Positions 1 to 34,652 of a stretch of 34,652 nucleotides of DNA are shown here, piece after piece. Under the pieces are notes generated by a model. It did no database searches. It was not told the DNA's origin and saw only the letters and a list, made by a program, of their open reading frames with translations. Source of the DNA: a virus. Made by a program: the position numbers and the translations under genes. The stretch spans positions 1 through 34,652 of IMG/VR virus record IMGVR_UViG_3300046660_000184. One strand, written 5' to 3'. Each line of letters opens with the position of its first letter. The stretch's first letter is position 1.

Positions 1-28
1 GCATGCTCTGGGATAGGGTTTGCTTCAT
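1..28 (-). CDS. Partial CDS, start of a leftward gene cut by the window edge
   Basis: A leftward reading frame starts with ATG at 28-26 and runs off the left edge after nine codons (MKQTLSQSM). A good ribosome binding site (AGGAG, complement of 36-40) lies seven bases upstream. It follows the 110-307 gene in the same direction, so it is probably the next gene of the leftward early operon driven by PL. In lambda-like phages the integrase and recombination genes lie in this operon. Too little is visible to name the product. Confidence 0.5.
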
Positions 29-48
29 GGTCGCTCTCCTTGACCTGC

Positions 49-105
49 TTCCGTTTGGGAAACCGCCGATGTCAGGGGTGGGACATGGCGGAAACCGAAA
101 CGGAA
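49..105. repeat. Long interrupted palindrome between two leftward genes
   Basis: Outer arms TTCCGTTT (49-56) and AAACGGAA (98-105) match perfectly. Inside them CCGCC (63-67) pairs with GGCGG (87-91) and ATGTC (69-73) with GACAT (82-86), with one bulged G at 68. It fills the gap between the stop of the 110-307 gene and the next leftward start. No run of T follows on either strand, so it is not a textbook terminator. It may be an RNA-processing or attenuation hairpin in the leftward transcript. Confidence 0.5.
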
Positions 106-109
106 CTGG

Positions 110-307
110 TCAGGCCGCGTAGCGGTTCGTCTGCTGCGCGTAGAGCACCGACGCATCGTGTGCGTGGCGGTCGATCTGATCGTCGGTGTAGCCGAGGGCG
201 CGGTAGTTTTCCCGCGTCAGGCCTTCGCCGCGCTCAAGTGCGTGGTTTGCCATCTCCTGCGGAATGTTGCGGATACGGACGGGATTGTATGCGGCTGCTC
301 TGTGCAC
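110..307 (-). CDS. Small hypothetical phage protein (65 aa)
   Basis: The frame starts with GTG at 307-305 behind a strong AAGGAG site (complement of 315-320) seven bases away, which supports this start. The product is a soluble, charged 65-residue protein with no membrane segment or metal motif. The stretch GLTRENYRALGYTDDQIDRHAHDA suggests a small helical domain. I recall similar short proteins in rhizobial prophages but cannot assign a function. It is the first gene of the leftward transcript from PL (421-449), about 107 nt downstream of the predicted start of transcription, so it should be repressed in the lysogen and made early after induction. Confidence 0.7.
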   Translation of the reverse strand: MHRAAAYNPVRIRNIPQEMANHALERGEGLTRENYRALGYTDDQIDRHAHDASVLYAQQTNRYAA

Positions 308-420
308 GGCTGTCTCCTTTTCGCCAGTCTCCCGGAGACCGCGCCGACGCCGCTGGAGGAGGAGCGGCGCCGGGCTTCGGTATCCGGAGACGGGAGGAGG
401 AGATCAGCCGGACGAATGGA

Positions 421-449
421 AATATGCGTTATGCATAATTTGATGTCAA
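421..449 (-). promoter_or_regulatory. Leftward early promoter PL with embedded operator
   Basis: On the minus strand there is a perfect -35 TTGACA (complement of 444-449), a 17-bp spacer and a -10 CATATT (complement of 421-426). The 13-bp operator at 424-436 fills most of the spacer and its last three bases form the start of the -10. PR (2409-2437) has the same boxes and spacing. A repressor bound here would block RNA polymerase directly. The promoter faces the 110-307 gene and the partial gene at the left edge. Confidence 0.75.
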
Positions 450-471
450 GAGGGAATTATGCATAACGCAT
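424..471. promoter_or_regulatory. Left operators OL1 and OL2 (mirrored pair)
   Basis: Two 13-bp sites, ATGCGTTATGCAT at 424-436 and ATGCATAACGCAT at 459-471, are exact reverse complements of each other with centres 35 bp apart. Each is itself an imperfect dyad with ATGC/GCAT ends. The same motif recurs next to the repressor gene (2397-2409 and 2422-2434), so these are inferred binding sites for the 1746-2372 repressor. OL1 lies in PL. OL2 faces the exonuclease gene. A degenerate third half-site may follow at 475-487. Confidence 0.75.
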
Positions 472-644
472 ACTACGCTGAGCGCATATTTATGTTCCTC
501 AGAAGTTCCGAATTCTGAGCTGAGAGTAGGAAGGCTGATTCGTCATCACGACCGCCGCACAGGTAATTGCAGGCGAAGCGACCGCTTGCGCTTCTGCCAG
601 AAACAATGTTGTGCTGGTTGCAGCGTTGGGTTGGAGATGGTGAG

Positions 645-1697
645 ATGGCGGCACAACTTGCAGATAAAATGGTATTTGTAGACGTCGAGACGACTGGGTT
701 GTACTCATCCGATCGCATAGTAAGTCTGGGTGTCGTCGAATTGGACGGCTCCGCATTGCGGAATGGCAGGCTGGAGGCAGAGTTAACGCACCTCATTTTC
801 GATCCTGGCAAGAAAAGTCACCCTCAAGCCGAGGCTGTGCACGGATATGACGACTGGCTGTTGCGGCACCAGGAGAGCTTCCAAGATTATGCGACCCAGC
901 TTCGCCCACGGTTCGAAGGCGCGGATATCATCGTGGCGCACAACGCATCCTTCGACGAGCGCTTCATCAGGCAGGAATTTGACGGTGCTGGCATGATCTT
1001 GAAGGCTCCAGCTTTCCATTGCACCATGCAACAGTATCGGCGCATGCACCAAGGGCGAGCCGGGCTGGATACGGTTCTGGCTAAAATGGGGCTTTCGCGA
1101 CGGGGATCACGTCATGGGGCGCTGGAGGATGCGTGGTTCGCGATGTGTGTCTATCTATGGCTCGCAGGATTTGACTATCCTGGCCTGAAGGATGAGGCGC
1201 TGTCGAAGCCGCTTAATCTGCGCGATCCACCGGCGCATCCGGGCCTACCTCTTCCGCGTCGCTCGAAAAAAGCGAAGGCTGCGACGACGGCGCCCATCGT
1301 CGCAAAGCCGGCAAAGCCGATTTGGTCGGATAAGGAGCGCGACAATCTACTGTCGGCGCTCATGCCGTTTAGCACGGTGCTGATGAGGCTTGTATGGGCT
1401 GATGGACATCTGGACCAGACGGAAATTGCGGTCATAAAAGACCTGATTTCGGAGGAACGGCAAAGACTTATGCTTCCAGATGATCCGCTCGCGGAGCAAG
1501 ACCTGGCTGCGTCAATATTCGAGATGACACCATCCGTAAAAGACATCGCGGCCCTAGCTCCGGCTATTCGGACGGATGAATCCCTCAAGGCGCGATTGGG
1601 TGAGTGGGTCAAGCGCGTGATCGCCGCTGACGGCAGCTTCCCGGAAGTCGAAAAAGCGGCTTTGCGCACCATCGTTGGCGTGATCAGGGGAGCCTGA
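645..1697 (+). CDS. DEDDh exonuclease (DnaQ-like) fused to a TerB-like domain
   Basis: The predicted protein has 350 residues. The N-terminal half carries the three exonuclease motifs: DVE at 13-15 (Exo I), AHNASFD at 98-104 (Exo II) and HGALED at 157-162 (Exo III, DEDDh type), indicating a metal-dependent 3'-5' nuclease of the DnaQ family. After a basic, Ala/Pro-rich linker (about 200-225), residues 235-350 resemble a TerB/DjlA-like helical domain with two ADG-containing acidic motifs (WADGHLDQTE and AADGSFPEVE). The start at 645 is chosen because GGAG at 633-636 is well placed; upstream ATGs at 567 and 606 lack a site. It lies between the left operators and the repressor and converges on the repressor gene. 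This is an unusual place for a replication nuclease and fits a lysogenic or superinfection function, which is inference. Confidence 0.8.
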   Translation: MAAQLADKMVFVDVETTGLYSSDRIVSLGVVELDGSALRNGRLEAELTHLIFDPGKKSHPQAEAVHGYDDWLLRHQESFQDYATQLRPRFEGADIIVAHNASFDERFIRQEFDGAGMILKAPAFHCTMQQYRRMHQGRAGLDTVLAKMGLSRRGSRHGALEDAWFAMCVYLWLAGFDYPGLKDEALSKPLNLRDPPAHPGLPLPRRSKKAKAATTAPIVAKPAKPIWSDKERDNLLSALMPFSTVLMRLVWADGHLDQTEIAVIKDLISEERQRLMLPDDPLAEQDLAASIFEMTPSVKDIAALAPAIRTDESLKARLGEWVKRVIAADGSFPEVEKAALRTIVGVIRGA

Positions 1698-1745
1698 TCA
1701 TTAGTTGCGCATTGAATGATCGACGCGTCCGAAAGCGGCCAACGC

Positions 1746-2372
1746 TTACATTTTAAGAATAGACATCTTCACCCGCCCAACGACGGGCGGCATATTGTCA
1801 GGAAAGATGGGCTCGTGCGCGCTGTTTGTTGAGACTGGTTCAAAGCGATCAGGGTTTGGTCTGTAGCGCTTATATGTGGCCTCTCCATTCTCATCGGCGA
1901 TAACGTAGCAAGCATTTGGCACTAGCCGCTTATCGGCGCGATTGACGATGATGACCGAATTTGGCGGCGATATGCGGTCCATCGAATCACCAACGACCTC
2001 AAGCGCTATCCAGTCGCCATCTGGTAATTGACCGACTGTGATAACCCCTTTTGCCTCATCGGCGATATCATCACGTTGAAGGTCCCCCGCGCTGATGGTC
2101 GTCAGTAGAGGGACATCAATGGCCCGATCGGAAACAATCTCCTCTGCCTCTCCGGGGCCTACTCCGATTCCGCGCAATAACCAGTCGAGAGACACGCGAT
2201 ATCGTCGCGCATACTGCTCGGCGGCGCGCACAACGCCGCGACTCCCATTTTCATGGGCGGCATAGGTAGGATATCGAATCCCTAAAGATGCTGCGGCCTC
2301 TATCGCTGTGGCGAAGCCGGCATGACGCCGTGCTTCCTTGAGGCGATTGCCAATTTTTACCGTGTCGCTCAT
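1746..2372 (-). CDS. CI-type phage repressor, HTH plus S24 (LexA-like) domain
   Basis: The 208-residue protein has an N-terminal helix-turn-helix (about 5-65) for operator binding and a C-terminal S24 peptidase domain (about 85-200). Key residues are visible: a likely Ala95-Gly96 self-cleavage site (ISAGD), the catalytic Ser130 in GDSM and the catalytic Lys168 in ATYKRY. In this family RecA filaments trigger self-cleavage, so DNA damage would induce the prophage. It is divergent from the Cro-like gene at 2444, and the three operators between them (2376-2434) are its presumed targets. The weakest operator lies in its own 5' region, which suggests autoregulation. There is no clear ribosome binding site ahead of the ATG at 2372-2370. 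Confidence 0.9.
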   Translation of the reverse strand: MSDTVKIGNRLKEARRHAGFATAIEAAASLGIRYPTYAAHENGSRGVVRAAEQYARRYRVSLDWLLRGIGVGPGEAEEIVSDRAIDVPLLTTISAGDLQRDDIADEAKGVITVGQLPDGDWIALEVVGDSMDRISPPNSVIIVNRADKRLVPNACYVIADENGEATYKRYRPNPDRFEPVSTNSAHEPIFPDNMPPVVGRVKMSILKM

Positions 2373-2375
2373 AGT

Positions 2376-2434
2376 CTACGTTTCGCATAGAACAATATGC
2401 GTTAGGCATTGACAGCAGATTATGCGTAACGCAT
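2376..2434. promoter_or_regulatory. Right operator cluster OR1-OR3 between repressor and Cro-like genes
   Basis: Two good 13-bp sites lie at 2397-2409 (ATGCGTTAGGCAT) and 2422-2434 (ATGCGTAACGCAT). A third, degenerate one (9 of 12 consensus bases) is at 2376-2388. Centres are spaced 21 and 25 bp, as in a lambda-type three-operator switch. The strongest dyad (2422-2434) blocks PR. The middle one overlaps a leftward -10-like CATATT (complement of 2394-2399) that could serve the repressor gene, although its -35 is poor. The weak one sits just upstream of the repressor start codon. Confidence 0.75.
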
Positions 2435-2437
2435 ATT
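2409..2437 (+). promoter_or_regulatory. Rightward early promoter PR with embedded operator
   Basis: TTGACA at 2409-2414 and CATATT at 2432-2437 are separated by 17 bp, and the operator at 2422-2434 occupies the spacer and the first half of the -10. Box sequences, spacing and operator register match PL exactly. Transcription should begin about 6-8 bases after the -10, at or next to the A of the Cro-like start codon at 2444. Confidence 0.8.
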
Positions 2438-2443
2438 CCAGCT

Positions 2444-2629
2444 ATGACGACACCTGAAGACATTGTTCGGATTCGTGAAAAGCGCGGCTGGAGCCAGCAA
2501 GCGCTAGGTGATTTTGTCGGTGTCGACCAAGGAACCGTCTCAAAATGGGAGAGCGGCAAAGTTAAGCCGAGTGGTCCCGCACAGAAGCTTCTTGAGCACT
2601 TAGCGGTAATCAAGGAGGCGGCCGAATGA
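2444..2629 (+). CDS. Cro-like XRE-family helix-turn-helix regulator
   Basis: A 61-residue protein made almost entirely of one XRE helix-turn-helix: IREKRGWSQQALGDFVGVDQGTVSKWESGKVKPSG (about 10-44) has the SQQALG helix and the TVSKWE recognition helix typical of Cro/CI proteins. It is divergent from the repressor and the first gene behind PR, so it should act as the lytic-switch Cro equivalent and bind the same operators. Only six bases separate the PR -10 from the ATG and there is no Shine-Dalgarno sequence, so the mRNA is probably leaderless. Confidence 0.85.
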   Translation: MTTPEDIVRIREKRGWSQQALGDFVGVDQGTVSKWESGKVKPSGPAQKLLEHLAVIKEAAE

Positions 2630-2646
2630 TGCGCCTCCTTCTATCT

Positions 2647-2747
2647 GGTGGCTTTGGCCGCATACGGGGCCACCGATCAGCCGCGCCGAGTTTAGCCTTT
2701 CTCCGGCGCGGCCAGTTTCCCCAGTGCCACACCCTTCACCGTGGCAC
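2647..2747 (+). promoter_or_regulatory. Tandem hairpin array in the leader between Cro-like and CII-like genes
   Basis: Three perfect inverted repeats follow each other: GGTGGC/GCCACC (2647-2652, 2669-2674), GCCGCGCCG/CGGCGCGGC (2680-2688, 2704-2712) and GTGCCAC/GTGGCAC (2724-2730, 2741-2747). A fourth hairpin, the terminator at 2753-2800, follows after five bases. This 291-base stretch has no convincing gene. The place matches lambda nutR/tR1 and recalls HK022 put RNA. A role in antitermination or attenuation is inferred. Confidence 0.6.
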
Positions 2748-2752
2748 CATCT

Positions 2753-2800
2753 CCCGCCAGGGCGGCGGACCTTCGAGTCCTGGCGGGCTTTTTCGTTTTT
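2753..2800 (+). terminator. Rho-independent terminator (tR1-like)
   Basis: CCCGCCAGG (2753-2761) and CCTGGCGGG (2779-2787) form a perfect 9-bp stem followed by CTTTTTCGTTTTT. It stands between the Cro-like gene and the rest of the early operon, so early transcription must be limited here unless polymerase is modified. Confidence 0.85.
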
Positions 2801-2920
2801 GCGTGCCCCTGTCATGCGGGCCTCCGTGATCTCTTGGACTCTACGACGCTACCGATAGCGGCGGCATCATTCACCGGAATATTTCCGAAAAACATTCCCT
2901 TGATTTTTTGGGAGGAATTC

Positions 2921-3394
2921 GTGCGTCAAAAAAAACCGGATACCATCCGACCAACGTCGGATCAGGAGCGCCGCAGTCTCAAGACCGTAACGCAGCGTGG
3001 CGTTCGCGAAGCTGGTGGCTCCAATTTTGCAGCCGATACCCGCGTCGTTGAAAGCAAACTGTCGGAGTACGGCAGTGTGCAGCACGAGCGCTCATTCATG
3101 CCGATCGACATCGTCGCCGATCTTGAGCGAATCATCGGATATCCTTTGATCTCCGAACATCTCGTGCAGATGCAGGGCTTCAGGATCGTCGCTGACACGG
3201 CGGCAGCCGAGGAGCCCGACATGGAAGATGTCGGAGCCCTGTCCGACGCGCAGGGGAAATTGCTTTCCATGCTGATCCGGTACGCGCCGGACGGCTACGA
3301 TTTTCGCGAGCGTCGGGAGATCCTGCCCGTCGCTGAGGCATTAGCGGCGCAACTGCAAGATTTGATCAAGGGTTTGAAGGCGGTGACGCCATGA
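2921..3394 (+). CDS. CII-like phage regulatory protein (tentative)
   Basis: The start is set at GTG 2921, directly behind the strong site GGGAGGAATTC; this gives 157 residues, and an in-frame upstream extension would run through the terminator. The middle (about 55-90, FMPIDIVADLERIIGYPLISEHLVQMQGFRIV) resembles the CII-like 'phage regulatory protein CP76' proteins seen after cro in proteobacterial phages. The N-terminus is basic and the C-terminus is a long amphipathic helix. It is the first gene after the tR1-like terminator and overlaps the next gene by ATGA. A role in the lysis/lysogeny decision is inferred from position plus this resemblance. Confidence 0.6.
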   Translation: MRQKKPDTIRPTSDQERRSLKTVTQRGVREAGGSNFAADTRVVESKLSEYGSVQHERSFMPIDIVADLERIIGYPLISEHLVQMQGFRIVADTAAAEEPDMEDVGALSDAQGKLLSMLIRYAPDGYDFRERREILPVAEALAAQLQDLIKGLKAVTP

Positions 3395-3666
3395 GAGCGC
3401 GCCGCATCCCCTATGCCGGTAAGCCGACGACTGTCTCCTATCCGACGATCGCCAATGGCGCGTCTGTTGGACCGCGCGGTATCGCATTTCTGCGCCGCGT
3501 GGCTCTGTCGCCTCAGCCTTACCGCATGACGCTCAATGCCGATCGCATGTCTGTCGATCGTGCCGTTGCCAGTGGCTTCGTGCGCCGAGACGTGCGCGAC
3601 GACCAGTGCGTCTGGATGGTCGGCAAGGGTCGGGAATTTCTGGACCGATTGATGAGGTACGAGTGA
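3391..3666 (+). CDS. Small basic hypothetical protein (91 aa)
   Basis: Begins at the ATGA overlap with the preceding stop, a sign of translational coupling, and its own stop overlaps the next start by one base (TGATG). The product is basic; its second half (FLRRVALSPQPYRMTLNADRMSVDRAVASGFVRRDVRDDQCVWMVGKGREFLDRL) looks like a winged-helix-sized fold with a terminal helix. No catalytic motif is visible. It is part of the early replication/modification operon. Confidence 0.65.
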   Translation: MRARRIPYAGKPTTVSYPTIANGASVGPRGIAFLRRVALSPQPYRMTLNADRMSVDRAVASGFVRRDVRDDQCVWMVGKGREFLDRLMRYE

Positions 3667-3863
3667 TGACGAAGCGTACGAGCGCATCGCCTGCGGAAGC
3701 CATGCGGGCCTTCGATTCCCTCCCGAAACCGCTGCGACAAGCCATCGCGAGCGCGGCCTTTGTCTACGACCCGAAGGAGATCGCCGCGCGCATTGCCAAG
3801 GGCCGGCGGCCGCAAACCATCCTACGCGGCATTGTCCGTTATGAGGGGAGGGCGGCGCAATGA
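3666..3863 (+). CDS. Small hypothetical protein (65 aa), DUF6525-like
   Basis: The start at 3666 shares one base with the previous stop (TGATG). An upstream in-frame ATG at 3606 lies inside the previous gene and is not needed. The sequence AFDSLPKPLRQAIASAAFVYDPKEIAARIAKGRR is a short helical domain that resembles the DUF6525 type of rhizobial and phage proteins, from memory. It ends with an ATGA overlap with the ParB/methyltransferase gene. The function is unknown; a DNA-associated role is possible from context. Confidence 0.65.
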   Translation: MTKRTSASPAEAMRAFDSLPKPLRQAIASAAFVYDPKEIAARIAKGRRPQTILRGIVRYEGRAAQ

Positions 3864-5404
3864 ATGCGGTCTTCACGGCACAGCAGCGCGTGCAGACAAT
3901 CATGGACGCAGCCCTGCGCGACGGCAAGGTGCGCAGCGCCGACCACAATGAACGTCGGACCTGCATCAAGCTCAACGTCAAGGGCATGCTCCGTCGCGAC
4001 AGCAAGGATGCGGACCTTTGGTATCCGACCGAGCGCGCCAAGAAGAAACTGCCGTCGCCGCAGGCTATCGCGGCGGAACAGTTTGTTCCGGCGGGAGCAC
4101 GCGTCGCGATCTGGCGGGATATCGACACCATCGACATCGGATATCGGTTGCGCGGCGCCGATCAGGCCAAGGTGGATGCGCTGAAGCCGTCCTTTCAGGA
4201 GATCGGGCAGAAGACCCCGATCACGGTTTTCGGCAAGCTCGACGATGCCAGAGTGGCGCTGTCGGCCGGGCTGCATCGGTTGCAGACGGCAACGCAACTC
4301 GGCTGGAAGCAGGTGCTTTGCTTTCATGAGGAAGGCGACGACCTCGACCGTGAGCTTTGGGAGATCGACGAGAACCTTTGCCGTGCCGAACTGACGGCGG
4401 CTGACCGGGCGCTGTTCGTCTTCCGGCGCAAGGAAATCTATCTGCTGAAGCACCCGGAAACGGCGCAGCATGTGGCAGGCGGAAAAGCACGACATTCAGC
4501 AAGCGCAAAGTCTGCGTTTGCTGTCGCCACCGCAGAGGCGACCGGACAGGCAGTGCGAACCGTTCAGCTCGACGCCGAACGCGGGGCCAAGATTTCCGAC
4601 ATGGCTCTGCACCTGGTGCGCGGCACGCGACTAAACAGCGGTTCATTCCTCGACCGGCTGAAGCAGATCCCGCAGGACAGGCAGGTGCTCTATGTCGAGG
4701 CTGCGCTCGACGAGGAGAGGCGCAAGGCTGCGGACGTGAAGGAGAACCGCACCAAGAAGATGCAGCACTCCCGCATGATCCGTACTTCGCTGATCAATGC
4801 CATTGCGGAAAGCGGGACGCTGGTTGTGGGGGAGATGCCGCGTGCAGCCTTCGCAGTCGGTTATTGCGACGTGCCCTGGCAACAGGAGGCCTGGAGCGAC
4901 GAGACCGGTCAGGATAAGGGGCTGCGCTATCCCTCGATGTCAGTCGACGAGCTGATGGCACTCTGCGCTGGCGAGCGCAGCCCGTTCACGCGGGATGCTG
5001 TGCTCTACTTCTGGGCCACCACGAACCGGCTTCACCATGCGATGAAGATCATCGAGGCTTGGGGCTTCGACTACGTGAGCGCGATCACATGGGACAAGGT
5101 CAATATCGGCATGGGCCGGTGGGTGCGGGACCGCACTGAACACCTGCTGATCTGCAAGCGCGGCAACTTTCCCGGTATCGACCTTTATACGGCCAAGCCG
5201 GAAAGTCTCTACAGCGAGGCGAAGACCGAGCACAGCCGAAAGCCGGTTTGGTTCGCGGAAGAGATCGAGCGGCTTTATCCCGACATGCGCAAGCTGGAGC
5301 TTTTCCAGCGCAGGGAGAGCCTGCGGACGGGCGATATCAGGCTTAACGGCAAGTGGGAGTTTTGGGGCAATCAGGCAGGGGCGCCGGAAGGCGAGGCCGC
5401 ATGA
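3860..5404 (+). CDS. ParB-like domain fused to MT-A70 adenine methyltransferase
   Basis: The 514-residue protein has a ParB/Spo0J N-terminal-like domain at about 86-200 (VDALKPSFQEIGQKTPITV, then AGLHRLQTAT at 136-145 and the ENLCRAELTAADRA region) and, after a helical linker, an MT-A70 methyltransferase domain at about 325-505. Motif IV reads CDVPW at 336-340 where the family usually has DPPW. Supporting family features are LYFWATTNRLHHAMKIIEAWGFDYV and ITWDKVNIGMGRWVRDRTEHLLICKRG. The expected product is N6-methyladenine in phage or host DNA, with the ParB part supplying DNA binding. It lies directly before a cytosine methyltransferase; no matching restriction enzyme is visible, which fits self-protection against host restriction. 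Coupled by ATGA to both neighbours. Confidence 0.9.
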   Translation: MNAVFTAQQRVQTIMDAALRDGKVRSADHNERRTCIKLNVKGMLRRDSKDADLWYPTERAKKKLPSPQAIAAEQFVPAGARVAIWRDIDTIDIGYRLRGADQAKVDALKPSFQEIGQKTPITVFGKLDDARVALSAGLHRLQTATQLGWKQVLCFHEEGDDLDRELWEIDENLCRAELTAADRALFVFRRKEIYLLKHPETAQHVAGGKARHSASAKSAFAVATAEATGQAVRTVQLDAERGAKISDMALHLVRGTRLNSGSFLDRLKQIPQDRQVLYVEAALDEERRKAADVKENRTKKMQHSRMIRTSLINAIAESGTLVVGEMPRAAFAVGYCDVPWQQEAWSDETGQDKGLRYPSMSVDELMALCAGERSPFTRDAVLYFWATTNRLHHAMKIIEAWGFDYVSAITWDKVNIGMGRWVRDRTEHLLICKRGNFPGIDLYTAKPESLYSEAKTEHSRKPVWFAEEIERLYPDMRKLELFQRRESLRTGDIRLNGKWEFWGNQAGAPEGEAA

Positions 5405-5700
5405 TCGCTTTCCTCCCTGACGTTGACCATCTGAATGATGCTGAGACCGACCAGCAGCGAGCGCGATGGCTTCTGCGCTGCTCACTGTCGCTGCTATTGC
5501 GCGACGAAAGCCATATCCGACGCCGGTTGCAACTGGCGAATTTCCAACTTGGCGTCGTCTATCTCGATGCCGAGCTTTCCTTCCTTCGCAATCCGCGCCG
5601 CGACGACGGCGGCCCGATCGATCTGATCGAGATCGCGGCCGCGCGTGGCCGCATGGACAGAATCGCATGCGGCCTGCCGCCGCGACACATGGGGGCTTGA
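5401..5700 (+). CDS. Hypothetical protein (99 aa) between two methyltransferases
   Basis: Starts at the ATGA overlap with the previous stop, and its TGA overlaps the next ATG by one base. An in-frame ATG at 5353 lies inside the upstream gene and is less likely. The protein looks helical and charged (DAETDQQRARWLLRCSLSLLLRDESHIRRRLQLANFQLGVVYLDAELSFLRN). No known motif is seen. Its conserved coupling to the methyltransferases suggests a partner or regulator of DNA modification, but that is inference. Confidence 0.65.
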   Translation: MIAFLPDVDHLNDAETDQQRARWLLRCSLSLLLRDESHIRRRLQLANFQLGVVYLDAELSFLRNPRRDDGGPIDLIEIAAARGRMDRIACGLPPRHMGA

Positions 5701-7592
5701 TGTACACCGAACAGCTATTCGACAGTCTGATGGCGTCCAGCACCGCGCCCATCTTCGGAAGCGATATCGCGCCGCACTTGCGCAAGATTATCGACAATTT
5801 TGCAGGTGGCGGCGGCGCATCCGAGGGCATCAGGATGGCGCTCGGGCGGTCGCCGGACTACGCGCTGAACCATAGCAAACCGGCGCTGGCGCTGCACGAG
5901 GTCAACCATCCGGAGACGATCCATCTCTCGGAGAATATCTACAAGGTCGATCCGCTGGACCATTTGGCCGGCGAGCATATCGGCCTCGGCTGGTTCTCTC
6001 CTGACTGCAAGCACTTCTCCAAGGCCAAAGGCGGGAAGCCTGTTGAACGCAATATCCGTGACCTGGCTTGGACCATCGTCCATTGGGTCGAGCGCATCCA
6101 GAAAAGCGGCGGCAAGCTCGACGTGATTATCATGGAGAACGTCGAGGAATTCCAATATTGGGGGCCACTCGTCGAGACCGAGCGCGGATTGATGCCCGAT
6201 CCGGAGCGGAAAGGCGAGACGTTCCAGAAGTGGTGCAAGGAACTGCGAAAGCTCGGCGGCAAGATCCAGAAGCGCGAGCTTCGGGCTCGTGACTACGGCG
6301 CCCCGACCATCCGCAAGCGCCTGTTTGTCATCGTCCGATTCGACGGTCTGAAGATCGTCTGGCCGAAGCCTACCCACGGCGCGCCGGATGATGCGGACGT
6401 GATCGCAGGCCGCAAGCAGCCATGGCGGATCGTAGCGGATTGCATCGATTGGAGCATCGCATGCCCCTCGATCTTCGATACGTCAGAAGAGATATGGGAA
6501 AAGCATGGCGTTCGGGCTGTACGGCCTTTGGCAGTCAACTCCCATGCTCGCATCGCTCGCGGCATGGATCGGTTCGTGATCCAAGCGAAGCGGCCTTTCC
6601 TCGTCAATCTGACGCATGGCGGACGCCTGGAGGATATCGCGGAACCGGCAAGGGTGATTACTGCGGCGCATCGCGGTGAAAAGGCGCTCGTTGCGCCCTC
6701 GATCCAGCGCTTCAACTCCGGCGCTACGGGTGTCGACATGCGCGGCCAGATGCCGACGATCACAGCCAACGGCTTCATCAAGCGGCCAGGTGGCGCTGCC
6801 CCCCTAGGCTTGCTGGCACCGGTTTTGACCTATGCGCAGCAGGGCGGATCCTGCCGGCCAGTCGACGGACAGGCGCACACGATAACGGCCAGTGATAAGG
6901 ATCAGAACGCGGTCCTGTGTGCCTTCATGGCCCAGCACAATAACGACAGCCGCCGCGTCGGCGGGGTCAATCCGGGCAGACCGATGGACGAGGCGGCCTC
7001 GACGATCACGCAGAGCGGTAGCCATCAGCAATTGGTCTCCGCCTATGTTGCGCGCCAGTTCGGCACTTCGACCGGCCACGCGATCGACGTGCCGTCAGGC
7101 ACCATCATGGCGGACGGGCAGGGCAAGAGCCAGTTGGTCATGCCGTACCTGCAATCTTATTACGGGACGGGGGATGGCGGCTGCGAGGATGAGCCATGCC
7201 GCACGGTGACGACCAGAGACAGGTTTGGCCACGTCGAGGCCGTAGTCGGCATACCGCCGTTCACGGAGGCTCAGGCGGCTCGTGCGCGGCTGGTGGCCGA
7301 CTTCATGCGCTCGCATGGCCTATGGGATGATCGCGAGTTCGTGACGATCGATTTCGACGGCATCACCTTCGTCATCGTCGACATCGGCATGCGGATGCTG
7401 ACGCCGCGAGAACTCTACAACGCGCAGGGCTTCCCCCGGAACTACGTCATCGATCGCGATGTGGACGGAAACGTCTTCTCAAAATCGGTGCAGGTGTCAT
7501 GCGTCGGCAACAGCGTATCGCCGCCCGTCGCGGCCGCACTGGTCGTCGCCAACTGCAATCATATGGCGGTGCCGGAAAGGATGGCGGCATGA
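5700..7592 (+). CDS. C5 DNA cytosine methyltransferase
   Basis: The 630-residue protein shows the C5 methyltransferase motifs in order: FAGGGGASEG (34-43, SAM binding), SPDCKHFSKAKGG (100-112, with catalytic Cys103 in PDC rather than the usual PPC), ENVEEF (146-151), RARDYGAPTIRKRLFVI (195-211, motif VIII) and GNSVSPPVAAALV (603-615, motif X). Between motifs VIII and X lies a long region (about 316-520) built of repeated units containing TIT-like cores at 319-321, 353-355, 394-396, 435-437, 468-470 and 502-504. The start at 5700 overlaps the previous stop; an open extension upstream to 5466 lies inside the previous gene. It methylates cytosine C5 in DNA, probably to evade restriction. Confidence 0.92.
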   Translation: MYTEQLFDSLMASSTAPIFGSDIAPHLRKIIDNFAGGGGASEGIRMALGRSPDYALNHSKPALALHEVNHPETIHLSENIYKVDPLDHLAGEHIGLGWFSPDCKHFSKAKGGKPVERNIRDLAWTIVHWVERIQKSGGKLDVIIMENVEEFQYWGPLVETERGLMPDPERKGETFQKWCKELRKLGGKIQKRELRARDYGAPTIRKRLFVIVRFDGLKIVWPKPTHGAPDDADVIAGRKQPWRIVADCIDWSIACPSIFDTSEEIWEKHGVRAVRPLAVNSHARIARGMDRFVIQAKRPFLVNLTHGGRLEDIAEPARVITAAHRGEKALVAPSIQRFNSGATGVDMRGQMPTITANGFIKRPGGAAPLGLLAPVLTYAQQGGSCRPVDGQAHTITASDKDQNAVLCAFMAQHNNDSRRVGGVNPGRPMDEAASTITQSGSHQQLVSAYVARQFGTSTGHAIDVPSGTIMADGQGKSQLVMPYLQSYYGTGDGGCEDEPCRTVTTRDRFGHVEAVVGIPPFTEAQAARARLVADFMRSHGLWDDREFVTIDFDGITFVIVDIGMRMLTPRELYNAQGFPRNYVIDRDVDGNVFSKSVQVSCVGNSVSPPVAAALVVANCNHMAVPERMAA

Positions 7593-8791
7593 GCCAGGAA
7601 GCGACAATCCGGCGTGGCGTGCGTAACGCCCGCTATGCGGCCATCCCCAATCACGTTTTCGAGGATAGCCGCCTTTCCATGGAAGCGCGGTGGCTGCTGA
7701 GCTACCTGCTGTCAAAGCCGGACAACTGGACCGTCGTCATCGGCGACATTTGCAAGCGTGGCGGCTGCGGCCGCGACAAGGCGCGCGGCATGGTCGCCGA
7801 GCTGGTGAAGCATGGCTACGCTGAGCGTGAACAGCAGCGCGCGGACGGCAAGTTCGGTGCGTCCGTGCTGGTGATCTTCGACGAGCCGCGCGACGGCGAA
7901 GGCGCTGGAAACGCTGGCGAAAGCGACAGTGTTGCATTTCTACCGCAGACGGATTTACCGGCGACGGCATTGCCGTCGCCGGTTTCGCCGTCGCCGGTAA
8001 ATCCGACACTAGTAAATACTGATTATCTAAAAAATACTGACTCCCACCAAGCGGGCGCTGGCGCTGAAGAGGGAGGATTGAAGCGATCTGATCGAAAGAA
8101 GATCGAGCGCGACTTCATGCTCTGGTACGCCACTTGGAAAAAGGGCGACGTCGATTTCGCCCGGAATTCATGGTTCGCCCTGTCGCCGGAAGAGCGCACC
8201 GAATGCGTGGAACGAACGCCGGCTTATCTGCGATGGGCAAAGCCCGAAGACATCATGGCGGCTGCGGTCTACCTCAAGAACCGCCATTGGCGCGATGTGC
8301 CTGAAGAGGTGATGGCAGCGCCGACGCGCGGCATTGCCAAGGTCTGCGGCAAGCTCTGGATGGGCACGCGGCTAGCTGCGCTTTCCAGGGAGCCGAAGGG
8401 CCGCATTATCTTCACCACGTTCGACGAGCGGGAGATCGCGGCTGGAAGGACCACCAGGGAGGCGCTGGTACACAGTAAGCGCCTTGAGCATGGTTGGCCG
8501 CTGGTGACCACCATGCGCGACATGGCGCGGCGCAAGGAGCCATTCGTGACCTCGCTGGATCTGCTGCCGCTCGTTTCGGACTTTCAGGGAATCCCTCGCG
8601 ATGACCCGCTGATCGACGCATGGGCCGCACTGCACCAACGGCGGGGTTGGCCATTCATCGAATTCGCGGCGGACTGGAACTACTTCCCACCGATCAACCA
8701 GAGCTCCGACAATCTAGATCAGGCCGTCGAGGACGCATTGACGGCTTTCCTTTCGACAATCAGCGAGGCGGGCAATGATGATGCAGCATGA
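7589..8791 (+). CDS. Winged-helix phage replication initiator-like protein
   Basis: The 400-residue protein starts at the ATGA overlap with the methyltransferase. Residues about 15-100 form a helix-turn-helix/winged-helix domain (FEDSRLSMEARWLLSYLLSKPDNWTVVIGDICKRGGCGRDKARGMVAELVKHGYAERE) of the kind seen in RepA-like and O-like initiators. A low-complexity Pro/Ser/Val linker (about 125-150) follows, encoded by repeats and AT-rich DNA that look like an origin (7953-8040). A Trp-rich C-terminal domain (about 170-390) then follows. By analogy with lambda O it would bind iterons within its own gene and recruit the host replication machinery. No helicase or loader gene is recognisable nearby. Confidence 0.75.
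   Translation: MSQEATIRRGVRNARYAAIPNHVFEDSRLSMEARWLLSYLLSKPDNWTVVIGDICKRGGCGRDKARGMVAELVKHGYAEREQQRADGKFGASVLVIFDEPRDGEGAGNAGESDSVAFLPQTDLPATALPSPVSPSPVNPTLVNTDYLKNTDSHQAGAGAEEGGLKRSDRKKIERDFMLWYATWKKGDVDFARNSWFALSPEERTECVERTPAYLRWAKPEDIMAAAVYLKNRHWRDVPEEVMAAPTRGIAKVCGKLWMGTRLAALSREPKGRIIFTTFDEREIAAGRTTREALVHSKRLEHGWPLVTTMRDMARRKEPFVTSLDLLPLVSDFQGIPRDDPLIDAWAALHQRRGWPFIEFAADWNYFPPINQSSDNLDQAVEDALTAFLSTISEAGNDDAA
7953..8040. other. Candidate phage replication origin inside the replication gene
   Basis: The 11-mer GCCGTCGCCGG occurs directly at 7972-7982 and 7987-7997 and inverted at 7958-7968. The outer copies form a perfect 16-bp inverted repeat (7953-7968 against 7987-8002). An AT-rich segment follows at about 8011-8040, including the run CTAAAAAATACTGA. 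Iteron-like repeats next to an AT-rich block within an initiator gene match the lambda O/ori layout. Confidence 0.6.
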
Positions 8792-9413
8792 TAAATTTGA
8801 AGGTGCACCGATTGCGATTGGTCTGGGTGAGCGGTTTGATGATCGGATGCGCCGAATCAGGGCAGACTTGCTGCGAGCCGCAACAGTCCGTGCCGCCGAT
8901 GATTCGCCCTGGTTTGCCATCCGCGTGATGTCCGGTCGGGAAATAACTGTGAAAAACACCCTGGATGATGTCGGTGTCGAAGCTGTCGTGCCGATGAGGA
9001 AAGGGCCTGAATATCGTCGCAGGCATCGCGTCATTCCTGCCAAACTTATCCCCGCGATGACCAGCTATGTGCTTGTTAGGTTCATCGCGAGCGACGATGC
9101 ATTTCTCGGGATTCAGGGTATGGATGATGTCATCGGCGTGCTTGGCGGGTGCATAAATCCGCACCGCGTCTCTAATGCAGAGGTCAACAGATTCAAAGCC
9201 TTGGCGGATGAAGGGGCGCTGGATTGGGAGAAGCCGACCATCATCTTCAAGGCGGGTGAGACGGTGCGCGTGAAGGAGGCGCCGTTTGCTTCGTTCTACG
9301 GAAAGATCGTTTCTTGCAGGGGAGACGGCAAGGGCGATGCTGTCGTCGAGGTGGGTATGTTCGGACGCATGACGGCGGTGCTGATGCCTCTTGCAATGAT
9401 CGAGAAGGTGTGA
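8775..9413 (+). CDS. NusG-like transcription antitermination factor
   Basis: This 212-residue NusG paralogue has a 44-residue charged N-terminal extension, an NGN domain (about 45-145, starting PWFAIRVMSGREITVKNTLDDVGVEAVVPM) and a KOW domain (about 157-212, IIFKAGETVRVKEAPFASFYGKIVS). NusG-family proteins bind RNA polymerase through the NGN domain and alter elongation; specialised paralogues such as RfaH and LoaP act on chosen operons. Three consecutive ATGs (8775, 8778, 8781) are possible starts inside the end of the replication gene. It is the last early gene and is followed at once by a structured element and then the HNH and packaging genes, where a lambda Q-type late activator would be expected. 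Confidence 0.88.
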   Translation: MMMQHDKFEGAPIAIGLGERFDDRMRRIRADLLRAATVRAADDSPWFAIRVMSGREITVKNTLDDVGVEAVVPMRKGPEYRRRHRVIPAKLIPAMTSYVLVRFIASDDAFLGIQGMDDVIGVLGGCINPHRVSNAEVNRFKALADEGALDWEKPTIIFKAGETVRVKEAPFASFYGKIVSCRGDGKGDAVVEVGMFGRMTAVLMPLAMIEKV

Positions 9414-9418
9414 GTACA

Positions 9419-9520
9419 AATCCGCCACGGATTATCCGATGATCCCGCAGTGAGCCCCTGAGAACGCCGTAACAGGCGGGAACGCAAGTTCCGGGGTCGG
9501 TACGCCGGTCGGACCCCGCC
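9419..9520 (+). promoter_or_regulatory. Structured intergenic RNA element downstream of the NusG paralogue
   Basis: The first hairpin is AATCCG (9419-9424), CCA loop, CGGATT (9428-9433). A compact fold follows at 9475-9520: GGC (9475-9477) can pair with GCC (9518-9520) to enclose GGAAC-GCAA-GTTCC (9479-9492, a GNRA-type tetraloop) and GGGGTC/GACCCC (9493-9498, 9512-9517), giving a three-way junction. It is not followed by a T run, so it is not a simple terminator. It lies between the antiterminator gene and the HNH gene. A role as recognition element is inferred. Confidence 0.5.
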
Positions 9521-9618
9521 CTGACAGCCTCAAGATGGAGGCATCGATTCAGGGCCAGTGCGAAAGCTATGAGACGATGACAGGCGGCCGAGAGGTCGCC
9601 TTTGTCGTCTTAAGAGGT

Positions 9619-9987
9619 ATGGGCAGACTCTCTTCCATCGCACCACGACTGAAGACATTGGGCGCTCGAATTGCCACCATGTCGAGAGAAGAGGCTGAAG
9701 CTCAGCGCTTCCGTGATCGTGACCGCAACGTCGGTTGGCGCAAATGGTACAAGACAGCACGTTGGCAGAAGCTGCGCATGGTCGTGCTGGTGCGCGATCT
9801 ATTCACCTGCCAGATGAGCGGGTGCGGTCGCATCGAGGCTGATACCTCGCAGCTCGTCGCCGACCACAAGATACCGCACCATGGTGACGAGGCGTTGTTC
9901 TGGGATGAGAACAACCTCCAATGCCTGTGCAAGCCATGCCACGACAGGCTGAAGCAGAAAGAGGAACGCGTTCAGTTCAGACGTTAG
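9619..9987 (+). CDS. HNH endonuclease
   Basis: With the start at 9619 the protein has 122 residues and begins MGRLSSIAPRLKTLGARIA, which is how I recall phage relatives beginning. An earlier in-frame ATG at 9535 would add 28 residues; neither start has an ideal ribosome site. The HNH fold is clear: CQMSGC (64-69), DHKIPHHGDE (82-91, with catalytic His83), NNLQCLCKPCHDR (98-110, with Asn99 and His108), and Cys pairs that can hold a structural zinc. HNH nucleases next to terminase genes in HK97-type phages assist cos cleavage and packaging. Here an antisense gene (9984-10328) separates it from the terminase genes. Confidence 0.88.
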   Translation: MGRLSSIAPRLKTLGARIATMSREEAEAQRFRDRDRNVGWRKWYKTARWQKLRMVVLVRDLFTCQMSGCGRIEADTSQLVADHKIPHHGDEALFWDENNLQCLCKPCHDRLKQKEERVQFRR

Positions 9988-10328
9988 TTGGGCCAACCTC
10001 CTGCAATCTGCAGAGCGAAACCCGCAATCGCTATTGCGATGGCTAAATACGCGACAGAACGTCGGCGCTTCATGCTGGCGTCCGAAAGTAGAATGCGCTG
10101 ATCGATCGCAGCATTGAAGTCTCGCTGCTGTTGATCTTGCGTTTCCTGATCGGGCGCGAAGACACCATAACGCACGCTAAATATCTTGCGCTCAATTGCG
10201 ATAGTGGCGTCGCGCCCCTCGCGTTCACCATGCAACGACGAGACTAGGTCCACCGATAGCAAGATAAAACTGATTAAGTCCAAGAGCAGTCCGACTTCCG
10301 AAAGCCATGCCGAGACGTGGGTGGACAT
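9984..10328 (-). CDS. Two-segment membrane protein, antisense moron
   Basis: A 114-residue protein on the opposite strand to all surrounding late genes. An excellent ribosome site (AGGAGGTGCT directly before ATG at 10328-10326) supports it as a real gene. Hydrophobic segments lie at about 12-30 (GLLLDLISFILLSVDLV) and 92-110 (VAYLAIAIAIAGFALQIAG), joined by a charged loop rich in Gln and Asp. No family is recognised. Its 3' end overlaps the HNH stop region by four bases. The isolated antisense position suggests a moron expressed from the lysogen, perhaps altering the host envelope or excluding other phages; this is inference. Confidence 0.75.
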   Translation of the reverse strand: MSTHVSAWLSEVGLLLDLISFILLSVDLVSSLHGEREGRDATIAIERKIFSVRYGVFAPDQETQDQQQRDFNAAIDQRILLSDASMKRRRSVAYLAIAIAIAGFALQIAGGWPN

Positions 10329-10380
10329 AGCACCTCCTGTGGTTGAGATGAACCTTTCGGCATCGCAGCCAATCGGTCAA

Positions 10381-10447
10381 GTGGGGGGGTGGGCAAAACT
10401 CCGGAACCGCCTACCGCCTAGACCCGCGTCCCCCTCACGTAGAGATT
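10381..10447. other. Candidate cos (DNA packaging) site
   Basis: Directly upstream of the small terminase gene is a non-coding GC-rich element. It contains GTGGGGGGGTGGGC (10381-10394) and, 31 bases on, GCGTCCCCCTCAC (10426-10438), which are partly complementary, followed by a T7 run. G-rich blocks with this GTGGGNCAAA...GACCCGCG layout recur ahead of terminase genes in related phages as I remember them. The exact cleavage positions cannot be read from sequence alone. Confidence 0.45.
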
Positions 10448-10455
10448 TTTTTCCT

Positions 10456-10935
10456 GTGAACGAGAATTTCGACCTCTTCGGTAACCCCTTCGTCGTGCCT
10501 GACCGCAAGGTCGGTCGGCCTGCACACGAGGCAACCGAGAAAACCCGCAATAGAGTCAAGATGTTAGTGGCGCTTGGATGGGCGAACCCACGCATTGCGA
10601 ATGCTTTGGCGATCTCACTCCCGACTTTGCGGAAGAATTATTTTCACGAGCTGAAGAAGCGGGAAGCAGCTCGCGATCAGCTCGAAATGCGCCGCCTCGA
10701 AATGGCGTGGGATATGGCCCAATCCGGCAATGTCGGTGCCTTCAAGGAATTCGGCCGTCTCATGGAGCGCAATGACCAGATGATGGCTGCCGCATCATTC
10801 AGCAGTGAGAGCGAGCCCAAGAGGGAGAAGAAGGAAAGCGTCGGCAAAAAGGAAGCCGCCGCGCAGGCAGCGGAGACAGCCGGCGATAATAGTGAATGGG
10901 GCGATGACTTGCGCTTTCCGGGGACGGTAAACTGA
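10456..10935 (+). CDS. Terminase small subunit-like protein
   Basis: The start is set at GTG 10456, giving 159 residues beginning VNENFDLFGNPF; the frame is open to 10186, but that extension runs through the cos-like region and antisense gene. A helix-turn-helix is visible at about 30-65 (NRVKMLVALGWANPRIANALAISLPTLRKNYFHELKKRE), followed by a helical region and a Lys/Glu/Ala-rich tail. Small terminase subunits bind cos or pac DNA and hand it to the large subunit. It is one base pair short of abutting the large terminase gene. No strong ribosome site is visible. Confidence 0.75.
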   Translation: MNENFDLFGNPFVVPDRKVGRPAHEATEKTRNRVKMLVALGWANPRIANALAISLPTLRKNYFHELKKREAARDQLEMRRLEMAWDMAQSGNVGAFKEFGRLMERNDQMMAAASFSSESEPKREKKESVGKKEAAAQAAETAGDNSEWGDDLRFPGTVN

Positions 10936-10936
10936 C

Positions 10937-12649
10937 ATGTCGGTCCATGCTGACAGCGGGCAATTTCGCAGTCGGTGGGTGACTGCTTGCCCGGATTGGG
11001 AAGAGCGCATCACTTCCGGTCGCTCGCTCGTGCCGGACTTGCCTCTGTTCGAGGATGAGGCCGAAAAGGCGCTTCGCGTATTCAAGCGCCTTCGGGTTCC
11101 CGATGTGATCGGGCAACCGACATATGGCGAAGCCTGCGGTCAATGGGTTTTCGATTTCGTTCGGGCGCTCTTCGGCAGTTACGATGCGAAGAAAAAGCGG
11201 CGTATGATCCGCGAGTTCTTCATGCTCGTGCCGAAGAAGAACGGCAAGAGCAGCATTGCTGCCGCGATCATGGTTACGGCGGCAATCCTCAACCACCGTC
11301 CGGAAGCGGAGCTGCTGCTGATCGCGCCGACGAAGAAGATCGCCGATATCGCCTTCAAGCAGGCAGCGGGCATTATCCGACTTGACCCGGAGCTGTCGAA
11401 AATCTTCCACCAGCAGCAGCATCAACGGACGCTGACACATCGGATATCTCTCGCCGTCATCGTCATCAAGGCGGCTGACGCCGATGTAATTACTGGTTCC
11501 AAGGCAACATTCATCCTCATCGACGAGACGCATGTCTTCTCGAAGAAGGCTAAGGCGCATGAGGTTTTCGTAGAGATCCGCGGTTCTCTTGCGGCACGAC
11601 CGGACGGCTTTCTGTTGCAGATTACGACGCAATCGAAAGACCCGCCTTCTGGCGTGTTCAAGGCGGAACTGGATATTGCCCGCCAGGTGCGCGACGGCAA
11701 AATGCAACTGCCCATCCTTGCGGTTCTGTACGAGCTGCCCTTGCGCTTGTCGAAGGATGGCGGATGGAAGGACCCGAAGACATGGGGAATGGTCAATCCG
11801 AACCTGAATAAGTCGGTGGATGAAGCCTTCCTGGAAGACGAAATCGTCAAGGCCGAACATGAGGGTATCGGCCAACTGATGCTGATTGCCTCGCAGCACT
11901 TCAATGTCGAAATCGGCTTGGCACTCATGAACGACCGTTGGGGAGGCGCTGATTACTGGCTGTCCGCAACCGACAAATCTCTGACGCTGGACGCTCTACT
12001 AGAGAGATCGGAAGTCATTGTCGCTGGTATCGATGGCGGCGGCCTAGACGATCTGTTCGGCTTAACGCTGATTGGTCGGGAGAAACTTACCAAGCGTTGG
12101 CTGATGTGGAGTGCGGCATGGGCTCATCCGGACGTGCTTGAGCGCCGCAAGGATATTGCATCCGATTTGCTGGACTTCAAGAAGGATGGCGATCTGCGGA
12201 TCTGCGAAGATGCCACGCAAGACATCCGCGAAGCTGCTGACATCATCGTTCGCGTTCATGAGGCGGGGCTTTTGCCGCAGGAAGCGGGTGTCGGTCTCGA
12301 TCCCTATGGCGTTGCCGCCCTGGTCGACGAACTGGCATCCCGTGGACTTCCAGATGAGCTTTTCGTCGCCATTCGGCAGGGTGCTGCGCTCTCGCCGGCC
12401 ACATGGGGCATGGAGCGAAAGCTAAAAGACGGCACGCTTGTCCACGCCGACCAGGCCATGATGGTCTGGTGTACTTCCAATGCGAAGGTCGAGGTTCGCG
12501 GCGGTGCTGTGCTGATCACGAAACAGACAGCCGGCCGCGCTAAGATCGATCCGTTAGTGGCCGGCTTCAACGCCGGGATGCTGATGAGCAGAAACCCCGA
12601 TGCGACCGGCATCTCCGTCTACGAAGAACGCGGCATAAGGATGGTTTGA
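10937..12649 (+). CDS. Terminase large subunit
   Basis: The 570-residue protein is of the Terminase_1 (HK97-like) type. The N-terminal ATPase shows Walker A PKKNGKSS (99-106) and Walker B FILIDE (192-197) followed by THVFSKKA. The C-terminal nuclease domain begins at VAGIDGGGLDDLFGLTLIG (362-380, with Asp366 a likely metal ligand), and a later acidic segment, GVGLDPYGVAALVDEL, supplies another. It drives DNA into the prohead and cuts concatemers at cos. The start at 10937 follows the previous stop by one base. Length is normal for the family. Confidence 0.95.
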   Translation: MSVHADSGQFRSRWVTACPDWEERITSGRSLVPDLPLFEDEAEKALRVFKRLRVPDVIGQPTYGEACGQWVFDFVRALFGSYDAKKKRRMIREFFMLVPKKNGKSSIAAAIMVTAAILNHRPEAELLLIAPTKKIADIAFKQAAGIIRLDPELSKIFHQQQHQRTLTHRISLAVIVIKAADADVITGSKATFILIDETHVFSKKAKAHEVFVEIRGSLAARPDGFLLQITTQSKDPPSGVFKAELDIARQVRDGKMQLPILAVLYELPLRLSKDGGWKDPKTWGMVNPNLNKSVDEAFLEDEIVKAEHEGIGQLMLIASQHFNVEIGLALMNDRWGGADYWLSATDKSLTLDALLERSEVIVAGIDGGGLDDLFGLTLIGREKLTKRWLMWSAAWAHPDVLERRKDIASDLLDFKKDGDLRICEDATQDIREAADIIVRVHEAGLLPQEAGVGLDPYGVAALVDELASRGLPDELFVAIRQGAALSPATWGMERKLKDGTLVHADQAMMVWCTSNAKVEVRGGAVLITKQTAGRAKIDPLVAGFNAGMLMSRNPDATGISVYEERGIRMV

Positions 12650-12650
12650 C

Positions 12651-13904
12651 GTGGGTATGCTGCAACGTATTTTCTCGCGCCGCGCGTCGACGCGGCCGCA
12701 GGCGGAAACGTTCGAGCTGTCGGACGAGCGGCTTGCCGACTATCTGTTCTATGGTAGCCAGTCGGCGGCGGGCGAGCCTGTCACCGTCGCGACGGCCATG
12801 CGCAATCCCGCGCTCTTTCGGGCATTCCTGCTCATCTCGAACGCCATCGGCATGTTGCCGTTGCAGTTGATCGATGAGGAGACGAAGGAAAAGGCGACTG
12901 AGCATCCGCTCTACCGGCTCCTGCATCGCGAGCCGAACAATTGGCAGAGCGCCTACGACTTCAAGGCGTTCCTGCAATTGCAGGCCCTGGCGACGGGTGA
13001 TGGATACGCGATCATCGTAGAATCGACAGACCTCCGCTCGGGTGGCCGCCGCATCTCTCGCCTGATCCCGGTGGACAGCAGCACCATGCGGCCGGTCCAG
13101 AATGAGGATTGGTCGATCTCCTACGTCTATACCCCGAAAAAGGGTGTGCAGCGGACCTTGAGCAGCAAACAGGTATTCCACCTGCGCGGCCCGTCGTTGG
13201 ACGGCATTTGCGGGCTATCGCTGATCAGGCAGGCGCGCGACGCAATCGGCCTGGCGGTTGCCGCCGAACGCGCATCCGCCCGCATGTTCAAGAACGGGAC
13301 ATTCGTCGGCGGCGCTCTAAAGCACAAGGGCAAGCTCTCCGATCCTGCCTATGATCGTCTCAAGGCATCTCTCGCTGAGAAGGAAGGCGCCGAGAACGCC
13401 GGCAAGAACCTCATCCTCGAAGAGGGGATGGAATACACGCCGATCAGTTCCTCGGCGCGGGATTCGCAGCTCATCGAGATCCGCCGCATGCAGGTGGAAG
13501 AGATTGCCCGTGTGACCGGCGTTCCTCGTCCGCTGCTGATGGTCGATGAAACGAGCTGGGGTTCCGGTATCGAGGCGCTCGGGCAATTCTTCGTCGCTTA
13601 TGCCCTCAATCCATGGTTCGAAGCCTGGCAGCAGGCCATAGAGCGATGCCTTCTGAGCGAGGCCGACAAGGATCGTTATGCGGCAAAGTTCAACCCCGCC
13701 GCACTGCTGCGCGGATCGCTCAAGGATCAGGCCGACTTCCTGGCGAAGGCCCTCGGCTCTGGCGGCCATGCGCCGTGGATGCATGTCGACGAAGTTCGCG
13801 ACGTGATGGATCTTCCGAAGCGTGAGGATCCACCTAACCCCATGATGGGCCACAATGGCGGCCCGGCTCTCGATAGTGAGGACAAAAATGCGAAAGCTGC
13901 CTAG
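12651..13904 (+). CDS. Phage portal protein (HK97 gp3-like)
   Basis: The 417-residue portal starts with GTG at 12651, one base after the terminase stop; ATG at 12657 is an alternative. Family features include RNPALFRAFLLISNAIGMLPLQLIDEETKEKATEHPLYRLLHREPNNWQSAYDFKAFL (about 47-105) and the later QVEEIARVTGVPRPLLMVDETSWGSGIEALGQFF. The portal dodecamer forms the DNA entry channel and docks terminase and connectors. The C-terminal tail (PMMGHNGGPALDSEDKNAKAA) overlaps the protease gene by 17 bases. Confidence 0.93.
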   Translation: MGMLQRIFSRRASTRPQAETFELSDERLADYLFYGSQSAAGEPVTVATAMRNPALFRAFLLISNAIGMLPLQLIDEETKEKATEHPLYRLLHREPNNWQSAYDFKAFLQLQALATGDGYAIIVESTDLRSGGRRISRLIPVDSSTMRPVQNEDWSISYVYTPKKGVQRTLSSKQVFHLRGPSLDGICGLSLIRQARDAIGLAVAAERASARMFKNGTFVGGALKHKGKLSDPAYDRLKASLAEKEGAENAGKNLILEEGMEYTPISSSARDSQLIEIRRMQVEEIARVTGVPRPLLMVDETSWGSGIEALGQFFVAYALNPWFEAWQQAIERCLLSEADKDRYAAKFNPAALLRGSLKDQADFLAKALGSGGHAPWMHVDEVRDVMDLPKREDPPNPMMGHNGGPALDSEDKNAKAA

Positions 13905-14778
13905 CACTCGCGTATTCGCGCGCACCCGCCCCGGCGCATTGCCAATCCCGGCCACTCTTGATGTTTCCGCCTTCACGAATATCAGCGTGTTCGAGAAGTG
14001 GTCCGATGAAGCTGCCGGTGTTCGCGCGGTGGCGACCGGCGATAACGTCATTTCCATGTTCGATGTCATCGGGCAGGACTATTGGTCGGGCGGCGGTATC
14101 ACCGCCAAGTCGGTGACCGCGCAGCTTCGCGCCATCGGCGACCGGCCGGTAGAGGTGCACGTCAACAGTCCCGGCGGCGACATGTTTGAAGGCATCGCCA
14201 TCTACAACGTCCTGCGTGAGCATTCGCAGGAAGTGACGGTGAAGATCATGGCCATGGCCGCTTCCGCCGCCTCTATCATCGCCATGGCCGGCGACCGCGT
14301 CGAGATCGGCGCCGCGTCCTTCCTGATGATCCATAATTGCTGGGTTCTGGCGATCGGCAATCAGTTCGATTTGCGTGAGACGGCCGATTACCTCGCCCCT
14401 TTCGACCAGGCGATGGCCGATCTCTATGCGCAGCGTTCCGGCCAGTCCGCCGAAAAGGTGACAAAGTGGATGGCCGCCAACGGTGGCGACGGCACTTACA
14501 TGTCAGGCTCTCAGGCCATCGAGCGCGGCTTTGCCGACGCCCTGCTTTCCGCCGACAACATGAAGGTCGACGAGACCGCCAAATCACGGGACCGCGATGT
14601 CAATGAACTGCGCGCGCTGGAGCTTTCCCTTGTGAACGCCGGCATGAACCGGACGGACGCTCGCGCACGCATCAACAAGATCAAGGGCACGCCAGGCGCT
14701 GCCCCTGAAGCCACGCCGGGCGCTGGCGAAGACTGGTCCGGCCTCGCCGGATTGCTTGCATCCATCTCAGCAACCTAA
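13888..14778 (+). CDS. ClpP-like prohead protease
   Basis: The start at 13888 is preceded by GAGG and gives 296 residues; the open frame upstream lies inside the portal gene. The ClpP fold is visible: HVNSPGGDMFEGIAIYN (91-107), AMAASAAS with likely catalytic Ser126, and MIHNCW with His149. Head maturation proteases of this type cleave the scaffold domain of the capsid protein and themselves. The C-terminus is Ala/Pro/Gly-rich. It sits between portal and capsid genes, the standard HK97-type order. Confidence 0.93.
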   Translation: MRKLPSTRVFARTRPGALPIPATLDVSAFTNISVFEKWSDEAAGVRAVATGDNVISMFDVIGQDYWSGGGITAKSVTAQLRAIGDRPVEVHVNSPGGDMFEGIAIYNVLREHSQEVTVKIMAMAASAASIIAMAGDRVEIGAASFLMIHNCWVLAIGNQFDLRETADYLAPFDQAMADLYAQRSGQSAEKVTKWMAANGGDGTYMSGSQAIERGFADALLSADNMKVDETAKSRDRDVNELRALELSLVNAGMNRTDARARINKIKGTPGAAPEATPGAGEDWSGLAGLLASISAT

Positions 14779-14793
14779 AAAGAGGAGCTTCCG

Positions 14794-16086
14794 ATGAAGC
14801 ACTTTTCTCCCCGCGCCCTCGCGACTGCGACGGCGCTCACTGTCCCGCGCGCCATCGTCGGCCATGGCATCCGTGCGGATGCCAACGATCCGAAGGCGAT
14901 GATTACGCAGATCCAGGCGGCCTTTGAGGAATTCAAGAAGGCCAATGACGAAAAGCTCAAGGGCAAGGCCGACGTCGTGCTCGATGAAAAGGTCGAGCGC
15001 ATCGACGCCGCCATCGGCAATTTCCAGACGGCTATCGACGATCTCAATGCCAAGATGGCAGCCGCGAACCTCGGCGGCGGCGGTGGCGGCCTCAAGGGGC
15101 CGGCCGATCCGGAATATACGGAGACCTGGGCGAAGTTCTTCCGGCACGGCGATGACGAATCGAGCGTTCGTGCGAAACAGAAGGATGGCCCGCGTGCACA
15201 GATGACGGTCGGCTCAAATCCCGATGGCGGCTATCTGGCGCCGATCGAATGGGATCGGACGATCACCAGTAAGCTCAAGGAAATCTCGCCGATGCGCCAG
15301 AATGCGCATGTGCAGTCGATCAGCGGCGCGGGTATTCGAAAGGTCTATAACGACCGTGCAGTTGTTTCCGGATGGGTTGGTGAAACCGCCGCTCGACCGG
15401 CGACAGGAACGCCGCAGCTCGGTGTTCTGGATTTCGTGCCGGGCGAAATCTACGCCTTCCCGTTCGCCTCCCAGAACCTGCTTGAGGACTCGGAGGTCAA
15501 TCTTGAGCAATGGCTTGGCGGCGAAGTGGATGTCGAATTCTCCCGCCAAGAGAATATCGCGTTCGTTTCGGGCGACGGTGTGAACAAGCCCTTTGGCGTC
15601 CTGACTTACGTGGTCGGCGCCGCGAATGCGGCGAAACATCCGTGGGGGGCGATCGGGGTCATCAACAGTGGCGCCGCTGCCGCAATTGCGCCCGACAGCA
15701 TCATCGATATCATCCAGGACGTTCCGGCGAGTTATCGCATCGGCGCTAAATTCTACATGAACCGGCAGACGCAGTCGTCCATCCGTAAGCTGAAGGACGG
15801 TCAGAACAACTATCTCTGGCAGCCGTCCTATGCTGCAGGTCAACCGGCAACGCTCGCCGGCGAGGCCATCGTCGAGTTTCCGGATATGCCCGGCGTTGCT
15901 GCCGGTAACATCGCCGCGCTCTATGGCAACATGGAACTGACGTACCTCATCGTCGACCGCATCGGCATCATCGTCTTGCGTGACCCCTACACCAATAAGC
16001 CGTTTGTGGGTTTCTACACCCGCAAGCGCGTCGGCGGCGGCGTCACCAATCCGGAACCGATGCGCGCACTAAAGATCGGCGCCTGA
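14794..16086 (+). CDS. Major capsid protein (HK97 gp5-like)
   Basis: 430 residues with a good ribosome site (AGAGGAG) before ATG 14794. The first ~100 residues are helical and charged (IQAAFEEFKKANDEKLKGKADVVLDEKVERIDAAIGNFQTAIDDLNAKMA), matching the cleavable delta scaffolding domain. A Gly-rich linker follows, then the HK97 fold from about 130 (MTVGSNPDGGYLAPIEWDRTITSKLKEISPMRQNAHVQSISG). The C-terminal part (GNIAALYGNMELTYLIVDRIGIIVLRDPYTNKPFVGFYTRKRVGGGVTNPEPMRALKI) is typical of the family. It forms the icosahedral shell after protease processing. Confidence 0.95.
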   Translation: MKHFSPRALATATALTVPRAIVGHGIRADANDPKAMITQIQAAFEEFKKANDEKLKGKADVVLDEKVERIDAAIGNFQTAIDDLNAKMAAANLGGGGGGLKGPADPEYTETWAKFFRHGDDESSVRAKQKDGPRAQMTVGSNPDGGYLAPIEWDRTITSKLKEISPMRQNAHVQSISGAGIRKVYNDRAVVSGWVGETAARPATGTPQLGVLDFVPGEIYAFPFASQNLLEDSEVNLEQWLGGEVDVEFSRQENIAFVSGDGVNKPFGVLTYVVGAANAAKHPWGAIGVINSGAAAAIAPDSIIDIIQDVPASYRIGAKFYMNRQTQSSIRKLKDGQNNYLWQPSYAAGQPATLAGEAIVEFPDMPGVAAGNIAALYGNMELTYLIVDRIGIIVLRDPYTNKPFVGFYTRKRVGGGVTNPEPMRALKIGA

Positions 16087-16111
16087 TCACCAATTTCTGA
16101 CTACGATCATT

Positions 16112-16132
16112 GCCGGCCCACTCAGGGCCGGC
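16112..16132 (+). terminator. Hairpin after the capsid gene, without a T run
   Basis: GCCGGCCC (16112-16119), a five-base loop and GGGCCGGC (16125-16132) form a perfect 8-bp GC-only stem between the capsid gene and the next small gene. No T run follows, so it may act less as a terminator than as an mRNA-stabilising or processing hairpin that raises capsid output relative to downstream genes. Confidence 0.5.
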
Positions 16133-16161
16133 ATCCCTGTAACGGCAAGCGGAGAATTACC

Positions 16162-16344
16162 ATGGCAGACAAGAAAGACATTGTGACCGAGGTCACGACC
16201 GAGGCAACTGCCGATCAGGCGGTCGAGGATCATCGCAACCGCATTGACCTCAACGATCCGCATGTTTCCGGTCAGGAAGCGGGCGAGCGCGCGCTCGGTT
16301 ACCGCACGGACGAGCCGAAGGCCGAAGAACCGAAGGCTGAATAA
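16162..16344 (+). CDS. Small acidic hypothetical protein (60 aa)
   Basis: Starts at ATG 16162 after a GGAGA ribosome site. The product is highly acidic with many Glu, Asp and Thr residues (EVTTEATADQAVEDHRNRIDLNDPHVSGQEAGERALGYRTDEPKAEEPKAE) and ends in a short duplicated EPKAE. It looks disordered apart from the middle. Short proteins in this position between capsid and connector genes occur in related phages; a head accessory role is possible but unproven. Confidence 0.65.
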   Translation: MADKKDIVTEVTTEATADQAVEDHRNRIDLNDPHVSGQEAGERALGYRTDEPKAEEPKAE

Positions 16345-16368
16345 GCGCGGGCGTGAGAGGATCTGGAC

Positions 16369-16665
16369 ATGGGTAATGTCGTCATCACAGCGGTCGGGCC
16401 GCTATATACGCTTGCAGAAGTCAAGCAACATTTGACCGTCGACTTCAGTGACGACGACACCATTATCCAGTCTTACATGGATGCGGCCGAAGCGGCGGTT
16501 TTGCAATATTGCAACATCTCGCTCGTGCCTCAGGGCAAGGAATCGATCTTCAAGATAGCTGCCATGATCGCGGTTACCGATCTCTATGAAAATCGGGGCG
16601 GCAAGGAGGGTCTTCCGGCCGCCTCTCGGCTTCTGATCGACCCGTACAGATGGCTGCGCGTCTGA
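16369..16665 (+). CDS. Head-tail connector protein (HK97 gp6-like)
   Basis: The 98-residue protein begins after a GAGAGGATC ribosome site and matches the gp6/YqbG type of connector: LYTLAEVKQHLTVDFSDDDTIIQSYMDAAEAAVLQYCNI is the characteristic N-terminal helical region, and a terminal LLIDPYRWLRV is typical. Such proteins form a ring below the portal. Its stop overlaps the next start by one base. Confidence 0.85.
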   Translation: MGNVVITAVGPLYTLAEVKQHLTVDFSDDDTIIQSYMDAAEAAVLQYCNISLVPQGKESIFKIAAMIAVTDLYENRGGKEGLPAASRLLIDPYRWLRV

Positions 16666-16853
16666 TGGCCCGCGTTCGTTTCATAGCCGATTTTGACTAT
16701 AAGCCGACACGCGCCGTTACGGTCGAATACAAAGCCGGGATGCAGTGCTTGGTGAAGCGTGATTGCGCCGATCGGGCCATTGCCGCCGGTAAGGCGGTTG
16801 ATTTTTTCAAGGACAGGGAGGCCGCTCATGTCAAGGACGAGATCGGCGGGTGA
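16665..16853 (+). CDS. Small hypothetical head-module protein (62 aa)
   Basis: The start at 16665 overlaps the gp6 stop by one base (TGATG) and is preferred over an in-frame ATG at 16650. The sequence MARVRFIADFDYKPTRAVTVEYKAGMQCLVKRDCADRAIAAGKAVDF looks like a small beta-rich fold. Proteins of this kind lie between gp6- and gp7-like connectors in related phages. The function is unknown. Its end overlaps the next gene, which starts at 16828. Confidence 0.7.
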   Translation: MARVRFIADFDYKPTRAVTVEYKAGMQCLVKRDCADRAIAAGKAVDFFKDREAAHVKDEIGG

Positions 16854-17178
16854 CCTGTTCTTTCGGGTCGCCTTCGACAAGCGCGTTGAGATTGATGACG
16901 GCGCCGGCAATACGATCGGTGACTGGCAGGAGCAGTTTCAATGCCGCGCCGGATTTACGCACCTGCGCGGCGGCGAAAGCGTCATGGCTGATCGCCTTCA
17001 GGGGCAGCACACGCAAGTCATTTTCGTACGCCGCTCGTCGGCGACGCGGCAGGTCACGACGGACTGGCGCATCCGTGATGTAAGGGATGGGAAGTCCTTC
17101 AACATCCGGGATATCACGCCGTCTGAGGACCGGTTGTGGCTGGATTTCCTCTGCCAGAGCGGAGTGGCTGCTGGATGA
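16828..17178 (+). CDS. Head-tail adaptor (gp7/SPP1 gp16-like)
   Basis: The start is set at 16828 behind AGGGAGG, giving 116 residues; the frame is open further upstream but only within the preceding gene. The pattern RVAFDKRVEIDDGAGNTIGDWQEQFQCRAGFTHLRGGESVMADRLQGQHTQVIFVRRSSATRQVTTDWRIRDVRDGKSFNIRDITP is that of the head-tail joining family. It plugs the head and links it to the tail completion protein. The next gene starts in the ATGA at its stop. Confidence 0.85.
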   Translation: MSRTRSAGDLFFRVAFDKRVEIDDGAGNTIGDWQEQFQCRAGFTHLRGGESVMADRLQGQHTQVIFVRRSSATRQVTTDWRIRDVRDGKSFNIRDITPSEDRLWLDFLCQSGVAAG

Positions 17179-17615
17179 CCAAGATCACCAACCTTGATCG
17201 ATTGAACAGGAAGTTTAAGCGGTTTCCGATCATCGCTCGCGAACTGATCCGCGCTGAAATGGCAAAGTGCGCTGATGACATCGTCGGCATGATGAGGCGA
17301 TTGGCGCCGGTCTTGGCGGTCCCGGTGAAGGATCGGCGCCCCGGTGCGCTGCGCGATAGTATTGGGTGGACATGGGGAGCGGCGCCGAAAGGCTCTGTTG
17401 TCATCGCCACCGTGTCCGGCAAATCCGATGACATGACCATCACCATCTATGCCGGCGACGCAGAGGCGTATTGGGCTAGGTGGGTTGAGTTTGGAACTCA
17501 GAAGATGCGGGCGCAGCCATACTTCTATGTTAGCTGGCGGGCCAACAAGAGGCGCACTGTGCGGCGTCTCAGCAAGGCTTTGCGGGGCGCTGCGAAAAAG
17601 GTGGCCGCATTATGA
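17175..17615 (+). CDS. HK97 gp10-like tail completion protein
   Basis: A 146-residue protein starting in the ATGA overlap at 17175. It is basic and contains IIARELIRAEMAKCADDIVGMMRRLAPV and a later YWARWVEFGTQKMRAQPYFYVSWRANKRRTVRRLSKALRGAAKK, where EFGT and MRAQPYF are hallmarks of the gp10-like family. It acts at the head-tail interface. Coupled by ATGA to the next gene. Confidence 0.88.
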   Translation: MTKITNLDRLNRKFKRFPIIARELIRAEMAKCADDIVGMMRRLAPVLAVPVKDRRPGALRDSIGWTWGAAPKGSVVIATVSGKSDDMTITIYAGDAEAYWARWVEFGTQKMRAQPYFYVSWRANKRRTVRRLSKALRGAAKKVAAL

Positions 17616-18037
17616 GCGAAGATGCATCTTTCGAACTGCAGAAGGCGATTGTCACTTTATTGAAGAACGACGCCGACGTCACTTCCCTTGTCGCCAACCG
17701 CATTTATGACCGGGTGCCGCAGGATGATGCCGGCAATACCACGGCTGTGTTCCCCTATATCTCCCTTGGTCCCGACCAGGAGATACCGGACCCGGCTGAA
17801 TGCATCCGGGCATCGGAATTTTTCCTGCAGATCGATGCCTGGTCGCGCGCAGTCGGATTCCCGGAAGTCAAGCGCATAGCGCGCGCGATCGAGGATGCCC
17901 TGGACGACGTTGAGTTGCCGCTCGTCGACAATGCGCAGGTCTATTTCGAATATGACGGCCGCCGCATCTTCCGCGATCCGGACGGCTTGACCTCTCACGC
18001 GGCGCTGACGTTCCGCGCCGGTATCGAGAAACCCTGA
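17612..18037 (+). CDS. DUF3168-type tail terminator protein
   Basis: A 141-residue protein, ATGA-coupled to the previous gene. The pattern LQKAIVTLLKNDADVTSLVANRIYDRVPQDDAGNTTAVFPYISLGPD, then SEFFLQIDAWSRAVGFPEVKRIARAIEDAL, is typical of DUF3168, which caps the tail tube and fits it to the connector. Its place before the major tail protein supports this. Confidence 0.87.
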   Translation: MSEDASFELQKAIVTLLKNDADVTSLVANRIYDRVPQDDAGNTTAVFPYISLGPDQEIPDPAECIRASEFFLQIDAWSRAVGFPEVKRIARAIEDALDDVELPLVDNAQVYFEYDGRRIFRDPDGLTSHAALTFRAGIEKP

Positions 18038-18047
18038 CATCCCGAAA

Positions 18048-18065
18048 TATCGGCAAATGCCGATA
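18048..18065 (+). repeat. Short perfect hairpin upstream of the major tail gene
   Basis: TATCGGCA (18048-18055) and TGCCGATA (18058-18065) are perfect complements with a two-base spacer. The 77-base gap around it separates the connector genes from the tail tube gene. A full hairpin would have to open the innermost pair. An mRNA processing or stabilising role is possible; no T run follows. Confidence 0.4.
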
Positions 18066-18114
18066 GCGCCCACACCGGGCGGCCTTCACTGCTGCCATCA
18101 TAGGAGATATCACC

Positions 18115-18561
18115 ATGGCGCAACCGACCACTGCCCGTTTCGGCAAATTTCGCGTTTTGCTCGGCAATAGCGCGACGCCGATCGTCTATACCTCACCCTG
18201 CGGCTTCACTTCGAAAAGCCTGACGCTCATCAAGGATCTGACCGAGGTCACGCTTCCGGATTGCGATGATCCGGATGCGGTTGCGTGGGTAGGCCGCGAT
18301 GCGAACACCTTGTCTGCATCTGTCTCCGGCGACGGCGTATGCGCCGCCGAGTCGGTAGATACATGGCTTGACGCATGGGAGAGCGTCGAATCCGTGCCAG
18401 TGAAGGTCGAACTGGAATTTCCCGCAAAGACGATCACCTGGACCGGGCTCATGCATGTCAATTCGCTAAACCCGTCTGCTGAGCAGGGCGGTCGCGTTAC
18501 CATGAGCATCGAAATGCAGAGTGATGGCGCACTGACGCGCGTCACGACACCGGCACCCTGA
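18115..18561 (+). CDS. Major tail (tube) protein
   Basis: 148 residues after an AGGAGATATCACC ribosome site. It has the beta-rich tail-tube pattern: CGFTSKSLTLIKDLTEVTLPDCDDPDAVAWVGRDANTLSASVSGDGVCAAESVDTWLDAW, followed by VELEFPAKTITWTGLMHVNSLNPSAEQGGRVTMSIEMQSDGALT, like phage tail tube proteins of the TP901-1 type. It polymerises to form the tail tube. The last base of its stop is the first base of the next start. Confidence 0.88.
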   Translation: MAQPTTARFGKFRVLLGNSATPIVYTSPCGFTSKSLTLIKDLTEVTLPDCDDPDAVAWVGRDANTLSASVSGDGVCAAESVDTWLDAWESVESVPVKVELEFPAKTITWTGLMHVNSLNPSAEQGGRVTMSIEMQSDGALTRVTTPAP

Positions 18562-18965
18562 TGCGGGACGCGCGCCTCACCTTGGACTGGGCAGACGGGA
18601 CGTACACGTTTCGTCTGGCCTGGGGGGAGCTGGCGGAGTTGCAGGAGCAATGCAATGCCGGCCCATATGTCATTCTCGACAGGCTGTATACGCGGCAGTG
18701 GCGAATAGAGGACGTCTCCAATGTCATTCGCCTCGGGCTTATCGGTGGCGGAATGGAGCCCGTCAAGGCTCTCAAGCTGGTTCGCAGCTATGTCGAGGCC
18801 AGACCGCCGATGGAGAATGTTCTCTTCGCGACCGGGATTTTGAGCGCTGGCCTGATGGGCGCTCCGGATGAGCCAGCGGGGGAGGGAGAAGCGCCAAATC
18901 AGATCGAGAAAAGCTCGACGACCTTCCCAACGGAAAGCTCAGATTTGGCGCAGTCTACGGATTAG
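18561..18965 (+). CDS. Tail assembly chaperone (gene-transfer-agent TAC type), upstream frame
   Basis: 134 residues starting at the overlapped TGATG. It resembles the gene-transfer-agent family tail chaperones: LTLDWADGTYTFRLAWGELAELQEQCNAGPYVILDRLYTRQWRIEDVSNVIRLGLIGGGMEPVKALKLVRSYVEARP. The last 30 residues (from about 105) are low complexity and overlap a second, conserved-looking frame (18872-19126). In siphophages the chaperone is often made in two forms by ribosomal frameshifting; here the second frame is -1 relative to this one. Located just before the tape measure region, as expected. Confidence 0.82.
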   Translation: MRDARLTLDWADGTYTFRLAWGELAELQEQCNAGPYVILDRLYTRQWRIEDVSNVIRLGLIGGGMEPVKALKLVRSYVEARPPMENVLFATGILSAGLMGAPDEPAGEGEAPNQIEKSSTTFPTESSDLAQSTD

Positions 18966-19126
18966 GAGCCGCGATCGGCTTCTCTCCCCAGCAGATCAAC
19001 GCGATGTCCATGTGGCAGTTTTACGCCGCCGTCGATGGATACATCGCGGCGAATTGCCCTGACGACGGGAGGTTGAGCGACAAGGAAGCAGATGAGCTTT
19101 TCGAGTGGCTGAGGTCGAAAGGCTAA
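18872..19126 (+). CDS. Second tail-chaperone frame, likely reached by frameshift (start uncertain)
   Basis: This frame opens after a TGA at 18869-18871 and runs to TAA at 19124-19126. Its sequence KLDDLPNGKLRFGAVYGLGAAIGFSPQQINAMSMWQFYAAVDGYIAANCPDDGRLSDKEADELFEWLRSKG is clearly protein-like and resembles the second tail chaperone (TAC_6/DUF2376 type) found after the first in gene-transfer-agent clusters. There is no ATG, GTG or TTG before 19004, and the codons upstream of 19004 look coding. A -1 frameshift in the 18872-18965 overlap is therefore the simplest reading. The alternative is a 40-residue product from ATG 19004, which lacks a ribosome site. Confidence 0.6.
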   Translation, partial: ASGGGRSAKSDREKLDDLPNGKLRFGAVYGLGAAIGFSPQQINAMSMWQFYAAVDGYIAANCPDDGRLSDKEADELFEWLRSKG

Positions 19127-19530
19127 CCTCCAACGATCCCGTAGTGCTTGCACATATCCATCACAACGGAGGTCTGTATTTCCGTTCCTGCCATACCGGT
19201 CACGTTGAATGTTGACAGGTTTTTCCCTTCGGCGGTCATGCTCGCGAGAACGCCAACATATGGGCCATCTCCGGTATATCCGCCGAAGCTGTTTTTCGCG
19301 TTTACAATACCGCAAACGTAAATAATGCCCTTCTGTGTGTCTGACGCGGCGGCTTTTATGTTTCCGAAAATAGGGCTGGTTGGATCCTTAAGTGACTTTC
19401 TAACGCCTTCCTGAACGGCTGCCGTCTCTGACGCAGACAAACTATAGAGATGCGTTGGTTCCGGTGTGGCCATTTGCGATGTTTGGCAAGATGTCAGGCA
19501 TATAGCGACTAAAACGAGCGTTTTCTTCAA
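19123..19530 (-). CDS. Secreted lipoprotein, antisense moron in the tail operon
   Basis: A 135-residue leftward protein starting with TTG at 19530-19528 behind GGGAGGG. A signal peptide and lipobox are clear (KKTLVLVAICLTSC, lipid-modified Cys15). The mature part contains SASETAAVQEGVRKSLKDPTSPIFGNIKAAASDTQKGIIYVCGIVNAKNSFGGYTGDGPYVGVL, a pattern I associate with rhizobial lipoproteins of unknown function. It has its own promoter (19566-19594). Its stop (complement of 19123-19125) overlaps the tail-chaperone stop (19124-19126) by two bases on the other strand. An envelope function in the lysogen, such as exclusion or host fitness, is inferred. Confidence 0.82.
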   Translation of the reverse strand: MKKTLVLVAICLTSCQTSQMATPEPTHLYSLSASETAAVQEGVRKSLKDPTSPIFGNIKAAASDTQKGIIYVCGIVNAKNSFGGYTGDGPYVGVLASMTAEGKNLSTFNVTGMAGTEIQTSVVMDMCKHYGIVGG

Positions 19531-19565
19531 AATTCCCTCCCCAATCCGCGACTTGCGGTAGCAAA

Positions 19566-19594
19566 CTTATAGGATGCTGGATCAATGCCGACAA
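19566..19594 (-). promoter_or_regulatory. Promoter of the lipoprotein moron
   Basis: On the minus strand, -35 TTGTCG (complement of 19589-19594), a 17-bp spacer and -10 TATAAG (complement of 19566-19571). It points at the lipoprotein start about 36 bases downstream of the -10 and overlaps the first codons of the tape measure gene. No repressor operator is present, so it could be active in the lysogen. Confidence 0.6.
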
Positions 19595-22002
19595 CCGACA
19601 TTGAGAAACTCGTCGTGCAGCTCTCCGCTGACTTCAAGAAGTTTGAAAACGCGCTGAATCGTCAGACGAACCAGGCCAACAAGCAGTTTCGGGCGATCGA
19701 AAAGCGTGCCGTAGAGTTGAATAAGAACCTCTCGAATTCATTCTCTGTCCTGGGATCGAACGTCGCAAAGGCCTTCGCGCTCATCGGTGGCGCCAAGGGC
19801 CTTCAGGAACTGTCCGATTCTGCGGTCAAGATCGAGAATGCCATGAAGGTTGCCGGTCTCTCCGGTGACGATCTGACGAAAACTCTGGATCAGCTTTATG
19901 GGGTCGCGCTGAAAAACCACATTCCGATAGAGGCCTTGGCGCAGCTTTACAGCAGGGTCTCCCTTCAGCAGAAGGAACTGGGCGCGTCCAGTCAGCAACT
20001 GGTTGGCTTCACTGATCTCGTCGGCAAGGCGCTGCGTGTGTCGGGGACCGACGCGACCGAAGCGGCCGGCCCCATGCTGCAGTTGGCGCAGGCACTCGGT
20101 AGCGGCACTGTTCATGCCGAAGAATTCAATTCCATCATCGAAGGGATGCCCGCTCTGGCCCAGGCCGCCGCGAAAGGCATTAAGCAGGCCAACGGCTCCG
20201 TTGCCGAGTTGAAGAACCTTGTTAATAGCGGGAAGCTCTCCAGCCGGGCTTTGTTCGACGGCATTATTGCCGGCGCTTCCGATCTGGACACCAAGCTTGC
20301 CGGCACGCAGACGACGATCGGTCAGGCATTTACCGATTTGCGAACCTCGCTCACGAGGGCGGTTGGCGAATTCAACAAGGCATCCGGCGCTGGCGCCGCT
20401 GCTGTTGGGGTCATCGAGATCGCTGTAACAAAGATAAACCAGCTGGATTTCAACCAGCTGACCGAGAACATCAAGGCCGTTATCGCATGGTTGAATAGTC
20501 TCGGAGCGGCCTACAACAACATTCTGACGCAATCCTCCCAATCTGGCGCCTCGCTTCGTCAACAGTTCGATGATTTTGCCAAATCGATCAACGGCGGGAA
20601 GCCGCTGATCAGCCTTGGCGCTGCGTTTTCGAGTGATACGATCGACGTAGAAAAGCTCAGCCGAGAACGTGACGAGCGTCAAAAGAACGCGGATGTCGAC
20701 CGCTTGAAAGCCCTGCAGGATCAGCTCGATGCGGCGCAAGAACTACAAAAAGCAATGGGCATTCCGGTCAACAATGAAGCGAATGTCGAGATCGTTCGGC
20801 AGATGGATGCCATTCGGGACAGAACGAACGCCGCTAAGGATGCTGTCGTATCGCTTCAGGATGCTTCGAAGTCGACCGCCGGACCGCAGGGGCCTCCGGA
20901 TCTGCGTAAGTTCCAGAAATCGGAGGGCTTCAAGGATGAGCTGGCGCCAAGCCCTCCTGTCGATATCACGGACAAGAAGTACGCGACGACCGGAACCAAG
21001 ACCGCGAAAACGAAATCTGGCGGAGCTGACGCGAAGGCCTATGATCGCGAAGTGCGTCAGATTACGGAACGCACCAATGTTCTCAACGCGCAGACGGCCG
21101 CACAAGAAAAGCTCAATCCCTATATCAACGACTACGGCTATGCGGCCGAGAAAGCCGCAACAGCGCAGGAGTTGCTGGCGGCGTCCCAACGTACCGGCAA
21201 TGCGGCCGGAAAGGAGCTCACGGACGTCAATCAGCTTCTGAGCGGAGATTTTTCGAAGTTGACTCCGGCGGCCCGCGCTCAGGCGGAGGCAATGCTCGCA
21301 TTGGCTGATGCGAGCGGCCGTGCTTCGGCGAAGTCTCAGCAACTTCAGGATAGCCAAGATAAGCTCAAGCAGACGATGGAAGATTGGCGCGCCACCAGCA
21401 AGGATGCGTCCGAGGGCTTCGTTAAAGATCTGATCGAGGGAAAATCAGCCGTCGAGGCACTAGGCGGCGCACTGGAAAAGATCGGCGAAAAGCTACTCGA
21501 TAGCGCCTTCGACTCACTATTTGGCGCGTCGGGCACAAACAACTGGTTCTCGAAACTCTGGTCCTCAATCGGCCTGAAGGATGGCGGTCCAGTGAAGCTG
21601 GCCGGGGGTGGTTCCGTTCGCGGGCCGGGTGGTCCGCGCGATGACAAGATCCCGGCAATGCTTTCCGATGGCGAGTTTGTGATCAATGCGGCTGCGACGA
21701 AAAAGAACCGGGCGCTTCTTGAAGCAATCAACAATGGGCGTGTCCTGCGCCGCGCTGATGGCGGCATGATTTCGGCGCCAAGCCTTCCGAGCCCGTCTCG
21801 GATCGCGTCCACCGCCAGATCAGAAGCGGCAAACTCCTTCACCTATGCGCCGGTCATTGATGCGCGCGGGGCCGATGCCGCGGCGGTTGCGCGGCTAGAG
21901 CAGGCGCAGATCAGGGCCAATCAGGATTTCGAGGCCAGAACGCTATTGACGATCCGCAAGGCCAATAAAGCCGGCGTCAAATTGGGGAAGTTTCACTCGT
22001 GA
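19585..22002 (+). CDS. Tape measure protein
   Basis: The 805-residue protein sets tail length and is ejected with the DNA. The N-terminal part (LVVQLSADFKKFENALNRQTNQANKQFRAIEKRAVELN) is coiled coil. The region at about 80-220 has the tape-measure N-terminal domain (ENAMKVAGLSGDDLTKTLDQLYGVALKNHIPIEALAQLYSRVSLQQKELGAS and HAEEFNSIIEGMPALAQAAAKGI). Long Ala/Lys/Gln helices follow. Near the C-terminus GGPVKLAGGGSVRGPGGPRDDKIPAMLSDGEFVINAAATKK is typical of alphaproteobacterial phages. At about 2.4 kb it predicts a medium-length siphovirus tail. The gene is preceded by the antisense lipoprotein gene. Confidence 0.93.
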   Translation: MPTTDIEKLVVQLSADFKKFENALNRQTNQANKQFRAIEKRAVELNKNLSNSFSVLGSNVAKAFALIGGAKGLQELSDSAVKIENAMKVAGLSGDDLTKTLDQLYGVALKNHIPIEALAQLYSRVSLQQKELGASSQQLVGFTDLVGKALRVSGTDATEAAGPMLQLAQALGSGTVHAEEFNSIIEGMPALAQAAAKGIKQANGSVAELKNLVNSGKLSSRALFDGIIAGASDLDTKLAGTQTTIGQAFTDLRTSLTRAVGEFNKASGAGAAAVGVIEIAVTKINQLDFNQLTENIKAVIAWLNSLGAAYNNILTQSSQSGASLRQQFDDFAKSINGGKPLISLGAAFSSDTIDVEKLSRERDERQKNADVDRLKALQDQLDAAQELQKAMGIPVNNEANVEIVRQMDAIRDRTNAAKDAVVSLQDASKSTAGPQGPPDLRKFQKSEGFKDELAPSPPVDITDKKYATTGTKTAKTKSGGADAKAYDREVRQITERTNVLNAQTAAQEKLNPYINDYGYAAEKAATAQELLAASQRTGNAAGKELTDVNQLLSGDFSKLTPAARAQAEAMLALADASGRASAKSQQLQDSQDKLKQTMEDWRATSKDASEGFVKDLIEGKSAVEALGGALEKIGEKLLDSAFDSLFGASGTNNWFSKLWSSIGLKDGGPVKLAGGGSVRGPGGPRDDKIPAMLSDGEFVINAAATKKNRALLEAINNGRVLRRADGGMISAPSLPSPSRIASTARSEAANSFTYAPVIDARGADAAAVARLEQAQIRANQDFEARTLLTIRKANKAGVKLGKFHS

Positions 22003-22631
22003 CGATTATCTTTCCTGTCGATTTCCTCTCCGACTTCCCTGGTTGGTCCACCGATTTCGATTTGCTCTATCGCCAGGAGCAAAGCCGCAGCGCCAACGGC
22101 AATACCTATGTGAAGGATCTCGGCTCGCCCTTGTGGAAGGCCACATATCAGTCGCGCAGCCTCTGGCCGAACGAACTGGACTATTGGCGGGCACGGCTGA
22201 AGGCGCTCGAAAATGGTTTGCAAACGTTCCGGGCATGGCCGATCAGCCGCACCTATCCGATAGCCTATCCGCGTGGATCGTGGCCGACTGGCGTGGCGTT
22301 TTCGGGGTCTGGCCAGGTCAACAGCATCAGCGGCAAATCCATGTCGCTGAAGGCATTGCCTGTCGGCTACGTTGTCAGCATCGGTGACTTTGTGCAGGTC
22401 GGCGGTGCGGATCTCTATCAGGCGCTGGAAAGCGTGACGGCGAACGCCTCCGGCATCACCGGATCATTCGAGGTTCGCCCCTATATCTGGCCAACATCGT
22501 TGGCGAACACGGCCGCCAAGCTAGCCAAGCCGTCCTGCGTCATGTCGCTGGTGCCGGATAGCCTTAGCAGCACCGCCACCCTGTCCGATGGTCGCGGTGC
22601 CATCACATTTCAAGCGATCGAGGCACGCTGA
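21999..22631 (+). CDS. Minor tail protein, distal-tail position
   Basis: 210 residues starting with GTG 21999, three bases of which overlap the tape-measure stop. The opening IIFPVDFLSDFPGWSTDFDLLYRQEQSRSANGNTYVKDLGSPLWKATYQSRSLWPNELDYWRARLKALENGLQTFRAW reads like the beta-rich proteins that follow the tape measure in rhizobial siphophages. The position matches the distal tail/baseplate hub. No enzymatic motif is seen. The stop overlaps the next start by one base. Confidence 0.75.
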   Translation: MTIIFPVDFLSDFPGWSTDFDLLYRQEQSRSANGNTYVKDLGSPLWKATYQSRSLWPNELDYWRARLKALENGLQTFRAWPISRTYPIAYPRGSWPTGVAFSGSGQVNSISGKSMSLKALPVGYVVSIGDFVQVGGADLYQALESVTANASGITGSFEVRPYIWPTSLANTAAKLAKPSCVMSLVPDSLSSTATLSDGRGAITFQAIEAR

Positions 22632-23308
22632 TGCGCGCGATATCAGCAGAAAACAACGCGGCACTACAGGCGCGGCGCCTGGTGGCGCGCGACTTCCTGT
22701 GGCTCAAGGTCAAGACGCTCGATACCGGAGCGCCTTTCGAATATGGCTTTTGGAACGATGTTGGTAGCGTCACGGCGCAGGTGCTCGATCCAAATACGGG
22801 CGTCGCCGTTTCACGCAACTTCGAGGGCAGCGGCACGCTGATTTCCGTCGCCGATATTCCGCTGACATCCGATCTTGCGGCGCAGAGCGTCAGCGTCGCA
22901 ATGTCACAGATCGATGAAGGCGTTGCCAACATCGTGCGCGGTTATGAACTGAAGCAGGCGGCCGTCGAGATCTATCGTGGCATGTTCAATCCTGACAGCC
23001 GCCAGATGGTAGCGCCGGCATTCTCACGCTTTATTGGCTTCGTCGATGTCGTCAATATCCAAACGCCCAAAGAAGGCGAAGCCGGCAGCATCGAACTCAC
23101 CTGCGTTTCGCATGCGCAAGAACTGGGCCGCAGTAATCCAGATACACGCTCGCACGATAGCCAGTTGCTGAGATCCGCGACCGACAATTTCTATCAGGAT
23201 ACGACCACGGTCGGGGACTGGCAGTTCTTCTGGGGTCGCAAAGCCGGCAAGATCGAGACAGCGGCGGCGCAGCGCATCTCCGCAAGCATCAAGGCCGCCA
23301 ATCGATGA
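22631..23308 (+). CDS. Minor tail/baseplate protein (DUF2163-like, tentative)
   Basis: 225 residues. The central part (LISVADIPLTSDLAAQSVSVAMSQIDEGVANIVRGYELKQAAVEIYRGMFNPDSRQMVAPAFSRFIGFVDVVNIQTPKEGEAGSIELTCVSHAQELGRSNPDTRSHDSQLLRSATDNFYQD) is the conserved pattern of the second baseplate protein after the tape measure in many alphaproteobacterial phages, comparable in place to gene-transfer-agent gp13. It lies between two other tail genes, coupled at both ends by overlaps. Confidence 0.75.
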   Translation: MRAISAENNAALQARRLVARDFLWLKVKTLDTGAPFEYGFWNDVGSVTAQVLDPNTGVAVSRNFEGSGTLISVADIPLTSDLAAQSVSVAMSQIDEGVANIVRGYELKQAAVEIYRGMFNPDSRQMVAPAFSRFIGFVDVVNIQTPKEGEAGSIELTCVSHAQELGRSNPDTRSHDSQLLRSATDNFYQDTTTVGDWQFFWGRKAGKIETAAAQRISASIKAANR

Positions 23309-23739
23309 TCCGATCAGCGATCGCCAGCGATAAGGTGCGGGTACTGGTCATGGCGAAGGCTTTTCATGAGGCTTCGGGCGTGCCGCTTCCGTTTTCGGCC
23401 GCTGCGGCTTCCGTGCTGTTCGATGCGACGCTGGTCGACGGCAACCGGCTATGCCTGATCTATGAGTGCGACGGTATCGCGCGTGGCGTCCTCGCCGCCG
23501 TAGCAGCAACCCATCATCTCGCGCCGGTCAAGGTTGCATCTGAAATTATCTGGTGGATCGATCCGGCCTGGCGCGGCCTTGCGGCGACCAGGATGCTTGC
23601 CGCCTACGAGCAATGGGCGGTCGAACGTGAATGCCAGTTTATCGGTATGGTCGGCCTGGGCGCCGATCCGGCCGTTTCTAAGCTCTATGCGCGACGCGGC
23701 TATCAGGCCGTCGAACGTCACTTCCTGATGCCTCTTTAA
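23305..23739 (+). CDS. GNAT-type N-acetyltransferase-like tail-module protein
   Basis: 144 residues, ATGA-coupled to the previous gene. The layout follows the GNAT fold: a first helix region, a beta strand with CLIYECDGIARGVLAAV, then EIIWWIDPAWRGLAATRMLAAYEQWA (motif A with the acetyl-CoA loop RGLAAT) and CQFIGMVGLGADPAVSKLYARRGYQAVERHF (motif B with the YARRGY signature). Such a gene between the baseplate proteins takes the place of the NlpC/P60-type cell-wall peptidase of many siphophages. The substrate is unknown. Confidence 0.8.
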   Translation: MIRSAIASDKVRVLVMAKAFHEASGVPLPFSAAAASVLFDATLVDGNRLCLIYECDGIARGVLAAVAATHHLAPVKVASEIIWWIDPAWRGLAATRMLAAYEQWAVERECQFIGMVGLGADPAVSKLYARRGYQAVERHFLMPL

Positions 23740-23754
23740 AGAGACCTCCATTTC

Positions 23755-26700
23755 ATGGCTGTATTTACAACCGCTTTCGTTGCGGGCGCGCTCGGCGTTG
23801 CTTCAACGTCGCTGGCAGCGACCGTATCCGCCTTTGCGCTCAATGCGGCAGTTGGCATCGGCGTCAGCATGCTTGCGCAGCAATTGCAAAAATCCGGTTC
23901 CGCCAGTCAGCAGACGAATGGCGTCAATGGGACATTGCAGGCTGGGGGAGACGTTGCTCGCTCGTTCATTATGGGGCGTCGCACGACGGCCGGTTCACTG
24001 GTCTATGCGAATACTTGGGGGCAGGCCAGCAAGACGCCGAACGCCTATTTCACGCAGGTCATCGCGCTCTCGGATATGCTGATCAGGACGATATCGGCAT
24101 TCTGGGTCAATGGTTCCCCCGTCACCGTCGATACCAGCGACACAAGCTATGGCGATTGGGGTTATCCGGTAACGGAGTTCAATACCGGCAACAACAACCA
24201 TATGTGGATCAAGTTCTACGACGGCAGCCAGACCATCGCTGATCCCTTCCTGGTTAACACGGTTTCGAGCACAGATAGGCCGTATGAGAATACTCGTGTC
24301 GGAACCGGCGTCGCCTACGCTATTGTCACGTCGCAGGCAAATGATGAGCTATTCACCGGATTCCCGACCTTCCGCTTCGAAGTTCAGGGCGCTCCGCTTT
24401 ACGACCTTACGAAGGACAGCACGACGGGAGGCAGCGGCGCGCAGCGTTGGGCTGATCCCAGTACATGGGGCGGCGATGGCGACGATCTGCCTGTCGTGCA
24501 AATCTACAATCTTCTGCGCGGGATCACCTATGGAGGCGATTGGCTTTATGGCTTGCAGACCATCACCGCGCCGCGCCTGCCCGCAGCTGACTGGATTGTC
24601 CAGATCAATAAATGCCGTGCCGCAATAGACGGTCCAAGCGGGCCGGAGGCAACATACCTGACCGGGATCGAGGTTTCCGTCGATACGGAAATCAGCGAGA
24701 CCGTCCAAAGCCTACTCACTGGCTCTCAGGGCAAGCTCATCGAGACCGGTGGCTTCTACAAGGTTCGCGTCGGCGAGCCCGGCGCCTCGGTCTATCCTTT
24801 TTCGGACGGTGACATTCTTTCGACGGAAGAGCAGTCATTCACGCCGTTTTTCGGCCTGGCCGATACAGTCAATGGCGTTTCCGCGACCTATCCAGAGCCG
24901 GCTGAGGCATGGAACACAAAGCCCGCGCCGCCGCTTTATAACGCCACCTTTGAAGCTCAGGACGGCAATCGCCGACTAATGACCAGCGTCGACCTCAACA
25001 TGGTCTACCGCTCGTCGCAGGTGCAGCGGATCATGCTATCCGCGCTCAATGAGGCGCGCCGCGCCCGGCGGCATACGTTCGTGCTACCGCCGCAGGCGTG
25101 GGTACTTGAGCCAGGCGATATCGTCAGCTTTACATCGAATCGAAATGGCTATGCTGCGAAGCTCTTCCGGGTCGATGGCATTGCCGACCATGCCAATCTG
25201 GATGTGACCCTCGACCTGACCGAAGTCGATCCTTCGGATTACGATTGGGATCAGGATCACGACTACAAGCCGCCAGTCTTCGCGCCGCTCGGGCCGGTGA
25301 TGCCGCCGGCACAGCCGATGTATGGCTGGCAGGTTGAGCCCGCGACGATCAACGACAGCAGCGGTGTGCCATGGCGCCCGTCGATCAAGGTCAGCTGTGC
25401 ACCCGATCAGACGGATATCAGCAATGTGTGGGTGCAGGTGCGCCTCGCGTCAACCGGCGACATCGTTTTCGACAGTGATTCCACTCGCTACGAAGCGCCC
25501 TATAGTTGGGTCCTGAATGCCAACTTCAAGGGCAGCACCGATTATGAGGCGCGCGGCAGGTTCATCCCCTCGGGAACGCGGGTGACGAACTGGTCGGACT
25601 GGCTGCCGGTGACCACGCCGAATGTTGTCGTCACTGATCTGATCGTCGATCTGCAGCACGTCAAGAACGACATTCTCGATCGCTTCAAGGGCTTGCAAAA
25701 GGAACTGCTGGACGTGCGCCCGCTCGTCGAGCAGCTGCTGATCAACACGCAGTTCTCTGACGCTGTCCTGAACGAAGCGCAGCGCAGCCTGGTTGCCTCT
25801 GTTGGACAGAGCAACGCCACCTTTACTGAGAATATTCAGGTGGTCGCCGACGCTGCCAATGCCGCAGCAAGCCAGGTCGTCACCCTGACGGCCACGGTCG
25901 CGGACAATAAGGCGCAGGCCGATACTCAGATTGCTGTCGTGACCGGCGTCGCCAATGCCGCCGCCGCGCAGGCGACGACGCTTTCGGCCACGGTCGGCGA
26001 TCTCTCCGCTCAGGGGTTGGTGAAGTTCTCTGTTGCGGCCGATCAGACCGGCGTCAATTCCCGCTTCTCGATCGCGCTTAGAACCTCCGTGGGGGCGAGC
26101 TATGTCGAGAGCGGCATGTTCCTCGAAATCTACACTGTCGGCGGCGTGCAGAAGTCCCGCTTTTCCGTCATGGCTGATCAGTTCAGCGTGCTCAATCCCG
26201 ACAGCATCGGTACGTCCTACCTGCCGCTGGTGTTCCAAGGCGGTGTTCTGAAACTGCAAAACGTCAAGGTAGAATGGGCAGATATCGTCAATGCGACGAT
26301 TTCGTCGGCTCAGATCCAGGATGGCGCGATCACCAACGCAAAGATCGCCAACGCAGCCATTACCAACGCGAAGATAGGCAGTCTTCAGGTCACGACGTCT
26401 AACCTCGATTTCAACCAGATCACCGACACGGCAAGCAATAATCGCACGGGAAATGGTGTGGCTGGCGGCGAAACGGATCTTGGCGCGCGCTGGACTATTT
26501 CTAACCCAAATCCGAATCCTGTTCTGACGTCGATTCAATGGACTATTCAGGTGACGGGGAACACGACGACCTACGTCAAGCTCATGGATTTCACGACGGG
26601 ATCCGAGCTTGCCCGTCTCAGTGTCACAGGTACAGGCAGTGGTACGCAAACAAATTCTGGTCAGGTGATGCTCATTGAGCCACGCCCTGGAGCGGCCGGC

Positions 26701-26781
26701 ACGTATCAGTATGGCTTCGTCGTGTACTCCGGCGCCCTCAACGTCAGTGCCACCGTCACCCAATTGTGGTGGAAACGATAA
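23755..26781 (+). CDS. Tail tip/host specificity protein (gpJ-like)
   Basis: 1008 residues. The N-terminus carries a hydrophobic, Ala-rich segment (about 4-45), then a beta-rich body typical of gpJ/TipJ tail-tip proteins (VARSFIMGRRTTAGSLVYANTWG, VSDTEISETVQSLLTGSQGKLIETGGFYKVRVG and QAWVLEPGDIVSFTSNRNGYAAKLFRVDGI patterns). A fibronectin-like stretch is visible around 520-630 (SGVPWRPSIKVSCAPDQ, EARGRFIPSGTRVTNWSDWLPVTT). The C-terminal third is a helical Ala-rich fibre (about 690-765) followed by ITNAKI repeats and a beta tip. It should contact the receptor and may decide host range. Confidence 0.88.
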   Translation: MAVFTTAFVAGALGVASTSLAATVSAFALNAAVGIGVSMLAQQLQKSGSASQQTNGVNGTLQAGGDVARSFIMGRRTTAGSLVYANTWGQASKTPNAYFTQVIALSDMLIRTISAFWVNGSPVTVDTSDTSYGDWGYPVTEFNTGNNNHMWIKFYDGSQTIADPFLVNTVSSTDRPYENTRVGTGVAYAIVTSQANDELFTGFPTFRFEVQGAPLYDLTKDSTTGGSGAQRWADPSTWGGDGDDLPVVQIYNLLRGITYGGDWLYGLQTITAPRLPAADWIVQINKCRAAIDGPSGPEATYLTGIEVSVDTEISETVQSLLTGSQGKLIETGGFYKVRVGEPGASVYPFSDGDILSTEEQSFTPFFGLADTVNGVSATYPEPAEAWNTKPAPPLYNATFEAQDGNRRLMTSVDLNMVYRSSQVQRIMLSALNEARRARRHTFVLPPQAWVLEPGDIVSFTSNRNGYAAKLFRVDGIADHANLDVTLDLTEVDPSDYDWDQDHDYKPPVFAPLGPVMPPAQPMYGWQVEPATINDSSGVPWRPSIKVSCAPDQTDISNVWVQVRLASTGDIVFDSDSTRYEAPYSWVLNANFKGSTDYEARGRFIPSGTRVTNWSDWLPVTTPNVVVTDLIVDLQHVKNDILDRFKGLQKELLDVRPLVEQLLINTQFSDAVLNEAQRSLVASVGQSNATFTENIQVVADAANAAASQVVTLTATVADNKAQADTQIAVVTGVANAAAAQATTLSATVGDLSAQGLVKFSVAADQTGVNSRFSIALRTSVGASYVESGMFLEIYTVGGVQKSRFSVMADQFSVLNPDSIGTSYLPLVFQGGVLKLQNVKVEWADIVNATISSAQIQDGAITNAKIANAAITNAKIGSLQVTTSNLDFNQITDTASNNRTGNGVAGGETDLGARWTISNPNPNPVLTSIQWTIQVTGNTTTYVKLMDFTTGSELARLSVTGTGSGTQTNSGQVMLIEPRPGAAGTYQYGFVVYSGALNVSATVTQLWWKR

Positions 26782-26793
26782 GGACGGAAATTC

Positions 26794-27972
26794 ATGACCA
26801 CACCCTATACAGTAGGCACGATCACCCTGACCAACGGCTCGGCCGTTGTTACCGGGGCTGGAACTGCGTGGCAGACCGCCCTTATCGTCGGCGGCATTAT
26901 CTATGCCGAGGCGGCTGGCGGCAATTCCATGCCTATCCTGACCGTCGATAGCGATACGCAGATCACGGCGGCCGTGAAATGGAAGGGGGCGACCGGCAGC
27001 TATTCCTACGCCCTGGTCATTGACACGGCCTATGACCGCCAGGTGCTGGCGAATGCGACAGCGTTGGCGCAGATCCTTCAGGCACTGCAAAAGCCGTCGG
27101 TCTCGGCGATTTCGGCTTTGACGCCGGCTGCGAACACATTCCCGTATTTTACGGGGGCGAACGTAGCCGCCTTGGGAAATTTGACGGTCTTCGCGCGCAG
27201 TCTCCTCGACGATGCTGACCAGCCGACAGCGCGCGCCACGCTCGGGTTAACTATTGGCACGACCGGTTCAGTGGTTGCCAAACTCGATGGTGCGAACACC
27301 TGGAGCGGCCGACAGACTATTTCTGTCGGAAACGCGACAACGTCCCAAGTCTTCCAATCTTGGATGCCAACCGATTATGCCACAGGCAAACCCCAGCTCG
27401 TCGTTACCAAGACTGCGACGGCCGCGACGTGGGCCATTGGTCTGTCTGACGGCACCAATAATGCGGGCACGCTGCAGCTTGATGCGGGCACCGTGTCGGT
27501 GCTCGGAAACTTCAGCGTTGCGGGGAGCGCCACATTTGCGCAACCGCTTCCGGCGGCAGCGATACCGGCAACGCTGACGGCCGATAAAGCATACCGCCAG
27601 GGCAATGCTCTGGGGACGGTTTCCCAATCCGGTGGCGTGCCGACCGGTGCGCTGATGGAGGCGGGCAGCAACTCCAATGGCGCCTACATGCGCTTTGCCA
27701 ACGGCATGCAGATATGCTGGACTAGTCAGATCGCCTTTACGGGATCTGGCGCAGGGCAGCGAAATGGAGCTTGGGGATTCCCGGCCGCCTTTTCTGCCTC
27801 TCCCGCCGTCTTCAATGTCCCGGACAATTTTGGCGAGGCCTTCACTTGCATCGGCGTGACCGGGTCAAACGCTCCGTCGACCACTGGCGTCACCCAGATC
27901 TCGATTAACGTGACGTCAGCGGGAGCTGGGACGGTGAATGCCCGGTTTGTCGCGATAGGAAGGTGGTTCTGA
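26794..27972 (+). CDS. Putative tail fibre protein
   Basis: 392 residues directly after the tail tip gene. The first ~90 residues (TVGTITLTNGSAVVTGAGTAWQTALIVGGIIYAEAAGGNSMPILTVDSDTQITAAVKWKGATGSYSYALVID) form an attachment domain I have seen at the start of rhizobial tail fibres. A middle region contains LLDDADQPTARATLGLTIGTTG, a common fibre motif. The C-terminus (GSNSNGAYMRFANGMQICWTSQIAFTGSGAG, ending FVAIGRWF) is a typical fibre-tip pattern. Function: host attachment. Confidence 0.82.
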   Translation: MTTPYTVGTITLTNGSAVVTGAGTAWQTALIVGGIIYAEAAGGNSMPILTVDSDTQITAAVKWKGATGSYSYALVIDTAYDRQVLANATALAQILQALQKPSVSAISALTPAANTFPYFTGANVAALGNLTVFARSLLDDADQPTARATLGLTIGTTGSVVAKLDGANTWSGRQTISVGNATTSQVFQSWMPTDYATGKPQLVVTKTATAATWAIGLSDGTNNAGTLQLDAGTVSVLGNFSVAGSATFAQPLPAAAIPATLTADKAYRQGNALGTVSQSGGVPTGALMEAGSNSNGAYMRFANGMQICWTSQIAFTGSGAGQRNGAWGFPAAFSASPAVFNVPDNFGEAFTCIGVTGSNAPSTTGVTQISINVTSAGAGTVNARFVAIGRWF

Positions 27973-28313
27973 TGAAAATAACCCTGTCTCCGCAGCGCAG
28001 GAATGATGTGCTCTCAATCAGCAAAAGTGGCGATGTCATTACGATCAATGGTGAAGTCTTCGACTTTTCCGCGCTGCCAAATGGCGCCTCGCTAGAGGCA
28101 TCCGAAATTCCCTGCGACTGGCTGTTTGGCACTATCGAGCGCGTCGACGGCGATTTGCACTTGCAAATTATTCTACCCCACGGGCCAAACCCGTCAGATG
28201 CGGTGGCGTTTCCTTCACCATTGACCAACCTCCAGGACGGACAGATCTCGCTTCCCGTCGACCTGGTCGTGAATGACGTATTGATTGAGGAGGTGACACA
28301 TGTGGACGGTTGA
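27972..28313 (+). CDS. Hypothetical protein after the tail fibre (113 aa)
   Basis: The start at 27972 overlaps the fibre stop by one base. The protein is acidic and beta-rich (ITLSPQRRNDVLSISKSGDVITINGEVFDFSALPNGASLEASEIPCDWLFGTIERVDGDLHLQIILPHG). Together with the next gene it forms a pair that commonly follows fibre genes in rhizobial phages, so a role in fibre assembly or as a fibre-associated protein is likely but unproven. Confidence 0.75.
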   Translation: MKITLSPQRRNDVLSISKSGDVITINGEVFDFSALPNGASLEASEIPCDWLFGTIERVDGDLHLQIILPHGPNPSDAVAFPSPLTNLQDGQISLPVDLVVNDVLIEEVTHVDG

Positions 28314-28641
28314 TCTTACCAAGGTCACAACGGCGGAGCAAAAAGTAGAGTTGATCATGGCCGCAACCTTGGCAACCTATACCAGCGCTATCGCCGCCAT
28401 GATGGACGTCAAAGCAAAATCGCGGCGCTATGATAACGCGCTATCGATCGCGACATATGTCGGCAGTGGCAATGCGGCATGGGCAGCCGAGGCTCAGGCT
28501 TTCGTGACCTGGCGTGATCAGATCTGGACCTATTGCTATGCCGAGTTGGAGAAGGTGCAGAACGGCGAACGCGAGCAGCCGACCATCAGCGCCTTTCTGA
28601 CTGAGCTGGAAACGCAGTTTCCAATGACCTGGCCGGCATAG
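28300..28641 (+). CDS. Tail fibre assembly-like protein (113 aa)
   Basis: ATG 28300 follows a strong GAGGAGGTGACAC site and overlaps the previous gene by 14 bases. The sequence is helical, with the C-terminal AEAQAFVTWRDQIWTYCYAELEKVQNGEREQPTISAFLTELETQFP resembling the tail of fibre assembly and XkdW-like proteins (Trp-rich helix with acidic end). Such chaperones fold or attach tail fibres. A gap of 60 bases separates it from the endolysin gene, marking the end of the tail module. Confidence 0.7.
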   Translation: MWTVDLTKVTTAEQKVELIMAATLATYTSAIAAMMDVKAKSRRYDNALSIATYVGSGNAAWAAEAQAFVTWRDQIWTYCYAELEKVQNGEREQPTISAFLTELETQFPMTWPA

Positions 28642-28701
28642 CCTCGGCCGAGCTGAACATCGCCGCATCACAACGGCAGAATCCATCAAAAGGAAAATAC
28701 C

Positions 28702-29334
28702 ATGGACCACGCGAAGTTCTTCGCGGCGGTGCGCCCGTCGTTGTTTGGCGGGCGGCTGTCGACAAATCAGGTCAACGGCATGTCTGCCATTCTTGACGCA
28801 TGGGAGACAAAGCCATTTGATGCCCGTTGGTTGGCGTACATGCTGGCGACGACCTATCACGAGACGGACAATACTATGTGCGCCATCTCGGAGAACCTGA
28901 GCTATTCGCCGGCCAGGTTGCTGGCGACCTTCCCGAAATACTTTACGGCCGCACAGGCTGCCGCCTATGCCCGCCAGCCGCAGCGCATCGCCAATCGCGC
29001 CTATGCGAACCGCATGGGAAATGGCAGCGAGGCCAGCGGCGACGGCTGGCGCTATCGTGGCCGTGGCCTGGTGCAGATAACCGGTCGGGACAATTACGCG
29101 AAATACGGCATCGCCGACAATCCGGACGATGCGCTCGATCCCGTCAAGGCCGTCGAGATCTTGTTCGACGGCATGACCAACGGCCGCTTCACCGGCAAAA
29201 AGCTTGCCGACTTCTTCAGTGCGGCGGTGAGCGATTGGACTGGTGCCCGCAAGATCATCAACGGCACTGACCGCGCCGTCGATATCGCCGGTTACGCCAA
29301 GAAGTTTGCCGCTGCGATCGAGGTAGCGCGCTGA
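28702..29334 (+). CDS. Endolysin, GH19 chitinase-like muramidase
   Basis: 210 residues after an AAAGGAAAATACC site. The GH19 core is visible: MLATTYHETDNTM with likely catalytic Glu54, then YRGRGLVQITGRDNYAKYG (118-136) forming the substrate cleft, and FSAAVSDWTGARKIINGTDRAVDIAGYAKKF near the end. It hydrolyses the peptidoglycan glycan backbone. No signal peptide is seen, so export depends on a holin. It overlaps the next gene by one base. Confidence 0.9.
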   Translation: MDHAKFFAAVRPSLFGGRLSTNQVNGMSAILDAWETKPFDARWLAYMLATTYHETDNTMCAISENLSYSPARLLATFPKYFTAAQAAAYARQPQRIANRAYANRMGNGSEASGDGWRYRGRGLVQITGRDNYAKYGIADNPDDALDPVKAVEILFDGMTNGRFTGKKLADFFSAAVSDWTGARKIINGTDRAVDIAGYAKKFAAAIEVAR

Positions 29335-29639
29335 TGGCTCCGAAGAAGCACGGGGAGCCTCCATGGATGTGGCGCCGTCTGATTATCTTCCCGGTCGTCG
29401 CCTGGGCTTGCTATCAGCTCCACATCCTCATCAACGCACCCGATACGCGGGTCAATGAAACGATCGCCTATGGCTGGATGATGCTGATCGGCATCCTCAT
29501 CCTCGGCTACACCGGCTTTGCGACCGCGCAGGACGTTATCGCCATCTGGCGCACCGGCCGCGCACTCCCCTATCGCGAGGACGCGGATCCCGCAGCCGCG
29601 ATCACCCCAGATGAACCTACCGAGACGGAGCAAAAGTAA
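29334..29639 (+). CDS. Two-segment membrane protein of the lysis cassette
   Basis: 101 residues with hydrophobic segments at about 16-34 (LIIFPVVAWACYQLHILIN) and 44-66 (AYGWMMLIGILILGYTGFATAQD) and a charged C-terminal tail. The position next to the endolysin suggests a holin or antiholin. I rate it the less likely holin because the 30519-30848 product resembles rhizobial holins more closely. Overlaps both neighbours by one base. Confidence 0.7.
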   Translation: MAPKKHGEPPWMWRRLIIFPVVAWACYQLHILINAPDTRVNETIAYGWMMLIGILILGYTGFATAQDVIAIWRTGRALPYREDADPAAAITPDEPTETEQK

Positions 29640-30061
29640 TGTTCGGGATCCTCGATTATCTGAAGATGGGCGCTGCGGCGCTCGCCGGCATGATGCTGTG
29701 CGCCCTCTATTACGAGGGCCTGCCTGTCGTCTCGCATATTCCTTACATCAGTGTCATCCCGTTTGTCGGGGATATCGCGGTCGGCGAGAAGCAGCGATAT
29801 GCGTCCGAGCAAGTGACGGTCGCCACTTCACAGATGGTGACGAAGTTCGAGCGCGATGCCTTGGCCGCGCAACTGGCCAAGGAGAGGGGCGACCGCCTCC
29901 ATGCGGAGCAGATGACCACAGAGGCATCGAAGCGCGCTGACGCGGCTGTGCGGGCCAAGACGGACGCAGAACGGGCACTCGATGCCAGGATCAAGGCAGA
30001 CACAGACCCAGACGGCGGACGCTGGACCGAGGAGGATGAGAAATGGAACGCAAAGCGCTGA
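29639..30061 (+). CDS. Inner-membrane spanin-like protein (Rz-like)
   Basis: 140 residues: one N-terminal membrane segment (about 8-26, LKMGAAALAGMMLCALYYEG) followed by a long charged coiled coil (about 55-130, SEQVTVATSQMVTKFERDALAAQLAKERGDRLHAEQMTTEASKRADAAVRAKTDAERALDARI). This is the i-spanin design. The next gene starts inside its 3' end in another frame, as Rz1 does relative to Rz. The pair would fuse inner and outer membranes in the last step of lysis. Confidence 0.8.
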   Translation: MFGILDYLKMGAAALAGMMLCALYYEGLPVVSHIPYISVIPFVGDIAVGEKQRYASEQVTVATSQMVTKFERDALAAQLAKERGDRLHAEQMTTEASKRADAAVRAKTDAERALDARIKADTDPDGGRWTEEDEKWNAKR

Positions 30062-30357
30062 TCTTCATGCTCCCGGTCGCGCTCGCTCTCATGAGCACCA
30101 AGGGGTGCCAGACGCTTGATGCGCGAATGGAGAAGGCTGCCGAAGCGCAAGGGCAGGCACAGGCATCCTCTCCGCCGCCGCCGATGCCAGAGGCATGCGC
30201 CGCTCATGTCGAGCGCGTTATCCCCAAGGTCGGCGAGAAGTTCCGCTGGATCAATCAGCGGTGGGAAGTCACCGCAGACAACCGCGACCGCCAGGCGGAC
30301 GATTGCAGGGCGTGGGATCGCGACCGCATGGCCGGGAAGGTGGGGCGGCCACAATGA
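30043..30357 (+). CDS. Outer-membrane spanin-like lipoprotein (Rz1-like)
   Basis: 104 residues with an N-terminal signal (MERKALIFMLPVALALMSTKGC), probable lipid-modified Cys22 and a Pro-rich segment SSPPPPMPEAC. The lipobox is weak (TKGC, with Lys at -2). The start lies 19 bases inside the Rz-like gene in a different frame. Length exceeds lambda Rz1 because of a C-terminal extension with two Cys. An o-spanin is the likely role. Confidence 0.75.
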   Translation: MERKALIFMLPVALALMSTKGCQTLDARMEKAAEAQGQAQASSPPPPMPEACAAHVERVIPKVGEKFRWINQRWEVTADNRDRQADDCRAWDRDRMAGKVGRPQ

Positions 30358-30446
30358 ACCCACGCATCTGTTTTGCGCTCTTCCTGCTCCTGGCCGGCAC
30401 GCTCGCATGCGCGATCACCGCCGGTCTGATGTCTATCCCGAATTGA
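30354..30446 (+). CDS. 30-residue single-segment membrane peptide
   Basis: ATG 30354 overlaps the previous stop by ATGA. The product MNPRICFALFLLLAGTLACAITAGLMSIPN is almost entirely one hydrophobic helix. Its tight coupling in the lysis cassette supports translation. It may be an additional lysis regulator such as a pinholin-like or antiholin peptide. No homologue is known to me. Confidence 0.5.
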   Translation: MNPRICFALFLLLAGTLACAITAGLMSIPN

Positions 30447-30518
30447 ATGGGCCATAATATTCGGATCGGCGGGTCATCGCCGATCCTCGATCGACAGCAC
30501 TATTTCTGGCGGGGGCCA

Positions 30519-30848
30519 ATGAGCATTCATGATTTTTTCGATGCGATGGGCATCAAAGCAGGCGTCGTTATAGCTGGTTTGGCAGGAGGTACATTGAGGG
30601 CGCTTTCCCGGCGCCGTTATACTGCGCGCGAGATGATCGCGTCGCCGATCTGCGGAGCGCTGGCGGCGGCCTACCTGACGGAGCCGGCGCTGTTTTATCT
30701 ACGGGCAATCAACTGGCCCATGCCTATGGCCGACGTAGCCGCCATGAACGCCACCGCCTTTGTCGTCGGTGTCTGCGCCATGTGGATTTCGGATTTGATC
30801 TTCGAGGCGATGTTGCGCTGGATGAAGGGTGGCCAACCCGCTCCGTGA
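30519..30848 (+). CDS. Probable holin (three membrane segments)
   Basis: 109 residues with segments at about 12-29 (IKAGVVIAGLAGGTLRAL), 38-56 (EMIASPICGALAAAYLTEP) and 74-95 (AAMNATAFVVGVCAMWISDLIF) and a short charged C-terminus, like class I holins. The basic loop RRRYTAREM and the SPICGALAAAYLT segment look familiar from rhizobial phage holins. ATG 30519 is chosen over 30447 because homolog-like sequence begins here; the frame is open from 30447. It would time the release of the GH19 endolysin. Confidence 0.72.
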   Translation: MSIHDFFDAMGIKAGVVIAGLAGGTLRALSRRRYTAREMIASPICGALAAAYLTEPALFYLRAINWPMPMADVAAMNATAFVVGVCAMWISDLIFEAMLRWMKGGQPAP

Positions 30849-30896
30849 AATGCAACGCCGGTAACGCGCGGAAACAAATTCAATCCCTTGATGATA

Positions 30897-30916
30897 AGGA
30901 GGGATTAAGTCCTCCT
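30897..30916. terminator. Weak hairpin between convergent operons
   Basis: AGGAGG (30897-30902) and CCTCCT (30911-30916) are complementary with an 8-base loop, between the end of the rightward lysis operon (30848) and the end of the leftward SRAP operon (30915). A short A run follows on the plus strand, not a T run, so termination in either direction is uncertain. Confidence 0.35.
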
Positions 30917-31103
30917 AAAACGTCGTTCCGCCCTTCGGCTTTGGATATTCCTTCCACTTATGTTCGAAGCAATACCAGCGGGTTTCGTCCTTGCCCAGAT
31001 CATAGCCGAGGCTGCCCCATGCCTTGCAGCCTGGCTCATCGCACCAGTGCTCGAAATGGACCGGCGAGCCGGGGCGCATGTCCGTTTTTGTGTCGTCGCT
31101 CAT
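30915..31103 (-). CDS. Small zinc-ribbon-like protein (62 aa)
   Basis: The start lies in the ATGA overlap with the preceding 31100-31819 gene. The sequence HWCDEPGCKAWGSLGYDLGKDETRWYCFEHKW has Cys/His pairs (CDEPGC and CFEH) that fit a small zinc-binding knuckle. No enzymatic part. It is the last gene of the leftward operon containing SRAP. Role unknown; nucleic-acid binding is plausible. Confidence 0.72.
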   Translation of the reverse strand: MSDDTKTDMRPGSPVHFEHWCDEPGCKAWGSLGYDLGKDETRWYCFEHKWKEYPKPKGGTTF

Positions 31104-31819
31104 TCGGCTATCCCATTGAGTCGTTTCAGCGCATCGTAATGATCTTCGACGTCGCGCGCCGCCTGTCGGGGTATGTCAGCGGATCCTTGCGAAGGGCTAT
31201 TCAATATCCGTGACATCGTCACCAGGCAGGACCATTGCCAGCTGGACTCGTAGCCCATCGTATAATCCTGCCAGATCCTCCCGAATTTCACCTGCTCGTC
31301 GAAGCCGACAAAATCGGGCATATAGGGACCGCTCGCTCTCCGCCATTTATACCGTGGCACAAGTTGTCCGTCCCGCTCCAGGGCAGTCAAAGCATCCCCG
31401 GCCAATGTTCCCGTCTCCGTCTTGAGATTCCACATTGGCCCTGGCGGCGGCTTTTTCTCGATATCGAAAGCTGCGATCAGCGCCTCCGCTACCTGGTTGC
31501 CGATGATGTCCCGCACCATTAAAACCAGCTCATGGTTTCGCGTGCTCAAAGCGAAAGCATCTTCGGCCGGCACACTTCGCAACACTTGCTCAATCATTGG
31601 CGTCAATGCAGCCGCATCCTGTTCTTCGCCTCCTGAATAGAACTTCATCGGTCGCAGCAGATCCCGAGCGAGATCGAGCGCCATTCCGGGGATGCAGGAG
31701 AGATCTCGCCGCTTCCCGACCTTGTAGCCGGTGAAGCGCCGTAGCGGCTTTCGGCGCAATAATGCGATATGGATGCGGACGTTCAGCCGAATTCTCTCGG
31801 CAATTGTTTCTTCGCGCAT
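31100..31819 (-). CDS. Hypothetical protein (239 aa)
   Basis: Soluble mixed-structure protein with no motif I recognise. A basic start (RLNVRIHIALLRRKPLRRFTGYKVGKRRDLSC) precedes an acidic, helical middle (EEQDAAALTPMIEQVLRSVPAEDAFALSTRNHELVLMVRDIIGNQVAEALIAAF) and a Trp/Tyr-rich C-terminal part. No clear ribosome site precedes ATG 31819, so the true start could differ. It lies 61 bases after the SRAP gene and is coupled by ATGA to the zinc-ribbon gene. Confidence 0.6.
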   Translation of the reverse strand: MREETIAERIRLNVRIHIALLRRKPLRRFTGYKVGKRRDLSCIPGMALDLARDLLRPMKFYSGGEEQDAAALTPMIEQVLRSVPAEDAFALSTRNHELVLMVRDIIGNQVAEALIAAFDIEKKPPPGPMWNLKTETGTLAGDALTALERDGQLVPRYKWRRASGPYMPDFVGFDEQVKFGRIWQDYTMGYESSWQWSCLVTMSRILNSPSQGSADIPRQAARDVEDHYDALKRLNGIAE

Positions 31820-31880
31820 GGGGCATCTGTCATTTTGTTGCTGTTGTTCTTGATGACGGCCGCCACGCCTTATCGATCGT

Positions 31881-32591
31881 TCAGTCTACCCGGATCAGCG
31901 CGCCGTCGGGTAAGGGACGTTGCAAGTCCTTCGCTTCAAGCCACGGCACCGTCAGCCATCGCTCGATCTCGTCCTCGTTCTTGAGGATCACCGGCATTGC
32001 CTTTGGGTGAACCGCTTTCACCTCGGCATTCGGCTCCGTCGTCAGGAAGCCGTAGAGATCGACAACAATCTCCCCTTCCTTCACCTTCCGCACCGATCGC
32101 CATTCTGGCACCCAAAGGCCGGCAAAGAACATTAGCGGGCGATCCTCGCCTCCAGCAAACCATGCGTTCGGGACGCGGCCTCCTTCGATCTTGCTGCCGT
32201 AGTCAGGCTCGGCAAACCGGTTGAACGGCACGACACACCGGTTTTCGACGCCGAGCCATCTCGCCCAATGCTTGCTCGATGTATTGCGAACGTTCGTGGT
32301 TCCGCCGTCCGGTTCCATCCGCAACAGCTCATCGAAGTTCACTTCCTTGCCCTTGGCTCGCAGCTTGTCAGCCCGCTTGCTCGCATTGTCGAGCAATGCC
32401 TTTTGAGACGAGGGAAGTCCCCAGCGCACCAAAGCCAGCTCTCGGCCGGCGTCGGTGTTGCGCACGATCGGCGCCATGCGATCCGGATAGACATCAAGCT
32501 CGGGCTCAAGATTGCCGGTGCTGTCGATCAGCGCCCTGGTGATGGCTCGGATCGCCTCCTGGTTCGACGTGATGTTGTATAAATTGCACAT
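31881..32591 (-). CDS. SRAP-domain protein (HMCES/YedK family)
   Basis: The start at 32591 is set by the invariant MCN opening and a GGGAGGAGG site, giving 236 residues; the frame is open upstream to 32714 but that would hide the catalytic cysteine. Expected residues are present: Cys2, Asn100 (TTNVRNTS), Glu128 (PFNRFAEPDY) and His195 (AVHPKAMPVIL). Proteins of this family bind abasic sites in single-stranded DNA and form a covalent crosslink through Cys2, protecting stalled forks. It is the second gene of an operon whose promoter overlaps a LexA-type box (33226-33240), which links it to the SOS response. Confidence 0.92.
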   Translation of the reverse strand: MCNLYNITSNQEAIRAITRALIDSTGNLEPELDVYPDRMAPIVRNTDAGRELALVRWGLPSSQKALLDNASKRADKLRAKGKEVNFDELLRMEPDGGTTNVRNTSSKHWARWLGVENRCVVPFNRFAEPDYGSKIEGGRVPNAWFAGGEDRPLMFFAGLWVPEWRSVRKVKEGEIVVDLYGFLTTEPNAEVKAVHPKAMPVILKNEDEIERWLTVPWLEAKDLQRPLPDGALIRVD

Positions 32592-32626
32592 TGCTGCGGC
32601 CTCCTCCCTATCCCACGGTCCAAACG

Positions 32627-33142
32627 TTAACCGCAGGCAAAGAGCCGGTCCATCGCAATCGCATCGACGAATTTCGTGACAGTGCTGGAAACATCCCCGT
32701 CGATGTCCAGCCATTCAGGGCCAATGAATATCCTGTCCCTTTCACGATTGATGGCGACAATAGCGCAAACCTGCCCGGCCGTATCATCGACCGCGAATTG
32801 CAGATCGCCGAAATAGAGGTCTGGAGGCACCTGGTAGAGTTGGGCCTGCTGAAAGCTCACGCCAGCTCGGCCGGCAATTTCAGAACGCAACGCCGGCACG
32901 GCCTTATCGGCCGCCATATCGGTCGGCGGCAGCCAGCAGAGTTGGACCTCTTCTTCATCGTCCTCGACCCCCAGAGTATCTAGAAGGACATACATTCTCC
33001 GGAGCTTCGCCAGCAGCGGCATGGACTTCGCCCTCGTGCCATTCTTCTGCCACTGGTCGAAGCAGTCCTCGCCGACGAATTTCACGAAGTCACTGAGCGC
33101 GTGAATGTCGTCAGAGGTGATTGTTTGATTTCCTTGTTGCAT
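32627..33142 (-). CDS. Hypothetical protein (171 aa), first gene of the SRAP operon
   Basis: The start at ATG 33142 is preceded by GGAG at good distance; the frame continues upstream to a TTG at 33187, which is possible but has no site. The protein has a helical start (QTITSDDIHALSDFVKFVGEDCFDQWQKNGTRAKSMPLLAKLRRMYVLLDTLGVEDDEEEVQLCW), an acidic middle and a beta-rich end. No family is recognised. As the gene directly behind the LexA-type box and upstream of SRAP, it may be an early SOS-induced phage gene. Confidence 0.65.
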   Translation of the reverse strand: MQQGNQTITSDDIHALSDFVKFVGEDCFDQWQKNGTRAKSMPLLAKLRRMYVLLDTLGVEDDEEEVQLCWLPPTDMAADKAVPALRSEIAGRAGVSFQQAQLYQVPPDLYFGDLQFAVDDTAGQVCAIVAINRERDRIFIGPEWLDIDGDVSSTVTKFVDAIAMDRLFACG

Positions 33143-33225
33143 GACGCACGTCTCCGTTCCGCTTGTAGGAAGCGGACACATTTTCAAATTGTCGGTAAAC
33201 TCAGGCCGGGGCGCGGCGCGCGTTT

Positions 33226-33260
33226 GTTCTCAAAATGTTCTCATTTTGAGGAAGAGTCAA
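33226..33260 (-). promoter_or_regulatory. LexA-type (SOS) box over the promoter of the SRAP operon
   Basis: GTTC (33226-33229), seven bases, GTTC (33237-33240) match the alphaproteobacterial LexA box GTTC-N7-GTTC. On the minus strand it lies over the -10 region of a promoter with -35 TTGACT (complement of 33255-33260), 17-bp spacer and -10 CATTTT (complement of 33232-33237), pointing at the 33142 start. Overlapping arms CTCAAAAT/ATTTTGAG (33229-33250) also form a dyad that another regulator could use. Within the 324-base gap between 33143 and 33466, only this site and the terminator at 33421-33446 stand out. Confidence 0.72.
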
Positions 33261-33420
33261 TATCTGGCGTGAAGTGCGGTTTTCGCGCCTACCGCGTTTT
33301 ACCGCCGCGTTGATACTAAAGGTTTTTTCATGTGGGATCGGCGGAGTTTTACAGCTAAGTGCTGACGCCATCGACAATAAGTCGAGCTTCCCAAGCTGGC
33401 GCCCGCTACTTGACGCCAAT

Positions 33421-33446
33421 AAAAAACCCCGCAAAAGCGGGGTTTT
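33421..33446 (-). terminator. Rho-independent terminator, likely bidirectional
   Basis: CCCCGC (33427-33432), AAAA loop, GCGGGG (33437-33442), flanked by A6 on the left and T4 on the right. Read leftward, the stem is followed by six U, so it should end the transcript of the 33467-33655 gene; read rightward it has four U. Confidence 0.85.
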
Positions 33447-33466
33447 GCTTCAGATGCGAATCAAAA

Positions 33467-33655
33467 CTACGCGCACGCAAGAATCCGGTCATTTCGCGAA
33501 TAGGTTACCTCGCCGTCGTCCTTCTGGGACGGCGGGACCGTTAGCACGCTCTTTATGACTTCATCCTTTTTCCAGCGCGCAATTCTGCTAGCGGCGCGCT
33601 CAGGTGCGCTCTCCATAAGCTCAATCTGCTGATCTCTGTTCAAAGGTTTGATCAT
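33467..33655 (-). CDS. Small hypothetical early protein (62 aa) in the repressor regulon
   Basis: ATG 33655 is preceded by AGGAGACGTAAT, a strong site. The product MIKPLNRDQQIELMESAPERAASRIARWKKDEVIKSVLTVPPSQKDDGEVTYSRNDRILACA is small and charged with a helical N-terminal half; no known motif. It has its own promoter with an operator in the PL/PR register (33689-33717) and its own terminator (33421-33446), so it is a monocistronic unit that the CI-type repressor would silence in the lysogen. Small early proteins like this are often host-takeover factors, which is inference. Confidence 0.72.
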   Translation of the reverse strand: MIKPLNRDQQIELMESAPERAASRIARWKKDEVIKSVLTVPPSQKDDGEVTYSRNDRILACA

Positions 33656-33688
33656 ATTACGTCTCCTACGGTGTAGAAGTTTACTCCG

Positions 33689-33717
33689 ATAACTCTTAAC
33701 GCATTACCTTGCGTCAA
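33689..33717 (-). promoter_or_regulatory. Third repressor-controlled promoter, PL/PR design
   Basis: On the minus strand: -35 TTGACG (complement of 33712-33717), 17-bp spacer, -10 AGTTAT (complement of 33689-33694). The operator-like site (plus strand ACTCTTAACGCAT, 33692-33704) matches 10 of 12 consensus bases and begins seven bases after the -35, with its last three bases forming the first half of the -10, exactly as in PL and PR. A perfect dyad ACCTTG-N3-CAAGGT (33706-33720) also covers the -35. The -35 overlaps the stop of the 33714-34208 gene. Confidence 0.65.
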
Positions 33718-34208
33718 GGTTGCGTAAACATCCATATATGCCTGCCATGATATGGATCCGGATGGGCTGGCACATAGCCACGACCGACAAAAACACTTCC
33801 AATGCGGCCATATTTCGACAGGGCCTTCAGAGGTAAGTTTGCCTCGTGTGTCATAATCATTACTTCTACCGGCGCCACTTGGTCAATAAGCTTTTCTGTC
33901 GCAAGGCAGATCACACTTAGGATTTGCTCCCTGTCGCGGCGGCTGGATATCATGGTTCTGGTTTCTAGACCATCTTGGCGAAAAATTTCATCTTCGTCAT
34001 TCGCCTCAACGATATAGAACACGAGCTCGTGCCGCGTGACCCCATATCCAGCTACCGTTGCCAAGCAAACGAAGGCCGAGAACACCAAGCCCGTCTCGTC
34101 ATCAATACCGATCGGAATGCGAAAGATTGTTTCGCCTTGCCCGGCTTCCGAACTTATTTGAGTTACCGCGAGGAGATGATCTGTATGAAGTGTACAAACA
34201 AAAGCCAT
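33714..34208 (-). CDS. Hypothetical protein (164 aa) at the right prophage edge
   Basis: A soluble, beta-rich protein (FVCTLHTDHLLAVTQISSEAGQGETIFRIPIGIDDETGLVFSAFVCLATVAGYGVTRHELVFYIVEANDEDEIFRQDGLETR..., ending in a His/Tyr-rich GYVPAHPDPYHGRHIWMFTQP). I recognise no family. Its base composition is visibly more AT-rich than the phage operons, and no ribosome site precedes ATG 34208. It could be a cargo gene of the prophage end or a host gene just outside it. The stop is TGA at 33716-33714. Confidence 0.6.
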   Translation of the reverse strand: MAFVCTLHTDHLLAVTQISSEAGQGETIFRIPIGIDDETGLVFSAFVCLATVAGYGVTRHELVFYIVEANDEDEIFRQDGLETRTMISSRRDREQILSVICLATEKLIDQVAPVEVMIMTHEANLPLKALSKYGRIGSVFVGRGYVPAHPDPYHGRHIWMFTQP

Positions 34209-34550
34209 TGATGGGATTCTTGCTCATGGTTCCACTTCACATCTCACAAAACGAACGCAACGGAAGCTTGTGCTAATCAGGTAGTATTTAATTGCAGAAG
34301 CTGCAATAGGCGGCCAGGGCTAAATTAAACAAGCCCGCGTTCCACCCCTGTTTCGGGTTCCTTCTCATCCGCCTCCCTCGGCTCGTCGTCATTCAGAACA
34401 CAATATGAACATCCGTGGGGATCCCGTGGGACTTTCTGCGCCGAAACGTGCATCAGCGCGCCGTTTGTTCCATTTTTATTCTGATGGCCTGATTTTTCGC
34501 TTGCGCCTGAAAAGCCGAAAGTCTAACAGGATCAAGCCGTTTCGGCAGGT
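34209..34550. other. Non-coding junction region before the tRNA
   Basis: This 342-base stretch has no convincing gene and becomes AT-rich around 34270-34330. It contains a perfect inverted repeat ATTGCAG/CTGCAAT (34291-34297, 34301-34307). A minus-strand frame (34325-34522, ATG at 34453) reads like a protein fragment but has no upstream start and no family match; see findings. It is the expected place for the right attachment site, but no direct repeat of the tRNA occurs elsewhere in the window. Confidence 0.4.
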
Positions 34551-34627
<77 letters not shown>

Positions 34628-34652
34628 TTTATCTTCTTGAACTCCCAATCAA

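What the first reader, a model, noticed from the sequence alone, without database searches (positions are those of the whole stretch)
8775..9618. NusG paralogue next to a three-way-junction RNA: possible LoaP/RfaH-like late switch of a phage
The last early gene encodes an NGN-KOW protein. It is followed at once by a hairpin (9419-9433) and a compact element (9475-9520) that can fold into a three-way junction with a GCAA tetraloop, just ahead of the HNH and packaging genes. LoaP, a NusG paralogue, is known to need an RNA hairpin in the leader of its target operon. I infer that this protein reads the element to drive transcription through the long late operon, replacing lambda Q. I know of no well-characterised phage system of this form.
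Basis: inference. Interest (0 to 1): 0.75.

Follow-up and report, generated by a model that had tools for sequence, protein, structure and literature searches.

The report
NusG-paralogue/RNA late switch of rhizobial phages
Phages of rhizobia and their relatives carry, between their early and late genes, a gene for a copy of the transcription factor NusG, then a previously undescribed folded RNA, then a transcription stop signal; the likeliest reading is that the protein and the RNA together let RNA polymerase run through the stop and switch on the late genes.

Summary
The NusG-like gene (8775-9413) is real. Around it lies a much better element. A 60-nt core (9514-9573: outer helix P1, inner hairpin P2, tetraloop hairpin P3) is followed within about 10 nt by an intrinsic terminator (9582-9601), and the first late gene starts 17 nt after that. 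A DNA pattern taken from the core, blind to the protein, found 189 loci with enough upstream sequence, and all 189 have the NusG paralogue just upstream. Retrieval by protein gave the RNA in 32 of 32 loci, although the proteins share only 25-86% identity with the query. The core shows strong compensatory base changes. Two unrelated terminase families swap behind this unit repeatedly. No Rfam family matches. I propose a LoaP-like but independent late antitermination switch in Hyphomicrobiales phages. The anatomy and linkage are shown. RNA binding and antitermination are inferred. The protein fails the LoaP and RfaH family cut-offs. New variant of a known kind.

The parts
8775..9413 (+). NusG paralogue (NGN + KOW) with an N-terminal extension of about 45 aa; last gene of the early/replication operon, overlapping the stop of the replication-initiator gene
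   Evidence: Pfam NusG 9.9e-14; phrog_6386 6e-43; AF2 pLDDT 85, beta-barrel KOW; Foldseek best hits NusG
9435..9513 (+). 5' RNA domain: outer helix UCCGA/UCGGA (9435-9439/9509-9513), GUG/UAC (9450-9452/9501-9503), and a three-way junction with closing helix 9454-9458/9493-9498, arm A 9465-9468/9475-9478 and arm B 9479-9482/9489-9492 (loop contains GCAA)
   Evidence: A5, 36 sequences of the window's subclade: 98.3% cells paired, 88 cells changed on both sides vs 28 shuffled (0/500), slid registers 31-44%; coordinates checked. Other clades look structurally analogous with different sequence (not formally scored)
9514..9573 (+). Core RNA element: P1 GCCCUGA/UCAGGGC (9518-9524/9549-9555), P2 GCCUC/GAGGC (9527-9531/9538-9542), P3 CAGUGC-GAAA-GCUAUG (9556-9561/9566-9571)
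   Evidence: R1 80.9 bits, E 2.6e-22, single copy in the window; covariation 78 double-changed cells vs 20 shuffled, 93.8% paired vs at most 44% when slid
9582..9601 (+). Intrinsic terminator AGGCGGCC-GAGA-GGTCGCCT, then a short T tract
   Evidence: Terminator in this place in 141/164 unique loci, 77 distinct stem-loop sequences; controls 2/150, 8/746, 10/492; reverse strand 2/164; the only strong + strand terminator in the late region of the window
9619..9987 (+). First gene behind the terminator: HNH endonuclease; likely start ATG 9619 (the ORF can be read from 9535, but 9535-9601 is the RNA element and terminator)
   Evidence: Pfam HNH 9.2e-6, phrog_589 3e-33; alignment with relatives; start chosen by me from position and conservation
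10405..12649 (+). Probable TerS (phrog_12540, unnamed; TerS role inferred from position) and TerL (HK97-type) at the head of the packaging/late genes
   Evidence: phrog_12540 7e-45; TerL_ATPase 9e-18, phrog_9 7e-107

Best explanation
This is the early-to-late transcription switch of a large group of temperate phages of Hyphomicrobiales. RNA polymerase on the early transcript makes the NusG paralogue last, then transcribes a folded RNA and meets an intrinsic terminator placed 10-23 nt beyond the core element; the first late gene follows almost at once. At first most polymerases stop there. When the paralogue has built up it is recruited to the elongation complex through the nascent RNA (P1-P3 core, helped by the 5' junction domain) and makes that polymerase read through the terminator into the packaging and structural operon. 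SHOWN: the gene, the RNA structure (covariation), the terminator, their fixed order and spacing, the protein-RNA linkage and the swapping of packaging modules behind it. INFERRED: that the protein binds this RNA, that binding causes read-through, and that this is the main route to late genes.
For: Protein-blind pattern: 189/189 testable loci have the NusG paralogue ending 83-179 nt (median 132) before the pattern start. Reciprocal: 32/32 loci found by protein alignment carry the element at 39-81 bits. Unselected family sample of 299 genomes: 33 genomes with hits, 30 of them strong (>=46 bits; remaining hits <=28 bits), and 29/29 newly fetched strong loci have the paralogue. Covariation in the core and 5' domain. 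Terminator in 141/164 unique loci against 1-2% in controls, with 77 different sequences and clear strand preference. Start codon of the next ORF a median 18.5 nt after the stem, which leaves little room for a separate promoter in most loci. TerL alternates between GpA-type (53 loci) and HK97-type (47 loci), needing 25 changes on the paralogue tree (17 forced by starred branches), close to random (shuffled 30.9; 10/500 as low), while the RNA tetraloop class follows the protein tree (11 changes vs 20.8 shuffled, 0/500). Precedent: LoaP needs an RNA hairpin upstream of an intrinsic terminator (PMC12691694).
Against: No binding, transcription or mutant data. The protein is closer to housekeeping NusG than to LoaP or RfaH and no RNA-binding residues were identified. 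Gene and RNA are about 100 nt apart, so co-inheritance alone could follow from adjacency. 23/164 loci failed my terminator criteria (several have a visible stem my rule missed, some appear to have none). The window's T tract is weak (TTTGTCGTC). A late promoter inside the NusG gene or farther downstream is not excluded. No further strong + strand terminator lies in the window's late operon, so processivity over 20 kb is not specifically supported.
Confidence: 0.75

Rival explanations
1. The RNA alone is the antiterminator (like HK022 put or Bacillus EAR), acting on RNA polymerase in cis; the NusG paralogue is a separate, merely adjacent early factor.
For: The core is far better conserved than the protein (near-invariant GUGC-NNNN-GCUAUG beside 25-86% protein identity) and sits right before the terminator; putRNA works without a dedicated protein and is about 70 nt with two stem-loops (PMC9378689).
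Against: No case of the RNA without the paralogue in 189 loci or of the paralogue without the RNA in 32; tetraloop class follows the protein tree. Adjacency can explain part of this.
Confidence: 0.1
2. The terminator simply ends the early operon and the RNA is a 3'-end element or autoregulator of the NusG-like gene; the late genes have their own promoter elsewhere.
For: A terminator after the last early gene is ordinary; promoters of these hosts are not covered by the scan.
Against: Next start codon a median 18.5 nt after the stem, so the first late gene sits directly in the read-through path; a 60-140 nt covarying RNA is not needed for plain termination.
Confidence: 0.1
3. The conserved stretch is a DNA signal of packaging (cos/pac) or a promoter ahead of the terminase genes.
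For: It lies upstream of HNH, TerS and TerL, where packaging sites often lie.
Against: Paired changes on both strands of P1, P2 and the 5' junction show RNA-level pairing; the element is kept when the terminase family changes; -35/-10-like hexamers are not at promoter spacing. Covariation of P1/P2 also places the transcript start upstream.
Confidence: 0.03
4. An attenuator with mutually exclusive folds: part of the element pairs with the terminator stem and a ligand other than the NusG paralogue decides.
For: Element and terminator are adjacent, as in riboswitch leaders.
Against: Terminator sequences vary freely (77 stem-loops) while the core stays fixed; inspection found no alternative pairing that tracks them (not exhaustively tested).
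Confidence: 0.02

Closest known systems
LoaP with its UNCG-tetraloop hairpin (Bacillus velezensis dfn/mln leaders)
   Same: NusG paralogue; specific RNA hairpin in the leader; intrinsic terminator downstream; drives a long operon (PMC12691694)
   Different: Here in phages of Alphaproteobacteria; protein far below the LoaP cut-off (38 vs 125 bits); RNA is larger, with P1/P2/P3 core plus junction domain; P3 loop is GNNA or UACN, not UNCG; encoded directly before its target
conAn system of Gram-positive conjugative plasmids (pLS20)
   Same: Two-part antitermination, a protein gene and an adjacent RNA at the head of a long operon (PMC8955417)
   Different: My reading did not check whether ConAn1 is related to NusG; here the protein is a NusG paralogue and the context is a phage early/late boundary
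HK022 putRNA
   Same: Phage-encoded structured RNA in the nascent transcript that suppresses termination; about 70 nt (PMC9378689)
   Different: put works without a dedicated protein and controls early genes; here a protein is always present and the position is late
Lambda Q / GafZ of the Caulobacter GTA
   Same: Position in the programme: turns on late or structural genes by antitermination (PMC7171158, abstract; PMC11150451)
   Different: Q loads at a promoter-proximal DNA site; GafZ is reported to act with host NusA, NusG and NusE; neither is described as a NusG paralogue with its own leader RNA
RfaH and ops
   Same: Specialised NusG paralogue
   Different: 16 bits vs RfaH cut-off 144.5; modelled KOW is a beta-barrel, not an alpha-hairpin; signal here is RNA with covariation, not ops DNA
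'Transcription antiterminator' of phiLM21-like prophages (Sinorhizobium)
   Same: Probably the same gene: present in all phiLM21-like prophages and next to HNH at the end of the early region (PMC12429752)
   Different: That paper notes only the gene as an antiterminator; my term search of it found no RNA structure or transcription-terminator mechanism

Membership tests
NusG/Spt5 superfamily | NGN domain and KOW domain | tested here: met
   Pfam NusG 9.9e-14; KOW below cut-off by sequence but beta-barrel in the AF2 model
LoaP | Score above the NCBIfam LoaP cut-off (125 bits) | tested here: not met
   38 bits
LoaP | RNA hairpin with UNCG-type tetraloop in the leader | tested here: not met
   P3 loops are GNNA or UACN; window has GAAA
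LoaP | Intrinsic terminator downstream of the hairpin in the target leader | tested here: met
   141/164 loci
LoaP | Binds the hairpin and overcomes NusA-stimulated termination | not testable with these tools
   needs biochemistry
RfaH | Score above the NCBIfam RfaH cut-off (144.5 bits) | tested here: not met
   16.1 bits
RfaH | Fold-switching KOW (alpha-hairpin when autoinhibited) | tested here: inconclusive
   AF2 predicts beta-barrel only; a model cannot exclude switching
HK022 put / EAR / any Rfam family | Match to a curated covariance model | tested here: not met
   No Rfam hit in 9380-9680 beyond a chance match
PHROG 6386 transcription antiterminator | HMM match | tested here: met
   6e-43; but the family also matches housekeeping NusG in most genomes, so it does not discriminate

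The most novel reading that the evidence does not exclude
A new RNA family and a new class of specialised NusG paralogue form an obligate protein-RNA pair that replaces Q as the late-gene switch in Hyphomicrobiales phages, and moves as a cassette between phages with unrelated packaging machines.
Probability: 0.65. Interest if true: 0.85.

Novelty: new variant of a known kind. Interest (0 to 1): 0.76.

Why it matters
Late-gene control in temperate phages is best known through Q-type proteins. This would be a different, widespread solution: a NusG paralogue read in by a large folded RNA next to its own gene. It gives a ready-made system, with many natural variants, for asking how a NusG paralogue is targeted by RNA, and it makes late gene onset in phages of nitrogen-fixing and plant-associated bacteria directly testable. 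It also adds an RNA family absent from Rfam and turns a vague 'antiterminator' annotation into a testable mechanism.

Tried and rejected
Folding energy of the upstream interval: mean z -0.07 over 60 loci, uninformative, although covariation shows structure there. RNAalifold on the raw MAFFT alignment of the core found few pairs because P2 was misaligned; the named structure and the covariance model resolved it. phrog_6386 over genomes lit up housekeeping NusG in 348 of 385 genomes and was dropped. Class-wide model search: apart from the centre genome only 3 weak hits (24-27 bits), none beside a NusG paralogue, taken as noise. Residues separating GNNA from UACN loop classes: no clean signal. 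Promoter scan: at chance, and sigma-70 consensus only. Packaging-site, promoter and attenuator readings: see rivals.

Full report
WHAT WAS CHECKED. The window is an IMG/VR virus record of 34,652 bases. ORF 8775-9413 encodes a 212-aa NusG-like protein (Pfam NusG 9.9e-14, weak KOW; phrog_6386 6e-43). Its profile is nearest to housekeeping NusG (106 bits against E. coli NusG), then to PDB 8f5g, titled a NusG-RNA complex (65 bits), then RfaH (45 bits). It lies well below the curated cut-offs for LoaP (38 of 125), UpxY (55 of 100), RfaH (16 of 144.5) and NusG itself (65 of 135.7). AlphaFold2 gives an NGN domain and a beta-barrel KOW behind a helix of the N-terminal extension (pLDDT 85).

THE CONSERVED THING IS LARGER AND SHIFTED DOWNSTREAM. 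Blastn of the gap region found phages whose proteins are only about 30% identical but whose non-coding DNA behind the NusG-like gene is 86-89% identical over 82-106 bases (phi3LM21, phi2LM21). Alignment of 15 loci showed a near-invariant stretch at window 9514-9573, with a terminator right behind it. A pattern from this stretch, GAYTCARGGYMRGTGCNNNNGCTATG, was used without reference to any protein.

LINKAGE. Of 201 element copies held, 189 have a NusG-paralogue ORF ending 83-179 nt (median 132) before the pattern start; the other 12 have under 800 nt of upstream sequence and could not be tested, so the score is 189 of 189. 157 of these are unique contexts. The reverse test, retrieval by protein alignment, gave 32 loci (25-86% identity); all 32 carry the element at 39.5-81 bits just behind the gene. 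In 299 genomes of one family, 33 had hits, 30 of them at 46 bits or more; the rest lie at 28 bits or below. All 29 newly fetched strong loci have the paralogue.

RNA STRUCTURE. In the core, P1 (7 pairs), P2 (5 pairs) and P3 (CA-[GU]-GC-NNNN-GC-[UA]-UG) were counted on 76 pattern-derived sequences (65 cells changed on both sides against 20.9 in shuffles) and on 63 sequences aligned to the model and mostly not chosen by the pattern (78 against 20.2, 93.8% paired against 18-44% when slid). The second alignment was fitted to the model, so it leans towards the structure. P1 changes from C-G to U-A, and rarely G-C, in step on both strands. P3's loop is GNNA or UACN. In the window's subclade the upstream stretch forms an outer helix around a three-way junction (98.3% paired, 88 double changes against 28.1, slid registers 31-44%). 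That structure was taken from RNAalifold on the same alignment, which favours it over slid versions. Other clades appear to have an analogous junction with different sequence, and a 'short' clade has a smaller version; these were not formally scored. Rfam has no matching family.

TERMINATOR AND LATE GENES. In 141 of 164 unique loci a strict rule finds a stem-loop with a T tract within 110 nt after the core, the stem starting 10-23 nt after GCTATG; random, coding and shuffled controls give 1-2%, the reverse strand 2 of 164. There are 77 different stem-loop sequences, so the function is kept and not the sequence. The next ATG lies a median 18.5 nt after the stem, 66% within 40 nt. In the window this is the only strong + strand terminator of the late region.

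A MOVABLE UNIT. Behind the element, 53 loci have a GpA-type and 47 an HK97-type large terminase, two clusters without detectable similarity here. On a tree of 92 paralogues the terminase type needs 25 changes (17 forced by starred branches; shuffled mean 30.9, 10/500 as low), so it is nearly unlinked, while the tetraloop class needs 11 (shuffled 20.8, 0/500). Some long branches make the tree rough. The RNA is only about 100 nt from the gene, so closeness explains part of this.

MECHANISM. Early genes run from a Cro-like gene opposite an S24-type repressor to the NusG paralogue on one strand. The simplest working model is that the early transcript reaches the terminator; the protein it encodes last then acts through the RNA just made to carry polymerase into the late genes. 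LoaP shows that such a protein-RNA pair can do this (PMC12691694). Steps that are inferred: RNA binding, read-through, dependence of late genes on it. The promoter position rests on gene order alone.

KNOWN OR NOT. The gene is annotated as antiterminator in phage records and in a paper on phiLM21-like prophages, where all prophages have it. I found no description of the RNA, the terminator or a mechanism in eight full-text searches; the library lacks most subscription journals, so this is not proof of novelty. I file it as a new variant of a known kind: NusG-paralogue antitermination with a leader RNA, in a new host group, a new setting and with a new RNA.

Noticed in passing
window 3860-5404 and 5694-7592: Two DNA methyltransferases in the early region: MT-A70 type fused to a ParB-like N-terminal part (my reading) and a C-5 cytosine methylase. 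Related phages also carry methyltransferases before the NusG gene.
   Followed up: partly
window 9984-10328, minus strand; L011 4292-4618, minus strand: A small reverse-strand ORF with no Pfam match between HNH and the terminase genes; Nostoc phage JY10 has a reverse-strand ORF in a similar place. Its reverse orientation in the late operon is odd.
   Followed up: no
L011 (PP395642.1, 'Nostoc phage Nsp-JY10'): A phage recorded from the cyanobacterium Nostoc carries the same NusG paralogue and RNA, otherwise seen only with Hyphomicrobiales hosts. The true host may be an associated rhizobial bacterium.
   Followed up: no
L156 and L174 (Brucella rhizosphaerae, same contig); G470 (3 hits), G502 (2 hits): Several elements in one genome, probably several prophages, each with its own copy; possible cross-talk between prophage switches.
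   Followed up: no
window 34551-34627 and 31884-32714: tRNA-Pro (GGG) at the right end (possible attachment site) and a host-like SRAP (SOS-associated peptidase) gene on the other strand; I noticed no integrase in the ORF list (not searched for specifically).
   Followed up: no
L050, L118, L148, L161, L182, L198: Loci with the core element but no terminator by my rule; they may have lost it, use Rho, or have a stem my rule missed.
   Followed up: no
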